Below, in pieces: positions 1 through 64,000 of a stretch of DNA of 64,000 nucleotides. The stretch spans positions 992,001 through 1,056,000 of the forward strand of contig CM016928.1 of the NCBI GenBank assembly GCA_006247105.1. The letters run 5' to 3'. Source of the DNA: Giardia muris (taxonomy: Eukaryota > Fornicata > Diplomonadida > Hexamitidae). Positions within the stretch are counted from its first letter, which is position 1, and every line of letters starts with the position of its first letter. Position numbers and translations under genes: made by a program. The notes under the pieces were generated by a model. That model had not been told where the DNA came from. It did not search any database and saw nothing but the letters and a program-made list of their open reading frames with translations.

Positions 1-3000
1 TTTTCAAGCTCCTGGCCGCGCTCCAGACGCTCCACTTCGACTCCTACGATTTCATCGAGGCTTTCGAGCGACAGCCAGCGGTTTCAGCGTCTTCAGTGTC
101 CTCAGTGCGAATCGCCTTTGACGTCGAACTGGCTCCACTGTACTTGAGTCTACCGGTCTTTCCGGAGCTCCCAGGAGGCCGGATGGGGGCACCATCTGCG
201 TGCTTCTCCTTCTGTATCTCCCGGCTGGCGCTGGGAACGGAGCGGCAAGGGCCCGTCTATACTCACACGCTCCTGCTCTCGGAGATGACGTTGGACCTCC
301 TTCTAGAGCGACTGAAACTGCGCCTCCTCACGTATCCCGCTATAGAGGCACTCAGTAGGCAGGTGTATGAGCGACTCTCAGCTCCCATCGTCGTCCTACA
401 AGAGGTCGCGGTGAGCTTGGAACTGGAGGCTCCGTTGCGCCTGGACATCACAGTCGACGTTCTTTCGCATCTTTTGTACCTCGTCGGGGACGAGGGGAGC
501 ATCGGTTACTCCGTCGTCGACGACCTCGAACTCGAGGCGTTGGAGAGGCTGCGTCAACGCTTACGGGAGACGTTAAACGGCCTTCAGGAGGCAACCGCTG
601 AGCAGTTGCACCGCGAAGCCGGCCGCGAGTTCTCCTCTCTTCTGGCATTGAACCTGTCGTTGGTCGACTGCAGAGGGATCGGCAGCCCAGAGATCGGAGA
701 CCTGATCCTTGACGACATCGAACAAGAGCTATGTAGAGACGACCAGGATTGGAACGCGGCAGCCCAACCGCTGGTCCCCGTAAAGGCTTCAATCAGCCTC
801 GTCGCCTCCATCACCGAGCTTTCCGTCACCCTGCGGACGTCCTCTCAGCCTCTTGGGGCGGAAGGGACGGAACCGCCCGTCGTCGTTCTGCGCCTCCATG
901 CGCTTCGGGGAGCATTAGAGAATGGCGAGGACCTTCAGTTCTCGCTCTCCGTGGGAGCGGTGATCGGGACGACCCGTCTCGAGCGCTCATTCTTCGAGGC
1001 GCATGGGTTTCTGCTTACCGCCTCGCGTAGTAGCGCAGACGCCGAGCTGGTTGCACGCTGCCATTACGGGTTGCAGGTGCAATTGATTCTGTCGATGGAG
1101 CTCATCTCGGACGTCCTGACGGTCCTGGCGGCCCTGCCGACCCGAAATCGCGAGGCGCTTCTCCGTCACCAGAGGCTTAGCGAACTGTACGCTGAGGTGG
1201 TACAGCAGAACGCTCGAATCATCCTGTTGGAGTCGTTGGAGCACGGACGTGCCATGTCGCGTCTCTCCGCGCTCTACCCGGGCGATGAGCGCGTCACTGC
1301 CCCAGCCGAGACAAATCGCATACTTCTCGTCGTGGAGGGAGTCGGTTTGGCCGTCGAGTTGCCAGTCGGCGAGGTAGCACTGAGTCCTGAGACGAGGCTA
1401 TCAACGACAACGACAGCGACGACGCCAAGCGGCTCAAGCGTCAAGAGCCAGTATCGCAACGTCTCGATGGACTCGGATGATGGCTCGAATACCTCTCCGA
1501 GGCTCGCCTTTTGCGGGACGGAGCGTTTGGCCATCTCTCTGACTCTCTCTGTTTCCTTTTCACGACAGCAGAGCCTTACATACGTCAGAAATAAGGCCTA
1601 TCGGACCGTAGAGGAGCTGTGTCGACGGCAGCAGATGACGATTTCCGGCCTGCTACAAAGCTTCGCCGTCATCTGCAATCACGGAACGAGTTCTACGGCT
1701 CTATTTGACTCCACAAACCTTTCGTTGTCGTACCGGGCATCAGTGCTTGAAGAACAGGATGGAGGCGTTATCGACCCGGTCCTTTTGAGGACTGAGAAGG
1801 CCGTGGGAGAGCTGAGCGTCCCAGACGCCATTTCAATGGCAATTGACCCACTGACCTTGCGAATACTGCTCGGAACGAAGGACGCGATCGTCGAGGCGAT
1901 CCCTGCAGCGTTTCTGGAGCGCGCACGTATCGTGACGGCACAGGAACTGGACAGGCTCAAGCAGCTTTCGCAAGCCTTCCTCCATGGGGGTGCGACAGCG
2001 TTGAATTCCTCTTCTGAGGCCGCCATCGTGTCGGAGAAGACCTGCGTCGAGCTTTTCATTCTACGAGGGACTCTTCTGCCAATCCAACGGGCCTCGTCCC
2101 TGCTTTCACTGACCTTAACCGCACCGCAGAGACTGAGTCTGAACGTCAACGGTGGGGTGGACGAGGGCCTATCGCCACTGGTCATCTACCTTTCTGGGGT
2201 CAGCGGGACATATCGCAATTGGAAGCCGGCGTCAAGGCAGTCAAACCTGGAAGGAGTCTGCCAGAAAGCCTCACTGCAAGTCTGGCTGGGAAGCAACGTC
2301 GTCAACCCACAACGGAAGGAATATGACGCCCTTCTGCGCCCCGTACGTGTCAATCTCGTCCTGAGGCAGTACGACACCACCGCAGAGCAGAAGTCGGCTA
2401 CAAAAGAGGAGGTCATAGTGGAGTTCACCATCGGAGAGGTCGTCGAGCTTTTCCTCACGGTTCCCGCGGGGGCAGAGATTCTGAAGCTCCTGTCAACCTT
2501 CTCGGCGGAGCTGTCGTCGTTGCAGCAGCACAGGTGCGCTGACCCCGCACGCAATCGTCTATGCGACCTGCTACGAGAACAAGCGGCAGAGGACCCGACC
2601 GTGGCAAGCAGCGGGGTGTACCGTTCGTGGCTTTCGCAGAAGACGACGAGGTCGGGATTGAGACTGGGACAGCAGATCACCCTTTCAGACACTACGGGTG
2701 CGGTCCAACGTGTCAGCGTCTTTCACGATGCCGCAGAGTGCCAAGTGTTCGTTCCGAAGCCCGGGATCTTCCAGGTTTCAGTCCCGGCGGGGACGCCACT
2801 CACCACGAGCCTCTGGCTCAGCCTTCACGTCGACGGATTGCAGTCACTCTTCAGTATCCCACTGGAAACCATCGTTTATGCAGACCTGTACGAGCTGGAT
2901 GCATTGGGGATCTATTTAGCTCCCGTGCGAGCGGAAGGAGCCGTCTCGGTTCATATCCACGTCTTCAGTCCAGTTGTCGTCGTCAATTACACATCACACT

Positions 3001-6000
3001 CGTTCCTGATCGGAGTGACTCCACGACCCCAGCATGTCCTCCCACCGCACGAGTGCTACTCGGCCTCCGACGCCTGCGAGGACCTGCACCTGCTGCACCA
3101 AGAAGAAGAGGAGGCGACGGAGCCGCTGTGTCTCGGGAGATTCCTCCCCACTGCCTCGCTTACCGCCGCTCACGGTCTTGAGAGCACGATCGTTGCGCCC
3201 GGGTACTCCAACCTCCGCGTGGTCGCGTGCGGGACCGAGGCGCGGGGCCTCAGCGTCCGTGTCCTGCAGCTACTACCAAGCTACGAGGTCGCTAACAACT
3301 GCCCGGGGCGCATCTCCGTAGTCTTGGCGGAGGGGGGAGAAGAGGGGAGGGAGGAGGCGCTGGACTTCCTCCCCGGTGAGGTGCGGTCCGTTCGCCACAC
3401 CGGAAGAGACGTTGTGCTGAAGCGAGTTATGTGCGAGCACCTGCTCGGAGAGGCTGGGACGCTGGAATCGATAGCTGAGACGCGCCTCCTCGCCGAGAAA
3501 GAACCTGCTGGGGGGATGTTCTTCATCCCCCTCAGGTGCGAGGGTGAGAAAGGCAGGGAGGAGAAAGGCGCGCCGCGGGAACTCTGCTGCTGCTTCGAGG
3601 AGGCGGTCGTCCGGAAGGAGGCACACTTCAACAAGGCACTCCTGGCCGACGTTATCCCCCCGGTCTCCCTCCAACTCTCACTGAGCGTCCCAGCCGTCCT
3701 AGAGAACCGCCTGAGCGCGCGGGTGCAACTCGCGATCGTCCGGGTCGACGGGCTGGCGAGGCCGCCGCTCTCGGGCTTCGTGGCATACGGACGTTGCGGG
3801 GTTGTCTGGTGCACACCCCGAGACGCGCTGAAGGTGGTCTTGCGCGCGGCAGCGGAGATGGAGGAGTACCCGTACCATAAGGCGGGTCCCTTCAGGCTCC
3901 CATTGCCGGGGACCAGGATCGCCCTCGCTTGGCGGTCCCGCCGGAAGCCCGACGTGACGAAGTTCGCGGTGGTGCATTCGCGTCTCTGCACGGGTGGAGC
4001 GACGCTCCACCTCGTCATCGAGCCAGCGCTTGTCCTGAGCAATGGGCTCCGCCGCCCCGTTACCGTACTGCTCCTCGGGGAGAGGGAGGGGACCTCCCCA
4101 CTGTCTCAGAGCCTCGGGCCTGGGGAGCGCGTTGAGGTCTCGGCGCTCCCGGGGGCGGCCTTGGAGCTGGAGAGATACAGTCTCTGCGCCAGTAGGATAG
4201 AGGATGCGCGTCCGTTGACGTTGGGGGTACACACCCTGGCGCTCCCTGACGGCGCTTGTGTCATGTCCGTCGTCCAGGAGAACCACCGTCTCGAAGTGCG
4301 TCTGTTACCGACAACTGCAGACCTACGACAAGCTGCTCGGATCATCAACGAGACCGACTTGAATTTCCGCTTCCAGGCGGACGGAGATGTCGTCCGGATC
4401 GTCGGGCATGGCGAAGGGGCATTTCCGTTGGGCGACGAGCCTGTCAGCCTCCACCTAGGAGGGAATGAGAAGTACGTATGCAAGGTGCGTTTACCTCTGC
4501 TAGAGGTGCCACAGCGGTTCCAAAGTGGTCGCCGACCTCGGCGCTCTTTTGTGTTCTGCTCGTCCCTTGTCGACGGGCGCCTCAATTGCGTCGTCAGAGA
4601 GGAGCGGAGGGGCCGAAAGGGGCCGAAGGAGCAAAAGGAGATGATGATTGCTGCGGAGGGTGCAACGGAGGGTGCGGCATCCGACCCCAAAGGCATCATC
4701 AGCGGCCTGGTGCGCGTCGCGGGGGTGGACGTCGCCGTTCTCGAGACCGAGGACGTGTACCACCGCCGCGAAGTTTTCCGATTGCACGTCGGAGGGATCC
4801 GCGCCGATGGGCGCGTCACGTCCGCGGCGTACTCCGTCGATTTCGGGCTGGAGACGTTGATCCTGCGGCACTTCCACGCGGATGCGCGATACCCCGTAGT
4901 CTTGCGCTGGAAGCCTCTGAAGCAGTCACAACATACTACCGCCTGCCTCGAGGTTCAGGCGGAAATCCACACGGACACGCGGATTCTGCGGCTGGAGCGG
5001 CTCAGAGTCGTTCCGGGGACGCTCCACGTCAGCCTGGACCAGGCGCTCGTCGAGACTTGCGTCAGACTCTTCCAGTCGGGAACGTTGATCACCGCGTACT
5101 TTGTGCAGCGTCCGGACGACTGGCGCGAGCTGCTGTCGCTCCTGCGCGCGCTCGCGACGAGGAACGAGGAGACTGCGCGAAGGGTCGTGGAGGCGCTGTC
5201 CGTCTATCACTTCACGCAGCAGTCGCAAGCGCAGCCGTCAACGGAGTCCACGAAGGCGATGGGACAGACTGGCCGGTACATCTATCTCGGGGCGTTCCAC
5301 CTGGGACGCGCACGGCTGCGCTTGAGCGTCAACTTGACGAGCCTTCCGTTCCGAGGGAACCCGTTCGTCATGGCTCTGACACGCCTGGGTGCTGTCCTCT
5401 TCAGCGTGGAGCGCGCCAGGCTCGGGCTTGCGCCCTTCGAGGTCCGTGGGGAGCTTCTGCACACGAGCCGACTGCGGGAGCGGCTAGTGCGGGCATATGC
5501 GCGCGCGTCGGCGCTGGGAGCGGCGCCGGCCGTCTTGTTGGCGAGGCCGGCGTTCACGCACTTCTCGGAGAGCTTCAAGAAGCCCGGGAGGGAGGACGTC
5601 GGAAGGCTGGAGAACTTCTTCGCGCATAACGCGGCCGGGGTGGCGGGGGTCGTCCAGATGCCTTTGGAGGGCCTCGGGCGGCTCCTGGACGCTGGGAGCA
5701 TGGATAAGAAGCTGTCGGAGAGGCGGGCGGAGACTCTGAGAGGGTCGAGGCGGAGCGCACGCGAGGCGGGGCGTAACGCCTTCGTAGACTTTGCCACTGA
5801 CGTCTGGAGCGGCATTCGAGGAGTCGTCTCGAAGCCACGAAAGGGATTACAGGCGCACGGAACGTCCGGCTTCTTCCTGGGACTTGGCCAAGGCCTCAGC
5901 GGCGTGATTCTCAAGACCCTATTGGGCCTCAACGACCTTCTGCTCCATCTGGTCCTGGGCGTCGGTGGACGGGCGGAAAGAAGAACGGCAGCCCCGATCT

Positions 6001-6119
6001 CTCGCGATGAGAGAGAAGGCCGCCTGTTCCTTGGCCCGATCGGAGAGCGGGAGCAGGAGCGCTCGGAGCCAACCGCGTCGTCATCGTCGTCAGAGATGAG
6101 CGCGACGAGCGACGATTGA
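1..6119 (+). CDS. VPS13: VPS13 family lipid-transfer protein, 5' truncated by window
   Basis: The reading frame is open from base 3, so the gene begins upstream; the first in-frame candidate start (GTG at 96) is not a convincing start. At least 2000 residues are present. The last ~200 residues carry the VPS13 C-terminal signature: a repeated pattern of F/G-rich helices such as ENFFAHNAAGVAGVV, GIRGVVSKPRKGLQAHG and GFFLGLGQGLSGVI. A central region with VVVNYTSHSFLIGVTPR resembles the VPS13 adaptor-binding (SHR-BD) beta repeats. VPS13 proteins are rod-shaped channels that move phospholipids between membranes at contact sites. The N-terminal chorein domain would lie outside the window. The gene ends in a Ser-rich acidic tail, with AGTGAAT a few bases after the TGA stop. 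Confidence 0.8.
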   Translation, partial: FKLLAALQTLHFDSYDFIEAFERQPAVSASSVSSVRIAFDVELAPLYLSLPVFPELPGGRMGAPSACFSFCISRLALGTERQGPVYTHTLLLSEMTLDLLLERLKLRLLTYPAIEALSRQVYERLSAPIVVLQEVAVSLELEAPLRLDITVDVLSHLLYLVGDEGSIGYSVVDDLELEALERLRQRLRETLNGLQEATAEQLHREAGREFSSLLALNLSLVDCRGIGSPEIGDLILDDIEQELCRDDQDWNAAAQPLVPVKASISLVASITELSVTLRTSSQPLGAEGTEPPVVVLRLHALRGALENGEDLQFSLSVGAVIGTTRLERSFFEAHGFLLTASRSSADAELVARCHYGLQVQLILSMELISDVLTVLAALPTRNREALLRHQRLSELYAEVVQQNARIILLESLEHGRAMSRLSALYPGDERVTAPAETNRILLVVEGVGLAVELPVGEVALSPETRLSTTTTATTPSGSSVKSQYRNVSMDSDDGSNTSPRLAFCGTERLAISLTLSVSFSRQQSLTYVRNKAYRTVEELCRRQQMTISGLLQSFAVICNHGTSSTALFDSTNLSLSYRASVLEEQDGGVIDPVLLRTEKAVGELSVPDAISMAIDPLTLRILLGTKDAIVEAIPAAFLERARIVTAQELDRLKQLSQAFLHGGATALNSSSEAAIVSEKTCVELFILRGTLLPIQRASSLLSLTLTAPQRLSLNVNGGVDEGLSPLVIYLSGVSGTYRNWKPASRQSNLEGVCQKASLQVWLGSNVVNPQRKEYDALLRPVRVNLVLRQYDTTAEQKSATKEEVIVEFTIGEVVELFLTVPAGAEILKLLSTFSAELSSLQQHRCADPARNRLCDLLREQAAEDPTVASSGVYRSWLSQKTTRSGLRLGQQITLSDTTGAVQRVSVFHDAAECQVFVPKPGIFQVSVPAGTPLTTSLWLSLHVDGLQSLFSIPLETIVYADLYELDALGIYLAPVRAEGAVSVHIHVFSPVVVVNYTSHSFLIGVTPRPQHVLPPHECYSASDACEDLHLLHQEEEEATEPLCLGRFLPTASLTAAHGLESTIVAPGYSNLRVVACGTEARGLSVRVLQLLPSYEVANNCPGRISVVLAEGGEEGREEALDFLPGEVRSVRHTGRDVVLKRVMCEHLLGEAGTLESIAETRLLAEKEPAGGMFFIPLRCEGEKGREEKGAPRELCCCFEEAVVRKEAHFNKALLADVIPPVSLQLSLSVPAVLENRLSARVQLAIVRVDGLARPPLSGFVAYGRCGVVWCTPRDALKVVLRAAAEMEEYPYHKAGPFRLPLPGTRIALAWRSRRKPDVTKFAVVHSRLCTGGATLHLVIEPALVLSNGLRRPVTVLLLGEREGTSPLSQSLGPGERVEVSALPGAALELERYSLCASRIEDARPLTLGVHTLALPDGACVMSVVQENHRLEVRLLPTTADLRQAARIINETDLNFRFQADGDVVRIVGHGEGAFPLGDEPVSLHLGGNEKYVCKVRLPLLEVPQRFQSGRRPRRSFVFCSSLVDGRLNCVVREERRGRKGPKEQKEMMIAAEGATEGAASDPKGIISGLVRVAGVDVAVLETEDVYHRREVFRLHVGGIRADGRVTSAAYSVDFGLETLILRHFHADARYPVVLRWKPLKQSQHTTACLEVQAEIHTDTRILRLERLRVVPGTLHVSLDQALVETCVRLFQSGTLITAYFVQRPDDWRELLSLLRALATRNEETARRVVEALSVYHFTQQSQAQPSTESTKAMGQTGRYIYLGAFHLGRARLRLSVNLTSLPFRGNPFVMALTRLGAVLFSVERARLGLAPFEVRGELLHTSRLRERLVRAYARASALGAAPAVLLARPAFTHFSESFKKPGREDVGRLENFFAHNAAGVAGVVQMPLEGLGRLLDAGSMDKKLSERRAETLRGSRRSAREAGRNAFVDFATDVWSGIRGVVSKPRKGLQAHGTSGFFLGLGQGLSGVILKTLLGLNDLLLHLVLGVGGRAERRTAAPISRDEREGRLFLGPIGEREQERSEPTASSSSSEMSATSDD

Positions 6120-6123
6120 GCAA

Positions 6124-6130
6124 AGTGAAT
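6124..6130 (+). terminator. poly(A) signal AGTGAAT of the VPS13 gene
   Basis: AGTGAAT lies 5 bases after the VPS13 stop and matches the Giardia AGTRAAY polyadenylation signal. A second AGTGAAC follows in the same 40-bp spacer. Confidence 0.5.
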
Positions 6131-6160
6131 GCGAATGTGAAGTGAACGGGAGCGGAAAAG

Positions 6161-6574
6161 ATGAAGTCGTTCGACGAGCTGCGACCGATCACGGACAAGG
6201 CGGAGATCTGGCCGGACTGGACGCCCTGGCGGCGCCTTCCGCCGCTCACTCAGCCGCGCCCGTTGAGGGGCGAAGAGAAGGCGGCACTGTTGCACGAACT
6301 GACGCTCGCGCAGAAGAGGGCTCCGGGCGACTCCGAGTTTCTCGCGCACGGGGCGTTGCCGCCGGCGCTACTGGAGCTGTACAACTGCTACGAGCCCCGG
6401 ATCAATGGGAAGCAGGGGTGTACGGCCTTGAAGCCGTCGTTTTCGGCCCGCTCGGGACTGAGAGATGGAAGAGAGGGCTCGGGGGTGGCGCCGAGGCCTC
6501 AGGAGGCCCAAGTGCATGTCAACAAGCCAGGTTTCCAGCCGCTCTCGGCACGGTTGTCGAGGTGCTCAAAATGA
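6161..6574 (+). CDS. hypothetical protein, possibly the 5' part of a broken gene
   Basis: A 137-codon ORF starts at ATG 6161 after an A-rich tract (gaaaag). The first ~85 residues (for example AEIWPDWTPWRRLPPLTQP) look like real protein. After about base 6415 the composition degrades to Arg/Gly/Ser-rich, and the frame closes at TGA 6572-6574. The next ORF (6578-7303) is in the same frame, only three bases further. The middle stretch reads more protein-like in the frame of 6142-6798. I do not recognise a family. It may be a short gene, or the first part of a gene carrying two compensating frameshifts or an intron. Confidence 0.35.
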   Translation: MKSFDELRPITDKAEIWPDWTPWRRLPPLTQPRPLRGEEKAALLHELTLAQKRAPGDSEFLAHGALPPALLELYNCYEPRINGKQGCTALKPSFSARSGLRDGREGSGVAPRPQEAQVHVNKPGFQPLSARLSRCSK

Positions 6575-6577
6575 GGA

Positions 6578-7303
6578 ATGTTCGTCCCGACTCCGATCCG
6601 GATGCGCCCGTGCACGCGTCTCGACGCGAGTGCGTTCCGGCGGGAGGGAGAGGCCCGGACGGGCCATCTCAGCGTCGGGCGAGTCTATCGCCAGTACTTC
6701 GTCGAGAACGGGATCCCGGTCGAGGTCAGACGCGCGCGCGTCTGGGCGACGTTTTTTGCCCGCCGCCGTTCTTCGACGCCGCCCCGACTCATCGTTGAGG
6801 CAAACAAGGCATACCACGTCGTCGGGGCCGGGAGGCTGACGCGACCGCCTTGTCCCTTGCCAGAAGAAGAGCAGGTGAAAAAGCAGGGGCAGAAGAAGGA
6901 AGAGAAGGAAAGCCGGAAGGCGAAGAGAGGAGGGGCAACGGCGCTGATGGCGAGTCGACCCGACCTGGAAGTTCGACGGTTACCGAAGTCGGAGATTACG
7001 ACGAGGCGTCCGGAGCGGCGCTCGGAAAGGAGTGCGAAGAGGACGACGACGCCCGAACGGAGGGGGAGAAGACGGTTTTCAGACGCAAATGACTGGCCGG
7101 GGTCGACGGGGCTTCGAAACGTCCATTTCCTTTCGTCGACGGACATCGAGACGATCTCGTCGACGTCATTGTCGAATGATGGCACGCCCCCCGTCCTCGA
7201 CGTCTCCCCGAGGCTGCCGGCACCCTTCCAGAGGCCGAACCTGCTTCGGAAGTACATGCTGGGCGAAGGGAGAAAATCTCCTCTCCGCGCCCGTAGCCAG
7301 TGA
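6578..7303 (+). CDS. hypothetical basic protein, possibly the 3' part of a broken gene
   Basis: A 241-codon ORF in the same frame as the preceding one, separated from it by one in-frame TGA. It contains a plausible folded segment around residues 28-80 (HLSVGRVYRQYFVENGIPVE), a Lys/Arg/Glu-rich middle, and a Ser/Pro-rich C-terminus. The stop TGA (7301-7303) directly abuts the ATG of the ankyrin-kinase gene. No family was recognised. GC richness leaves all frames open here, so coding status is uncertain. Confidence 0.4.
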   Translation: MFVPTPIRMRPCTRLDASAFRREGEARTGHLSVGRVYRQYFVENGIPVEVRRARVWATFFARRRSSTPPRLIVEANKAYHVVGAGRLTRPPCPLPEEEQVKKQGQKKEEKESRKAKRGGATALMASRPDLEVRRLPKSEITTRRPERRSERSAKRTTTPERRGRRRFSDANDWPGSTGLRNVHFLSSTDIETISSTSLSNDGTPPVLDVSPRLPAPFQRPNLLRKYMLGEGRKSPLRARSQ

Positions 7304-10135
7304 ATGACCGAGACCGCGTTGATGCGGGCAGCGATGCGGGGGGACGCGGAAGGCATCATCGCGAACGTCGGGGAGCTGGGCGAGCGGGACGGCAGCGGGA
7401 CAACCGCCCTGATGTACGCCGCGTTCTACGGACACGTCGAGTGCCTTGAGTACATCGTCGGGAACGAGGCCCGCCTCCAGGATCGCTGGGGGAAGACGGC
7501 GCTGATGTACGCGGCCGCCTACGGGCGTGCCCGCTGCGTCGAGCTCCTGCGCGCAGAGGCGGGCCTTCGGACCGAGAGGGAGTCAGACTGGGCGCTGAAC
7601 GGGCGGAACCTCCGTTTCGAGCCCGCGACGACCGCTCTGATGCTCGCCGCCGCCGGAGGCCACGCCCGCTGTCTACCTCTCCTCATCTCCGAGGAGGCTG
7701 GCATGCGAAACCATAGTGGCGAAACCGCCCTGATCCAGGCGGTCATCTCCGACAAGCTGGAATGCGTCCAGGTTCTCAGCGAGCACGAAACGAAGCTTCG
7801 AACGAAGGCTGGAGAGACCGCTTTGATGTACGCGGCGAAGCTTGGCCGTCTTGATTGCGCCCGTCTCTTATTGGCAGAGGCGGGCTTGCGAAACGAGGAG
7901 AACGGAAGTTCTGGGACGACGGCGTTGATGCTTGCGGCTCGGATGGGCTTCAAAGACATTGTCAAACTGCTGAAACCTTTCGAGGGCGACCTACTGGATC
8001 TGGAGGGCCATCCGCCTCGCTGGTACGCCCTGAAAGGCGGCCACGTTGACGTCGTACGCCTCTTAGACGGCGAGGGGGAGCAGGAGCGAGAGGAGCCGTC
8101 CCAGAGCGGCTCGACGGCCGTCTTCCAGCCCTTTCAACCGTTCCAGCCCTTTCAACAGCAGCATGATGCGTCCCCAGTCACGCCCGGCTATTCTCCCTTC
8201 TCGACGCCGCCGCCGACGCAGGCCCGGGTGGAGCCGAAGCGGTCATCGCCGATCCACAAGGGGAGTACGGTTGTCCGACCCTCGTGCATCGAACCGGAGG
8301 ACGTCACGGAGATCTCGATCAACGTCCCGCCCGCTCCGTCCTCCGTCCACCTTCTCCTGCTGCAGAAGGAGAACGACGGGCTCCACGAGAAGCTGTCAGA
8401 GGCGTGTGGGACGGTCGCCCGCCTCGAGGCGGAGCTCGCAGACGCCCGGAAGCACTCCGTCCGCGAGCCTGAGTACAGGCGCCTGGTGGAACACAAGAAT
8501 AGCCTCGCGGCCACTGTCCACAAGCTCGAGACAGACGTCCGCCACAGGGAGGCGGGGCTGCGGAAGGCGCAGGAGCGCACAAGAGAAGCTGAAAGGCGCC
8601 TTCACACCCTCGCGGCCGAGCTGGACGCCCTCCGTGGGAGCACCGTCGACCTTTCCGTCTATGACGACCTCCTCGCCGCCTATCAGAGCCTTGAGCAGGA
8701 CCTGCACGCCCTCACCCAGAGGCACGACGAGCTTGTCGGCGCCCTCCAATCCTCCCTCATCGCCAAGGACACGGAGCTTCGTCTCACCCGTGAGCGTCTC
8801 GATGTCCTTGTGAGCAAAGAGAAGAGCCTACAACGTCAGCTCGCAGATCTCGAAGCCGAACTCGCCACAGCGAAGATGAAAGCACCAGAGGAGGACGGCC
8901 GTGTGGCCCATCTTCAAAGCCTGTTACGTGACAAGGATGAGACGATCTCCAGGCTCGAAGGCGATGTTTCCACGGCACAGGAGCAACTCACAAGCCTTTT
9001 GGCTCTCGCGGACGCCCAAAGCGCCCTTCAAGCTAGGCTTGCTAAGCTCGACGACGAGAACCGTTCATTACGTGCTCAGTTGGCACGGACGTCTCGGGAC
9101 GACAGCGAGGACAGTGAGAACAACGAGGACAAGCGGAACGACCGCCGCTCGTCAACGCCGTCCCAGGCGTCCTTGCAGGCGCCGACGGTGCGTGGGACGC
9201 GCGAGGGCGACTCGGAACGCGTTGAGGCGCAGAGCGGTGGATTTGCAGGCTCGTTGACTGGGTCTTTGAGCGCCTCTTTGAGCGCACCCATGAGCGTCTC
9301 GTTGCCCGCGGCACTGAGCTTCTACAAGCTCGTCTGCTCCCTACCCGCGCAGAAGGGCGTCGAGGCGTTTCTGGCGACGGAAGACAACGGGACCGCGGTG
9401 GCTGTCCAGAGGATCGGATTCCACAGGCTGAGCGGTGCGGAGAAGAAAGCGTTGAAGGCGGAGCTTCTCCGCGCTGAGCGGACACGCTACAGCGGGCTTC
9501 TGAGCTGCCAACGAGGCGTCGTCGAGGACGGGGCCACGAAAGCCTTCTTTGTGGTCACACAGCCCTATCGACGGACGCTTGCGACGGCAATTGAGGAGCG
9601 GAGGACGACGCAGACGCCTTTCACGGACGCGGAGGTTCTGAGGATCGCGGGGGAGTTGGCGCGCGCTCTGCGCTACTTGCACAGCGAGAAGCAGGTGACG
9701 AACGGACTGCAGCCGCAGAACATCGTGATAGGAGATGGTGGGGAGGGCGGAGAGGACGAGTATCGCCTCAACGCCTTCGGGCTCGGGCACGTCTTCGGCC
9801 GGAGCGTGCGCCTGGGGCTAGTGGACGACTACGCTGCGTACTGGGCGCCGGAGCAGCTCGAGAACGAGCGGCGGCACACGGAGCGGGCGGACATGTGGGC
9901 CTTGGGGGTCGTCCTCGCAGAGATGTGCCTCCTGCGGCGTCCCTTTGCGGCCGTTGGGACTGGCGGACTGAAGGAGTACGAGCGTACCGTCGTTAGGAGC
10001 CTCCCAATTCAGCTCGAAGCCCGTTCGGATGCCCTCGTCGACATCGTCACGAGGCTGCTCGTCGTGAACCCCGGCGAGCGGCCGACGGCCGCAATGCTGT
10101 GCGCTCTGTTGGAGCCGGCGAGGGGGGCCGATTGA
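7304..10135 (+). CDS. ankyrin repeat - coiled coil - NEK-like pseudokinase
   Basis: The 943-residue protein has three parts. Residues 1-260 are about eight ankyrin repeats with the TALMYAA signature of Giardia 21.1 proteins. Residues 273-284 are an FQP-repeat linker, and ~345-590 are a long charged coiled coil. Residues ~670-940 form a protein-kinase fold that appears catalytically dead. The VAIK lysine is Gln (AVAVQRI, ~residue 700), the HRD region reads TNGLQPQNIVI (~798), and DFG reads AFG (~823). The activation segment (YWAPEQLEN) and the helix F motif (DMWALGVVLAEM) remain, which supports a kinase ancestry. Giardia has a greatly expanded ankyrin-containing NEK family with many inactive members, so a scaffold role is the likeliest inference. 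ATG 7304 directly follows the upstream stop. Confidence 0.85.
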   Translation: MTETALMRAAMRGDAEGIIANVGELGERDGSGTTALMYAAFYGHVECLEYIVGNEARLQDRWGKTALMYAAAYGRARCVELLRAEAGLRTERESDWALNGRNLRFEPATTALMLAAAGGHARCLPLLISEEAGMRNHSGETALIQAVISDKLECVQVLSEHETKLRTKAGETALMYAAKLGRLDCARLLLAEAGLRNEENGSSGTTALMLAARMGFKDIVKLLKPFEGDLLDLEGHPPRWYALKGGHVDVVRLLDGEGEQEREEPSQSGSTAVFQPFQPFQPFQQQHDASPVTPGYSPFSTPPPTQARVEPKRSSPIHKGSTVVRPSCIEPEDVTEISINVPPAPSSVHLLLLQKENDGLHEKLSEACGTVARLEAELADARKHSVREPEYRRLVEHKNSLAATVHKLETDVRHREAGLRKAQERTREAERRLHTLAAELDALRGSTVDLSVYDDLLAAYQSLEQDLHALTQRHDELVGALQSSLIAKDTELRLTRERLDVLVSKEKSLQRQLADLEAELATAKMKAPEEDGRVAHLQSLLRDKDETISRLEGDVSTAQEQLTSLLALADAQSALQARLAKLDDENRSLRAQLARTSRDDSEDSENNEDKRNDRRSSTPSQASLQAPTVRGTREGDSERVEAQSGGFAGSLTGSLSASLSAPMSVSLPAALSFYKLVCSLPAQKGVEAFLATEDNGTAVAVQRIGFHRLSGAEKKALKAELLRAERTRYSGLLSCQRGVVEDGATKAFFVVTQPYRRTLATAIEERRTTQTPFTDAEVLRIAGELARALRYLHSEKQVTNGLQPQNIVIGDGGEGGEDEYRLNAFGLGHVFGRSVRLGLVDDYAAYWAPEQLENERRHTERADMWALGVVLAEMCLLRRPFAAVGTGGLKEYERTVVRSLPIQLEARSDALVDIVTRLLVVNPGERPTAAMLCALLEPARGAD
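8123..8156 (+). repeat. 18-bp-period direct repeat encoding FQPFQP
   Basis: Two perfect 16-nt copies (TTCCAGCCCTTTCAAC) at 8123-8138 and 8141-8156 encode an FQP-repeat linker between the ankyrin repeats and the coiled coil of the pseudokinase. Confidence 0.8.
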
Positions 10136-10142
10136 GCAGAGA

Positions 10143-10157
10143 AGTGAAGAGAGTGAA
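10143..10157 (+). terminator. tandem AGTGAA poly(A) signals
   Basis: AGTGAAG (10143) and AGTGAAA (10152) lie 8-17 bases after the pseudokinase stop and match the Giardia AGTRAA signal. They occupy most of the 39-bp spacer before rtcB. Confidence 0.45.
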
Positions 10158-10174
10158 AAGAGGAGGGGGAAAAA

Positions 10175-11875
10175 ATGGAGACGTCGTCCGTCCCGCCGAA
10201 TGTCCGCGTCTACGGCTGCGAGCTTGACGCGGGGGCGCGCGAGCAGGTCATCCGGCTCGCTCAGACGCCCTTCTTCTCGCGCCAGCCGGTTCGGATCATG
10301 CCGGACTGCCATGCCGGAAAGGGCTGTGTCATCGGCTTCTCGGCGCCCTACGAGGGTGCTCTCATCCCGAGCGTGATTGGCGTCGATATCGGGTGCGGAA
10401 TGCTTGTCGTCCGGCTTGGACGCGTGGCCGAAGGTGACTCGGCCTCTCTTCAGGCCTTCCTTGAGAAGCTCGACGCGATCGTCCATGCGACGGTCCCTGC
10501 GGGCGCCGGCGGGCGCCTCAACGCATTCGGACACCCGGTCTTCCACGAGAATGTCGACCCGCACGAGTTCGACGCGATGCTGGACGCCCTTCTGCCTTGG
10601 CTCGCGAGACTGGGCGAAAAGAGCGAAGACGCCATCACGACCGCCGCCGCCTTCCGAGAGCGCTTCACGACGCTGCAGACGCTCATTGGGCACAGCTTCA
10701 GCTACCAAAACCTGCTGCAGTGCTGTGGGACGCTTGGCTCTGGAAACCACTTCCTCGAGCTCGACAAAGACGACACCGGAGAGCTCCTTCTCGTTGTGCA
10801 CACCGGCTCGCGCGGCTACGGCTTCAGCGTCGCTTCCGCCTTCATGGAGCTCGCGCAGCTCGTCACGAGGACGGTACTAGGGCTCGAAGGCCTCGAAAAG
10901 GCCCGTTTTGACCTGAGACGGCCACTCCACCGCCTCGTCGTCGAGCGTTTGGAGGCGTTTCGGGCCGACAAGGCCGAGACGCCGTGGGCCCTTCGCTCGG
11001 ACGTCGAGAAGCAGGCATTTTTCGCCTCGAGGCGCGAGGAGCTGAAAGGATCGTCGGAATACGCGGGGCTGACGACTCCCGAAGAGCAGAGGCGCTATCT
11101 CAGGACGCAATTGAACCGAATACGAGAGGAGCTGGAGGAGCGGCACAACAAGGAGGCTTTCTGCCCCACGGAGGCGCAATACGACCTTGGGCGTATCTTT
11201 GGGGTCGATGGGAGTGATAAGGATCATTTCGAGGCCATTGCACGGTACCGAAAGGAGGTGAGGACGAACCCAGAGTTATCGGGGCTATTCAGCGGCCTTG
11301 GAGCTGAGGAGTACCTGGAGGCGATGGGGTTTGTCCAGCTCTTTGCGCGACTGAATCGGTTAGTGATAGCATGCAACGTGTATCGGGATTTTTACGGGCT
11401 TCCGGACCTCTACAAGAATCCGGAGCAGCTCCAAAGCTTCTTCGAGCGGGCATATGTGACCGACTGCGCACACAACTACGTGGAACTGGCAACACGGATG
11501 ATTCGGAAGGGCTGCATCCGCGCGAACGTCGGAGACGAGCTGATCATCCCGATCAACATGCGGGATGGCGTCATCTACGCGCGGGGCCGCGGTAACGATG
11601 CCTGGAACTGTACGGCGCCTCATGGAGCCGGACGAGTGCTATCGCGACAACAAGCACGGCTCCAGATCTCCCTCGAGCGCGTCAAGGAGCAGATGAAGGG
11701 AATCCACACGACTTGCCTGCGCCCGGAGGTTGTCGACGAGGCCCCCGACGCCTACAAGGGCCTCGACCAGATCCTTCCATACATCCAGGAGACCTGCGAT
11801 GTCCTTTCCCATTGGCACCCCCTTTGGAACTTCAAGGGCCTCGAGGTGGGGGTGCAGGCCCGGAAGAAGCGGTGA
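10175..11875 (+). CDS. rtcB: RNA-splicing ligase RtcB, bacterial-type sequence
   Basis: The 566-residue protein joins RNA 2',3'-cyclic phosphate (or 3'-phosphate) ends to 5'-OH ends, as in tRNA splicing. All six catalytic or metal-binding residues of the family are visible: Asp71 and Cys74 in GVDIGCG, His192 in GSGNHFLE, His209 in VVHTGSRG, His433 in DCAHNYVE, and the guanylylated His483 in APHGAGR. The N-terminal PDCHAGKGCVIGF motif and the IPINMRDG segment resemble bacterial RtcB rather than the animal/archaeal HSPC117 form (PDVHxGYGF). A charged insert at ~250-370 makes it longer than the usual 400-500 residues. ATG 10175 follows a run of A (gaaaaaATG). Confidence 0.93.
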   Translation: METSSVPPNVRVYGCELDAGAREQVIRLAQTPFFSRQPVRIMPDCHAGKGCVIGFSAPYEGALIPSVIGVDIGCGMLVVRLGRVAEGDSASLQAFLEKLDAIVHATVPAGAGGRLNAFGHPVFHENVDPHEFDAMLDALLPWLARLGEKSEDAITTAAAFRERFTTLQTLIGHSFSYQNLLQCCGTLGSGNHFLELDKDDTGELLLVVHTGSRGYGFSVASAFMELAQLVTRTVLGLEGLEKARFDLRRPLHRLVVERLEAFRADKAETPWALRSDVEKQAFFASRREELKGSSEYAGLTTPEEQRRYLRTQLNRIREELEERHNKEAFCPTEAQYDLGRIFGVDGSDKDHFEAIARYRKEVRTNPELSGLFSGLGAEEYLEAMGFVQLFARLNRLVIACNVYRDFYGLPDLYKNPEQLQSFFERAYVTDCAHNYVELATRMIRKGCIRANVGDELIIPINMRDGVIYARGRGNDAWNCTAPHGAGRVLSRQQARLQISLERVKEQMKGIHTTCLRPEVVDEAPDAYKGLDQILPYIQETCDVLSHWHPLWNFKGLEVGVQARKKR

Positions 11876-11924
11876 TGTGAACGAGCCTCTCTCTCAAACA
11901 GAGAAGGAGGAGCAAAAATAACCC

Positions 11925-12776
11925 ATGCAACGGAGGAACGCGCGTTTGCGCCAGGAGTATCTGCTCGGGAAGCAGCTGCGCCTGAAGGAGCAGGAGGAGC
12001 GCCGGCGGAGGCGGCTGGTCGCGGAGGGGCTCGAAGAGGGCCGCATCCTGGCAGACGACGTCCGTAACGATGCAATCCGTTTGGCGGAGGACCTGAGGTT
12101 CGAGGACGCGGTGACAAAGGAGAAGGAGGTGGACGACGACGAGTACACGCAGGCGAGGCCGCCGAAGCTCCTCTTGACGACGAGCAGGGATCCGAGCACA
12201 CGGTTGAAGGCGTTTGCGAAGGAGCTCCGGATTCTCTTCCCAACGGCGCAGCGGGTGAACCGGGGGAGCCACACGATTGGAGAGCTCGTCTCCGTCGCGC
12301 GGGAGAGCGGCTTCACGGACCTGCTCTTGGTGCACGAGACACGCGGGAACCCCGATGGCTTGATCGTGAGCCATCTGCCGTATGGGCCGACGGCGCACTT
12401 CACGCTATCCGACGTCGTCCTCCGCTCCGAGGTCAAGGAGATCGGAACCGCCCTGGAACAGGCGCCGCACCTCATCTTCGAGGGTTTCCAGTCGCCGTTG
12501 GGCCACCGTTTCAGGAAGGTCCTGCAGCACCTCTTCCCGACGGCTCGGAAGGAGTCGAGGCGGGTCTGTACATTCGTCAATCGCCAGGGCTACTTGCTGT
12601 TCCGTCAGCACGCGTTCCAGAAGGTCGGGGACGAGGTCGTTCTCAAGGAACTCGGGCCGCGCTTCGTCCTGATGCCTCATCTCCTCCGCCTCGACACCAT
12701 CGACTCGAAGGTCGGGGACGTCGAGTGGCAGCTCTCCTCCTTCACCAACACGGCCCGTTTCAAGACGCACCTGTAG
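11925..12776 (+). CDS. IMP4: IMP4-like Brix-domain U3 snoRNP protein
   Basis: The 283-residue protein begins with the basic helical N-terminus typical of IMP4 (RRNARLRQEYLLGKQ). The Brix domain runs from about residue 80: KLLLTTSRDPSTRLKAFAKE, LLLVHETRGNPDGLIVSHLPYGPTA (two adjoining segments), then FRKVLQHLFPTA, and the C-terminal GPRFVLMPHLLRLDT. IMP4 acts with MPP10 and IMP3 in the small-subunit processome in the nucleolus, where U3 snoRNA is paired to pre-rRNA. The length is typical of the family. ATG 11925 follows caaaaataaccc. Confidence 0.9.
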   Translation: MQRRNARLRQEYLLGKQLRLKEQEERRRRRLVAEGLEEGRILADDVRNDAIRLAEDLRFEDAVTKEKEVDDDEYTQARPPKLLLTTSRDPSTRLKAFAKELRILFPTAQRVNRGSHTIGELVSVARESGFTDLLLVHETRGNPDGLIVSHLPYGPTAHFTLSDVVLRSEVKEIGTALEQAPHLIFEGFQSPLGHRFRKVLQHLFPTARKESRRVCTFVNRQGYLLFRQHAFQKVGDEVVLKELGPRFVLMPHLLRLDTIDSKVGDVEWQLSSFTNTARFKTHL

Positions 12777-12861
12777 TTGCGAGGAGGGGCGGAGACAGGC
12801 GAAGAGGAGGCAGAGGCCGGAATAAAGGAGGGTGCTTTTACTTTTTCTCCGGGAGGAGAAG

Positions 12862-12910
12862 CCCGGCACCGCTGCGAAGGTTTCGGCCCGAGGTCCGCAG
12901 GCGCGCCGGG
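12862..12910 (+). other. GC-rich nested hairpin, possible structured RNA
   Basis: CCCGGC (12862-12867) pairs with GCCGGG (12905-12910), and inside it CTGCG (12872-12876) pairs with CGCAG (12896-12900). The two stems are separated by a 4/4 internal loop. A small CTCC/GGAG hairpin precedes it at about 12847. This could be a small RNA or chance folding of GC-rich DNA; no ACA, C/D box or tRNA arms are evident. Confidence 0.25.
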
Positions 12911-12958
12911 TGATTTGAGAGGAGGAAAAAATAAAAGACGATGAAACGGTGAAACGCT

Positions 12959-13003
12959 CAAAAAAACCAAAAAAACCAAAAAACGGCAAAAATCACAACC
13001 GAG
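12959..13003 (+). promoter_or_regulatory. A-tract promoter of the ankyrin-RING gene
   Basis: Three A-runs separated by CC (AAAAAACCAAAAAAACC pattern) and then cggcAAAAATCAC lie just before ATG 13004. Giardia promoters are short, A/T-rich, and contain CAAAAA-type elements next to the start codon. Confidence 0.5.
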
Positions 13004-14413
13004 ATGGACGAGTGGGTCGAGGCGGTGGAAGGCTGCCAGCTGGGCCGTGTCCTGGAACTGCGGGAGCGCTGGCTGGGCGCGACATGGAGCGACGGGCAGA
13101 CGGCCCTGATGAAGGCGGTCGTAATGGGGGAGAAGGAGCTCGCGGGCGCCCTGCTTGGAGCACACGGGGCCTTCTGCTACCGTCAATTCAGCGCGCTGAT
13201 GTGGGCCGTCTACTGCGGAGACGCGGAGATGGTCGCGCTACTGAGCGGGGAGGAGGCGGGGTTGCAGAACCACTGGGGCGCGACCGCTCTGATGTACGCG
13301 GTTCTGTACGAGCGCTATGCGCTCATTCCGCTGCTTCTGGAGAAGGAGGCGACGCTCGGGCTGACTCGGGCTTTCTATGGGGAGCTTCCGGCGCATACGA
13401 TGCGACTGATTTCCCACGTCCCCGGGAAAACGGCGCTCATGCTCGCCGCGGAGGCCGGACTCCTCCCCGCCGTCAAGTTGCTGTTCCCGGCCGAGGCTGA
13501 CTGCCGTTGCGAGCGTGGTTGGACGGCCGTCGAGTATGCAAAAGCATCTGGACAGGCCGAGGTGCTCGCCTGGCTCCTCGAGGCGCGGAAGGAGCGTGGA
13601 GGTGGAGAAGGCGACGCCCCGGACGTCGCTAGCTTTGCGGATAGCGTAGCATTCCCCTACGAGCCGAACCGTGGCTACGGGAGCCTGGCGTACTTCTGCA
13701 CACCGAGGACGGAGACGATCATGAACAAGGACGTCGCAGACTGGACGGACGACGAGCTGGCGCACCTCTTCGACGTCGCGTGCGAGACGAAGAACAAGCT
13801 CTTCACGGCGAAGCTCCTCCTGCTACTCTCGACGGACCAGAGGCACGTCGAGTGGGCGCTCGACGTCGTCGAGAAGAGCGGGAGGCGCGACTTCAGGCTG
13901 CTCCTGTTCGGCCTGACGACCTGCGGGACAGCCTCGACGCTGAAGCGCTTCCTCCTCGATCTCGTCGAGCCCTTCTTCGAGGCGACCCTGCTACGAGGCG
14001 CGAAGGAGGCGAGAGAAGCGAAGGAGCTGCTCGACCGGGTTCAGACGCACCTCGTCGAGCTTCTATGCGCCCCGACGAGCGTCTTCAACGAGACGTTCGT
14101 CGCGAGCGTGGTGGCGGAGGCCGTGGGAGGAGACGAGCAGGATACGTTTGAGGGCGGGGTCTGCACGATCTGCTTGTCGAACCAGCCCGATTGCGTCCTT
14201 TTACCGTGCCGGCACCTGGCGTGCTGTGCGGAGTGCGTCGTTGAGCTGAATCGGGAGTGTCCACTTTGTCGCGAAAAGATCGCCTCCCATGTCCGTCTAG
14301 ACGAAGACCCGGAGGGGGGTGAAGGCGGAGACGACTGCGGAGGCGCAGACGCGATGCGGGAGCTGCGCCGGCTCGACGGGGAGTACGCGCGGCTTCTCTC
14401 GACGGGCGGGTAA
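13004..14413 (+). CDS. ankyrin repeat protein with C-terminal RING finger
   Basis: The 469-residue protein has about five ankyrin repeats (TALMKAV, SALMWAVYCG, TALMYAV, TALMLAAEAG) in residues 1-190, then a helical region. A C3HC4 RING finger sits at about residues 384-425: CTICLSNQPDC, LPCRHLACCAEC, CPLCREKI. All eight zinc ligands are present. RING proteins of this kind are E3 ubiquitin ligases, with the ankyrin part probably choosing the target (inference). The repeat style matches the Giardia 21.1 family. The start is placed at MDEWVEAVEG, directly after an A-rich tract. Confidence 0.85.
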   Translation: MDEWVEAVEGCQLGRVLELRERWLGATWSDGQTALMKAVVMGEKELAGALLGAHGAFCYRQFSALMWAVYCGDAEMVALLSGEEAGLQNHWGATALMYAVLYERYALIPLLLEKEATLGLTRAFYGELPAHTMRLISHVPGKTALMLAAEAGLLPAVKLLFPAEADCRCERGWTAVEYAKASGQAEVLAWLLEARKERGGGEGDAPDVASFADSVAFPYEPNRGYGSLAYFCTPRTETIMNKDVADWTDDELAHLFDVACETKNKLFTAKLLLLLSTDQRHVEWALDVVEKSGRRDFRLLLFGLTTCGTASTLKRFLLDLVEPFFEATLLRGAKEAREAKELLDRVQTHLVELLCAPTSVFNETFVASVVAEAVGGDEQDTFEGGVCTICLSNQPDCVLLPCRHLACCAECVVELNRECPLCREKIASHVRLDEDPEGGEGGDDCGGADAMRELRRLDGEYARLLSTGG

Positions 14414-14428
14414 CAAAATCCAAAATTC

Positions 14429-15175
14429 ATGTCGCAGACGCAGAGGCCACCCTCGCCGGTCCAGACGCGGATCAGATCGCTCGCGGACAAGCTGAACGGA
14501 ATGCAGTCGGGACTGCACGACGCGGGGCGGCGGGAACAGCTCGAGGCGCGTGCGGCGGAGCTGGCGGGCCGCCTCGTCAAGGCGGAGCAGAAAGAGCAGC
14601 AGCAGTTCCTCCTGCTGAAGGGGAAGCTGAAGGACTTCCAGGCGGCGCTCAAGGGGGAGCAGGACGAGCGCTTGATGCTCGAGGAGCAGCTGGGGAAGCA
14701 GATCGCGGCGTTGGAGCAGCGCTTGAAGGTCGAGATCGGGCTGAGCATCAAGGGGCGTCTTGACGAGGAGGCGAGCTTCAACGCCAAGCTGGGCGAGCAC
14801 GTCCGGTTGACGGCCGAGACGGTTTCGCACCAGAACGCCGTCCGCGAGGAGCAGAACGCGTTACAAATGCAGCAGTTGAGCGCCCAGTTGGCCGAGCTCG
14901 CCGGAAAGGTGGAGGAATGCGTTGGGACCCGTACGAAAGAGCTCCAGAAGCTCGAGCAGGTCTTCGGAGCCGAGTTGGAGCAGTTGGGTGCCCAGATACG
15001 CCAGGAGGAGAAGGAGCGCCAGGAGATGGAGGCTTCTCTCTATGGAGCTTTGGAGGATGCGTGCCGTAAGCTACAGGACCGTATCGCTAAGGAACGTGAG
15101 GCACGAGAGCGGACCCATGAGGAGATGCTGAACCTGCTGGACGACGTCTGCGGGAAGGTTGAGCAGTGCCTGTAG
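14429..15175 (+). CDS. SF-assemblin / beta-giardin family filament protein
   Basis: The 248-residue protein is almost wholly alpha-helical coiled coil after a short Pro/Ser head (MSQTQRPPSPVQTRI). The head-plus-rod layout, the RIRSLADKLNGMQ-type opening and the length (beta-giardin is about 270) fit the SF-assemblin family. In Giardia these striated-fibre proteins build the microribbons of the ventral adhesive disc. I cannot separate beta-giardin, delta-giardin and SALP-1 by eye. The 15-bp spacer upstream (CAAAATCCAAAATTC) looks like a Giardia initiator. Confidence 0.75.
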   Translation: MSQTQRPPSPVQTRIRSLADKLNGMQSGLHDAGRREQLEARAAELAGRLVKAEQKEQQQFLLLKGKLKDFQAALKGEQDERLMLEEQLGKQIAALEQRLKVEIGLSIKGRLDEEASFNAKLGEHVRLTAETVSHQNAVREEQNALQMQQLSAQLAELAGKVEECVGTRTKELQKLEQVFGAELEQLGAQIRQEEKERQEMEASLYGALEDACRKLQDRIAKEREARERTHEEMLNLLDDVCGKVEQCL

Positions 15176-15249
15176 CAGGAGGGCGAGCGGAAAGGGGAGC
15201 AGCGTTCACAGGCATGGTGGGCGCGGTTGGGCACACCTGGGCGACCGGG

Positions 15250-15993
15250 TCAGTCGTGGGACTTGCGGAAGGGCTCCCGGTCGTCGTCGTCGCTCCGGTT
15301 GTCGTCGCTGTCCCCGACGCCGGCGTCACAGCTGGACTGGGCGTATCGATTCATGGGGCAGGCGTCCCCGGAGTCGGGGCGGGTCTTGTAATTTCCGAGC
15401 CCGGTGGCGGCGAGGGAGCTTTGCTGCTGTGCGTCGAACTCGTGGTTGGAGGGGAGGGAGGGGGGCGTGAGCGGGTGAGTGGCGGTGGAGTCCATGACGG
15501 GGCCGCCCGCGGCGGCGGCGCGGTGCTTCGAGAGCTTCTCGACGTAGAAGTGGCACTGCTCCATCAGGGCCTTCGCCTCGCGGCTGTTGATGTAGTTCGT
15601 GACGTGGCAGGAGACCTCGAGGGTGTGGTACGTCGTCGAGAGCTTGTTGTAGATGTTCTTGCGGAACTCCTTGTCGATCGGGGTGCCCTCCTGGATCGCC
15701 CGGCGGATCTCGGAGCGGATGATCTCCTTGTCCGTCGGGGTCATCCGCGCCCCCAGGACCTTGTTCGACCACGTGTTGAAGTACCACGTGTAGACCTTCC
15801 CCTTCTCCATGCTCAGCCCCGACGCGATCGTGTGCCAGTCGACCTTCACCTGGCGGATGTACCGGTCGAGCTCCTGGGGGTTCCGGAGCAGCCCCGCGGG
15901 CGCCGGGTGGTCCTCGTGCGTCTCCGCGACTGCCTCCGCCAGCGCCCTCAGAATCTGGTTCCCTTCCGCCTCTGTGATCGGCTTCCCTCGCAT
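15250..15993 (-). CDS. putative helix-turn-helix DNA-binding protein
   Basis: 247 residues if translation starts at MRGKPITEAEG (cat at 15991-15993); an upstream in-frame ATG at 16128 would add 45 Lys/Arg-rich residues read through the T-rich promoter. The conserved-looking core is WHTIASGLSMEKGKVYTWYF followed by NTWSNKVL, which resembles a homeodomain or Myb-like recognition helix with aromatic residues. The C-terminal third is Ser/Asp-rich and unstructured. I do not know a named family, so nuclear DNA binding is a guess. Confidence 0.5.
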   Translation of the reverse strand: MRGKPITEAEGNQILRALAEAVAETHEDHPAPAGLLRNPQELDRYIRQVKVDWHTIASGLSMEKGKVYTWYFNTWSNKVLGARMTPTDKEIIRSEIRRAIQEGTPIDKEFRKNIYNKLSTTYHTLEVSCHVTNYINSREAKALMEQCHFYVEKLSKHRAAAAGGPVMDSTATHPLTPPSLPSNHEFDAQQQSSLAATGLGNYKTRPDSGDACPMNRYAQSSCDAGVGDSDDNRSDDDDREPFRKSHD

Positions 15994-16091
15994 TCGCCTT
16001 TTTGTCAAAAAGATACGTCGGCGTCGGGCCGGGCAAGCGACGTACTTTTTTGGACTTTTTTGGCCGGCGTTTTTTTGGCTTTTTTTTGAGG
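15994..16091. promoter_or_regulatory. T-tract divergent promoter, 98 bp
   Basis: A spacer between head-to-head start codons (15993 and 16092). From about 16046 it holds four T-runs of 6-8 bases, each followed by GG, GA or GGC. This mirrors the A-run/CC promoter before 13004. Confidence 0.5.
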
Positions 16092-16562
16092 ATGAATTGT
16101 TGTCGCCAAATACAGCACGAGGAGGCATGTCAGGACACGATCGACCAGGTCGGAAGCATTCTGCGCGACATCGAGCACCAACTACGCCACCTGTGCTACG
16201 CGGGGATCTTTGACGAGGCGACAGACACCATCGGGCATCGGCAGCTTTTCGCGGCGTCTACGGGGAACGACGCCGCCCTGTCCCGGGTGAGCGACGCCTC
16301 GATCCACGCGCTCGTCTCCGTCCTCAGGCGCGCGGGCTGCGTCTCGAGCCTCCTCGGCGACGACTCCGCGGCCCCCGCCTCCCTCCTCCTCTCGGCCTCG
16401 AACGGGCTCGTTTACTTCTTCACGCGCCTGACCGCCCGCTACGGGCTCGTCCTCGTCCTCGCCGAGAACCCCGTCGACGTCGCAGACGCGACAACTGCCT
16501 TCCTCGAGGGCCGCCTTCGCGCAACCCTCAACCGCCTCGTCACCCACTTCGCCCCGCCCTGA
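16092..16562 (+). CDS. hypothetical small protein
   Basis: 156 residues from ATG 16092 (MNCCRQIQHEEACQD); an upstream in-frame ATG at 16002 would read through the T-tract as a Phe-rich leader and is less likely. The C-terminal half has a beta-alpha pattern (ASNGLVYFFTRL, YGLVLVLAENP) reminiscent of a roadblock/longin-type fold, but I cannot assign a family. It is divergently paired with the putative DNA-binding gene and convergent with the OST1-like gene. Confidence 0.55.
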   Translation: MNCCRQIQHEEACQDTIDQVGSILRDIEHQLRHLCYAGIFDEATDTIGHRQLFAASTGNDAALSRVSDASIHALVSVLRRAGCVSSLLGDDSAAPASLLLSASNGLVYFFTRLTARYGLVLVLAENPVDVADATTAFLEGRLRATLNRLVTHFAPP

Positions 16563-16588
16563 CGCGGCGACGCGAAGGCCTCAAGGTC

Positions 16589-17899
16589 TCAGAACCCGAA
16601 GGCCACGCGGGCGACGGAGATGGCGACGAGGCCTGCGAAGAGCCGCAGCCACAGCCGTGCCAGCTTCTCTCGGAGCCCGTCGACGCCGGCCTTCTCGTCG
16701 TGCTTCCACGTCAGCACGACCGGCGTCTCGAACCGTTGGGCGGCCGAGACGCGCCCCGCGGAGGCGACGCAGACGCTGCGGCGCGCCACGGAGTCCAGCG
16801 GCCCGAGGCCGTCGGAGCCGCCAGAAACCGGATTCTGGCTCGCCGGGAACGACAGGTGCAGCGCGACGTCGCGCGAGCCCGCGGGCGGGTGGAGGCAGAG
16901 CGAGTGGGCCTCGTAGAACGCGTCGCGGACGAGCGGGGCGGGGAGCAGGCTGGCGGCGCGGGCCTCGTCGCCCTCGCCTCCGCCCTTCTCCCTCACGCGC
17001 ATGACGAGGGCACAGGTGTACTCGAGGCGGAGGCGGGTCTTCGCCCCGGGCGCCAGGGGGTGGCGCGGCCGGAGGGAGACGCGCGTCCCCGTCGCGGTCG
17101 CCGCCAGGATCCGCAGTCCGTCGATCTTCCCGATCCGGTCGCCGTAGCGCACCGTCGCGTACTCGACGGCGCACGGCAGCTCGACGACGAGCGCGGCCGC
17201 CGTCGCTGCCTTCGCACCCGCCCTCGCCGCGACGTTCCGCACGAGAATTTCGTCCCGGATTCTGGCGAGGCCGAAGCGCTCGCGGTCGGCGGCCGGGGCG
17301 AGCGCGAAGCCGGCGAGGCGGACGTCGCGCGACGTCTGCACGGCGAGGACGGGCCGGCGCCGCTCGTAGCGCAGCATGAGCGGCGTGCACTGTAAAGCCG
17401 CGACGTCCCTCAGCGCTGGCAGCGCCTGCGACGGCGCGTAGTCTGCGTCTCCGACGGTCGCCCGCCCGAGCGCGACGCCGTCCGCGGCGCTCAGCGTCGT
17501 CCGCTCCGCCGCGACGGCCGCCGGGATGCGCGCCTCCAGGCACGTGGCGACCGCGCCGTCGCCCCCGTCGCCCGTCTCCAGCCCGACGTGGACGACGACG
17601 ACGTCGAAGGACGCGCACCCGCGCGGGACGTCGACGCTCAGCGCCGCCTCGTCCGTCAGCCGCGCGCGGAGCCGCTCGCCGCCGCACGTCGCCTCGAAGT
17701 GGCCGACCTTCTCGGCGTCGACGAGCCAGACGAAGCGGGCGGGCCCGTCGGCGCCCAGCGCGACCGTCAGCGCCTCCGTCAGGCCGCCGTCCGCCCCGAC
17801 GACGAGGCGGCGCTCGACGTGGTCGATGCGCTCAGCGGCGCTGGGGGCCCCGGCGCCGGCGCAGGCGAGCAAAAGGAAAAAAAGCGCCGAAAATTCCAT
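16589..17899 (-). CDS. ribophorin I / OST1-like secretory membrane protein
   Basis: 436 residues from ATG at 17899 (gagaaaaATG), followed at once by a signal peptide (MEFSALFFLLLACAGAGA). An upstream in-frame ATG at 17929 adds 10 residues. A hydrophobic C-terminal segment (LFAGLVAISVARVAFGF) could anchor it. Around residues 240-350 the order of features recalls ribophorin I: a DEILVRN strand, VRYGDRIGKIDGL (compare YRDEIGN), SLRPRHPLAPG (compare RPRFPLFGGW), and a FYEAHSLCLHPPAGSRD element. Ribophorin I is a non-catalytic oligosaccharyltransferase subunit in the ER. The similarity is partial and the protein is shorter than the ~600-residue norm. The alternative is an unrelated secreted protein. 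Confidence 0.45.
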   Translation of the reverse strand: MEFSALFFLLLACAGAGAPSAAERIDHVERRLVVGADGGLTEALTVALGADGPARFVWLVDAEKVGHFEATCGGERLRARLTDEAALSVDVPRGCASFDVVVVHVGLETGDGGDGAVATCLEARIPAAVAAERTTLSAADGVALGRATVGDADYAPSQALPALRDVAALQCTPLMLRYERRRPVLAVQTSRDVRLAGFALAPAADRERFGLARIRDEILVRNVAARAGAKAATAAALVVELPCAVEYATVRYGDRIGKIDGLRILAATATGTRVSLRPRHPLAPGAKTRLRLEYTCALVMRVREKGGGEGDEARAASLLPAPLVRDAFYEAHSLCLHPPAGSRDVALHLSFPASQNPVSGGSDGLGPLDSVARRSVCVASAGRVSAAQRFETPVVLTWKHDEKAGVDGLREKLARLWLRLFAGLVAISVARVAFGF

Positions 17900-17921
17900 T
17901 TTTCTCTTTTCGCGCACGCGC

Positions 17922-20900
17922 TCAGGCACCCCCGGAGCGCGGCGACGGGTAGTTCGCGTCGAGCCCGTCGAGGCTCCGGCTCCCCTCGTCCTGGGTTCCC
18001 GTCCGGTCCGACAGGAGGAGGGAGAGCGGAGAGATCGGGAGGGGCGCGGGCCCGGGGGTGCTGCTGCGCGACCCGGACGAGAGGAGCCCGTTCCTCTCCC
18101 GCTCTCTTTCTCGCTCCCGCTCCTCCTCTCTCCGCTTGCACCTGGCGCGGAGGACGAGGAAGAGGGTGAGGGCGATGAAGACGAGGATTCCGACGGCGAG
18201 GACGGCGAACATGACCGTCTTCAGCGGGTTGCGGGCCGCCCCGACGCAGCGGCCGCCCGGGGCAAGCTCGAAGCCGTCCCGGCAGCTGATGCAGCGGAGC
18301 CCGTCCGGGAAGAGGCAGAAGAGGCACGCCTCGTCCGCGCACTCCCGGACGTAGCCGCAGTACCCCTCGATCGGGGCGAGGCCCTCGATGCTGCACTCGA
18401 TGCAGGCGACGCTTGTGCAGCGCCGGCACCACGTCCCGCAGAACTTGCAGCTCCCGTCGACCGGGTCCAGGTAGCGCCCGCTGACGCACTCCTCGCAGAC
18501 GGTGCCGTCCCCGCCTCCGCACCGGAGGCAGCCGTCGACCTGGCAGGCGCGGCGCTCCGCGCAGCGGCCGGTGGCGTCGGGGACGAACGCCTGGTCGTCC
18601 CGGCACTGGATGCAGCGCTCGAGGTCCTCGTTGAGGCAGAAGCGGCAGTCGGGGAGGCAGGCGCGGTCCGTGTACGAGCAGACGCCGTTGACGGGGCTGA
18701 TCGACGTGTCCCGGCACGCCTTGCAGAAGTCCGAGGTCAGGCAGGCCTCGCAGTCGGCCGGGCAGGGGAGGCAGCTCCCGTCTCCGGCGAGCCAGAAGTG
18801 CTCGGCGCAGGCGGCGCAGAGCGTCGCGTCCGCGAACGAGCAGCGGGCGCAGTCCGCCACGCTCAGCAGGCAGGGCGCCGCGGGGACGCAGACACCGTCC
18901 TGGACCGCGTAGTCCCCGCTGCTGCAGCGCGTGCACGTCCCCGCGACGCACTCCGCGCAGTTCTCCTCGCAGAGCGTGCAGGCGCCCGTCCCCGGGACCC
19001 GCGTCCCCCCGCTGCAGACCCGGCAGCGCTGCTCGTCGCCCCGCTCGCACGCCGCGCACAGGTCGACCGAGCAGAGCGTCGTCAGGACGACGAGCCCCCC
19101 GAACGGCCCGTCCAGGTTCCACACGGCGTCGTAGTCCCAGCAGGCCTCCGTCGCGCACGGAGACCCGAGGATGACGTAGTCGCCCTCCAGGTAGAAGAGG
19201 TAGTACCCGGGGAGCGCCAGGTGCGGGTCCGGGTCCCCGGCAGGCGTTGCGCGCACTGTATGCTCCGTTGCGTCCGTTGCGCCCTCCGCCGCCCCCGCCC
19301 CGTCCAGCCAGACCCTCCGGTAGAGGTAGTAGGGCGTCGAGGTGAGGTGGGGCGGCCTCGAGCGGCGCTTCGACCAGGTCTGGTCCGGGCCGAAGATGAG
19401 CTTTCCGGCGTAGAAGCCGTCGTCCCCGTCGCTGATGAAGTCGTGGAGGGAGACGGTGTAGGGCGACTGGGAGACGTTCGGGCTGTCGAGGATCCAGAGG
19501 TTCTCGAGGGCGCCCGCGAAGCCGTAGGCGGCGAAGGGGCGGAAGGCGATCGTGACGGGGGCGAAGCTGTCGAACTGGACGGAGACGTTGAGGAGGACGT
19601 TCTTGAAGTGGAAGCGGGCGGGGTCGCCGTCGGGCCGCTGGACGAAGCTCGCGGACGCGTCGTTCATCAGCTCGCGCAGGTTCGTCCGGAAGTGGAACGC
19701 CCCAATGACGTCTGCGATCTCCAGATTATGGCGGAGGTGCGTCCCGAAGGCGGCGACCGACGAGTGGCCGAGCGCGGGGACCGTCTGGAACGCCATCTGC
19801 GCCCCGACGCTCCACCAGACGCGGCGGACCGCGTACGCGGAGACGCCCGCGCCCGTGTTCGCCCGCCCGAGGAAGCCGCCGAGGTAGATTCCGACGTTCT
19901 CCGAGAACTCCGTCGCGAGGTCCTCGAGCAGGACGAAGGCGTCGTGGACCTCGACGGCCCAGGCGGGGTCGTCTCCGAGCTCGACGACCCCGACGAAGCC
20001 GCCCAGCGTCCCCCCGCTCCGCCCGACCCGCACCTCGAGCGCCCTCCCAAACGCCGAGCACCGCCCGACCCGGCTGTTCGCCACGACGTTCAGAAAGCCG
20101 CCCGCCCCGAAGCCGCTCGCCCCCGTCGCGTCGACGACGACCCGCTTGAAGACCACGTAGCTGTCGACGACCGTCGTCCCCTCGGCCGCGTTCCCGAACG
20201 CCCCGAACGCGAGCGGCGTGTCTCCCGGGATGGCGTCGGCGGGCGCCTGCGAGGCCGGATTTTCGCCCGCAGAATTCGCCGCCGCGGGCATCGCGACGGA
20301 GCGCAGGAAGGCGCCGCACTCGGACAGCGTCGAGTTCACGAGGCGGGCGGCGAAGCCGCCGGCGTTCGCGGTCGCGACGAGCTGGCGGACGGTCACGGAG
20401 GACATCGTGACGTTGCAGCGGGCGCACTGGCCGAGGAAGCCCCCGACGTCCTCGACGCCCGCGGAGACGACGCGGAGCCCGCTGACGTTGCAGGCGCCGA
20501 CGGCCGCGAGCGCGTCTCCGCCCGCCGTCGCGACGCCGAGGCGGCCGAGCAGCCCCCCGAACGCCGCGTCCGCGGGCTGCTCGCAGGCGACGTCGGCGTC
20601 GAGCGCCGTCACGGACGAAAAGTGGACGTCCGCCTGGGCCTGCCCGAGCAGCCCGCCGACGACGCACTCCCGCTGGCCCCGGACCCGGATCGCCACGTTC
20701 CGCGCGCTGCAGTTCAGGACGGCGTCCTCGGAGGCTCCGAGCAGCCCCCCGACGACGCAGACCGACGCGTTGCACTCCAGCGCGCCCTCGAACGTCAGCG
20801 CCTGGACGGGCGCCGCCTTCGCCGCCGCTTTCGCTTTTCCCTCCGCCGGCTGGACGCGTTTGAGCCCCGCGACGCCTCCGACGAACGCCTTCCGCGCGCC

Positions 20901-21503
20901 CGCGTAGCGGATGCTCGCGTTGACGGCGGAGACGAGCGGGAGCGCGTATGCGACGCCCGCGAAGCCGCCGAGGTGGCAGCTCTCGAGCGGGTCTGCGAGC
21001 CCCGCGCCTGCGCTCCCAAAATCCGAATTTTCGGCCGGCTCGGCCGCAGATCCCGCCGTTCCGCCTGTTGCCGCCGCCACGTAGTCGAGGAAGCCGCAGA
21101 CGGTCACGTTTTGGCCCTCGAAGGTGGCGGTTGCGACCCCAGCGAAGAGACCGACGTCGACGACAGTGGAGGTGGCCGTGGCGCCCGTGGAGGCGACGCT
21201 CACGTTGACGTCGACGTGGAGGTTTTTGACGGAGCCCGAGAAGACGGCGAAGAGGCCGCAGGCGGTCCCGGCGTGGCAGGTGACGGCGGCCGCGAGGCGG
21301 TGTTCGTTCCCGTCGAGGACGCCGTAGAACGCGGGGAAGGGCGAGATCGGGTCGGGGAGCTCGAGGTCCTTGTCGAGGACGAAGGAGCCCCCGGGGCAGA
21401 GCGCAAGGTAATCCAGATCCTCAGGGGTGCTGAGGGAGATCACGTTGGCGCAGTGCTGGGATGGGGAGCAGAGAGGGAGGAGGAGGAGGGCAAAAAAAGG
21501 CAT
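17922..21503 (-). CDS. high-cysteine type I membrane protein with GLUG-like repeats
   Basis: 1193 residues. An N-terminal signal peptide (MPFFALLLLPLCSPS) is followed by residues ~25-800, Cys-poor beta repeats of the pattern GGFLG...N..V..V that resemble GLUG/adhesin beta-helix repeats. Residues ~805-1090 are Cys-rich with many CxxC pairs (CAACERG, CRVCSGG, CTLCEENCAEC), as in Giardia high-cysteine membrane proteins and VSPs. One transmembrane segment (FAVLAVGILVFIALTLFLVL, ~1098-1120) is followed by a 70-residue basic, Arg/Glu-repeat tail. The tail lacks the CRGKA end of true VSPs, so this is an HCMP rather than a VSP. It probably sits at the cell surface. Confidence 0.8.
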   Translation of the reverse strand: MPFFALLLLPLCSPSQHCANVISLSTPEDLDYLALCPGGSFVLDKDLELPDPISPFPAFYGVLDGNEHRLAAAVTCHAGTACGLFAVFSGSVKNLHVDVNVSVASTGATATSTVVDVGLFAGVATATFEGQNVTVCGFLDYVAAATGGTAGSAAEPAENSDFGSAGAGLADPLESCHLGGFAGVAYALPLVSAVNASIRYAGARKAFVGGVAGLKRVQPAEGKAKAAAKAAPVQALTFEGALECNASVCVVGGLLGASEDAVLNCSARNVAIRVRGQRECVVGGLLGQAQADVHFSSVTALDADVACEQPADAAFGGLLGRLGVATAGGDALAAVGACNVSGLRVVSAGVEDVGGFLGQCARCNVTMSSVTVRQLVATANAGGFAARLVNSTLSECGAFLRSVAMPAAANSAGENPASQAPADAIPGDTPLAFGAFGNAAEGTTVVDSYVVFKRVVVDATGASGFGAGGFLNVVANSRVGRCSAFGRALEVRVGRSGGTLGGFVGVVELGDDPAWAVEVHDAFVLLEDLATEFSENVGIYLGGFLGRANTGAGVSAYAVRRVWWSVGAQMAFQTVPALGHSSVAAFGTHLRHNLEIADVIGAFHFRTNLRELMNDASASFVQRPDGDPARFHFKNVLLNVSVQFDSFAPVTIAFRPFAAYGFAGALENLWILDSPNVSQSPYTVSLHDFISDGDDGFYAGKLIFGPDQTWSKRRSRPPHLTSTPYYLYRRVWLDGAGAAEGATDATEHTVRATPAGDPDPHLALPGYYLFYLEGDYVILGSPCATEACWDYDAVWNLDGPFGGLVVLTTLCSVDLCAACERGDEQRCRVCSGGTRVPGTGACTLCEENCAECVAGTCTRCSSGDYAVQDGVCVPAAPCLLSVADCARCSFADATLCAACAEHFWLAGDGSCLPCPADCEACLTSDFCKACRDTSISPVNGVCSYTDRACLPDCRFCLNEDLERCIQCRDDQAFVPDATGRCAERRACQVDGCLRCGGGDGTVCEECVSGRYLDPVDGSCKFCGTWCRRCTSVACIECSIEGLAPIEGYCGYVRECADEACLFCLFPDGLRCISCRDGFELAPGGRCVGAARNPLKTVMFAVLAVGILVFIALTLFLVLRARCKRREEERERERERERNGLLSSGSRSSTPGPAPLPISPLSLLLSDRTGTQDEGSRSLDGLDANYPSPRSGGA

Positions 21504-21526
21504 CTTTTTCCCCTCCTCGTGACCAC
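21504..21526. promoter_or_regulatory. 23-bp divergent promoter
   Basis: Only 23 bases separate the start codons of the surface protein (minus) and the actin-related protein (plus). The minus side has GGGGAAAAAG before its ATG. Confidence 0.45.
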
Positions 21527-22549
21527 ATGGCGCTCTTCCAGCTCGTCCAAGCGAACGCGTTCGTCGTCGACCTCGGGGCGCACCGGCTGAAGCTCGGGTT
21601 GGCGCACGACGTCGGGCCGACGACGTTCCTCCCCTTCCAGCCCGTCTACCTGGCCGAGCCCGAGCGCCTGGCCCAGCGGCTCTACGACGCGTACCGGACG
21701 ACCTACGCAGCGCTCGTTTCGGAGCCGCAGCCCGTCTTCCTCGCGGTCGCCCAGGACGCCCGGCCCTCCTTCCTCTTTCGCCTCGCTGACTGCCTCCTCT
21801 CCGTCTTCCCCGGGGTCGTCTTCCACTCCGCCCTCTCCTGCGCCCTCTACGCCTCCGGCCGCCTCACTTGCGTCCTCCTCGACGCGGGCCAGCGCGCCCT
21901 CCGCGTCGTCACCGCCCTCGACGGCGTCCTCCTCGACGTCGTCCGAGAATCCAGATTCTGCGGCGCCGCCTTCGAGTGCGAGCTCCTCCGGCTTCTGCGC
22001 GGGGGCGCGGGAGGCACCTTTGAAGGCGCACTTGGGGACGCCTCCGAGCTCGTCCCGGGGACGCCTCTGGCGGAGCTGCTCGACGGGGTCAAGCGGGACT
22101 TCCTGGCGGCCTCGTTGGACCCGGGGCGGGACGCGGCCATCTCGAAGACGACCGAGCTGTACACGGCGTCGTTCCGCCTCCCCTGCGGGACCGAGCTCGT
22201 CCTGAACGGGGAGAAGCACGGGCTCTTCGAGGAGCTGTACGGGCGCTCGGAGCTGCTCGGGACGGTCACCACCGCGCTGGAGACGAAGGCGCTGACGTCC
22301 GGCTGCTCCGGCGGCGGTGTCCCGCTCGTCCTCAGCGGCGGCCTGTCGGGGCTCGCGAATTTCGGGCGGCGCCTTTCGAGGGACCTGCGAGGCGCGAGGG
22401 CGGCCGTCGTCGGCTCGCAGGACGCCGCGAACGCCGTCTGGCAGGGCGCCGCGGCCTTCGTGGGCGTCGGGATCCTCCAGGATGCGATGATCACCCGCCG
22501 GGCGCTCGACGAGGAGGGCGCCCACCTCCTCGCCCGCGTCGTCGTCTGA
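21527..22549 (+). CDS. divergent actin-related protein
   Basis: 340 residues from ATG 21527; an earlier in-frame ATG (21461) lies inside the opposite gene and is rejected. Actin-fold landmarks are visible: the phosphate-1 loop (AFVVDLGAHRLKLGLAHD), phosphate-2 region (LTCVLLDAGQRALRVVTALDG), adenosine loop (PLVLSGGLSGLANFGRRL), and C-terminal WQGAAAFVGVGILQDAMITR (compare the WI.GS.LAS..Q..WIT pattern of actin). It is shorter than actin (375) and lacks several actin loops, so it is an Arp, possibly nuclear or cytoskeletal. The subfamily is not assigned. Confidence 0.75.
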   Translation: MALFQLVQANAFVVDLGAHRLKLGLAHDVGPTTFLPFQPVYLAEPERLAQRLYDAYRTTYAALVSEPQPVFLAVAQDARPSFLFRLADCLLSVFPGVVFHSALSCALYASGRLTCVLLDAGQRALRVVTALDGVLLDVVRESRFCGAAFECELLRLLRGGAGGTFEGALGDASELVPGTPLAELLDGVKRDFLAASLDPGRDAAISKTTELYTASFRLPCGTELVLNGEKHGLFEELYGRSELLGTVTTALETKALTSGCSGGGVPLVLSGGLSGLANFGRRLSRDLRGARAAVVGSQDAANAVWQGAAAFVGVGILQDAMITRRALDEEGAHLLARVVV

Positions 22550-22569
22550 GGCGAAGGGCGTCCGCTTCG

Positions 22570-22587
22570 TTCCGTTCCGTTCCGTTC
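22570..22587. repeat. TTCCG pentanucleotide microsatellite
   Basis: About 3.6 tandem copies of TTCCG lie in the 64-bp spacer between two converging genes. Confidence 0.8.
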
Positions 22588-22613
22588 ACTCGCCGCTGCC
22601 GCACGCCGCCGGC

Positions 22614-23216
22614 TCAGAAGTAGACGGCCATGCAGTTTCCGTGGGGCTCGAGCCCGCACTTCTCGTAGAAGCCGACGTTCTTGTCCTCGCAGTCGAGGAT
22701 GACCTTGTAGCAGCCCGCGTGGTGGGCCTTGAGGACGAGGTGGGTGACGAGGAGCTTTCCGAGCCCGATCCCGCGGTACTGCTGGTCGACGACGACGTCC
22801 TCGATGTGGCCGACGAAGCTCCCGCCGTGGAGGAGCTTCGGCTCGACGAGGAGCGTCGCGGTCCCGATCAGGCGGCCCGCGGGGTTCTCGATGACGGCGA
22901 CGACGTGGCGCTGGCTCTCGGAGACGTCGCGGTAGAAGCCGCGGAGGCTCTCCTCGGAGACGTCCCCGACCGTCGAGAGCTGGCTGAGGAGCGCGCAGAG
23001 CTGCGGCAGGTCGGCCGGGCCGAGCGCGCGGACCTGCACGTCTGTCATCCCCGCGTCGGCGAAGCCGTGGCGCGGGCTGCAGTCCTCGCACGCCATCTTC
23101 ACCTTCTGGCTCTCGGGCGTGATCGTCCCCGAGTGGCACGCGCAGCCGCAGCGGGCCGCGTTCGGGGACGCCGGACATTCGATCGCCATCTGCTGGCTCA
23201 CCATCGCCTCGGGCAT
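22614..23216 (-). CDS. GNA1: glucosamine 6-phosphate N-acetyltransferase with Cys-rich N-terminal extension
   Basis: 200 residues from ATG 23216 (gagagaaaaaATG). From about residue 56 (MTDVQVRALGPADLPQL) it is a canonical GNA1 GNAT domain: RLIGTATLLVEPKLLHGG, GHIEDVVVDQQYRGIGLG (acetyl-CoA loop), LDCEDKNVGFYEKCGL. GNA1 acetylates GlcN-6-P to GlcNAc-6-P on the way to UDP-GlcNAc; in Giardia this pathway feeds the GalNAc polymer of the cyst wall. Unusually, residues 14-52 contain C-x8-C-x-C-x-C-H and a later CEDC...H, which looks like a small metal-binding module. An internal start at MTDVQV would give a normal-length enzyme. Confidence 0.88.
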   Translation of the reverse strand: MPEAMVSQQMAIECPASPNAARCGCACHSGTITPESQKVKMACEDCSPRHGFADAGMTDVQVRALGPADLPQLCALLSQLSTVGDVSEESLRGFYRDVSESQRHVVAVIENPAGRLIGTATLLVEPKLLHGGSFVGHIEDVVVDQQYRGIGLGKLLVTHLVLKAHHAGCYKVILDCEDKNVGFYEKCGLEPHGNCMAVYF

Positions 23217-23360
23217 TTTTTCTCTCCGGGCGGGCGCCCCGCGTTCCGAGGCCTCGCAGGCGACGGTCCGCAGTCTGCGGTCTGCGGTCTGCCTGTACAG
23301 CCTACAGTCCTGTAGCCTCTGTTGCCTGTTGCCTCTGCAGCCCCCCTTTTCTCCCACAAG
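23217..23360. promoter_or_regulatory. 144-bp divergent intergenic region with short repeats
   Basis: Lies between the GNA1 start and ATG 23361. It holds three tandem GTCTGCG/GTCTGCC units (about 23273-23300) and a run of related CCTGTA/CCTGTTG words, then a T-rich tract. No ncRNA was recognised. Confidence 0.4.
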
Positions 23361-25049
23361 ATGGAGCGGCCCGGGCAGCTCGCGCGTGCGGTCGGGGCCG
23401 AGGACGTCGAAGTTTACACGGCGGCGCTCATCGCGGGGCCTCTGAAGGCCTGCCCGCTCGTCATGCGCGCCCCCCACGGGCTCGGCGTCGCGGCGGTCGC
23501 CCTACTGAGCCCCGCGCGCGCCGTCCTGGTCGACGCGAGCGGCCGCTTCTTCCTCCTCTGCGACCTGAGAGCGCCTCGGGCCCGCCTCGTCGCCACGTAC
23601 ACGGCGCCCGCCCCCGTCATCCGCTACGCGCTCCGCCCCGAGGGCGTGCAGGGGCGCGCCACGCTCGCGCTCCTGGGCTCCTGCGAGATCTGCGTCGTCG
23701 CCGTGGCCGAGGACGGCTTCGCCCCCGCCGGGCAGGTCCCCCTGCGCGGGCACGGGGACAGGCCCCACCTCCTCTTCCGGGAGCTCGCGGGCGTCTACGC
23801 GCTCGCCTACGAGGCGGCCCGCGGCTTCCGCGTCGACGCGTACTCCGCCCACCCGGCGCGCGGCTTCGCGTCCTTCGACGGGCCCGGGACGCTCCGCTCG
23901 ATGGCGCTCGTCGGAGACGCGTACCCGCGCGTCCTCGTCGTCGTGGAGGAGGGCGGAGACGGAGGCGGCTCGCTCTTCCTCCTGGAGCTAGAGATCCAGG
24001 TCCACCGGCGGCGGGACTCGGCGATCGTCCTCGTCCGGAGGGAGCCGACGGCGTACGAGCTCGTCTGGGCTTTCGAGGAGAGCGGGGGAGGCGGCCCGGC
24101 CGTCTGGGAGGGCTGGGCCAGCGGGGAGGGCTATCTGGGACTGACGGGTCAGTCGGGGGCGCTCGGGAGGGCTGGAAGGGTGCGGGAGCCCGAGGACGAC
24201 GAGGTCCTGCTCCCCCCGCTCCGCAGCAAGGTCGTGGAGCAGCCCCAGCGGAAGCCTCTGCTGTGCGTGACGCCCCGCTTCGTCCTGAGCGTGACGGACG
24301 GCGCCCTGTGGCTGTACGGGAGGAACGGGGAGCTCGTCGGCCGCAGAGACATCGGGGAGGCCCTGGAGGGCTGGGAGGTCCGCGACGTTGCGCTCTCCGC
24401 GGACGCCACCCTCCTCTACGTCGTCGGCTTTCGGCAGGCGCGCTTCCAACTGTTCTCCCTCGAGGCCTGCGTCGCCCCCGGCGTTCCGTCCGTCCCGCTC
24501 GTCTCGACACGCACGCTTCGCTCGTACTCGCACGCCTGCTGGGTCTTCGCGCACACCGCCCGCGCCTGCCTCGTCGTCACGGCCGAGTCGCTCGTCCTGT
24601 GGCGCGGGGACGGGGAAGAGAGGCGTGTCGCCCTCGCCGGAGACGGCTTCAGAGCCGACAGGCCCAACGAGACGATAAGCAGCATCGGGCTGGTGGAGAC
24701 GGAGGGCGGCGTCTCCCTCGTCGTCCTCGTGGAGACCGCGGCCCAGAGCACCAGGAAGACGGCGGTCCCGCTGGTTCCCGTGGAGGAGGGGGCGGAAAGG
24801 GGAGAAGAGGGGTCCGCTGCCGCCCTTCTCGAGGTACTCCGGGCATTCCGGCCCCAGAGGCACCAGGAGCCATACATCCCGTGTCTGCTGACGATGGGGC
24901 TCTCCCTTTCGGCCTTTTCGACCTTTTCAACCTCTGCCGCATCCTCCGAGACCCCGCAGCCCGAAGAGGAGACGGAGGAGCGGGCGGGGACGATGCTCGG
25001 GCGGCTCCGCGCCTTCTTTGGGCTTCCGAGGCTCCGGGCGCTCAAGTGA
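23361..25049 (+). CDS. hypothetical protein, probable beta-propeller
   Basis: 562 residues from ATG 23361 (ccacaagATG); a start 39 bases upstream is possible. The sequence alternates short hydrophobic strands with turns over its whole length (ARAVLVDASGRFFLLCDLRA, FVLSVTDGALWLYGRNGELV, VALSADATLLYVVGF), which suggests WD40-like blades without clean WD motifs. It has a Ser/Glu-rich C-terminal tail. No family is assigned. The stop TGA is embedded in AGTGAAC and overlaps the 3' end of the converging gene by 8 bases. Confidence 0.6.
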   Translation: MERPGQLARAVGAEDVEVYTAALIAGPLKACPLVMRAPHGLGVAAVALLSPARAVLVDASGRFFLLCDLRAPRARLVATYTAPAPVIRYALRPEGVQGRATLALLGSCEICVVAVAEDGFAPAGQVPLRGHGDRPHLLFRELAGVYALAYEAARGFRVDAYSAHPARGFASFDGPGTLRSMALVGDAYPRVLVVVEEGGDGGGSLFLLELEIQVHRRRDSAIVLVRREPTAYELVWAFEESGGGGPAVWEGWASGEGYLGLTGQSGALGRAGRVREPEDDEVLLPPLRSKVVEQPQRKPLLCVTPRFVLSVTDGALWLYGRNGELVGRRDIGEALEGWEVRDVALSADATLLYVVGFRQARFQLFSLEACVAPGVPSVPLVSTRTLRSYSHACWVFAHTARACLVVTAESLVLWRGDGEERRVALAGDGFRADRPNETISSIGLVETEGGVSLVVLVETAAQSTRKTAVPLVPVEEGAERGEEGSAAALLEVLRAFRPQRHQEPYIPCLLTMGLSLSAFSTFSTSAASSETPQPEEETEERAGTMLGRLRAFFGLPRLRALK

Positions 25050-25680
25050 ACTGGGAAAGCTGGTCAACGATGCTGCGGACGAGGTCTGTGCGCGCGTTCC
25101 TGCTTTTCGTGCTGAGCTGCGGCTGGAAGGCGTCGAGCGCCACGCCTTGCGCCTCCCGCGCGTCCCGCCGCCTGGAGAGCCGGACCGCGTCGTTGTACAG
25201 GTTGCTGAAGACGTCCCGCTGCAGCTCCGCCCGCCTCTTCGTCGAGGTGACTAGGGAGGGTCGGAACGTTGGAATTTCGCGCTCCTCTCGCTCCCGCTCG
25301 AGCTGCTCCTTCGCCCGGATCCGCTGCGTCTGCCGCTCGCTCCGCTCCTGCCCCTGCACGTAGAGCCTGGTGCACGCGTCGGTGGTTCCTGAGGCCTCCT
25401 TTCCCTTCGTTATGATCCTCGGGTGGAAGGTGCACTCCTTCATCGGGTCGGGAACCTCCAAGGTCGGCTTTGGTTCGCGTGCAGGCAGCCTGGATAGCCT
25501 CTCGGCCGTCTCCCGTTGCCGCGCGGAGACTCGCGACGTGACCTCCGTGGAGACCTTCACGTCCGTCGAAAGAGCCTTGAGCAGCTCCATGTACGCCTCA
25601 TCGCCGTCGGCGGCGCCCAGAGACGGAGCGGCGAGGTCGTCAGACGAGAGTTGGAGGCCGCTCGCCGAGGTGCCGCGCAT
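25042..25680 (-). CDS. hypothetical protein with repeated FxP motifs
   Basis: 212 residues from ATG 25680 (gtacaaaaaATG). The middle is strongly charged coiled coil (ERSERQTQRIRAKEQLERER). Three motifs of the form [T/A]F-x-P-x-[I/L]...[S/T]K recur: CTFHPRIITKG, PTFRPSLVTSTK and AFQPQLSTKS. Motifs like these occur in some protist cytoskeletal and flagellar proteins, so a cytoskeletal role is a weak inference. It is convergent with the preceding gene, sharing 8 bases. Confidence 0.6.
   Translation of the reverse strand: MRGTSASGLQLSSDDLAAPSLGAADGDEAYMELLKALSTDVKVSTEVTSRVSARQRETAERLSRLPAREPKPTLEVPDPMKECTFHPRIITKGKEASGTTDACTRLYVQGQERSERQTQRIRAKEQLEREREEREIPTFRPSLVTSTKRRAELQRDVFSNLYNDAVRLSRRRDAREAQGVALDAFQPQLSTKSRNARTDLVRSIVDQLSQFT
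25045..25051 (+). terminator. AGTGAAC poly(A) signal overlapping the stop codon
   Basis: The TGA stop of the beta-propeller-like gene is part of AGTGAAC, a match to the Giardia AGTRAAY signal. It also lies within the 3' end of the opposite gene. Confidence 0.5.
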
Positions 25681-25711
25681 TTTTTGTACCCCGTCGCCTC
25701 GCCATCGTGGC

Positions 25712-26677
25712 TCAGAGCAAATCCTGCTCGTCGGCCTGCTCGACGTCGTCCGGACGCTGCTCGATGAGGTTCTCGGTCCCATGGAGCGCGAGGATCTCGA
25801 GGGCACGTCGCTTCAGCTCGTCGCAGGCCATCCGGAAGATCGAGATGGGGTCGATGGCCCCGTGGGACTCGATAATGAGGTGGAACGTGTCGGGCTTCGG
25901 GACGACGGTGGCGACGTGCTGGAGTGCCCGGAGCTCGTCTCCGGCCTTTTGGCTGGCCTTCGAGCGGTACTGGAGGGGGACGTTGAAGCAGTCGTTGCAG
26001 AAGAGGCAGTCCTCCTCACGGGCGACGAGGACGCGGTGCCCGTCCATCCTGAAGACGTTCTGAGGGCAGATATCGGCGAAGTACGAGTGGACGGCCTCCA
26101 GGTTCTCCTCGATGACCATGGGGAGCTCCGAGGAGAGGGTGACGACCGGGACGGGCTTGACAACGACGCAGGAGGCGGGGCACCACTTGGCGTGGAGCTT
26201 CCCCTTCCCCTTGACGATCCATAGACGCACGTCGATGTCCTCCTGGGGTGCCAGCTTCAGTAGGGGAATCGGAGGTTGCAAGCCCAACTGGGAGAGGGTC
26301 GAGAGGCCCTCCGGAAGCTGGATCTCCTGGTCCGTAACCAACAGGTTGTCCAGCCCCGTGTTCATCGCCGTTAGGCGCCCCTCGTACGTGCAGTTCGGGC
26401 ACGCATACTCGGCGGAGTGCGGCCTCGTGCAGTTGTACCAGTACTCGACGACGTCCAGGCCCTGTTCCGTCCGGATCGGGACGAGTCCGAGCCGGTGGGC
26501 GAGGAACTCCTCCGTGAAGCTCGTGTTGTTAGAGGCGAAAAAGGCCGTGTCGATCGCCAGGCTCGGGACGTCGCCATAAATCGCCCGACGCAGCCCATTC
26601 GCGTAGGCGAGTCCCGCGCCCGCGAGCTCGAGGCGGAGGACGTCCCGCGTGCTCTCCAAGACTCGGACGTGTGGCAT
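25712..26677 (-). CDS. RNA polymerase alpha-like subunit (RPB3/AC40 family)
   Basis: 321 residues from ATG 26677 (MPHVRVLESTRDVLRLEL). Family signatures: YANGLRRAIYGDVPSLAID, the NNTSFTEEFLAHRLGLVPIR loop, CTRPHSAEYACPNC resembling the RPB3 zinc loop, and GKGKLHAKWCPAS. The insert around residues 195-235 (FADICPQNVF, EEDCLFCNDCFNVP) is closer to the AC40/archaeal RpoD extra domain. The C-terminal ESHGAIDPISIFRMACDEL closes the dimerisation fold. It assembles with an RPB11/AC19 partner in nuclear RNA polymerases. RPB3 versus AC40 cannot be settled by eye. Confidence 0.85.
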   Translation of the reverse strand: MPHVRVLESTRDVLRLELAGAGLAYANGLRRAIYGDVPSLAIDTAFFASNNTSFTEEFLAHRLGLVPIRTEQGLDVVEYWYNCTRPHSAEYACPNCTYEGRLTAMNTGLDNLLVTDQEIQLPEGLSTLSQLGLQPPIPLLKLAPQEDIDVRLWIVKGKGKLHAKWCPASCVVVKPVPVVTLSSELPMVIEENLEAVHSYFADICPQNVFRMDGHRVLVAREEDCLFCNDCFNVPLQYRSKASQKAGDELRALQHVATVVPKPDTFHLIIESHGAIDPISIFRMACDELKRRALEILALHGTENLIEQRPDDVEQADEQDLL

Positions 26678-26696
26678 CTCGCTCGGCCCAAAAAAA
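26678..26696. promoter_or_regulatory. 19-bp divergent promoter
   Basis: Nineteen bases separate the start codons of the polymerase subunit and CCT-eta. Seven As lie directly before the CCT ATG, the likely initiator. Confidence 0.45.
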
Positions 26697-28475
26697 ATGA
26701 GGCCCTCGCGTTTCGGACTCCAACCGACCATCCTCCTCCTGCGCGAGGGGACGGACACCTCCCAGGGTAAGGGCCAGCTCCTGACCAACATCAACGCCTG
26801 CGTCGCCGTCTCGGACATGCTCCAGACGACGCTGGGCCCACGGGGGATGGACAAGCTCATCGTCACGAAGGGGAAGGCGACGGTCTCGAATGACGGGGCG
26901 ACTATCATCGGGCTCCTGGACATCGTCCATCCCGCCGCCCGTTGCCTCGTCGACATCGCGAAGTCCCAGGACGGGGAGATTGGGGACGGAACGACGAGCG
27001 TCGTCGTCCTCGCGGGCGCCCTCCTGCGGGCCTGCATCCCCCTGATCGAGGCGAACGTGCACCCGAACCTGATCAAGAAGACCTTGAACTCTGCCCTCAA
27101 CCAGTGCATCGCCCGTATTCACGAGCTGGAGGTCCACCTGGGGACGACACGTGATGAGCAGTTCCGGAAGCGTCTGGAAACGCTCGCGGGCACCTCGATG
27201 AATAGCAAGCTGATTTCCCCGTGCAAGGCCCAGTTCTCGAAGATGGTCGTCGACGCCGTCCTCTCCTTGCTCGATCCGACGGTTGACCAGACCTCCCAAC
27301 GGCAGCTTCTCTCCTTTGATATGCTCGGGATCAAGAAGGTCCTTGGAGGTGCTCTTCAGGACTCCCAGCTCATCTTTGGCGTCGCTTTCAAGAAGACGTT
27401 CTCGTATGCGGGTCACGAGCAGCTTCCGAAGCGCATTGAGAACCCCAAAATCCTCTGCCTCAACGTCGAACTGGAGTGGCAAGCGGAGAAGGACAACGCC
27501 GAAGTCCGCCTGACCGACCCGACCAAGTTCAGGCAGATCGTTGACGCCGAGTTCCAGATCATCTACGCGAAGCTGGAGAAGATCGTGAAGGACGTCGGGG
27601 CGACCGTTGTCCTCTCCAATAAGTCCATTGGAGACCTGGCGACCCAGTTCTTCGCCGACCACCGCGTCTTCTGCGCCGGGCGCGTCTCGGATGAGGATCT
27701 CTCGCGGATCGAGAGGTGCTCCGGCGCTCGGCTCGTCTCCGCCGTCTCCGACCTGACCGAGGCCTCTCTGGGGACCCGCTGCGGCCTCTTCGAGGAGAAG
27801 CAGGTCGGGAACGAGCGCTTCAACTTCTTCACGAGCTTCTCCGCCGACGTGCGGACGTGTACGTTCATCCTCCGCGGGGGGGCGGACCAGTTCATCGACG
27901 AGTCCGAACGCTCCTTACACGACGCCATCTGCGTCGTCCGTCGCGCAATCCGGCACCCAACGTTCGTCGCCGGCGGTGGGAGCCTCGAGATGGCTCTCAG
28001 TGCTCTTCTCCTCAAGCACGCGAAGACGATCTCTGGAAAGGCCCAAAGCATCTACGAGGCTGTCGCAAACGCCCTCGAGGCGGTCCCCCGTAACCTCTGC
28101 GAGAACGCCGGGTTCGACGCGATGGAGATCATTACCAAGCTACGCCTCGAACATACTCGTGCCGCCCGCTCCACCCCTCCAGCCCCCTGCTGGCTTGGCG
28201 TCGACATCCAGCAAGATCATGAGGTCCTCGACTGCATGGAGGCCGGAATCTGGGAGCCGTCGCTCGTCCGTATCAATGCACTACAGGCGGCCTTCGAGGC
28301 GGCCTCCGTCATCCTCTCGGTCGACCAGACCCTCACGTTCCAGTCCGAGACGAAGCAGCTCGATGCCGGGCGCGAGACGACCGCCACGATGAAGCAAAAG
28401 CTTGCAGACGCCGGAATGGGTGGTTCCATCGCTGGCCAAGGGATGAAGATGTTCCAGGGCAACGCTGGGAAGTGA
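26697..28475 (+). CDS. CCT7: T-complex protein 1 subunit eta (CCT7)
   Basis: 592 residues from ATG 26697 (aaaaaaATG); an upstream in-frame ATG at 26649 lies in the opposite gene and is rejected. It opens like CCT-eta (TILLLREGTDTSQGKGQLLTN). Group II chaperonin motifs follow: TTLGPRGMDKLIV, SNDGATIIGLLDIVHPAA, the ATPase GDGTTSVVVLAG, GGAD near FILRGGADQFIDE, and GGGSLEMAL. It is one of eight subunits of the cytosolic TRiC ring that folds actin and tubulin. A short insert sits near residue 150. The stop is inside AGTGAAT. Confidence 0.95.
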   Translation: MRPSRFGLQPTILLLREGTDTSQGKGQLLTNINACVAVSDMLQTTLGPRGMDKLIVTKGKATVSNDGATIIGLLDIVHPAARCLVDIAKSQDGEIGDGTTSVVVLAGALLRACIPLIEANVHPNLIKKTLNSALNQCIARIHELEVHLGTTRDEQFRKRLETLAGTSMNSKLISPCKAQFSKMVVDAVLSLLDPTVDQTSQRQLLSFDMLGIKKVLGGALQDSQLIFGVAFKKTFSYAGHEQLPKRIENPKILCLNVELEWQAEKDNAEVRLTDPTKFRQIVDAEFQIIYAKLEKIVKDVGATVVLSNKSIGDLATQFFADHRVFCAGRVSDEDLSRIERCSGARLVSAVSDLTEASLGTRCGLFEEKQVGNERFNFFTSFSADVRTCTFILRGGADQFIDESERSLHDAICVVRRAIRHPTFVAGGGSLEMALSALLLKHAKTISGKAQSIYEAVANALEAVPRNLCENAGFDAMEIITKLRLEHTRAARSTPPAPCWLGVDIQQDHEVLDCMEAGIWEPSLVRINALQAAFEAASVILSVDQTLTFQSETKQLDAGRETTATMKQKLADAGMGGSIAGQGMKMFQGNAGK

Positions 28476-28477
28476 AT
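28471..28477 (+). terminator. AGTGAAT poly(A) signal overlapping the CCT7 stop
   Basis: The TGA stop (28473-28475) is embedded in AGTGAAT. Confidence 0.55.
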
Positions 28478-28569
28478 CTGGTAGGCCTGACGTGTTCTGG
28501 AAGGTCTATAGCCTTCAGAGATGAGGTCTCTGTGCCTCTAGACCGAATGTGCACACTCTCGGACAAAAA

Positions 28570-30450
28570 ATGCCTGAGATCGATACTGGTCAGACCTCCT
28601 TACCCCAGCCCCCGGCCAGCGGCCTGAGCAATCTTGGGAATACATGCTTCTTCAACTCTGCCGTCCAGCTCCTCAACTCAATCGCTCCCATCTCGGGGAC
28701 GGACCTAAAAAGGAACCTCCAGTCTGCCCAGACGGACCAGCCAGCAAGTGACCACGCCTCCCAGGAGCTCCAGGAGTCCGTCCAGGTGGCGGAGAAGCTG
28801 CAGGCCCTCTTTATCAAGCTTCAGCACGGCAATCACGTCGATAGTATGGAGATCAAGGAAGCCTTCAATGCATTGAAGAGGAAGGATGGGGAACTCGTCC
28901 TTGGCGAGCAGAACGACTCCTTCTGCGTCGTCAGCAACGGGTTGGATAGCATCCTGCAAGGGACAAACCCCTCCTGGCACGTCAAGCCCACATATGAAGA
29001 AGAGAAGAACGATGATGGGAAAGGGAACCCATCTCCTGAGGACTTGTACGAGAAGTATCTCGAGAGCTATATGAGAATGCATAGCTCGCCCTACGATGGG
29101 CTCATACGCGCCACCCAGGCGAATTTCACGCACTGTCCGGTTTGTGATCGCGAGAACGTCAACTTCCAGTCCGGAGTGGCATTCACGATCCCCTTGTCCC
29201 TTGACGACGAGGCCCACCCGAAGGGCTGTGGCGAGACGCCTGAGTCCTTGACCAAGATCATCATCCTTACTGGGGAGGCGAGCACCCTCAAGTCCGTCCA
29301 CGGAGTCAGCGTCCTGAGCAAGTATCTTCATTCCCAGATCATCGAGGACAGCGTCTACTACCATTCCATCAGCAAGAACACCCAGCAACGAGACGTCTAT
29401 GAATACAGTGTCTATTGCCCCGAGCTTGACCTCCATATGGTGGACTGGGTGATTCCCGCCATTCAGGACTACGCCAATTTGCTCAGGGAAGGCGGATACG
29501 ACGCTTTGAGGAATCACTACAATACCGGAGACGACGCTACTAGATTCTGGTCCCTTCTTGATGTTGATGAGATCATAGGAAATATTGAGAGGACCAGAAA
29601 GTGCTTCGACGTCGACTTCACGCTCTTCGTCGTCTGCGCTCTCGTCAATAAGACGGTCGAAACCAAAGAGATGATAGTCAGATTGTTCCTTTTCAATGAG
29701 GAGGACAGGAGGGTATTCGGTAAGTTCTCGTTCTCGCAACATCGGGCGATAACGAAGTCTGGTGGGGTCACAAGTTTGGTCAACGACTCATCCTTATCAA
29801 AGGCCGTGAAACTGGCCAGTTCCCTTTGTTGTGAGTGCACACTTAAGCAGGGTAAGCGAGACGAGAAGCTGAGGATGGAAGACGAGGTCTATATCTCTAT
29901 CCCCATGGACTGTGATTTGGACTGTACGGAGTGCGATTTGTTTGAGTCCTTTAGAATGATGACTAAGGGCTTGCCGTTTAGACACCACGTGACGTACGAG
30001 CTCGAGAAGTGCTTCAGCATCTTCTCCAAGAAGTCCCTGATCGACGGGTGGACGTGTAGCAACTGCAATGAGAAGCGCCAGGCCAATCACTGGTCAGAGT
30101 TCTACGAGATCGGAGACTATCTCGTCTTCCAGCTCCTACGCTTCACGATGGACGACTATGGCTATGCCCGCAAGCTGACTCACGATGTCCGCTACCCTCT
30201 CAAGCTGGACATGAAGCCCTACGTCCGAAAGATTCGTGGTATCAACTCTCCCAGCAATTATCTCTATGACCTTCATGCCGTCATCTTCCACCAAGGCATC
30301 ATCGACTCTGGACACTATTACGCCGGTATTCGCGATAAGTTCGGGAATTGGTGGATCGCTAACGACTCCCACGTATCTAGGGCCGAGTCCATTGATGACA
30401 TCATCTCCCCCTCTGCATATGTCCTTCTTTACAAGCGTAGGGACGCATGA
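28570..30450 (+). CDS. ubiquitin carboxyl-terminal hydrolase (USP family)
   Basis: 626 residues from ATG 28570 (ggacaaaaaATG). The catalytic Cys box is at residues 17-30 (SGLSNLGNTCFFNS, Cys26). The His box is at about residue 580 (GIIDSGHYYAGIRD), followed by WWIANDSHVS with the third catalytic residue and the terminal AYVLLYKRR. Between them are paired cysteines (HCPVC, CCECT, WTCSNCNEK) likely to bind zinc in the fingers region. The protein removes ubiquitin from substrates. The His and Cys boxes are intact, so it is probably active. It has a long insert with acidic segments. Confidence 0.92.
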   Translation: MPEIDTGQTSLPQPPASGLSNLGNTCFFNSAVQLLNSIAPISGTDLKRNLQSAQTDQPASDHASQELQESVQVAEKLQALFIKLQHGNHVDSMEIKEAFNALKRKDGELVLGEQNDSFCVVSNGLDSILQGTNPSWHVKPTYEEEKNDDGKGNPSPEDLYEKYLESYMRMHSSPYDGLIRATQANFTHCPVCDRENVNFQSGVAFTIPLSLDDEAHPKGCGETPESLTKIIILTGEASTLKSVHGVSVLSKYLHSQIIEDSVYYHSISKNTQQRDVYEYSVYCPELDLHMVDWVIPAIQDYANLLREGGYDALRNHYNTGDDATRFWSLLDVDEIIGNIERTRKCFDVDFTLFVVCALVNKTVETKEMIVRLFLFNEEDRRVFGKFSFSQHRAITKSGGVTSLVNDSSLSKAVKLASSLCCECTLKQGKRDEKLRMEDEVYISIPMDCDLDCTECDLFESFRMMTKGLPFRHHVTYELEKCFSIFSKKSLIDGWTCSNCNEKRQANHWSEFYEIGDYLVFQLLRFTMDDYGYARKLTHDVRYPLKLDMKPYVRKIRGINSPSNYLYDLHAVIFHQGIIDSGHYYAGIRDKFGNWWIANDSHVSRAESIDDIISPSAYVLLYKRRDA

Positions 30451-30588
30451 CGGCCCGGGTGAATGGTGGTTTGCCACAACCAGGCTAACCACGCCCTCTT
30501 GTTCCACTTCTCGCCCTAGGCCCTGGAGGCGCCCCCGGATTGTCCGGTAGACGGGTCCTGACTAGTCAAGCGCTAGGGCGGCGCAAAA
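30451..30588. other. 138-bp intergenic region with nested inverted repeats
   Basis: CCGGATTGTCCGG (30535-30547) is a perfect 5-bp-stem hairpin nested inside GCGCC (30529-30533) pairing with GGCGC (30580-30584). The palindrome TGACTAGTCA also lies here. The next ATG follows gcgcaaaa. No tRNA boxes seen. Either a structured RNA or chance. Confidence 0.3.
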
Positions 30589-33500
30589 ATGTACGTCGCT
30601 CACCCGCTGCCCAAGACCCCGCTCCGCTGTCAACCGACGCCATGCACACCCGCCGATGATGACATCTACGACGTCGCTGTCGTCGGGGCGGGGATCTGTG
30701 GGGCCTGTCTCGCCTATGAAGCCTCTCGCACGACGCTCAAGACCGTCGTCCTTGAACGTGCCGTCGAGGTCGGGATGGGTACCAGTCGCGCAATGAGTGG
30801 GATCATTCATTCTGGGATTCATACGGCTCAAGGAACACTCAAGGCGCGCTTCGAGCAACTCGGCCGAGAACGGGTCGTTCAACTTTGCAAGGATCTGTGT
30901 GTCTCCGTGAAGCAGTGCGGAGAACTTGTAGTCGCCCGTGGAGAGACTGAGGAGGCTTGTCTTGATGAGGCCGCACGCGTCTGTGAAGACCTCGGACTCG
31001 AGTACCACTTCTGGGATGCGGAGACTGTTGCCCGGGAGGAGCCACACCTTGTAGGAATCACTCGTGCCCTAAAGGTTCCCTTCACGTGCGTGACAAACCC
31101 CTTTGAGCTGGTCCACGCCCTAGTCAATTGCGCTGTCGAGAATGGCGTCACCCTCTCGTGCTCGACAGAGGTCATCGGAGTCAACAGGGTCGCGGGGCTC
31201 TACGAGATTGAGGTCAGGTATGGGACCAAGACTATCGTCACGACCGGGTATGTCTACGCCCGCACCCTAGTCAATGCGGCTGGAGTCCAGGCCGACACGA
31301 TCACAGACTTGGCGAGACCGGTGGTTGCCAAACTTGAGCGCGTCAAGATCATAAAGCGTCGAGGTCAAATCTTTGTCCTCGACAAGAACCTCGATGGAGT
31401 CACGAAGCACGTCATCTTCACCGCTCGCGCTCCCGTCGGGACATCTGGCGAGATCGTCTCGAAGGGCGTCCTCATCGTCCCGACCGTCGACGGGACCGTC
31501 CTCGTGGGTCCAACGGCAGAGGACGTCGAAGAGGAATCTCTCGAGACGGTTCGCGAGAGCGTCCCGGCCGTTTTCACTCATATCCGGGAGCTCTGCCCGA
31601 AGATCACACCCGGGGCGACGATTTGCACCTTCGCTGGGATTCGCGCGGTCAGTTCGACCGGAGACTTCGTTCTCGATTCTCAGGATGGCTTCTTCCAGTG
31701 TGCCGGAATCCAGTCTCCTGGTTTCACTGCCGCCCCGGCTCTAGCACTCCATCTCTTGGATGAGGTACGGCGGTATCTACAGGAGGCTGGGATCACGGTC
31801 GGAGATAATTCAGCCTGGAAGCTTCGTCGCCTAACGACCAGGCTCGCCCGCGTGGCTCCCGATAAGCGCGCGCGCTTCATCGCGGAGGATGTCGCTTTTA
31901 GTAAGGTTCTTTGTGGTTGTGAGATGGTCACGGCCGGAGACGTCGAGAACGCCATCACGGAGGGTTGCCGCTCGCTTCCCGGGCTGAAGCTCCGTACTCG
32001 CGCTACTGCTGGGCGCTGTCAAGGCGGGTTCTGTGCTGAGGGTCTGCGGGAGTTTCTTGCTGGACGCCTTGGGATCACGCCTGATAGCGTGGCTCATCTT
32101 GACCCGGTCCGTCCGCTCACGATTGGACCGTACCCACCCGAATCCTCTGAGGTCCGTCTTTACCGTCCGACCCAGCTAACCCCTCAAGCGGTCTGCCTTG
32201 CTCTACTGGACAACATCATTGCTCGCTCTGCATACCTGCGTCGACGCTGTGCCGAGTCGTTCACGTTCGCCCAGCCCTTCGTCGGGACCACGACGGTCCC
32301 CCCACCTCCTGCCGTCCCTTACGATCTCGTCATCATCGGGTCTGGACCGGCAGGGGTTGGAGCGGCACTTGCGGCGATACGTGCGAATCCTGCAAGTCGA
32401 GTGTTGATCGTCACGAAAGACGCGCACATTGGTGGGATTCTCCCGGTCTGCATTCACTCTGGCTATGGTCTCCTCCGCTACGGGGAGGAACTCACTGGCC
32501 CGGAGTTCGCGGAGATGCTTGAGGAGGAGCTCCTTCAAACAGATGTGTGTATTCTTGCAAACAGCTTCGTCTACACGACGGCTCATAGCAAGGCTGATGG
32601 AACGTTTACCGTGTCGGCCCTGATGCGCAACGTTGGACAGTTGCATATCAGGACGCGAGCGGTACTCACGGCCCAGGGCTGCAGGGAGCGTCATCGCTAT
32701 AACATGTCGATCTTTGGGACGCGAGCCTATGGAGTCATGACTGCTGGAGCGGCGCAAAAACTCATCAACGTGCAGGGCCGTATGCCTGGGAAGCGTGCAG
32801 TGGTCGTCGGCTCTGGAGATATCGGACTGATCATGGCGCGTCGTTTCACGCTTGAGGGTGGGCAAGTTGTTGGGGTCTTCGAGCAGGGAGGTCTCCCTTC
32901 GGGGCTTCCACGAAACACTCAGGCATGCCTCATAGACTTCGATATCCCTCTCTTCCTCAACGAGACTGTCGTCCGAGTGCACGGAGACGATGCTGTCACC
33001 TCCGTCGACGTCGCAAAGGTTGACCCTGTGACGTTTGAGCCGCGCATGGACACAGTCCGTAATGTCGAATGCGATTGCGTCCTCCTCGCAGGTGGACTTC
33101 TTCAACAGATGGCGCTGACGGTCCAGCTCGGCTGTCGCGGCGTCAACCCGTCGTATCGCGGCCCGATCGTCGATAGTTGCCGCTCGGCAGCCACGGACAA
33201 GCTCCTCTATACGGCTGGGAATGGGCTGCAGGTCCATGACCTCGCAGACGAGGCGGTGGTCGAGGGTGAGATCGCCGGATTTGCCGCGATCTGCCAGCTT
33301 GGATTGGCGACGGAGGCTGTCACGAAGTATCCTCCGATCCCGCTTGTCTCCGAGGGCGATCTATTCCAATACATATTGCCAGCCTCTGTCTCACCACCAC
33401 TGATGACACGCGCTAAGCTTCTGGAGCGTGCTCTCGCGGGTGACCATTCTGCGGAGTGCTCGATTTCATTCCGCGTCAAGAGACCGATCCATAACAAAGT

Positions 33501-34101
33501 CCTCAGACTCTATGCCCGTAGAGCTGGAACGTGTGATGTTGTGGCGGAGCTTGTATGCCAGGAGATCGACGAGCTTCTCCCCGCTGAGATGGGGATCTGT
33601 CGTATCCCAGTTGTCGATTTGATCGATCGTGTTTACAATCATTGCTGTCGTGGGCGTCTTGAGCTTGTACTGACCATCGAGGACGCTCCTTCACGCCCTG
33701 ATGGAGCCGCCGCGGGTCTCGAGAACCTGGAGGTCCACCAGATGCGCTGCCTCGGTTGTCCGAACAGCTGCAACATGCGTGTCTACACCCAGAACGGACG
33801 CTTTGTCCGAGCGGAGGGCTACACGTGCAGGGTCGGTCTTGCGTTTGGGCGCGGGGAGATCGAGAACCCCACCCGTTCGTTCTCGACAACGATCCCGGTC
33901 TTGGGAGGCGAGGCGGCGCGCGTCCCGATCAAGACGCTCACCCCTATGCCACGGAGACAGATTCTGGAGGCGATGGCTCTCATCCGAGACTCGCGTCCCG
34001 TCGAGGCTCCGGTCAGGCGTGGGACCGTTTTGTTCCAGATCGGTGGCGTACGCTTCGTGACCTGTGCGAGCGTTGCACGTGCGTCTACCAAGGCGATGTG
34101 A
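30589..34101 (+). CDS. fused anaerobic-type glycerol-3-phosphate dehydrogenase
   Basis: 1170 residues. Residues ~25-410 are an FAD-dependent GlpA/GlpO-like dehydrogenase (DVAVVGAGICGACLAYEAS, MSGIIHSGIH). Residues ~440-490 form a BFD-type [2Fe-2S] domain with CGC and CQGGFC. Residues ~575-930 are a second FAD/NAD(P) oxidoreductase (DLVIIGSGPAGVGAALAA, AVVVGSGDIGLIMARRF). The C-terminus (~1045-1150) is a DUF1667-like module with CLGCPNSC and TCRVG. In many anaerobic bacteria these are three adjacent genes. The enzyme should oxidise glycerol-3-phosphate to dihydroxyacetone phosphate and pass electrons along the chain. Base composition matches its neighbours, so any transfer is old. Giardia and relatives are known to carry a G3PDH of this kind. 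Confidence 0.88.
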   Translation: MYVAHPLPKTPLRCQPTPCTPADDDIYDVAVVGAGICGACLAYEASRTTLKTVVLERAVEVGMGTSRAMSGIIHSGIHTAQGTLKARFEQLGRERVVQLCKDLCVSVKQCGELVVARGETEEACLDEAARVCEDLGLEYHFWDAETVAREEPHLVGITRALKVPFTCVTNPFELVHALVNCAVENGVTLSCSTEVIGVNRVAGLYEIEVRYGTKTIVTTGYVYARTLVNAAGVQADTITDLARPVVAKLERVKIIKRRGQIFVLDKNLDGVTKHVIFTARAPVGTSGEIVSKGVLIVPTVDGTVLVGPTAEDVEEESLETVRESVPAVFTHIRELCPKITPGATICTFAGIRAVSSTGDFVLDSQDGFFQCAGIQSPGFTAAPALALHLLDEVRRYLQEAGITVGDNSAWKLRRLTTRLARVAPDKRARFIAEDVAFSKVLCGCEMVTAGDVENAITEGCRSLPGLKLRTRATAGRCQGGFCAEGLREFLAGRLGITPDSVAHLDPVRPLTIGPYPPESSEVRLYRPTQLTPQAVCLALLDNIIARSAYLRRRCAESFTFAQPFVGTTTVPPPPAVPYDLVIIGSGPAGVGAALAAIRANPASRVLIVTKDAHIGGILPVCIHSGYGLLRYGEELTGPEFAEMLEEELLQTDVCILANSFVYTTAHSKADGTFTVSALMRNVGQLHIRTRAVLTAQGCRERHRYNMSIFGTRAYGVMTAGAAQKLINVQGRMPGKRAVVVGSGDIGLIMARRFTLEGGQVVGVFEQGGLPSGLPRNTQACLIDFDIPLFLNETVVRVHGDDAVTSVDVAKVDPVTFEPRMDTVRNVECDCVLLAGGLLQQMALTVQLGCRGVNPSYRGPIVDSCRSAATDKLLYTAGNGLQVHDLADEAVVEGEIAGFAAICQLGLATEAVTKYPPIPLVSEGDLFQYILPASVSPPLMTRAKLLERALAGDHSAECSISFRVKRPIHNKVLRLYARRAGTCDVVAELVCQEIDELLPAEMGICRIPVVDLIDRVYNHCCRGRLELVLTIEDAPSRPDGAAAGLENLEVHQMRCLGCPNSCNMRVYTQNGRFVRAEGYTCRVGLAFGRGEIENPTRSFSTTIPVLGGEAARVPIKTLTPMPRRQILEAMALIRDSRPVEAPVRRGTVLFQIGGVRFVTCASVARASTKAM

Positions 34102-34115
34102 ATCGATGGTTTATT

Positions 34116-36425
34116 TCACCGTCCCTGTCGAGATGCGAGGTGTTCTCGTAGGATCTCAAGGCAGGGAACGCTGTTATAATGCATTGCGATCTGGAGCGGG
34201 GTCTCGTAGGAGCCGGTCCTAATCCCAGCTTCGTCTAAGAGGAGGCGTACACACTCAGGATGATGGTACCGAATTGCGGCAATAAGAGCCGTAGTCCCAT
34301 CATGCCGACGCATCCGGATCTCTCGTGGTGCGATCACTCGGACGCAGTTGGGTCGGCCCTCACGAGCCGCATAATATAGGGCGGTGGAGCTTGTCAAATC
34401 TCGTTTGCGCGCCTCCAATGGCAAGAGCAACTCGGCACAATTCGAGTATCCATTAGCCGCTGCCATCATAAGCGCGGTTGTCCCATCTTTCGCCGCGATT
34501 CCGTGTTCAAAGCTCGCAAGGAGCCCCACACACTCAATATGTCCGTTGGCCGCAGCCTTCCAAAGGGCTGTCCGGCCATCCTTGTCACGCATCCCCCTCT
34601 CCGCTAACCGAAGAAGGTCCACGCACACGACGTGCCCGTTGTTTGCCGCGCGCATCAGAGCCGTCTGCTTATCTCGAGCCTGACAACGCTGTTCAAATGG
34701 AAGTAGGAGCCTGACGGTCTCCACGTCACCGAAGGAGGCGGCCTGAATGAGAGCGGTCCGTTCCGTCTCACTCCGCATCCCAGCCTCCCGAATAAGGTGA
34801 GGCACTGCTTCCACGAAGCATTCCTGCGCCGCATAGATGAGTGCGGTGTAGTTCTTTCGGTTGACGAGGCCGAGCTCGTCCAAGAGGAACGGAATACAAT
34901 CCAAGCGTCCCTCGGTGACAGCCAACATGAGGGCCGTCGTCCCCGACCCATCGGGATAGCTCTCGGTCGCGACTCCAAGGTCATCTAGATGGTTCTGGAC
35001 CCCTTCGATGTCGTTCGCTAGAACACATTCCATCAACGCCGTCGGTTCCTGCGAGATCCGAAGGGGTTTCCGACTCGCAAGGATCGGCTGTGGCTGGTTA
35101 GTACTGGAGAACTGGGCATAGATCTCCTCAACGTACTCATGCTTGCGGCTCTGAATGGCGATATCAAGGACGGAATAATCTGCCTGGTTGCGCGAATGCA
35201 ATTCATAGGGGAGGAGGAGTGTGAAGAGTGCATGGTTGTCTTGCAGCAACGCCAACATGGTCGCGTTGTGCCCCTCGTTGTTACAAATCCCGACTTCGTA
35301 CTCAACCAGTTCTCGCACAGCATCCAAATTTCCCCCCTGAACAGCGTACATGAGGGCTGTGAACCCGAAGTCATCCTGGAGCTTTCCCTCCTTCTCCACT
35401 AGTTGCCGAACCAGCTGTAGGTGTCCATCTGCAGCGGCTATCATAAGCGCGGTCTTACCACCAACCCCTCGATGGCCTGCGGCATGAGGGATTAACGGGG
35501 AAAGATAGTCGATGCGACCATTCTGTAGCGCCCAAATTAAGGCGGTATTTCCATTGGCATCCGGATACACTGCCTCAGAGGCCGCCAGAATCTCGACACA
35601 ACGGCGCTGCTCTCGTTTCAAAGCAAGGATCAGGGCGGTGTCCTTATTATTGTTCCGCATCCCCGCCTCCATCAATAGGTTTGAGACGCAGCCATGATGG
35701 CCATGATGGGCTGCAATCATCAGGGCCGTGGATCCGTTGTGATTCTGAAGTCGAGCTTCACGTTTGACGAGGGCCCGAACGCAGTCTGGATAATTCTTTC
35801 GGGCAGCCTTCATTAGTGCTGTCTCCCCCGCATTATCTTGTATCTTTGCCTCGTAACGACTGAGCAATCCAACTCTAACCACGTTCCCATGGGATGCAGC
35901 AAGCATCAAAGCGGTCCACCCATTCCGATCCTGCTTTCCTGCCTCGGCGGAGAGTAACATTTTCGCCCCCTCAGAATGGTTACTCAAGGCAGTCAGCATT
36001 AAAGCTGTCATCCCATCACGGTTTTGATGCCCGGCCTCCCAGCGGAGAAGTAGCCGTGCTAGCTTGTAGTTGCTCTGTTTCACCGCCATCATGAGTGCAG
36101 TCTCTCCTGAGGCGTTCTCAAGGCCACCCTCCTCCTCGGCGAGCAACTTGACTCCCTTCTCGTTATTGTGCTTCAATGCATACATCAGGGCCGTCTGATC
36201 CTCGTGATCGCGCATCCCCTTTTCCCGTTTGAGAAGGAGCTTCATAATCCGAGCATCACCCCGCTCGGCCGCGAGCATAAGGGCGGTCTGGCCCATTGCA
36301 TTCTGGGCTCCTGCCTGATCAATAGAGTGTGCGAGGCCGGCGAAGTCTCCGAGAGAGGCGGCCGCCATGAGATCTGTCGTGCTAGCTGCAAGGGCTGTGA
36401 CTGGGCAAGAATGAACCCTCTGCAT
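34116..36425 (-). CDS. ankyrin repeat protein of the 21.1 type
   Basis: 769 residues made almost entirely of about 22 ankyrin repeats of roughly 31-33 residues with the TALMxAAxxG start (TALMLAAERGDAR, TALMYALKHNNEK, TALMAV-type variants). No extra domain is visible. The family is large in Giardia and its roles are mostly unknown. The start is ATG 36425 directly after TTTAAAAA. It is convergent with the G3P dehydrogenase (14-bp gap) and divergent from the prenyltransferase gene (11-bp gap). Confidence 0.88.
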   Translation of the reverse strand: MQRVHSCPVTALAASTTDLMAAASLGDFAGLAHSIDQAGAQNAMGQTALMLAAERGDARIMKLLLKREKGMRDHEDQTALMYALKHNNEKGVKLLAEEEGGLENASGETALMMAVKQSNYKLARLLLRWEAGHQNRDGMTALMLTALSNHSEGAKMLLSAEAGKQDRNGWTALMLAASHGNVVRVGLLSRYEAKIQDNAGETALMKAARKNYPDCVRALVKREARLQNHNGSTALMIAAHHGHHGCVSNLLMEAGMRNNNKDTALILALKREQRRCVEILAASEAVYPDANGNTALIWALQNGRIDYLSPLIPHAAGHRGVGGKTALMIAAADGHLQLVRQLVEKEGKLQDDFGFTALMYAVQGGNLDAVRELVEYEVGICNNEGHNATMLALLQDNHALFTLLLPYELHSRNQADYSVLDIAIQSRKHEYVEEIYAQFSSTNQPQPILASRKPLRISQEPTALMECVLANDIEGVQNHLDDLGVATESYPDGSGTTALMLAVTEGRLDCIPFLLDELGLVNRKNYTALIYAAQECFVEAVPHLIREAGMRSETERTALIQAASFGDVETVRLLLPFEQRCQARDKQTALMRAANNGHVVCVDLLRLAERGMRDKDGRTALWKAAANGHIECVGLLASFEHGIAAKDGTTALMMAAANGYSNCAELLLPLEARKRDLTSSTALYYAAREGRPNCVRVIAPREIRMRRHDGTTALIAAIRYHHPECVRLLLDEAGIRTGSYETPLQIAMHYNSVPCLEILREHLASRQGR

Positions 36426-36436
36426 TTTTTAAAGGG
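36426..36436. promoter_or_regulatory. 11-bp divergent promoter containing TTTAAA
   Basis: Only TTTTTAAAGGG lies between the opposed ATG codons. The palindromic TTTAAA could serve both directions. Confidence 0.5.
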
Positions 36437-37360
36437 ATGATGAAGACGCCAGGACCCTTTGAGACCAACTTCTCGGATGCCCAACGGGAGCTCGTGGGGA
36501 GGGTAGAGGCGTCGTATACCTGTGGGGCCACAGACCCTGGGGCGTATGCAGACGCGTTCAGACTTGCACAGAGCATTCCGACAAACCCTACTGCATATTC
36601 TGTCTTGTTGCGGTGCGTTCGGGAAGGGTCGCTGGGGCTCGAGCGTGTGATAAGCGATAGTATGAACCTTTGTTTAGCCATGCCAAAGAGCTTCCAGTCC
36701 TGGGCGTATCGCCTGAGCATCATGTCTGAGTTACCCATAGCGAGGGCTCTGGAAATGCATCGTGTGGATGATAAGCAGCTGATCGACCAGGTCCTGAAGA
36801 AGGATAGGAAGAACTACCATGCGTTGGATTATCACTTATCGGTCCTGAGCCGACTGGTGAGGACTGAGGGTGGGAGTGCGCTTATCAAAGATGCCAGGAA
36901 GCAGTTTGAACAACACATCCTGGATGACTACAAGAATAATAGTGCTTGGGCCTTTCGGCTTTCGTGTCTACGATTACAACTCTCCGTTGATCGGTCAGAC
37001 TTGGAACACCTCATACAGGGTGAGATGCGGTTCATCCAGCCAATCCTTGAGCTGACCCCCCGAAATGCTTCTCTCTGGGACTATGTCAAGGGCCTTCACG
37101 ACCTGGCGATGGCGGCGGCCATGGAAGCTGATCGCCAGGCCCTCTATGACCTTGTTTGTAACTATTCAAGCACAGACGATGATGCCGCTATCTCTCCAGA
37201 GGCCGTGATGGTCAGATACCTCCTTTTACCAGTGGAGGAGCGCCAGCTCTTCATTCCCCTCGTACAGAGGCTAGTCCTCCTTGACCCCGAACGCTCCGAA
37301 TTCTGGAAACGTGCTGCACAACGCCTTGAGCAGAGGGAATGGCCCCGGAGCCCGGAGTGA
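36437..37360 (+). CDS. FNTA: protein farnesyl/geranylgeranyl transferase alpha subunit
   Basis: 307 residues. Helical-pair PPTA repeats are visible: KNYHALDYHLSVLSRL, NNSAWAFRLSCLRL, NASLWDYVKGLHDL, and an earlier PKSFQSWAYRLSIM. These align in order and spacing with the repeats of FTase/GGTase-I alpha (KNYHAWQHR, NNSVWNQRYF, NESAWNYLKG). The subunit partners a beta chain to attach isoprenoids to CaaX proteins such as Ras-like GTPases. The usual His/Arg at the ends of some motifs are replaced, so it is divergent. Two ATGs (36437, 36440) are equally possible. Confidence 0.82.
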   Translation: MMKTPGPFETNFSDAQRELVGRVEASYTCGATDPGAYADAFRLAQSIPTNPTAYSVLLRCVREGSLGLERVISDSMNLCLAMPKSFQSWAYRLSIMSELPIARALEMHRVDDKQLIDQVLKKDRKNYHALDYHLSVLSRLVRTEGGSALIKDARKQFEQHILDDYKNNSAWAFRLSCLRLQLSVDRSDLEHLIQGEMRFIQPILELTPRNASLWDYVKGLHDLAMAAAMEADRQALYDLVCNYSSTDDDAAISPEAVMVRYLLLPVEERQLFIPLVQRLVLLDPERSEFWKRAAQRLEQREWPRSPE

Positions 37361-37362
37361 AC
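37356..37362 (+). terminator. AGTGAAC poly(A) signal overlapping the stop
   Basis: The TGA stop (37358-37360) of the prenyltransferase gene is inside AGTGAAC. Confidence 0.55.
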
Positions 37363-37460
37363 ACGCCGCCTCGGCCTCTCTTCCTTTTCATGCCTCCGGT
37401 GATTTAGGCGTGGTTTCCGGGCTACTAAGCTCAGAATGGTCACAAAGTTGATAGATTAAA

Positions 37461-40400
37461 ATGTCGGACCTGGTGCGCGAGTACCACGAGCTCGAGGCCC
37501 TAGCTAACGAGCGTATGAGCTCGCACGGGGGTGGGGGCGGCGGGGGCGATCATCCTGGAGCTATGCATGGCGAGCAACAGGAGGAGGTGACACCACTCAT
37601 CGCTCCTCTTACGATTCAAACGGCCACCCACGTGCCTTGGCCATTGACACAGCACAAGCGGCATCAAACCCCGCGCGACTCGGAGCGAGGCGTAGCTGAA
37701 GAACCTTCGCAACCATCTCCAACGGCATCGTTGTTGAACACTCTCCAAGTTAAGACTAGAAAGGCCATGTCCCGGTTTCGACGGCGACCTGTCTACCGAG
37801 CTGGGCATCGGAGAGGGGCGAAGGCACAATTCTCTCCACGGAAGCTCTACCTGCATGCCCCTCCTTCGGCCGAGGCCCCTCGGAATGTCATTAAGAACAC
37901 CAAGTATAACGCGTTCACATTCATCCCGAAGATTCTGTACGAGCAGTTCCGCTACTTCTTCAACCTCTACTTCTTGGGGATTACGATCACACAGTTCTTC
38001 CCGCCTCTAAAGGTGGGCTTCCTCTTCACGTACATCGCCCCGCTAGTCCTCGTCCTTTCCATCACGATGTGCAAGGAGCTGATCGACGACGTCCGGCGCG
38101 CCGTGAGAGATAGGGCCGTCAACAATGAGGAGTACATGCGCCTACAGCCTGATGCCAGCTCCAGCGACGACGTCCAGCCTATCAAATCGAGAGATATAGT
38201 GGTGGGGGACATCCTGGTCCTGCACCCGGGACAGCGGGTCCCGGCGGATTGCGTCGTCCTGCACCTTGTGAGCGATGATACCCCAGTCGCAGAGTGCTAT
38301 GCAAAATCCGATCAGCTCGATGGGGAGACCGACTGGAAGATGCGAAGGCCTCTAGCCTTTACCCAGGAGCGTGGGATTTCGTTCCTGACGTCCTCTGAGT
38401 CCCGTGCCATCTTCGAGATCGAGGCTGCAAATAAGAGGCTCTATAACTTCGCCGGGCGGGCCATCTATAGACAGGCCGAGGGCGGAGGCAGAGATAGAGA
38501 CAGAGACGGTGTTGGTGGTATCCAGACAGAAGCCATCACTCTGGACAACACCATCTGGGCATCGATGGTTTTGACCTCTCCGACCGATGCAGTCGTTTTG
38601 GTCGTTTACACTGGTGGTGAGACGCGCCAAAGGCTGAACACGAACGCCCCGCGAGTCAAGTCAGGGCTTTTTGACCACGAGGTCGATCGCAAGTCCATGT
38701 ACCTCTTTTGGATTCAGTTTGTGGCCGCCTTCATCTACGGGGCGCTCTCGGGCCACTCCCCTCTGCACTCCACCTTCTACTTGACATGCTTCCGGTTCCT
38801 CCTGCTCTTCTCGGCCCTCATCCCAATCTCTTTGCGGGTCAACATCGACCTTGCAAAGATCCTCTTCTCTATCCTGATCAGGCGTGACAAGGAGATGCAG
38901 ACTCCAGTGGTTCGAAGCACGACGATCCCTGAGCAGCTCGGCCGCATCGGATACGTCATGTCGGATAAGACCGGGACTCTGACGCAAAACTCCATGACCT
39001 TTCGTTCCCTTCGTATCGGGGTGGGGTCCTACGACACCCTGACCTCTGCAGACTACGATGCCTTGCGTGAGTTGGTGCATACCGCGTACGTGGCTGACGA
39101 TGCCCCGGACGAGCCAAGGTGTACCCGTGCTCGCCAGCTGGTCTCGGACGTTTCTGGGGTCAGTGGGACCACCGACGGGGCGGTCCTTCTACGAACGCTG
39201 AATGGTGCAACCTTTGCCCCCTGTCCTCTTGGCGTCCAGGGCGGCGGGCTCGCGACGCAGCAGGTTATCAACCGGCGTCTCCTTGAAGCGCTTCGATCTC
39301 TCGCCCTGTGCAACACGGTTACCCCAATCCTGCGTGAGGGTGCACCAGAGGATGCCGACGTCGATGCTGAGAGTACGCTACGCTGCTGGTCGGCGAGCTA
39401 TTTACGAGAGCTGGCCGCTAGCCAGAAGCTCCCAGGAGCTCCTGCTACTAACACTCTTCCGGCTGGAGTCGATCCGGCTTGTAATCCTGATGTTGAGTTC
39501 ATTACTCTTCAGGCTTCGTCTCCGGATGAGATTTCACTGGTGCATATGGCTGCCACATTGAATCTCACCCTACGTGGTAGGACGAAGGAGCATGTCCTAC
39601 TTCAGACGCCGCTTGGCACGACGGAGCGATACCGAATTCTTTACACCTTCCCTTTCACTTCTGCCAGCAAACGGATGGGGATCGTCCTGCAAGACGAGGA
39701 GAGTGGGCAAGCGACGTTGTACATGAAGGGTGCAGACTCCGTCATGTTGAGCCTTGCAGTGGGCGAGACGCTTTGGGTGAGCGAGCAGGTCACCGCTCTT
39801 GCCTCGAAGGGGCTTCGGACCCTAGTCTTTGGGCAGCGGGACCTGACACAGGAGGAAGTGGAAGAGTTCGGGCGCTTGTACAAGAAAGCCTCAGAGGCCA
39901 TTGAGAACCGTGCCACACGTATGGCCGAGGCTGAGGCAACACTACTTCGAGCTCTGACGATCACTGCCGTAACCGGTGTCGAGGATCGACTTCAACAGGA
40001 CGTCAAGCTGACCATCCAGAACCTCCAGGCAGCCGGGATCAGGGTTTTCCTACTTACCGGTGACAAGAGTGACACATCACGCTGCATCGCGACCTCGACT
40101 GGCCTATTGACTCCTGGGACTCAGTTCTATGAGATCACTAGAGATACCTATGCCTCGAAACTCGCAACCGTCCCCGGGCATAGCCTTGAGCTCATGCCAC
40201 AGCGGGATAACCTTTCGGACCGTGGGCTCATTACTGGCGAGAAGGTCAAAGCCTCTCTACTCTTCTGCGAGTACATCTTCACGGAGCTCGAGAGGATCGC
40301 GGAACGTGGCTACGTCGACGTCCCCGTCGTCGATGGAGACGTCCTGTCTGCCGTCATTGAGACCCTTCCAAGCTTCACTCTGAAAGAGTTCCGAGGCGAG

Positions 40401-41600
40401 ACGATTGGGAAGACTGAGCGGAAGCTAGCTTCCCAGGCTGAACAGGCCGTTTTACAGCAGACGGGACTTCCGGATAGAAGAAGATGCAAGAAGCCGAAGT
40501 ATAACGCCCGTCTTGGGACCGGCTTGGCCAGTATGTTCATCCTCACCGTTTCTCGTTGTCCATCATTCATTTGTGCCCGTTGTTCGCCGGAACAGAAGGC
40601 AATCATCACGAAGATGGTCGGGGTGATGCATACGGATGCTGTCTGTTGCGATACCAAGTGTCGTTGTCGTCGCTCGAAGGTTGGGGTTCTAGCTATTGGA
40701 GATGGCGGGAATGACGTCTCGATGATTCAGGCCGCCTCGGTTGGCGTGGGACTCGCTGGGAAAGAAGGGCAACAAGCGAGCTTGGCGGCAGACTTCTCAT
40801 TACAACGGTTCTCAGATCTTTCATCACTTTTGCTATATCACGGACGGCTTAATACGATCCGTGCGTATGGGATGGCCCACTTCATCTTCGGACGAGGTTT
40901 GGCGATCACGGTTATGCAGGCGATCTTTTCCGCTCTATTCTACTTCTCGACGGTGCCCCTCTTCACGGGGTGGCTATTGCTCGGTTACACGGTTGTTTAC
41001 ACCTCTCTCCCCGTCATCGCCATCTGTCTTGATAAGGACCTGCCACGTTCCTACATGCTCGAGTATCCGCGACTGTACCAAGATAGTTTGAGGAATATCC
41101 ATGGGTCAACACGACAGTTCCTCAAGTGGATTGCCATCAGCATCTTTCAAGGGACTGTGATCATGTTTCTGGCGCAGTTCCTGATCGGAGGGCGTCCAGA
41201 CGAGCTTTCTGGCGCAAACTTCTACAACATGACGTGCATGACGTTCACAACCCTGATCATCGTCGAGCTTCTAACGCTCGGGTTCAGCATTCACGAGTGG
41301 ACGCCGGTGATGTTCGGGACGGAGCTCTTATCCCTCGTGGTGTACGTCGCCTCGATCTTCTTCTTACCCCAATACTTCGACTATCACATGATCCTGTCCC
41401 TGCTGTACTGGGTCAACGTCTCCATCACCGCTGCCTCGGCGACGCTTCCCCCCTACATAGTCCGGTGGCTACGGCAATCAATCCGCCCGACGAATTCCGA
41501 GCGTCTTCGACGGCAATACTTGCGGGAGCGTTGCCACCGCTGCAAGAACAAGTGCGAGAAGGAGAAGAAGCGGGACACAAACCCCTCAGAGAGCCCCTGA
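37461..41600 (+). CDS. P4-type ATPase (phospholipid flippase), Neo1/ATP9 class
   Basis: 1379 residues from ATG 37461 (agattaaaATG). P4 signatures: actuator motif QLDGETDWKMRRP (~285), phosphorylation site SDKTGTLTQNSM (~502), LLTGDKSDTSRCIA, and the hinge GDGGNDVSMIQAASVGVGL (~1080). QLDGETDWK and the N-terminal FFNLYFLGITITQFFPPLK resemble yeast Neo1 and human ATP9 more than Drs2 types (which have DGETNLK). About ten membrane segments are visible. It moves phospholipids to the cytosolic leaflet at endomembranes. A ~100-residue disordered N-terminus and a Cys/Lys-rich C-terminus (CHRCKNKCEKEKK) flank the core. Confidence 0.93.
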   Translation: MSDLVREYHELEALANERMSSHGGGGGGGDHPGAMHGEQQEEVTPLIAPLTIQTATHVPWPLTQHKRHQTPRDSERGVAEEPSQPSPTASLLNTLQVKTRKAMSRFRRRPVYRAGHRRGAKAQFSPRKLYLHAPPSAEAPRNVIKNTKYNAFTFIPKILYEQFRYFFNLYFLGITITQFFPPLKVGFLFTYIAPLVLVLSITMCKELIDDVRRAVRDRAVNNEEYMRLQPDASSSDDVQPIKSRDIVVGDILVLHPGQRVPADCVVLHLVSDDTPVAECYAKSDQLDGETDWKMRRPLAFTQERGISFLTSSESRAIFEIEAANKRLYNFAGRAIYRQAEGGGRDRDRDGVGGIQTEAITLDNTIWASMVLTSPTDAVVLVVYTGGETRQRLNTNAPRVKSGLFDHEVDRKSMYLFWIQFVAAFIYGALSGHSPLHSTFYLTCFRFLLLFSALIPISLRVNIDLAKILFSILIRRDKEMQTPVVRSTTIPEQLGRIGYVMSDKTGTLTQNSMTFRSLRIGVGSYDTLTSADYDALRELVHTAYVADDAPDEPRCTRARQLVSDVSGVSGTTDGAVLLRTLNGATFAPCPLGVQGGGLATQQVINRRLLEALRSLALCNTVTPILREGAPEDADVDAESTLRCWSASYLRELAASQKLPGAPATNTLPAGVDPACNPDVEFITLQASSPDEISLVHMAATLNLTLRGRTKEHVLLQTPLGTTERYRILYTFPFTSASKRMGIVLQDEESGQATLYMKGADSVMLSLAVGETLWVSEQVTALASKGLRTLVFGQRDLTQEEVEEFGRLYKKASEAIENRATRMAEAEATLLRALTITAVTGVEDRLQQDVKLTIQNLQAAGIRVFLLTGDKSDTSRCIATSTGLLTPGTQFYEITRDTYASKLATVPGHSLELMPQRDNLSDRGLITGEKVKASLLFCEYIFTELERIAERGYVDVPVVDGDVLSAVIETLPSFTLKEFRGETIGKTERKLASQAEQAVLQQTGLPDRRRCKKPKYNARLGTGLASMFILTVSRCPSFICARCSPEQKAIITKMVGVMHTDAVCCDTKCRCRRSKVGVLAIGDGGNDVSMIQAASVGVGLAGKEGQQASLAADFSLQRFSDLSSLLLYHGRLNTIRAYGMAHFIFGRGLAITVMQAIFSALFYFSTVPLFTGWLLLGYTVVYTSLPVIAICLDKDLPRSYMLEYPRLYQDSLRNIHGSTRQFLKWIAISIFQGTVIMFLAQFLIGGRPDELSGANFYNMTCMTFTTLIIVELLTLGFSIHEWTPVMFGTELLSLVVYVASIFFLPQYFDYHMILSLLYWVNVSITAASATLPPYIVRWLRQSIRPTNSERLRRQYLRERCHRCKNKCEKEKKRDTNPSESP

Positions 41601-41637
41601 CTCGACTGGACGACACACTTGACCGCGGTCCAAAAAT

Positions 41638-41934
41638 ATGGCTTCCGAGCTCGACGAAACCATCAAGCGCATCTCGACTCGGCGGGGCGTTGAAGGGATC
41701 GTGATCATCAACTCCGATGGCATCCCAATCCGTACGTCGCTTGATGAGGAGCAAGCGACGATCTATGCTGGGATTTGCTCCCAGCTTGTGATGAAGGGTC
41801 GTGCCCTTATCAACGCAATAGACCCCTCGGATGAGCTACGCCTCCTGCGATTCCGCTCGCGGAAGTACGAGCTCTTATTGGCACCAGACAAGGGCTATGT
41901 GATGATCGTTATTCAGAACCCTCAGGTCGAGTGA
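41638..41934 (+). CDS. dynein light chain, roadblock/LC7 type
   Basis: 98 residues, the normal length for the family. Recognisable segments are ETIKRISTRRGVEGIVIINS, DGIPIRTSLD, and the closing YVMIVIQNP. It would be a homodimeric accessory chain of cytoplasmic or axonemal dynein. The start follows ccaaaaatATG. No intron is present. The last 26 bases overlap the 3' end of the converging coiled-coil gene, and the stop lies in AGTGAA. Confidence 0.93.
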   Translation: MASELDETIKRISTRRGVEGIVIINSDGIPIRTSLDEEQATIYAGICSQLVMKGRALINAIDPSDELRLLRFRSRKYELLLAPDKGYVMIVIQNPQVE

Positions 41935-43084
41935 AACCATGCTTATTCCTAGCGGCGTTGATGAGCGCCCGTTGAAGGTGCGCCTTCTGAGTGGTGAGGG
42001 TTTCGATCTCGGCCTCGTACTCTGATAGTCGAGCCGCCAAATGCTCACTATCTGTTACATAACCCTCATACTGCTGTACACGTTCCTCAGCGATTCTAAG
42101 CCTCTCCCGACAAGCTGCAAGCTCATCTATGGCTATTAATTGGCCAGTATGCTCAGACTCAAGAGTCTTGAGCTTCTCTTCTGTCGTTGAGTACTGTCGC
42201 CTTAAGGAGACGTTATTCTGCTCTAAGGTCCGAACTTGTTGTCTTAACCGATCGATTGTGGCACGACTCTCCTCTAGTTCCGTACAGACTTGCTCGACGG
42301 TTCTCTCACCAAGGACTCCTGCTATTCGACGTAGTTCACGAGCTTGACGTCGCACTACAGCCTCTGTGGTCAAGAGCTTAGCATGATCATCATCTGCCTT
42401 TGTCGTTTGTGCCAGAAGGGTTTCATAATCGACCTGTAGTTCTTCATAGCGTAGGCAAGCCTCGGAACACTGTGTCTCCTTTTTCCGAAGCTCCTGTTTA
42501 AGAGTTAGTAACTCTGTCGAGAGATTAGTGTTCTTTCTCTCCTCCTCATTGAGTTGTATTCGTAGGGCATCAACTTCGTGCTTAAGGATGGCCATGGTGC
42601 GTAGAATACCTGCTCTCTTAGACCCTCCACCCTTGGAGGCACTTATACCGAGATCTTCTTCTCGTGATAGAATGGCATTGTTAGCGATATCAAGCTCACG
42701 TCTTTGAGCTTCCGCAAGCTCTTCAAGCTCAGTGATCCGACGGTTCCGTTCCACCAGCACGGCTTCGAGACGTTGTTGTTTCTCTATGGCGGCTTCGAGA
42801 CCACTTTTCTGCGCCGATATACATAGCCGTGCCTCGATCTTCGTACTGTACTGCCGGAGCTGTTCGTTCTCCTTGCGTAGCTCCGTTCGCTCCTTGCTAA
42901 GCTTCTCTAACTGCTGGCGTTGTGCGCTGATTCTACGGGTATCCGCATCATGTTGTCGCCGAAGGTGCTCGGCCTCCATGACGGCCTCGGCTAGCTTGTC
43001 CTGGGCACTATGGCACCTCGCCGTTGTCCTCTCAAGCTGGCGTTGAGTCTCTGCCAAGGCACGGCCGTCCACTACGCTCGGCAT
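41909..43084 (-). CDS. long coiled-coil protein
   Basis: 391 residues, nearly all heptad-rich coiled coil (LRRQHDADTRRISAQRQQLE, LEQNNVSLRRQYSTTEEKLK), with no globular domain. It is probably a cytoskeletal, basal-body or tethering protein; nothing more specific can be said. ATG 43084 is embedded in AGTAAATG, the poly(A) signal of the gene just upstream on the same strand. It overlaps the roadblock gene at its 3' end. Confidence 0.75.
   Translation of the reverse strand: MPSVVDGRALAETQRQLERTTARCHSAQDKLAEAVMEAEHLRRQHDADTRRISAQRQQLEKLSKERTELRKENEQLRQYSTKIEARLCISAQKSGLEAAIEKQQRLEAVLVERNRRITELEELAEAQRRELDIANNAILSREEDLGISASKGGGSKRAGILRTMAILKHEVDALRIQLNEEERKNTNLSTELLTLKQELRKKETQCSEACLRYEELQVDYETLLAQTTKADDDHAKLLTTEAVVRRQARELRRIAGVLGERTVEQVCTELEESRATIDRLRQQVRTLEQNNVSLRRQYSTTEEKLKTLESEHTGQLIAIDELAACRERLRIAEERVQQYEGYVTDSEHLAARLSEYEAEIETLTTQKAHLQRALINAARNKHGFTRPEGSE
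41930..41935 (+). terminator. AGTGAA signal overlapping the roadblock stop
   Basis: The TGA stop (41932-41934) is inside AGTGAA, and the whole lies antisense to the coiled-coil gene. Confidence 0.45.
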
Positions 43085-43089
43085 TTACT
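43083..43089 (-). terminator. AGTAAAT poly(A) signal overlapping the next ATG
   Basis: AGTAAATG on the minus strand serves as a likely poly(A) signal 11 bases after the FACT gene stop (43100-43102) and contains the start codon of the next gene. Confidence 0.5.
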
Positions 43090-43099
43090 ATCGAGGGAA

Positions 43100-45019
43100 C
43101 TAATCGCGATATGGCCAAGTCGAAGGGAAGGGGATGTCCGTGATCAAGCAGTCCTGAGGGCGAATGTCCTCGTAGAGCTCGAAGGCCTGGCGACGGTTCT
43201 GGGCGCGCTCGAACGCCTGGGCCTCCGGGGTGGCGATGCTTCTCTCACTGTTTTCGGTACTGACACCGGAATCGTCGTCGTAGGAACTACTTTCTTCTGC
43301 AGGGACGTCATGGTAATCTTGGTCCTCACTTTCTTCTTCCTGCTCAAAGCCCGACCCAGGATCGATATGAACCTTACTCGCCGCCTGGAAGGTGGCCTTG
43401 ACGTCTGCTATGTGTACGACGTCTGAGAAGTATTCAACAATTGAGGTGGTATAATCTCGTGGGATATCCAAGAACTCGTGCATCGGTTGCCCCTTTAGGT
43501 GAATGCATAGCTTAACACGATCATCCCGCATCCCGTCGGACTCTATGGAGACACGAAGGATGACACGATAGGGGATGTACTCCGGAGAATAGGGAGCCAA
43601 CAGCAAGCCATAGCGCGCGTCCAGGAAGTAGAGGTACATCGTCTTCTGCTTCAAAGGGGAATACTTGCACCTGACGTACGAGACCTGGTCGTTGGGGTAA
43701 GGGTTAGGATTCGGGACTCCAAAGGCTCGGAAATGAATCCCACCAAGAAGGTTGTTACACCCAAGGACCGTTTGTGACCTCTCGGTGAAGATAAACCCTT
43801 TCCCTGGGTTGAGGAAGTAGAAGATACGGGGGATGACCAAGTACATCTCAGCATTCCACAAGCACGCCTGTCTTGACGTCAACGACTTCGTGAAGAGGCT
43901 CTCGGGACCAAAGGGCTCGTTCTCCTCGGGAGCATCAAGGCCATATCCAAACCTTGATGTATCATCCATTCGGAAGATCTGCAATAGCCTTTCCCGAGTA
44001 TGCTCGTCTTCAGGTATTATCACCTCGCGATTCAGCTTCTTCGACGTCAAGGCGAAACAGATCTTGTCCGAGCCCTTACAAATCCCCTGGCTTTGACCTT
44101 GCGCGAAGATGACGATGAGGAAGTACTCCGGAGTATCGTCACGCTCGTTCTGCTTCTCGACGAAGAGATAACGCAAAAGAGAATCTCTGCGAAAGATCAG
44201 GTCCAGTGATGCGGAGAAAAGTCTGAAGCTATCGACATTGAGCTCAAGTGTGCACTTCATGGACTTAGTGGTGAAGACGGTGACATCCGGAATGCTCAGG
44301 ATACGCCCACTGCTGGACTTATCCACCACACGCGAAACAGCGGAATAGATGTAAGAATGTTCTTCCTTTTCAGGGATACTGAAGATCAGCTCTGCTAGGC
44401 GTGAGCCCTGACCCTCCCCGGGCATCTTCTTCAAAGATAATGATAAGTCGCGAGTCCCAAGGCTTTTGAAGTCCTCAATGTTTGCGGTAGGAATATGGAA
44501 GAAAAGTCGATCCACTGGGTCTTCATCTAATGAAATGTCATCCTCAGTACTCTCGTCGCCAGAGCCCTCCTGGTTATCTCCCTCGGCCTGCTCCCCAGAA
44601 TCTCCTAATGGTTGCTCCATCTCTTCCACCTCTGGCATAAACGTGATGGCACAGCTTGAGACTGACAACTGGCCCCAATTCCAACCACGTGCATCATATA
44701 TACGATCAAGCACCTTCAATTGCATGGTATCCATCATGAAGCTCATCAACTTCTCCTTATCAGCGGCTGGGATCCGGCTGAACGTGTGGAAGATCGTTGG
44801 GTCCGTCAGATAGACCGTCATCTCGAGGAGCAGAGTGTTATTCTCCCGCTTCCCAATAGGGGCGACGGCAACCATACGGATATCGTCAACCCTAAGGTAT
44901 AGGGTCAGGGACACCCTCCCGGTCCCGACAAACTCCAGCTCTTGCGGACGCAGAGTCAGGTTCCCCATCGTCGACCCCGTCGGGGTATCCAAAAGGAAGA
45001 CCTGATAGGTCAACGCCAT
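43100..45019 (-). CDS. SSRP1: FACT complex subunit SSRP1/Pob3
   Basis: 639 residues from ATG 45019, which abuts the upstream stop (TAA-A-ATG); the 28 codons further upstream belong to the ankyrin gene's 3' end. The strongest signature is DARGWNWGQLSVSSCAITF, matching the GWNWG element after the N-terminal PH domain of SSRP1. The FHIPTANI strand, a long middle double-PH region (LRYLFVEKQNERDDTPEYFL, RIFYFLNPGKGFIFTERSQ) and an acidic Ser-rich tail follow. There is no HMG box, as in Pob3. It should act with SPT16 as a histone chaperone. Confidence 0.8.
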   Translation of the reverse strand: MALTYQVFLLDTPTGSTMGNLTLRPQELEFVGTGRVSLTLYLRVDDIRMVAVAPIGKRENNTLLLEMTVYLTDPTIFHTFSRIPAADKEKLMSFMMDTMQLKVLDRIYDARGWNWGQLSVSSCAITFMPEVEEMEQPLGDSGEQAEGDNQEGSGDESTEDDISLDEDPVDRLFFHIPTANIEDFKSLGTRDLSLSLKKMPGEGQGSRLAELIFSIPEKEEHSYIYSAVSRVVDKSSSGRILSIPDVTVFTTKSMKCTLELNVDSFRLFSASLDLIFRRDSLLRYLFVEKQNERDDTPEYFLIVIFAQGQSQGICKGSDKICFALTSKKLNREVIIPEDEHTRERLLQIFRMDDTSRFGYGLDAPEENEPFGPESLFTKSLTSRQACLWNAEMYLVIPRIFYFLNPGKGFIFTERSQTVLGCNNLLGGIHFRAFGVPNPNPYPNDQVSYVRCKYSPLKQKTMYLYFLDARYGLLLAPYSPEYIPYRVILRVSIESDGMRDDRVKLCIHLKGQPMHEFLDIPRDYTTSIVEYFSDVVHIADVKATFQAASKVHIDPGSGFEQEEESEDQDYHDVPAEESSSYDDDSGVSTENSERSIATPEAQAFERAQNRRQAFELYEDIRPQDCLITDIPFPSTWPYRD

Positions 45020-45025
45020 TTTACT
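45020..45025 (-). terminator. AGTAAA signal overlapping stop and abutting the next start
   Basis: The minus-strand AGTAAAATG holds the stop TAA (45021-45023) of the ankyrin gene, its likely poly(A) signal, and the next gene's ATG (45017-45019), one base after the stop. Confidence 0.55.
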
Positions 45026-46169
45026 CGCCCTTCTCCGGCGGCATTGGCTCCCGAAGGCTGAAGACGCTGTCAAACTTGGCAGCGAACACCCGAATAAAGT
45101 CATAGAGCGTCTTGATCTCGCGCCGTGCCTGCTTGAGCTCGGCGAAGAGGAGACGCAAATCCTCTTGTGTCACACTCTCAGGCGCCTCATTCAGCACCGA
45201 GGCCCCCACCCCCCGGCTCTCATGCAAGTCCTCTTCGAACTGATCTGGATACTGCTCCGGTTTCATCATGGTCTCTAACATTGCCGTTAACGTCGCATTC
45301 CGATCCTCAAGTTCCATTATTCGGGATAACTGCTCCATACTTCTTTGTAGGTGACGGGACTCGCGCGCCTGAAACGATTGCCCCAGGCGCTCATCCTCCA
45401 CGAACGTGTAACTATCAACACTGAGCTGGGCGGTCAAGGGAACGGATGAGATAAGTGGGGTATCAAAGGGACTAACCATTGAGACTTGCGGGGTCGAAAT
45501 CATGTTCTGGGTTGCTGGTCCTTTAGAACCACCTCCTCCCCCCTCTTCCACTACAGGACGGTTCTGCTCTCCTGTTGGTATGGCCCCTGGTAATCCCATC
45601 GAGTAGTCCCTAACACTAGGGACGGGAGGCTGCAGTGCTGTAGTCTGGAATGGTAACGACATGTTTGACTGAAGATAGGAGCCGACCTTTGCTGGGGCGT
45701 CCTCCAAGGGGTTTGGAGCATCTCCCCGAAGGATAGCCGCCAACGCGGTCTGATTTGTCTGCTCAGCCACTTGTAATGGTGTCCGCCCGTCACCCGTTTT
45801 GATCTCGCTTTCATAACGGAGCAGGACTAGCATCGCCTCCATACGCCCATTGGTGATGGCCTGGATGAGTGCTGTTTCCCCAGCCTCGTTCTGAACGCCA
45901 GCCTCGAGAGGGGCTAGAAGAGTGACTATCTCCGCATGGCCTGCTGCTGCCGCGAAATGGAGCGCAGTATTCCCACGCCGGTTGCACATCTTCGACTCCT
46001 TCTCCATTAGTAGCTGGCAGATCTCTAGATGGCCACGGTTCGCGGCAAACATGAGGGCGGTCCGACTAAGGAACTGTGCGTCCTGACTCCGCGCGTACTG
46101 CTTCATGTTGCTCCGGATGAAGGTCACGTCTCCGTTGTCGGCCGCAACAAACCAGCGCCTCAAGGTCAT
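45021..46169 (-). CDS. ankyrin repeat protein with C-terminal coiled coil
   Basis: 382 residues. About four ankyrin repeats lie in residues 1-155 (TALMFAANRGHLEICQLL, TALHFAAAAGHAEIVTLL, TALIQAITNGRMEAM). A disordered Pro/Gly/Ser linker (EEGGGGGSKGP) follows, then a coiled coil at ~270-370. The repeat style is that of the Giardia 21.1 family. It ends one base before the FACT gene on the same strand. Confidence 0.82.
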   Translation of the reverse strand: MTLRRWFVAADNGDVTFIRSNMKQYARSQDAQFLSRTALMFAANRGHLEICQLLMEKESKMCNRRGNTALHFAAAAGHAEIVTLLAPLEAGVQNEAGETALIQAITNGRMEAMLVLLRYESEIKTGDGRTPLQVAEQTNQTALAAILRGDAPNPLEDAPAKVGSYLQSNMSLPFQTTALQPPVPSVRDYSMGLPGAIPTGEQNRPVVEEGGGGGSKGPATQNMISTPQVSMVSPFDTPLISSVPLTAQLSVDSYTFVEDERLGQSFQARESRHLQRSMEQLSRIMELEDRNATLTAMLETMMKPEQYPDQFEEDLHESRGVGASVLNEAPESVTQEDLRLLFAELKQARREIKTLYDFIRVFAAKFDSVFSLREPMPPEKGE

Positions 46170-46202
46170 AGGTGATCAACAGGTGGGGACGTTTTATCGT
46201 TT

Positions 46203-49200
46203 CTATTGCCTGGTCTGGAAGAAGCTTTGGAGCAACTGTCGCCGGAGCCGCAAGGCGCCAGAGCACTGCTGGTTCTTGACTCGAAAGGTGGCAAACGGCG
46301 GTAGGATGCGATCGGCAACAGCCATCACGGTCTCCGTCACACAGCGCCTCATCACTCGCCGTCGAGAGGAATTCGCCTCCTCACTAACCCCTAGGCCCAC
46401 GAGCCAGCCCTTCACGATCTGGTCGTCCTCCTGCTCGGAATACCTAGCAAGTTGCGCGAAATAGGACGAAGGCGCTTCAATTGCCTTGACAAGCTCGTTA
46501 GTCTTCCGAGTCACGCGATATGGAGAGATCAGACTGCGCTGTAGGCCCACAAGCCAATCTCCCAAGGCATTCCGAGCCGTTGATAATGGAATATGCGGTA
46601 AATAGTCCCAAAGAAACTGGTACGAACAGATACGAAAGCGTTGCGATAACTTCCGCTCGGTCACCACCTTCTCCGAAAGTGTGACTAAAAACTCAAGATC
46701 ACCACGCGATAGATACCCATGGGGTGAGGGAAGAAGAAGGAAGCAAGTACCAAAGCAATCCACATGTCTAGGAGTACCAGTCCCACCTGCTCGCAGAAGT
46801 TCCCGATCAATAGCCACTTGAAGAGCAAAGAATCGTCGTCGATCACTCTTTTCACGTGCAGCGGAATTGAACGTCCACCCGTCAGTCAATGATGATTCAA
46901 GCTGTCTTCTGGCACGGAGTAAGAACTGAAGAGCCTTGGAATGCTTTGACGTGGGGTCTGGAAGGGGTTTCTTTCCCTTAACTATCAAGTCCAGACTATT
47001 AGCATCAATATTTAGGCGTTCTTGAAGAGACTCGAGCTCTTTTTCAATTGTGGCTATCCGAAGCCTTCGCTCTGCTATATAGCCGTCGAGATGCTTGGCA
47101 CGAGCGGCAACCCGTTCTTCGCTGAAGTGGAGCCGCGCCATCTCAGTAAGACTTGTCGAGAGCGTAGCAAGAGCCTCAACATAAACGCTTTCCTGTGCAC
47201 TGTTCTCGATGAAGACCTCCAACTCCGAGACGGAACGGACGATGTAGTCCAATAGTTCGATCTTCTCGGAGACACTGAGGCGATGGAAGTTGACGACCGA
47301 CTCCTCCTGTGACTCAGATCTTCGTGCTCGACGACAATGCATATAGGAATAGAAGGTCCGAAGGAAGAGGATGAATGGAGTAGTGGATAAGATACTGGAA
47401 GCCAAGTCGCAGAGTAGCGTGGGCGTGGAGAGGTACGAGGCGTGTAGGAGCCTCTTTGCCGAGAGGATGAGGGGGTGGACGACGGGGAGGGACTCCATCG
47501 TCAAGACCTCAGTGTCCGCGTCCGTGACGCTTTCGGGGTTCTCCAACGCGTCATCAAGCAGGTCACCTGAGAGTAGGGAAAGGTATCGGAGGGTGTAAAA
47601 CAGGTCGAAGAGGCTTTGGCGAAGTGAGGACTGAGGCCGGTTATGGCCTAGACGGGGACGCTTCGAGACTTTATAGGTCCGTTTCCTCACCTCCTTAATG
47701 AAGGTCTTCGACCTGTCGTCGGTCAGAATCTCCTCGATGAACTTAGTGGCCATATCCGTGTCACCCTCCACATACGAGACGACTCGGTTACACGTGTTCG
47801 CGAAGATGAACGCCCGTAATATGTCTGGAGATAAACCGAGGACGACATCCAAAAGCGTACGAATGAACTTCTCGAGCTGGGTATGGAATCGCCGAATGCA
47901 TTGGAAAAGGATCGGGAGGATGCGGACGGCGATCCATAGAGCCTCGGGATCCCTTGCACGCGTGAGAGTAAACTGAAGAACGCCATCCAGCCAGTGCAGG
48001 TCTGTTGTCCCGAGTTTCACTGGGGTGTCGGGACTGGTGCTCTCCGACGTCTCCGTATAATAGGCTGTCGTGCTTGAGAGATCTGAAGGATCCGAATGGC
48101 TGGAATGGTCGCCACTCACCTCCGTGACTGTACGCGCAGAAATGGCCGAAGCAGTCGCGCTCCCACTGGAGGGCCTCTTCGTCGTCTTACGAGAAGCAGG
48201 CGCGGTAGCGGTTGTCGTGGTGACCGTCTTCTTATTGGGTGGCTCCTGGGCGGCATCGGTTGCTGAAATATCGTCATCGGACTCATAGACCGTGTACTCA
48301 TACGACTCGTAGACGTACTCCGTCTCGGTTTCCGTCTCCGTTTCTGTCTCCGTCATCTCCTTGCGCCTCCTAGTGCTGGTCTTGTTCTGAGTCTTCTTCG
48401 GCTGTTTTCGCGAAAGGCGCTTCACCGGGTGATCAGGAGTGGTCACCTCGGTCATCGTATTTGAATATGAGTCTGCAGACTCGTCGGCAGAGAAGGAACT
48501 GCTAAAGCCTTCGGCATCAACGGTCGCGCTCTCCTCCATCGGGTCATCCTGCGTACTGAAATAGACATAAGACTTCTCGCTAAGAATCCGCTCCTCGTCG
48601 GTGAACAAGAAAGAGACGAGACGATCAGTAACCGTATAGAGCAAAGCAGACACCTCTGCTCCATTGAACAAGGGAAAGATGCCACTAAACCGTCCAGCTG
48701 GGTCTTCAATATGATATGCAGTAAAGTAGCAGTCCGAAATGCTCATAGCCCCCGGATCTGAAAGACCGCGCGCCTTGAGATACCTTTCATACCCCTTCTG
48801 GTCTGTGACGTCGAGCGCGGCTAGAAACTCGTCCAGATGCATTGTAGGCAGCCCTAAGAAGTGCGAGTGCCGCGTTAGGAAGCTCCAGACACCAATACCG
48901 GTGCTAAGAAGATACTGGTTCCTATTCATTATGGGATCACGGAAGGGTGCAAGTAATGCACCGTCCGGAGGTTTGACTAATATCGAATCGATTTGGTCAT
49001 ATGCCGGTTTGTCCCGAGTCTGCGTCCCGTTCGAGTGTGGATCCGGCGGTAAGAAAAAGGTATCCTCCTCTGAGACGGATGCATCAAAGAGGGTGGCCAT
49101 CCTATAGTTATCAGGGGCTTCTGTGATGTATGTTATAGCGTTCTGGCCGGCATCCAGCTTGAGAAATTGAACCGTACTTGTCGACTTGGAGCTTTGATCA

Positions 49201-50447
49201 GCACCACGCTTCCCACTTGATTCCGGCTTCGTCTCTTGCTCACTTGTAGTGGATTGCGACCTCTCCGACGAATCCTCGAAGCTCTCGCTCGAGCTCTCTA
49301 GCACCGGGGGCCTATATCCAACCGAATCAAGATACTGCGCTCTGGTCTCCTCATTATTCATGTTCTCCAGGAGGTCCTTTCCTTTGTTAGGGATAGTGAA
49401 GACAAGGTCCAAAGACCTCGCCTTATCGTTCACGGTGACGACCGTCTTCAGGTCTGTAAGCTGGTACCCCATGCGCTTCCATATCGAGTGGAGCAGGATC
49501 GGGTCTAGAGATAACGGGAAGGTGCTGTGTACGGCCCGATTCCAGGACTCGTAAAGCCATAGTCCTTGGAACCGGATCAGCTTTGGGTGCTGGTCGGCTA
49601 GGAATTCCAAGATCGGTTGGAAATGATCAAGGCATTGATGTGCGATCGTCTTGGGGTCCAAGCCCTGCTTCTGTCCAGCGATCGTCAGTTCGACGATCGT
49701 ATGCATCGACCTTGCCGCATCAGTATAGAGGGGTGAGATCGGATTCCATTTGAGGTAATATCGGACAAGGAAATAGACCATCTGCTCTGTATCTAGATTA
49801 AAGGGATACCAGGGACACTCGTCATAACTCGGCTCTAGACTGAAGGAGGTGCGCAAGTACATGCCCGGCTTTAAGAGTACAAGCTCCCTGTCACCAACGA
49901 CGGAGGGAGTGAAAGGTTCAAGGTCGGAAAGGCCGTTCTCCATGGCCCACTCGATATACATCCTATGCAAAGAGTCTGACGTCTCAGGCTGCAAGACGGC
50001 TACAGCGTCGGGCTCTATCTGTGATGAGAGAGGCTGTTCCATGCTTCCAGATACTATAACGATACCAAGCCTTCCACCACTTAACAAGACGGTCTCACCA
50101 ACGAGCGGGGACTGGGATCGGCTTGGAAGGACCGAACCATCTATCAGGAGTGGTTGAAGAGAACTATCGGTAAGGAAGGGATAGAGATGAAGAAGGACGA
50201 TGGGTTCCAGACGTGCCACCGAGTAGACGACACGGATCTCGCTCTCGAGGGCCTCGGCGAAGGACATGCCACTGTCCCCAGTCAAGCCGCAGGAGAATTG
50301 CCGCTCCTGTAGATCTCGTAGGCGCTGCCAGACCTCGGAGGTCGTCGCGCACTGGTCCCCGGTGAGGGGTATCACATAGACGCTCGCCCCGTACTCGGAG
50401 GCCTTGACGCAGGTGGGCTGGTAGGGCTGGTCCTGGTACAAAGGCAT
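46203..50447 (-). CDS. large hypothetical protein (1414 aa)
   Basis: No family recognised. Residues 1-370 look globular with regular hydrophobic spacing. Residues ~370-450 are Ser/Glu-rich. Residues ~630-810 are low complexity with a (TE)n run followed by YVYESYEYTVYESDDD and Thr/Ser-rich stretches. Residues 810-1414 are helical and Arg/Leu-rich, suggesting alpha-solenoid repeats. There is no signal peptide or membrane segment. The start is ATG 50447 after aagttttttggaagg. It is the longest complete gene in the window. Confidence 0.7.
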   Translation of the reverse strand: MPLYQDQPYQPTCVKASEYGASVYVIPLTGDQCATTSEVWQRLRDLQERQFSCGLTGDSGMSFAEALESEIRVVYSVARLEPIVLLHLYPFLTDSSLQPLLIDGSVLPSRSQSPLVGETVLLSGGRLGIVIVSGSMEQPLSSQIEPDAVAVLQPETSDSLHRMYIEWAMENGLSDLEPFTPSVVGDRELVLLKPGMYLRTSFSLEPSYDECPWYPFNLDTEQMVYFLVRYYLKWNPISPLYTDAARSMHTIVELTIAGQKQGLDPKTIAHQCLDHFQPILEFLADQHPKLIRFQGLWLYESWNRAVHSTFPLSLDPILLHSIWKRMGYQLTDLKTVVTVNDKARSLDLVFTIPNKGKDLLENMNNEETRAQYLDSVGYRPPVLESSSESFEDSSERSQSTTSEQETKPESSGKRGADQSSKSTSTVQFLKLDAGQNAITYITEAPDNYRMATLFDASVSEEDTFFLPPDPHSNGTQTRDKPAYDQIDSILVKPPDGALLAPFRDPIMNRNQYLLSTGIGVWSFLTRHSHFLGLPTMHLDEFLAALDVTDQKGYERYLKARGLSDPGAMSISDCYFTAYHIEDPAGRFSGIFPLFNGAEVSALLYTVTDRLVSFLFTDEERILSEKSYVYFSTQDDPMEESATVDAEGFSSSFSADESADSYSNTMTEVTTPDHPVKRLSRKQPKKTQNKTSTRRRKEMTETETETETETEYVYESYEYTVYESDDDISATDAAQEPPNKKTVTTTTATAPASRKTTKRPSSGSATASAISARTVTEVSGDHSSHSDPSDLSSTTAYYTETSESTSPDTPVKLGTTDLHWLDGVLQFTLTRARDPEALWIAVRILPILFQCIRRFHTQLEKFIRTLLDVVLGLSPDILRAFIFANTCNRVVSYVEGDTDMATKFIEEILTDDRSKTFIKEVRKRTYKVSKRPRLGHNRPQSSLRQSLFDLFYTLRYLSLLSGDLLDDALENPESVTDADTEVLTMESLPVVHPLILSAKRLLHASYLSTPTLLCDLASSILSTTPFILFLRTFYSYMHCRRARRSESQEESVVNFHRLSVSEKIELLDYIVRSVSELEVFIENSAQESVYVEALATLSTSLTEMARLHFSEERVAARAKHLDGYIAERRLRIATIEKELESLQERLNIDANSLDLIVKGKKPLPDPTSKHSKALQFLLRARRQLESSLTDGWTFNSAAREKSDRRRFFALQVAIDRELLRAGGTGTPRHVDCFGTCFLLLPSPHGYLSRGDLEFLVTLSEKVVTERKLSQRFRICSYQFLWDYLPHIPLSTARNALGDWLVGLQRSLISPYRVTRKTNELVKAIEAPSSYFAQLARYSEQEDDQIVKGWLVGLGVSEEANSSRRRVMRRCVTETVMAVADRILPPFATFRVKNQQCSGALRLRRQLLQSFFQTRQ
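48317..48354. repeat. hexanucleotide-like repeat encoding (Thr-Glu)n
   Basis: Repeated GTCTCC/GTTTCC units in the 1414-residue ORF encode five or more Thr-Glu pairs. Confidence 0.7.
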
Positions 50448-50507
50448 CCTTCCAAAAAACTTGGGGTGGCGAGAAGAGTTTAAAGAGCTTTTTGGACGAC
50501 GATAGCT
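50448..50507. promoter_or_regulatory. 60-bp divergent promoter with TTTAAA
   Basis: Lies between the 1414-residue gene and MND1. It contains CCAAAAAACTT near the minus start and GAGTTTAAAGAGC in the middle. Confidence 0.45.
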
Positions 50508-51116
50508 ATGGCACCTAAGGGGACATCTCTAGACGAGAAGAAGGCGAAGCTGCTGGATCAAATGCTGCAGACGGGCGAGATCTACTCGAACAAGACGATC
50601 GAGGCGCTCTCGAAGCCGACAGGGATTTCGGCGATGATCATTAAGCAAGTCTTGATGGAATTGGTCAATGAGGATTTGGTCGACTCCGAGAAGATTGGGA
50701 CTAGTACTTACTACTGGTGCTTCGCCTCGAAGAAGTCACAAACGGTCCTAAGTCAAAAGAGCAAACTAGAAGGAGAGATACAACAATTGAAGAAAGAGAT
50801 CCAGACCTTAGAGAAGAGCATTGTAGATTTACAAGGTGGAAGGGAGGAGAGTGATCAACGTACCCTTCTATTACAAAGGCAAGCAGAATTACAGGCTACA
50901 CTCAAGGAACAAAAGGAACGATTCAAACAATTGAGCAAAAACGATCCAGAGGTGGCCAATAGACTCAAGAGCTTCACGAAGACCGCCATTGAACAAGCGA
51001 ACATATGGACGGATAATATCCTAAGTCTGAAGAAGCATCTGGTGGAAAAGTATGGGATGGACCCAAAGGAACTAGGAAATCACCTTGGAATTACCGTGGA
51101 TTTCGATTATTTATAG
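50508..51116 (+). CDS. MND1: meiotic nuclear division protein 1 (MND1)
   Basis: 202 residues, the normal MND1 length. The N-terminal winged helix is clear (GISAMIIKQVLMELVNEDLV, SEKIGTSTYYWCFASK). A coiled coil follows, then the family-specific IEQANIWTDNILSLKKHL and the C-terminal LGITVDFDYL. MND1 pairs with HOP2 to help DMC1/RAD51 strand invasion during meiosis. Giardia retains this pair although sex is cryptic. The stop TAG overlaps AGTGAA. Confidence 0.96.
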   Translation: MAPKGTSLDEKKAKLLDQMLQTGEIYSNKTIEALSKPTGISAMIIKQVLMELVNEDLVDSEKIGTSTYYWCFASKKSQTVLSQKSKLEGEIQQLKKEIQTLEKSIVDLQGGREESDQRTLLLQRQAELQATLKEQKERFKQLSKNDPEVANRLKSFTKTAIEQANIWTDNILSLKKHLVEKYGMDPKELGNHLGITVDFDYL

Positions 51117-51120
51117 TGAA
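51115..51120 (+). terminator. AGTGAA signal overlapping the MND1 stop
   Basis: The AG of the TAG stop (51114-51116) begins AGTGAA, immediately before the next gene's start at 51124. Confidence 0.5.
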
Positions 51121-51123
51121 GGT

Positions 51124-52410
51124 ATGTTTTTAGCCCTATGGTCACAAGAACGGATGATGGAGCTGGTCTCGACACAGCTGCGGGTCCCTCCCTTGGCCAT
51201 CAGAGACGCATGCCAATTAATTAGCAATGCGAAATGTCCAGAAGATTTGTTCTATCAAAGCTCTCGGGATTCGGCATTTACCTTACGTCTAACGGTTGAG
51301 GCTTGGGAGGCGTTACGTGCAGCCCTTCAGGACGCAGATTGTCAAGCTGTTTGGCAAGTGCATGAGTACAATCGGGAAGGGAACATGTCGGAATATCTCT
51401 CCCGGATCGTCATCTATAACCTGCTCAAGGGCTCTTCCATGCGTAAGAAGATAGGCGCGCTTGAGATGGAAGCCGTTGTGACGACCAGTTACGCCCAGAG
51501 ACGTTTCAGTGGGAAGAATGTAGTCAAATCTCACCCACTGGCAGAGTTTAGAATTGATCTCGATGATAACCATGGTCTCCTCGTCTGGCACGATAAGGCC
51601 GCTTACCTTAATGTTACATACAACAAGATGCTCAATACCCCATCGCCAACTAAAACTGGAGCCAGTCCAATGATACAGAACCCTCTTCAGATTCGAAATG
51701 GGTGTTTCGTCAACTTATCCTTACCATCAAGACTAGTCGTCAATGGCCTTATCCCCTCATCACCAATCAAGGCCGTCTCAACCCCATTCAAAGCCTTACC
51801 TTCAACACCCACGAATCGCACTTCGTACACTCTTTGTGGGGTCTCTACTCCTGCGGAGGAATGTTTAGTCTCTTGTAGAGCCATGCTTGACTGCGATTCG
51901 GATGAGTACGTGCTCTCTAGTGCATACCTCGTCGGGTCGATAGCAGGGTTACATGAAGCAACCTCCTCGATGTTGTTGCAAGATATAGGGGAGCAGTTAT
52001 CCACTTTTGCTCAGGAAGAAGATGAGGAGGAGGGGCTGGAAGAAGATTCGGCTAGCTTAGATGACCTCGAATCTAGCCAGACTGGTTCTCCTAGACAAGG
52101 GCTTGTTACCGTCGACATGAGTGCTGAGGAGTCCTCCGAGATCTCCGAGGCCGAGCCAGCGCAAAAGATGACCCTTCTCGATTCACCCCTCGGGCCTACA
52201 GTAGATGGCAATCTAGCGGCGGCCTGGGAGGCCTATGTGCCTACTCATTATCCTTTACTCGCCATCCCTTCGGAGTACTCCTGCCCCGCTCGCCGTCTAG
52301 TGCCAAAGCTTGTGGCCAAGGACAACCAGCCCTCCTTGTGCATGGCAGACGTCCTGCGGCTCCTCTCGGAGAAGTTGCGTAGGGTGAAGGCTGATAAACG
52401 TCCCGCTTAA
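51124..52410 (+). CDS. hypothetical protein with acidic middle
   Basis: 428 residues from ATG 51124 (MFLALWSQERMMELV); an in-frame ATG at 51085 overlaps MND1 and later ATGs at 51154 and 51157 are possible. The N-terminal ~170 residues look folded (RIVIYNLLKGSSMRKKIGAL, SHPLAEFRIDLDDNHGLLVW). The rest is Ser/Thr-rich with an acidic block (EEDEEEGLEEDSASLDDLES) and a helical C-terminus. No family recognised. It sits 7 bp after MND1 and 4 bp before the Myb-like gene. Confidence 0.6.
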   Translation: MFLALWSQERMMELVSTQLRVPPLAIRDACQLISNAKCPEDLFYQSSRDSAFTLRLTVEAWEALRAALQDADCQAVWQVHEYNREGNMSEYLSRIVIYNLLKGSSMRKKIGALEMEAVVTTSYAQRRFSGKNVVKSHPLAEFRIDLDDNHGLLVWHDKAAYLNVTYNKMLNTPSPTKTGASPMIQNPLQIRNGCFVNLSLPSRLVVNGLIPSSPIKAVSTPFKALPSTPTNRTSYTLCGVSTPAEECLVSCRAMLDCDSDEYVLSSAYLVGSIAGLHEATSSMLLQDIGEQLSTFAQEEDEEEGLEEDSASLDDLESSQTGSPRQGLVTVDMSAEESSEISEAEPAQKMTLLDSPLGPTVDGNLAAAWEAYVPTHYPLLAIPSEYSCPARRLVPKLVAKDNQPSLCMADVLRLLSEKLRRVKADKRPA

Positions 52411-52414
52411 AAAG

Positions 52415-53398
52415 ATGCCCCCGGAACTAGAGAGTGTTGGGAGCGATGGCTCGAGCGGGCGGCGGACAGAACACTCATCCCTCCGCCTCCCCAGTGAGAG
52501 TGGCGGGTGGACGGAGAACGAGCACAAGGCGCTTCTCGTGGCCATCATACAGAACGGGTCGACTCGTTTCACGGAGATCGCGGCCATCCTGAACCTCTGC
52601 GAGGAGTCCCGCCTGAAGAACAAGTGGAACGGAGAGATGAAGCGGGTGAAGGCGAAGGGTCCGGGCTACGACTACAAGACGCTCTTCACGGCATGCACAA
52701 GCGAGTTCACCCGTCTGGTCTCGGGCCGAGGGGTGAACGTGCGCCTGGGTGTCTCGGATCGGGCGCTCTTACAAGGCCGAATCCTTGACGCGATCGAGGA
52801 GTACCCGCTTTCTAGTACCATCGATTCCCAAGAGAGGTTTATGCAGTGCAAAATGCGCGTCTGCGACATCTTTCGGAAGTACTTCGACCACCTCGAATAC
52901 ATCCGTGATCTCATCAAGGTCAGCTTCAAGAGTTCTCTCGAGTTTGCACTCGAGCGCAATGGGGATTGGGCGTCCGTTCATGAGTGGATCCGGATGATGC
53001 TAAGCATCTCGCAGAGTCGCCCCGACATCTTCGAGCCCCAGATAAAGAAGGATGCGCCGCACATTAACTGTGGGACTCCTGTCCGGATGTATTCTGAACC
53101 TGTACCACAATACTATGGGCCTGGGCCTAGAGCATTGCGGTTAGCCCCCGACGACGCTACCAGGTGGCAGATGCAGGTCCCAATCCTGCCGCAGACCTTC
53201 TCGTCCTCCGCCTGCGACTTTTTACGGAGTGTTCTTTCCCTTCCCTTGTTCTCTCGTTTTAACATCAACGAGGCAAGCCTGACACCCGAGATGGCGCACG
53301 GGATCATGGTCCACCTCCTCAACGAGCTCAGTCTCGAGTGGCAACGGCTTGGGTTTCCATGTCCTACGTATAGTTGCGGCATCGTTGGAAACCTTTGA
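52415..53398 (+). CDS. Myb/SANT-like domain protein
   Basis: 327 residues. A Myb/SANT-type repeat lies at about residues 29-80: GGWTENEHKALLVAIIQNG, FTEIAAILN and LKNKWNGEMKRV, with the spaced Trp residues of the fold. The remainder is helical and unassigned. It is probably a nuclear DNA- or histone-binding protein. The ATG follows the upstream stop by four bases (TAA-AAAG-ATG). Confidence 0.65.
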   Translation: MPPELESVGSDGSSGRRTEHSSLRLPSESGGWTENEHKALLVAIIQNGSTRFTEIAAILNLCEESRLKNKWNGEMKRVKAKGPGYDYKTLFTACTSEFTRLVSGRGVNVRLGVSDRALLQGRILDAIEEYPLSSTIDSQERFMQCKMRVCDIFRKYFDHLEYIRDLIKVSFKSSLEFALERNGDWASVHEWIRMMLSISQSRPDIFEPQIKKDAPHINCGTPVRMYSEPVPQYYGPGPRALRLAPDDATRWQMQVPILPQTFSSSACDFLRSVLSLPLFSRFNINEASLTPEMAHGIMVHLLNELSLEWQRLGFPCPTYSCGIVGNL

Positions 53399-53455
53399 CC
53401 TGAAGCCGCCTGCCATACCACCGGCCGGTTTCCACCTCTCGATCTGAATATTTGA

Positions 53456-54985
53456 ATGTTATCACATCGATATGCCCCCTTGTCGTCATCCCTCGTGGCG
53501 AATGCGTCTCCCTACGACATCGCAATCGTGGTCTGTCCTCAGCTTGACGCCTGCGTGGCGCTGAAGCGCACGATCGAGACCACTTGCCTCCGGGGCGAGC
53601 CCGTCAGCATGCACTTGAATAAGTACTTGTATCCTGGGCATACTTCCTTCCTACTAAGTGCAGCAGACGTTTGCGCCCTACACCCAGCCCCAGGCGTGTT
53701 CCCACGCTCCTCTCTTATCATTCCCGTATACCTTTTTGACCCTACACGCTCCTGTAACACCGTTGATGATCCTGGTCTCCTCATCAATGGAGAGCTTTCG
53801 ATAAGCCTTTCTCAGGCCACCAGCTTGGTCTTGTCCTGGGGTGTCGAGTCACATACATTTAGTTCCATCTCTAGGACTTGTCAGGTGGAGTTCTCCACTG
53901 CCTTGGTCTCCCCTCTTCCCAAGGTCGAGTACTTGAGCTCGACATTTACGACGCGCCGCCCCGGAGACTTTCTCCCCTTCGATCTCGCTTCGATCCCTGT
54001 GGCTGTCGGAAAGCTCGCAGCATGTGTTCATATACCCCACTCTCCCCTATCAACGACACTCCATATCGACCTAGCTTTAGATGACCTCTGGGACGACGCG
54101 CAACATGCGTTCACTTGTTTCTCCGCATTCTGCCTTGATCCAGACCCGAAGGCCGTGATTATGGGCGATGCCGGGCATCCCTTTTCGTCTTCGAAAGATG
54201 GAGGACAGGCATGCGATGTCATGGGGACTAAGATAATAGCGGAAACAGAACACTCCCGAAGCTTCTCCTTACGCCTAGCGCCATGTAGCCGTCCCATTGA
54301 GGTAGTTCTTGAGTATACCCCAACTGATGTTATCCTTGTCATCGATCCACGGGATTCCAGTGGCCAAGTACATAGAACTGTGATTTGGAATGGACCCAGC
54401 TCAAGACTCGTTTCAGCACGAGGAACCCTTGGTTCCGATGGGTTACTCCCATCTCCGGCCTTTTCAATGAGCGGTCTGCTCTATACGGAGGATGAGGTCA
54501 TGCCCTTCAGCCTCCCACGTGGCTTTCAACGCGATCTTGAGGATCGTCTGGGATCATCCAGCTTATCAGCAATATTTCGTGCTGGAGTGGCGGGAACGAG
54601 CTTTTCCAGCTTCTCCTACGCTTTGGAACAAGGCAGGAGGTGCGTACAAGGTGGAGAGTGCCCGAATCCCTTGTACTCGAAAATCCTCGCTTACTTCATC
54701 TTGGCTTTCCTCATCTGGTCCGGAACCATCATCTTCTTGGGTCTTGGTCTATGGCTTCGCCTCAGGAATAAGTCAAGACTACGCTCCCAACATGGAAGCC
54801 GACTTCTGAGACGTCCAAGGAGACTCTCACGAAAACAGCGAAAACTGATCGCAGACGCGACGGTGTCAGCGTTCGAACGACTCTGCAACGAACGCCTGAC
54901 GCTCGCGCACGAGCTGATGATGACGCGGGGGACGTTCTCGGACCTCCACCTCCAACCCGGAGGCCTCGAGACCGTCATTGAGTAA
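53456..54985 (+). CDS. single-pass membrane protein, unknown function
   Basis: 509 residues. A long beta-rich, Cys-containing region (residues ~1-400) precedes one strong transmembrane segment ([22 protein letters not shown], ~415-436). A very basic cytosolic tail ([17 protein letters not shown]) follows. No clear signal peptide at the annotated start, so the N-terminus may be elsewhere or entry may use the TM. The topology recalls type I receptors or fusogens, but I found no diagnostic motif. Its 3' end overlaps the Hsp90 half-gene transcript: stop and AGTAAA lie on the reverse of the Hsp90 processing motif. Confidence 0.6.
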
Positions 54986-54989
54986 AGGA
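54978..54989 (-). promoter_or_regulatory. Giardia RNA 3'-processing motif TCCTTTACTCAA
   Basis: The minus strand reads TCCTTTACTCAA exactly, the 12-nt motif reported downstream of Giardia ncRNAs and of the 5' halves of trans-spliced introns, where the RNA is cut. It is the only perfect copy I found in the window. Confidence 0.85.
54981..54986 (+). terminator. AGTAAA poly(A) signal of the membrane protein gene
   Basis: Plus-strand AGTAAA contains the stop TAA (54983-54985). It is the reverse complement of the core of the Hsp90 processing motif. Confidence 0.55.
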
Positions 54990-55025
54990 AACACACAACA
55001 CACAGCGGCTGACGCACACACATAC

Positions 55026-56050
55026 ACCTTCTTGACCATGAGCTTGATCCCGGTCTTCTTCTTCTGGGCGTCCCACATATCGAAGGGGGCACGCTTGGGA
55101 ACGAATAGAATGCCACGGAATTGGGCGGCACCGTCGACGCGGAAGTGAGTGACCGCAAGGTAACTCTCGTAGTCCGAGGGGTTAATCTGCTTGTAGAACT
55201 CCTTGTACTCGTCCTCGGTAACGTCCTTCGGGTCACGAGTCCAGATCGCAGGCTGCTTGTTGACCTGCTCCTCGACCTCGACCTCCTTCTTGATGGTCTT
55301 CTTCGTCTTCTCCTTGTTCTCGTCGTCGGAGGCCTCTTGTACCTCGTCCTCCTTCTTCTCCTCGGTCTCTTCCTTCTTCTCCTCATCCTCGACCTCAACC
55401 TCTTCCTCCTTGACCTTGTGGATATAGATCGGATACCCGATGAACATCGAGTGGCGCTTGATGAGCTCCTCGAGGCGGTCAGCCTTCAGATACTCCTTCT
55501 GGTCTTCCTTGAGGTGAAGGACGATCTCCGTACCGCGAAGGATCGGCTTCCCAGAGGCTCCAACGTCACAGTCCTCGATCTGGAACGTCCCACCGGCCGT
55601 CGAAGACCACTTGTAGCACTTGTCATCGTTGTGCTTCGTGATGACTTCGACCTTCTCGGCGACGAGGTATGCGGAGTAGAAGCCGACACCGAACTGGCCG
55701 ATGAGGGAGACGTCGGCGCCCTCAGAGATCATCTCCATGAACTGCTTCGCCCCAGACTTAGCGATCGTACCAAGGCAATTGATGAGGTCGGCCTTGGTCA
55801 TCCCAATCCCGGTGTCACGGATGACGAGGAGGTTGTTCGCTTCCTGAGGGATGACATCGATCCTGAGCTCCTTCTCCTCGCCAAGGATGGCGGGGTTCGT
55901 GAGGGAGGTGAAGTGGAGCTTGTCGAGGGCGTCGGACGCGTTCGAGATCAGCTCACGAAGGAAGATCTCCTTCGAGGAGTAGAACGTGTTGATGATGAGG
56001 TTCATCAGCTGGGAGATCTCGGCCTGGAACTCAAAGGTCTCGCTTGGCAT
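55026..56050 (-). CDS. HSP90: Hsp90 N-terminal half (split, trans-spliced gene)
   Basis: Coding from ATG 56050 to about 55026 (342 codons, the last one split as GT|N). It contains the full N-terminal ATPase domain: [50 protein letters not shown]. The acidic linker and the start of the middle domain follow ([20 protein letters not shown]). The frame runs on to 54866 but matches Hsp90 only up to VKKV, where GTATGT begins. In intact Hsp90s this point reads V(R/K)(R/K)VFI, so a phase-2 join would restore the frame. The middle/C-terminal half and the MEEVD end are absent from the window. The processing motif downstream supports the known Giardia HspN/HspC system. Confidence 0.93.
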
Positions 56051-56067
56051 TTTTGAACTCAGGAGTG

Positions 56068-56095
56068 ATCAATCACCCAGATTTACGATTGATTG
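56068..56095. promoter_or_regulatory. ATCAATC / CGATTGATTG elements upstream of Hsp90
   Basis: ATCAATC at 56068-56074 lies inside the inverted repeat GTGATCAATCAC, and CGATTGATTG is at 56086-56095, 36-45 bases upstream of the ATG. The same 10-mer (opposite orientation) occurs at the same distance upstream of Hsp70. Confidence 0.4.
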
Positions 56096-56117
56096 CTAGT
56101 CGATCCCGGATCAACCT

Positions 56118-58058
56118 CTATCCGATATTCTGGTCCTCGGCCGTGGTCTCGGCGGGGACGTGGTGGTGGCTCATCACGACGCAGTTCTGGAGGTTACAGC
56201 CCTCCCCAATTGTCACATTGTCGTAGACGACGCAATCGATTAAGGTACTTTTCGGATGGACCTGGACGAAACGGCCAAGTACGCAGTCTTTGATAACGCA
56301 CCCATCTCCAATGGTGCACCCTTCTCCTAAGACGCAGTCTGTTATCTTCGCCATACCTATTTTGCACTCGAATTGCACCAGGGAGGACACGACGTCGGCG
56401 CCCTCGTCGAGTTTGGAGGGCTTCCTATTCTTCCGTTGTTGCCGTTCCAGTTGCTTCTCATGCTCGGTTGAGAGGTGGAGGTTACATAGGATCCCGTCTT
56501 TGACGCGCAAGCAGATGAAACGGTACGTGTCCGTAGAGTCTATGAAGCCATGGATCGCGGGAAAATCGCGCGCACGGTGGTTCTCACGCGGCTGGTTAGT
56601 GATCTCGAAGGCCTCTACGATCAACTTACGTGGGGGCTTCAATGAGGCTTCTAGCGTCGTCTCTATCAATGGCTCGTTGAACTCCTTGAGAAGCGCCAGG
56701 GTATCGATGTACTTCTTTGCCTCGTCGGCGCTTCGGCTTTCCAGCTTCATGAAGAGGCGCTTCATATATGCTGACCCCATGGCGGAAGGACGGCCTCCAT
56801 CGTCATCAATGATGCTAGGGTATGCAAGGGACGACCCAGGGCTCCCACCCATCGCACGGAAACTACCCCCGTCGTCCATGTACCCAGACGTCTGACGCAG
56901 TCGAGCTCGAGGTTGTTGCCCAAGCTCGTCCGCGCTCAAGATACGTTCGAACTCGTATCTCTGAGGGGCAGGCGCCTCGTATAGCTCCGGGGTGCTCTTC
57001 AAATACTCAGCCACTCGGGGATGTCGTGCGGCTGGTGGGAGTAGTTGTTGCTCGACAAGGAACGGGATAAGATCGAAGAATACAGAATCGAGGGACGAGA
57101 TCCCTTCCAGGTATGGGATTAGCTCTCGAGCAAGTACGACAATGCAAGGGAGCTGGGTGAAGGCACGAAGACGAGCAGTGCTCCGAATGGCCGAGAAGGG
57201 GAGTGTCAGAAGCTTATCTTCTTGGTCCGAAATGAGCCCTCTATCCAATGTGTGATAGAATGTGAGGAGTCCAGTGAAGCATGGAAAGGCGGAACATTCC
57301 AATCCTTTCAGGCCTTCGGGGCCATACGTGGTGCCAAGAACCTGGTCCAACTCATGCAATTCCATGGCCGTTGGCATCTGGAATGTATCCTCCGGTACGC
57401 CGAGCTCGCTCTCGCTACAGCTGCGATCCAGCTGAAAGGCAAGTCCCGTGTGTTTCTTAGGCCTTTCCCCGACCCCTGTTTGTGACTCTTGTATCCGGTA
57501 TTCTAGTGCGCTTTTCGTCGGGGTGGTTACGCTGTCCTCGATGAGGGTGACGCAGCCTCTTTTGCACTTCGAAAGCTTCTCGTTGTGGGGCGTGTCCATC
57601 CGCAAGTCCGAAAGGACGACCGTCATCGTAGCGTTCGAACACCTATGATGGCGTAGGTATAGAGATGGGGCGACGGCGCTGATACATGAGGACTGAATGA
57701 CGATGATATTCTCACCCGTCAGAATCCCCTCCTTCATCATCTTAACCAACGCTTGGACAGATGTACTAGCCTCAGGGTGCGAGTATGCGGCGATGTGTAA
57801 GGAGTCCAGGTGTTGATCGACCTTCAGGTTGCGCAGCTGCTCACAGACGTCCTCGTGGGCGCTCTTTTGGCAGACGACATGGAAGGAAGTGAAGCCATAG
57901 GCGGAGTAAATGGCAATTGTGTGTGCGAGGGCCGGCTTCCCGCAAACCGGGAGGAATGCCGCCGGCTGGGGGGCATACGCCATGAGGTTGTGCGGGTCGT
58001 CGTCCATCCCCACGAGGAAGACGACCTGCGCCTCCGTCGGAAGTGTCCAGTCTCCCAT
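56118..58058 (-). CDS. eIF2B gamma-like subunit (nucleotidyltransferase-LbH)
   Basis: 646 residues. The N-terminal nucleotidyltransferase-like domain includes PQPAAFLPVCGKPALAHTI and later strands. The C-terminal left-handed beta-helix has hexapeptide repeats (KITDCVLGEGCTIGDGCVIK, STLIDCVVYDNVTIGEGCNL). A long insert (~165-430) is disordered. There is no C-terminal W2/HEAT domain, which argues for gamma rather than epsilon. eIF2B recycles eIF2-GDP and is the target of the integrated stress response. The start ATG 58058 is 11 bp from the divergent gene. Confidence 0.8.
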   Translation of the reverse strand: MGDWTLPTEAQVVFLVGMDDDPHNLMAYAPQPAAFLPVCGKPALAHTIAIYSAYGFTSFHVVCQKSAHEDVCEQLRNLKVDQHLDSLHIAAYSHPEASTSVQALVKMMKEGILTGENIIVIQSSCISAVAPSLYLRHHRCSNATMTVVLSDLRMDTPHNEKLSKCKRGCVTLIEDSVTTPTKSALEYRIQESQTGVGERPKKHTGLAFQLDRSCSESELGVPEDTFQMPTAMELHELDQVLGTTYGPEGLKGLECSAFPCFTGLLTFYHTLDRGLISDQEDKLLTLPFSAIRSTARLRAFTQLPCIVVLARELIPYLEGISSLDSVFFDLIPFLVEQQLLPPAARHPRVAEYLKSTPELYEAPAPQRYEFERILSADELGQQPRARLRQTSGYMDDGGSFRAMGGSPGSSLAYPSIIDDDGGRPSAMGSAYMKRLFMKLESRSADEAKKYIDTLALLKEFNEPLIETTLEASLKPPRKLIVEAFEITNQPRENHRARDFPAIHGFIDSTDTYRFICLRVKDGILCNLHLSTEHEKQLERQQRKNRKPSKLDEGADVVSSLVQFECKIGMAKITDCVLGEGCTIGDGCVIKDCVLGRFVQVHPKSTLIDCVVYDNVTIGEGCNLQNCVVMSHHHVPAETTAEDQNIG

Positions 58059-58069
58059 TTTTAAAGATC
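58059..58069. promoter_or_regulatory. 11-bp divergent promoter containing TTTAAA-like tract
   Basis: TTTTAAAGATC is all that separates the opposed ATG codons. It resembles the TTTTTAAAGGG spacer at 36426. Confidence 0.5.
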
Positions 58070-58834
58070 ATGACCGACCTCCTGGCGCAGCTGGCGAGCC
58101 CCCAGACGCGTCTCTCTGCCCTCCAGGACCTCTGCAACAGGCTCGAGCGGAATAGCGCCCTAGGAGAGGCGACCTGGAATAGCCCCGGGATTTCTCTAGC
58201 CCTTCTCAGTATGCTGACCAGCTCGTACCGGCTGCTTGAGCATCCCGAATCTGCCTCGCTCTATGCCCCACAGCTCCGGGTCCTCCTCGACACGGTACGC
58301 CTCCTAGGGAAGTCTCCGGAGGTCGCTCGGAGTATTGTTAGTTCTGGTTTCGATACGTTTATTCTCCCGTTCCTTTATGCGAAACACGCCCCAGGAGCGG
58401 TCCGAGAGGCGGCCGTGCAGATCCTCATCGGCGTCCTACAAAGGACGCGGAACTGTGCGCATTACATGGACTTGGAAATCCTTTCTCTCCTCTTACCGCT
58501 TCTTGGCGGGGAGGTATCCCCACCGGTCTTCGAGGCGGCCACGGAGCTTCTGACACTCCTCTTCAGACTGGAGAAGAACCTTCTGCCCTCGGATCAGGCC
58601 ATACAACTGGTTCTCTTTCTGAGCGAGGTCCTTCTGGCCTTGAAACCGGTCGCCAGGGGGGACTGGTTTGTTCGGCAGGAATCGTTAGGGCAGCTGGTCT
58701 CCCTTATCAGCTTGCTCGTTGACGACCCCCAGGTACGAAGTCAAACGCTTCAGTCTGTTAGGCGTCTGCGGTCCGAGCTGAAAGAGCGGAGCACCGGGGA
58801 GCTGGAGGCGGCGTTGCAGCGCCTTTCGGCTTGA
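58070..58834 (+). CDS. CAF40/CNOT9 (Rcd1)-like armadillo protein
   Basis: 254 residues from ATG 58070; 9 upstream codons overlap the opposite gene. All-helical ARM-type repeats: LRVLLDTVRLLGKSPEVA, ILPFLYAKHAPGAVREAA, LEILSLLLPLLGGEVSPP, FEAATELLTLLFRLE. The order, length and PFLY element recall Rcd1/CNOT9, a CCR4-NOT deadenylase subunit. Several hallmark residues (for example FEYLRLTSLG) are not obvious, so a generic ARM protein is possible. Confidence 0.5.
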   Translation: MTDLLAQLASPQTRLSALQDLCNRLERNSALGEATWNSPGISLALLSMLTSSYRLLEHPESASLYAPQLRVLLDTVRLLGKSPEVARSIVSSGFDTFILPFLYAKHAPGAVREAAVQILIGVLQRTRNCAHYMDLEILSLLLPLLGGEVSPPVFEAATELLTLLFRLEKNLLPSDQAIQLVLFLSEVLLALKPVARGDWFVRQESLGQLVSLISLLVDDPQVRSQTLQSVRRLRSELKERSTGELEAALQRLSA

Positions 58835-58840
58835 ATGGGG

Positions 58841-58847
58841 AGTAAAC
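58841..58847 (+). terminator. AGTAAAC poly(A) signal
   Basis: Located 6 bases after the stop of the CAF40-like gene and matches AGTRAAY. Confidence 0.55.
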
Positions 58848-58926
58848 GCATATGCTTTACCCGGTCCCGGCACGACCGTCTGAGAGGGGAAGGGAAGGGG
58901 GAAGCAGGGTATGACCCTTCTCAAAA

Positions 58927-59724
58927 ATGCTACGCCTATGTGCATGTGCTGCGAATGCTCGTAGGTATCAGGACGCATGCATTGATGCGGCTCCAGAAAG
59001 GGCCGAAGTTGGAACATCCATGGCCACAATGGATAAGACCTGTGCGATCTCTCCAGCATCCGCCTTCACCAGCTCCGTACCTCTGAGTACTCTGAGCTGC
59101 TTGTCTTCGCTTCCGGATATGACTCCAATGCGTGTATTACCAGAACGAGTAGCCACCGGCTTAAGTCAACGGGAGACTGACCAAATTATATCATTGCTAT
59201 GTGCATACCTGAACTGCTCGGTGACAGTACGCGAGGCGGCAATGCCTCTCGAACTGGAACTCGTCCATGACAAAGGTATTCTTCTAGAGATGGATCAGTC
59301 TCTAGCTCGTCTGGATGGGATCGGGAACGAATTCCTACGTAGTCCCTATTTCCCACCGTTTATCACGGGCATACGTGACACTCCTTTGGGGAAGGTGGGG
59401 ACCTGGGAGGATCTCGAAAAGCTCTCCGCCAATAGGTATGGGATTGCGCTCGATACTGAGACACTGACCCGCATGTTGTCGAACTACGTTTGCTGCCATT
59501 GGTCTGATGCCTTAGGTGCTCAGCTATATTCTGCGGTAGCCAAGATGACTCTTGCGCAGGAAGGAGAGGCGCCAAGAGAGCTTGGTCAGGGGATTATCAA
59601 TCAATTCTCCTGTGGGACTGTCAAACGGATCGTCCTGGGGGTCTCATCTGCCCTCGCAATACAGATGCCTCTGTTGTACGCATTTCTTGACACGGTCCAG
59701 ACGATCTTTGGGAGGGGCGCATAG
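58927..59724 (+). CDS. hypothetical protein
   Basis: 265 residues from ATG 58927 (tctcaaaaATG), an initiator-like context. The N-terminal ~75 residues are Ala/Ser/Thr-rich. The rest is probably folded and helical (TDQIISLLCAYLNCSVTVRE, GIRDTPLGKVGTWEDLEKL). No signal peptide is apparent; the C-terminal 35 residues are hydrophobic (LGVSSALAIQMPLLYAFLD). No family recognised. It converges with the PSF3-like gene, 15 bp away. Confidence 0.6.
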   Translation: MLRLCACAANARRYQDACIDAAPERAEVGTSMATMDKTCAISPASAFTSSVPLSTLSCLSSLPDMTPMRVLPERVATGLSQRETDQIISLLCAYLNCSVTVREAAMPLELELVHDKGILLEMDQSLARLDGIGNEFLRSPYFPPFITGIRDTPLGKVGTWEDLEKLSANRYGIALDTETLTRMLSNYVCCHWSDALGAQLYSAVAKMTLAQEGEAPRELGQGIINQFSCGTVKRIVLGVSSALAIQMPLLYAFLDTVQTIFGRGA

Positions 59725-59739
59725 CCGGTCCGTCTAAGC

Positions 59740-60330
59740 CTAAGGCCGAGCACGTAGCAACGCCTCCAGCCGTCTGTTGTACTTGTTGATGGAGACCGAA
59801 AACCTTCCAGCTCGAACACGCCTAAGAGTTCGCGGACGACGACGAACATGCTCCTCAACGGCATGTACCGCTGCCTCCCAAGGACAGATGCAGGCCGAAG
59901 GGATCGACCGATTCAATCTTAGGTCGTGCGAGGTCAAAAGCCGGAAGCGTGCCAAAAGAAGGGTCCGCAGCTCTGCCAAGTATTGCCTACAGAATTGGTC
60001 ATCGGCGATGTGCGCACATTGTGCCGCCGCCGTCAAGTAGAAGTTCGGCGTGTAACGATATCGCGGATGGTACGAGCCAGGCTCCGCCCGCATCCTTTGA
60101 ATTGCATCCTCAGAGATATCTCCGGCTGGGTCTGTGGTGATCAGCCTAAGATCTGCCGCCATACCAGAAAGCCACAAGGGCATGTACACGACGGCATGCT
60201 TACTCAGAACCCTACCCTGACGAGTCGTGTCAAGTGCGCCCAAGCCCTCGATACAATCCCGCGTCGTCACGACGGAGTTGTCCGCCTCCGCCAGGATCGC
60301 AGACAGATCGAGGTAATCTCCAGCCACCAT
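59740..60330 (-). CDS. GINS complex subunit PSF3-like
   Basis: 196 residues, the usual PSF3 size. The N-terminus fits PSF3 in order and spacing: GDYLDLSAILAEADNSV (compare YLDIDDILAEEE), then LGALDTT and a PLWLSGMAADLR segment (compare LPLWLA), and a helical C-terminal half. GINS with Cdc45 and MCM forms the replicative helicase. The match rests on the N-terminal half only. ATG 60330 follows cgaataaaa. Confidence 0.6.
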   Translation of the reverse strand: MVAGDYLDLSAILAEADNSVVTTRDCIEGLGALDTTRQGRVLSKHAVVYMPLWLSGMAADLRLITTDPAGDISEDAIQRMRAEPGSYHPRYRYTPNFYLTAAAQCAHIADDQFCRQYLAELRTLLLARFRLLTSHDLRLNRSIPSACICPWEAAVHAVEEHVRRRPRTLRRVRAGRFSVSINKYNRRLEALLRARP

Positions 60331-60346
60331 TTTTATTCGCTCTCAC

Positions 60347-61540
60347 TCATTCGCCAGCGAAGAATCCTTCCAGCCTCTTGAGACCGGTCACAGACGACGT
60401 TAGTAGGGCCCCCGCCTGAATAAAGGCCCCCATGGAATAGGTCTTCTCGAACCGTTCCCAACTCTCCTCGGCATAGCCATCTATGGGCTGGAGTATTGGG
60501 AGCGGTCGCTCCTCGACCTGCATATCGTCCTGAGGACCCTGAAGACGTAGTGCGGTCTTGGGAGCCGGTTCCTCACTAACTGGCACGTCCCTTTGTCCTT
60601 CGATGCACAATTGCCCAGTTGTTGACGCCCCATCCTCTTCGGAATCCAAAGCGCTCTCCGGATACCGTAACTGTCGTAGTAGCCATAGGAGACGCGTGTA
60701 GGAGCAGGTCTGGAAGGCTTGCTCAAAGGGCTCGAGATGCTTCTCAAAAGAATCGCGTGTGAACACGGTATATGCAAGCAAATAGACGAGAGAGGCTTCC
60801 GTCATGAAGGGGGTGCGGATGTTCATCACCATCTCATCGGGAAGTGGCATATAGGCGAGTAATGTCCGATCCAAATCGGTCTTCCCCATAAGAGTCCCAA
60901 TGTTGGCATAGGAGTTACTTTTCCGCGCGTCTGAGCTTGTAAGGATGGTTAGAAGCTGCTTCATCACCCCAGGACGATTCCCCTTAAGCCGATTGACAAT
61001 TGGTGTCATTGTTGGGTTGATAGCGTCGTCGATGCCATAGGTTTGTGCTAGCACGTCCCGATTGCTGTAGAACTCGTACTCGTCGAGGGAGTAGTTGTCA
61101 TCTAAAAGGATACTCATCCCAATACCGGCATATAGCTCAAAAAGAGCCTCCTCATGTTCGGGAAGACGATTACACAAGGCGCGGAACACGAACATCCTGG
61201 AATGCAAGGGGATTGACCCGTAGATGGAGGAATTATCCCGTAGATATCCTAGGAGCTCCAGACACCAATCCAGAGAGTTATTCTTAACAACCTCATCCAC
61301 GTACTCGCAAAGCTCAGTATCCTCATCTTCCACTGTTAGCAGAACACATAGTAGACAACGTATCGCATGCATGACATTCCCTTGGCAACTCTTGAAGATG
61401 TCGTGGCACAATTCCCAGGTGATGGCTGGACCTAAATCAACCTCCCCAGCCGTTCGAATCAACGTCAAAACGTCCGAATTCGAGTCCAGTTCCTCCCAAA
61501 GCTTCTCAAGGGCTCCGAACAACCTGGCACTCTCAAGCAT
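60347..61540 (-). CDS. hypothetical helical protein
   Basis: 397 residues from ATG 61540 (tccatttaATG). The only upstream extension begins at a GTG at 61624 and would add an unlikely hydrophobic leader. Largely alpha-helical (CHDIFKSCQGNVMHAIRCLL, EALFELYAGIGMSILLDDN), possibly HEAT/ARM-like, with an acidic and Pro-rich C-terminal linker. No family recognised. It lies between PSF3-like and Hsp70 genes on the same strand. Confidence 0.6.
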   Translation of the reverse strand: MLESARLFGALEKLWEELDSNSDVLTLIRTAGEVDLGPAITWELCHDIFKSCQGNVMHAIRCLLCVLLTVEDEDTELCEYVDEVVKNNSLDWCLELLGYLRDNSSIYGSIPLHSRMFVFRALCNRLPEHEEALFELYAGIGMSILLDDNYSLDEYEFYSNRDVLAQTYGIDDAINPTMTPIVNRLKGNRPGVMKQLLTILTSSDARKSNSYANIGTLMGKTDLDRTLLAYMPLPDEMVMNIRTPFMTEASLVYLLAYTVFTRDSFEKHLEPFEQAFQTCSYTRLLWLLRQLRYPESALDSEEDGASTTGQLCIEGQRDVPVSEEPAPKTALRLQGPQDDMQVEERPLPILQPIDGYAEESWERFEKTYSMGAFIQAGALLTSSVTGLKRLEGFFAGE

Positions 61541-61588
61541 TAAATGGAGATGAAAGGAGAGCCCTAAACCCAATCCAACACCCAATAC

Positions 61589-61594
61589 TTTACT
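61589..61594 (-). terminator. AGTAAA poly(A) signal of Hsp70
   Basis: Minus-strand AGTAAA lies 34 bases past the Hsp70 stop, in the 87-bp spacer before the next gene. Confidence 0.5.
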
Positions 61595-61627
61595 ATCCCA
61601 CCACGAAGAGGCATAGACACACACACA

Positions 61628-63622
61628 TCAGTCAAGATCGTCGACCGACGGGCCAGCAGGAGCGCCAGTCGGCATCCCTGGCATTCCTGGCATCCCCGGC
61701 ATTCCACCCATGCCTCCAGGAGGCATCCCGCCGGGCATGCCACCCATCCCCATCCCCGGAACGGCTCCAGCTTGAGCAAGGATCGGATGGACGATCGCCT
61801 CGACCTCCTTCCGCTTCGCCTCGAAGAGGTCCTTGTCGCCTGTGCGGTTCGCCTCGAGCCAGGTGGAACAAGCGTCGAGGGTCTCCTCGAGCTTCTTCTT
61901 GTCGTCATCCTTCAGGTTCAGCTTGCCCTCGGAAAGAGTCGACTTCGCCCCGAAGACTAGGCTCTCAAGCTCGTTACGAGCCTTCTGACCCTCGCGGATC
62001 TTCTCATCCTCCTTCGCAAAGCGTTCGGCATCCCTGACCATCCGATCGATCTCCTCCTGGGAAAGACGATTAGCATTCTGGTTAATCGACAGCTGCTTGG
62101 AGTTCCCAGTGCCACCAAGATCCTTGGCAGTGACGGTCAGGACACCGTCAGCGGAGACATCATAGGTGACCTCGATCTTCGGGACTCCACGAGGAGCAGG
62201 AGGGATGCCGCCGAGGTCGAACGTGCCAAGAAGATTGTTATCCTTCGTCAGAGGCCGCTCACCCTCGAAGATGCGGATCGTGACGGTCGTCTGGTTATCC
62301 GCGTACGTCGTGAACGTCTCCTTACGAGTCGTCGGGACGGTTGTGTTACGAGGGATGAGAACCGTCATGTTCGTCCCCGAGGTCTCGATACCAAGGGAAA
62401 GCGGGGTGACGTCGAGCAAGAGGATATCGTTGAGCGCACCATCGCCAGCCTGAGTCTTATCGGAACCAAGGATGGCAGCCTGGACTGCCGCACCATACGC
62501 AACCGCCTCATCTGGGTTGACACTCTTCGAGAGCTCGCGGTTGTTAAAGAAGTCCTTGAGAAGCTGCTGGACCTTCGGGATACGAGTGGAACCACCAACG
62601 AGGACGATGTCATGAACCTCGTTCTTCGAGATCTTCCCATCCTTAAGGACGCGGTCGACGGGCTCGAGGCACTTGCGGAAAAGGTCGATGCAAAGGTCCT
62701 CGAACTTCGCACGCGTGATTGACGTGAAGAAGTCAACGCCCTCAAATAGGGATTCGAGTTCGATCGACGCCTGCTGGCTCGAGGACAGCGTGCGCTTCGC
62801 GCGCTCACAGGCGGTACGGAGACGACGAACGGCACGCGCCGATCCGCTGATATCCTTCCCATGCTTCTTCTTGAACTCGGCGATGAGCCAGTTGACGAGG
62901 CGGGAATCGAAGTCCTCACCACCAAGGTGCGTATCACCAGCCGTTGCCTTGACCTCAAAGACGCCCGACTGGGGGTCAACCGTCAAGAGGGAGACATCGA
63001 AAGTACCGCCACCGAGATCGAAGATCAAGATGTTGCGCTCCCCACCAGAAGTGTTCTTATCGAGCCCATAAGCGATGGCAGCGGCTGTTGGCTCGTTGAT
63101 GATGCGCAGGACGCTAAGGCCGGCGATCGTCCCGGCATTCTGGGTCGCCTTACGCTGGGAGTCCGAGAAGTACGCGGGAACCGTGATGATTGCCTCCGTC
63201 ACCTTCGCTCCGAGGTAATCGGAGGCGATGTCCTTCATCTTCGTGAGGACCATCGAGGAGATCTCTTCGGGGGAGAAGGTCTTCTTCTCACCCTTGAAGG
63301 TGACCTGGATCTGAGGCTTCTCATCGGGGCCGGAGACGACCTTGAAGGGGAAGTGCTTCATATCCGCTTGGACCTCGGGGTCGTTGAAGCGGCGCCCGAT
63401 CAGGCGCTTAGCGTCGAAGACGGTGTTCTCAGGGTTCATCGCGGACTGGTTCTTCGCAGACTCGCCGATCAGGCGCTCTGTATCGGTGAAGGCGACGTAC
63501 GAGGGGGTCGTGTAGGTCCCCTGGTCATTCGCAATGATTTCGACCTTCCCGTTCTGGAAGACGCCGACGCACGAGTACGTGGTGCCAAGGTCAATGCCGA
63601 CAGCCGGAGCCACAGGTGCCAT
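61628..63622 (-). CDS. HSP70: cytosolic Hsp70
   Basis: 664 residues. Classical motifs: [44 protein letters not shown], and the substrate-binding domain [20 protein letters not shown]. There is no signal or targeting peptide. The C-terminus has GGMPGM-type repeats as in cytosolic forms but ends PSVDDLD rather than the canonical EEVD. It works with J-proteins, Hsp90 and CCT, which are represented nearby. Confidence 0.96.
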
Positions 63623-63656
63623 ATCTTTTTCTCTGCCCCTCTTGTTGATCTTGATA

Positions 63657-63681
63657 CAATCAATCGATTATCAATCTATCG
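63657..63681. promoter_or_regulatory. ATCAATC-rich element upstream of Hsp70
   Basis: CAATCAATCG (63657-63666; CGATTGATTG on the gene strand) lies 35-44 bases upstream of the Hsp70 ATG, followed by a second ATCAATC in the next 15 bases. The same 10-mer is found 36-45 bases upstream of Hsp90. Confidence 0.4.
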
Positions 63682-63693
63682 TAGATCGACTTA

Positions 63694-64000
63694 TCAGGTT
63701 AGTAGTGCGAGCCTTCCCATTGTCACCCCGCACCGGGTACACATCAGCGTGAAGAATGCTCCACCCAAACAAAGACCGGCGCCGTTGAGGTACCAATCCT
63801 CGGCATCGCGCGTGTAAGGTGGCCCTATGAGGTTAGCCAGTGAATGTACAGCGATCACGGGCCACACGGACTCGGTAATGCGTAAGAGGAGGGCGCAATA
63901 TACCCCAAATATCGTGGTTTGCATTATCAGACCAATGCTTTCTCGAATTGCGCACGCAATGAGACCTATCCAACCCTTCTCACGTGCCTGCTCCATAATG
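63694..64000 (-). CDS. CAAX prenyl protease 2 (RCE1/CPBP family), 5' truncated by window
   Basis: About 100 C-terminal residues are present and the frame is open to the window edge. TTIFGVYCALLLRITESVWP followed by VIAVHSLANLIGPP matches the H-x3-N motif and membrane helix of RCE1-type intramembrane proteases, which remove the -aaX tripeptide from prenylated proteins in the ER. The Glu-Glu catalytic motif would be upstream; MEQAREKGWIG contains a candidate ExxxR remnant. It pairs functionally with the prenyltransferase alpha subunit at 36437. Confidence 0.7.
   Translation of the reverse strand, partial: IMEQAREKGWIGLIACAIRESIGLIMQTTIFGVYCALLLRITESVWPVIAVHSLANLIGPPYTRDAEDWYLNGAGLCLGGAFFTLMCTRCGVTMGRLALLT

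Follow-up and report, generated by a model that had tools for sequence, protein, structure and literature searches.

The Hsp90 gene of Giardia muris is, on the evidence of its sequence, very probably a split gene (at a probability of about 0.96), the front half of which, HspN, lies on contig C4 and would be trans-spliced to a back half, HspC, located on contig C3. HspN occupies positions 54978-56050, on the minus strand, of the 64-kb stretch of DNA analysed here (the window, C4:992001-1056000), and its partner was sought in the whole genome (9,737,486 bases in 52 contigs). The trans-splicing of G. muris genes is already known (2020), and what is added here is a second HspN copy, the ending of both duplicated donor blocks at the RNA processing motif and the overlap of stop codons with AGTAAA on the opposite strand of that motif.

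Organization of the HspN locus

The HspN exon (55026..56050, minus strand) extends from the ATG at 56050 to its last base at 55026 and encodes the N-terminal part of Hsp90 up to the split point, with 341 complete codons and the first 2 nt of a divided one. The half-intron begins at 55025 and runs to 54978, and it contains, in this order and all on the minus strand, the 5' splice site GTATGT (55020..55025), four bases, the 13-nt sequence GCGTCAGCCGCTG (55003..55015), which is the perfect complement of the HspC 3' half-intron (16 nt with G-U pairs), the GU-rich element TGTGTTGTGTGT (54991..55002), which is common to the trans-splice donors of this genome, one T, and the 12-nt 3' end processing motif TCCTTTACTCAA (54978..54989). 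The donor consensus of G. lamblia trans introns is GTATGTT (PMC5224939), and the role of the 12-nt motif is known from the same species (PMC3510501). The first-pass annotation had recognized at 54978..56050 the N-terminal half of a split Hsp90 gene with a perfect 12-nt motif within 50 nt, and both statements hold, the former through the donor, the complement, the element, the perfect motif and a partner on C3, and the latter through a distance of 48 nt from the start of the donor to the end of the motif. When up to two mismatches were allowed, TCCTTTACTCAA was matched three times in the window (2.43 expected), the only perfect match being that of HspN, and a perfect 12-mer is expected about 0.008 times per 64 kb (both strands, equal base use).

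The similarity to the Hsp90 family had been traced to about residue 342; the exon stops within the split codon GT|C, so that HspC supplies the last base of the codon for residue 342 (V). The only match to PF00183 in the window is that of HspN (model positions 1-165), and the reading frame continues past the donor to a local stop at 54866, giving an ORF of 394 aa. HspN is flanked by a convergent ORF of 509 aa (53456..54985, plus strand; TAA stop at 54983-54985), with no Pfam match, and, upstream, by a gene encoding a 646-aa hexapeptide-repeat protein that resembles eIF2B epsilon/GlmU (56118..58058, minus strand). A 664-aa ORF (61628-63622), which shares the strand of HspN and lies about 5.6 kb upstream of it, looks Hsp70-like by eye from its start. 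Long ORFs on opposite strands also overlap elsewhere in the window, at 17526-21590 (plus, 1354 aa) and 17922-21503 (minus, 1193 aa).

The HspC partner and the predicted joining of the two halves

Genome-wide, PF00183 gave at least three matches, located on C4 (the window), on C1 (a second HspN) and on C3 (the C-terminal part). Model positions 161-499 correspond to C3:1115751-1116770, which we designate HspC, and the window contains none of this part, as had been noted from its sequence. Among the matches listed, the C-terminal half is found in one place, on C3, which is another large contig than that of HspN (C4). The ORF starting in the Hsp90 middle domain and the preceding 3' half-intron complementary to the GT-rich stretch of HspN, both of which had been proposed as targets for a genome search, were located at this place. 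Upstream of HspC lie CAGCGGCTGACGC, the perfect complement (13 nt) of the HspN stretch at 55003..55015, and the acceptor CTAACACGCAG (C3:1115745-1115755), one base off the extended 3' splice site consensus of G. lamblia, CT[AG]ACACACAG (PMC5224939). The HspN and HspC half-introns pair over 13 nt perfectly and over 16 nt with G-U pairs, with a duplex energy of -46.7 kcal/mol. In a shuffle control, 13 nt was reached by 1/2000 sequences and the energy by 0/2000, and among random 70-mers of the window, within which the donor's own antisense lies, 1/2000 reached both. HspC was the best partner of HspN among the seven CTAACACGCAG sites of the genome and also among all nine matches to the acceptor pattern.

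The same junction is indicated by the proteins. HspN residues 4-341 align at 74% with residues 3-341 of P0003, a contiguous Hsp90 relative listed as 72% identical to HspN, HspC aligns with residues 343-526 of P0003, and the valine missing between the halves is supplied by the GT+C codon; exact abutment of the two halves was observed on all three contiguous Hsp90s compared (P0003, P0004 and P0006). Between the acceptor and the first Met of HspC there are 33 residues, GVVDCDDLPLNISRE among them, and the junctional sequence of G. lamblia likewise has 33 residues and the signature peptide GVVDCDDLPLNISRE (PMC4006730), which suggests that the split point is identical in G. muris and G. lamblia.

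A truncated Hsp90 pseudogene, or a break caused by an assembly error, could also give a 394-aa ORF that runs on to a local stop, and the HspN frame does so. Nevertheless, donor, complement, element and motif are all present, the remainder of Hsp90 starts exactly where HspN ends, and a like layout is in print for both G. lamblia and G. muris, in the latter case with a main text that leaves the gene unnamed, all of which makes such an origin of HspN highly improbable. Taken together, the two loci of the split gene show the sequence features of a Giardia trans-spliced gene, i.e. a GTATGT donor, a 3' splice site in the partner, pairing half-introns, the processing motif and separate exons that abut. 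The resemblance to the HspN/HspC layout of G. lamblia that had been suspected is supported by partner, half-intron and complement in the same genome, and so is the conservation of split and motif in another Giardia species, here G. muris, as was already in print in 2020 (PMC7641422).

By analogy with G. lamblia, transcription of HspN would begin at the A-run that precedes its ATG, and the RNA would be cleaved at the 12-nt motif or close to it. The residual half-intron would then pair through its 13-16 nt with the half-intron preceding HspC, and the spliceosome is predicted to join GT|GTATGT to CTAACACGCAG|C (55026 to C3:1115756) in vivo, creating the codon GTC (Val 342) and restoring a full Hsp90. 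The second HspN on C1, which is equally intact, could supply the same HspC.

Trans-splice donors and acceptors in the genome

Two donor patterns were searched genome-wide. The pattern TGTGTTGTGTGTN{0,8}CCTTT gave five matches, all of donor type (control, 0), namely the two HspN copies (C4 and C1), two copies of a dynein donor on C1 and a further dynein donor on C2. The pattern GTATGTN{6,36}CCTTYHHTHAA also gave five matches, all of donor type (reversed-pattern control, 1), which were the two HspN copies, the two C1 dynein donors and a site at C5:565051 that bears the GU-rich element as well. C5:565051 lies downstream of the acceptor C5:562660, which suggests that a middle dynein exon ends at this donor. 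Of the dynein stalk domain, the C1 donor exon encodes model positions 1-261 and the sequence after the C5 acceptor positions 264-340, so that the two pieces fit together. The C2 dynein donor (C2:908532, L029) starts with ATATGT and the exon at C3:432595 (L057) reads CGCAGAC|ATGG; we read the trans intron between them as putatively of the AT-AC type. Neither donor pattern recovered, anywhere in the genome, the p68 helicase donor that has been published.

The acceptor pattern CTRACACRCAG is by itself a weak finder, with nine matches versus five in the control; seven of the nine are CTAACACGCAG. Partners were compared over these seven sites, and the other two (L053 and L056) were covered by the separate comparison of all nine matches. 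Within the seven sites, the HspN, C5 and C2 donors each showed the longest perfect complement and the lowest energy with the partner indicated by the reading frame. The C1 dynein donor had its longest complement (9 nt) with L055 and its lowest energy with C1:382868, and reached 8 nt with its presumed partner, so that complementarity alone cannot assign every pair.

With up to one mismatch, the 12-nt motif has 64 matches in the genome versus 43 in the control, and 30 of the 64 were viewed; the motif alone was rejected as a finder of new trans-spliced genes. Six of the 64 are perfect. Three of these are donors (HspN of the window and both C1 dynein copies), two lie within open frames of 633 and 585 codons (L004 and L009), and one (L007) lies outside such a frame. 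A search of Rfam with six motif loci gave no match at the gathering score. The sequence TCCTTCACTCAA occurs once on each of 17 small contigs and is perhaps linked to rDNA repeats.

A second HspN copy and a duplicated dynein donor

A DNA search with window positions 54700-56300 revealed one further place in the genome, C1:2706172-2707248 (L002, L035). The repeated block (54978..56054, minus strand, in the window) is 1077 bp long, 1076 bases being identical. It opens 4 nt ahead of the ATG and reaches into the processing motif, and the flanks of the two copies are unrelated. The sole mismatch is at motif position 10 (TCCTTTACTCAA in the window versus TCCTTTACTTAA on C1), and since it lies inside the motif, the true homology may end after TCCTTTACT. 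On C1, HspN has as neighbours a convergent 760-aa ORF, with no Pfam match, and, on the opposite strand, a kinase-ankyrin gene. With MEPHLP taken as its start, this gene would begin about 30 bp from HspN; its longest open frame starts earlier, within the HspN block. In the protein database, the 342-aa exon product is found on two contigs, the longest of which (2,823,333 bases) has the length of C1, although these entries may come from the same assembly.

The dynein donor is duplicated too. It is found at C1:1956501 and C1:2029199 within an 8764-bp block with 4 mismatches (C1:1947749-1956512 and C1:2020447-2029210; L041-L044) that carries a NOP9-like gene and the dynein donor half. One end of the block coincides exactly with the motif TCCTTTACTCAA and the other falls one base past the stop of the NOP9-like PUF gene, which is on the opposite strand and divergent. 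At this far edge, copy A directly follows the stop of an ORF and copy B begins 17 bases past a tRNA-Glu. Block ends thus coincide with the processing motif in both duplicated donors (2/2).

The processing motif on the opposite strand

In antisense, two frames of the motif (TTGAGTAAAGGA) contain stop codons, and the AGTAAA found there agrees with AGURAA, the poly(A) signal of G. lamblia (PMC9014877). Overlap of stop codon and poly(A) signal has been reported, also for G. muris (PMC9014877; PMC7641422). Five donor loci were examined, i.e. the two HspN copies, dynein copies A and B and the C2 donor, the C5 donor being outside this set. At three of the five, a long opposite-strand frame stops in the motif antisense and overlaps AGTAAA: the window HspN (TAA), the C1 HspN (TAA) and dynein copy B (TGA), with frames of at least 500 codons as limited by the locus. 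At dynein copy A and at the C2 dynein donor no long convergent frame was found at the motif, and the C2 motif is a variant without AGTAAA. Such a dual use is a compact arrangement, the motif serving for 3' processing on its own strand and as stop plus poly(A)-type signal on the opposite one, and it is not described in the relevant passages of the papers cited here.

Origin of the second HspN copy

Edges that coincide with a gene were also looked for at other paralogues, in a small sample of our own choice. Of ten histone-fold loci, three pairs matched. Two of them (L063/L064 and L070/L071) are near-identical over all the sequence fetched (3378 and 3291 bp, with 3 and 2 mismatches), and the third, which we read as H2B, has 449 identical bp that begin 67 nt ahead of the ATG and finish with the T of the stop codon, including no 3' UTR; its members diverge there, within AAGT(R)A. 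Among the beta-tubulins, two copies have 60 nt of upstream sequence in common, and the third diverges from them 9 nt ahead of the ATG. Among the alpha-tubulins, the match of one copy to another (99.4%) begins 10 nt ahead of the ATG and continues for 36 nt after the stop, and the other two copies have 420 nt of upstream sequence in common. Gene-exact block edges thus recur in this genome without being universal. Their presence at ordinary paralogues favours gene-sized DNA duplication or homogenization over retrocopying and weakens any attribution of the HspN copy to trans-splicing or to RNA.

The unit-exact edges most likely reflect a gene-sized DNA duplication, the identity being due to recent origin or to gene conversion and one junction lying at a stop/AGTAAA gene end. 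Reverse transcription of a motif-cleaved, unspliced pre-mRNA into C1 beside the kinase-ankyrin gene had been favoured, as the block is bounded by what would be transcript ends on the G. lamblia model (4 nt before the ATG and the motif) and the half-intron is kept in the C1 copy. This origin was dropped as the favoured one in view of the dynein block, which ends at the motif yet includes the NOP9-like gene on the other strand and so cannot be one mRNA, and of the gene-edge blocks at other paralogues, including the histone-fold pair, in which identity ceases at the stop codon and covers no 3' UTR. By eye, no A-tail, target-site duplication or clear insertion scar is evident at the C1 junction, although a motif-cleaved RNA needs no tail, and very few retrotransposon sequences have been reported in G. 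muris (PMC7641422), a point tempered by the 13.4% of the genome counted as unidentified interspersed repeats (PMC11787283). We regard retrocopying as unlikely. An assembly artefact is less likely still; misjoins can arise at identical sequence, but the flanks are single-copy (both sides of the window copy, the upstream side of the C1 copy), the convergent frames are intact up to both joins, and the database has the exon product on two contigs, which may again be those of the same assembly.

DNA duplication could have proceeded in two ways. One, a plausible course to which we give somewhat less than even odds, is a 3' join by microhomology between CTTTACT of the motif and the AGTAAAG stop-poly(A) signal of a convergent target gene, so that the duplication junction would lie at a stop/AGTAAA gene end. 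It agrees with the opposite-strand frames that stop over AGTAAA at three of the five donor loci, with the position of the only HspN mismatch within the motif and with the histone-fold pair that parts within AAGT(R)A, but dynein copy A and the C2 donor lack a long convergent frame, the 5' block edges carry no such signal and one alpha-tubulin pair remains alike until 36 nt beyond the stop. The other, which may well apply without our holding it to be probable, is that the duplication is old and was pared down to the functional unit, gene conversion keeping the copies identical. Blocks meet gene edges on both sides at HspN, on the 3' side at the histone-fold pair and on the 5' side at one beta-tubulin and one alpha-tubulin copy, and gene conversion or recombination has been proposed for the VSPs of G. 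muris (PMC7641422). Against it, identity extends far beyond the gene at some loci (3.3-3.4 kb at L063/L064 and L070/L071, 420 nt upstream of two alpha-tubulins), a pattern suggestive of recent segmental copying.

It is tempting, though rather doubtful, to propose that G. muris donor halves multiply as self-contained modules, from A-run to motif, independently of their acceptors, and that, since the motif reads in antisense as a stop codon plus a poly(A) signal, they can lodge at the end of a convergent gene with no harm to that gene. If this is true, there would be two donors for one acceptor.

Comparison with known trans-splicing systems

Replication factor C synteny was tried and rejected as a guide to the ancestral HspN copy, as neither of the two PF08542 matches is near HspN. 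A second HspN copy is not mentioned in passages, supplements aside, of the literature on Giardia genomes and trans-splicing (PMC7641422, PMC10711314, PMC8494341, PMC3510501, PMC9014877, PMC5224939, PMC11787283 and PMC4006730), and 12 of the 13 places on duplication in PMC7641422, supplements aside, mention no HspN or dynein donor copies. Xu et al. (2020) reported for G. muris five trans introns and the motif TCCTTTACTCAA, and stated that all four trans-spliced genes have homologues in which the splicing motifs are conserved (PMC7641422); Hsp90 is one of these four genes (PMC10711314), and the main text of PMC7641422 contains neither 'Hsp90' nor 'heat shock'.

Hsp90 trans-splicing is among the few cases of an essential protein assembled from RNAs of separate loci. 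If the second HspN is real and expressed, the copy numbers of the two halves of one protein would be independent of each other, and a natural test of the minimal trans-splicing donor module would be provided by the duplicated donors.

An HspN fragment resembling that of Giardia is P0005, a protein of 293 aa (82% identical over 76% of the query), which ends KKVYVMFVCCMCARLLYSN... with a read-through tail (LLYSN) that, as judged from the protein alone, would fit a donor and TCCTTTACTCAA in frame; unlike G. muris HspN, it is a single fragment on a 1175-base contig. With HspN/HspC of G. lamblia, the G. muris gene shares the kind of split, the GTATGT donor, the intermolecular complement, the 12-nt motif and the 33-residue stretch with GVVDCDDLPLNISRE, whereas its acceptor CTAACACGCAG departs by one base from the G. 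lamblia consensus. The HspN precursor of G. lamblia runs into replication factor C subunit 5 (PMC3510501), whereas in G. muris a convergent ORF follows, and Rep_fac_C has two matches, the nearer about 190 kb from the C1 HspN. There are two HspN copies in G. muris, unlike in G. lamblia. Finally, both halves of the G. lamblia gene are on chromosome 5, 777 kb apart (PMC8494341), whereas those of G. muris are on different large contigs, which the G. muris genome paper hypothesizes to be chromosomes (PMC7641422). If C3 and C4 are chromosomes, HspN/HspC pairing cannot need a shared chromosome, which bears on the proximity model of G. lamblia.
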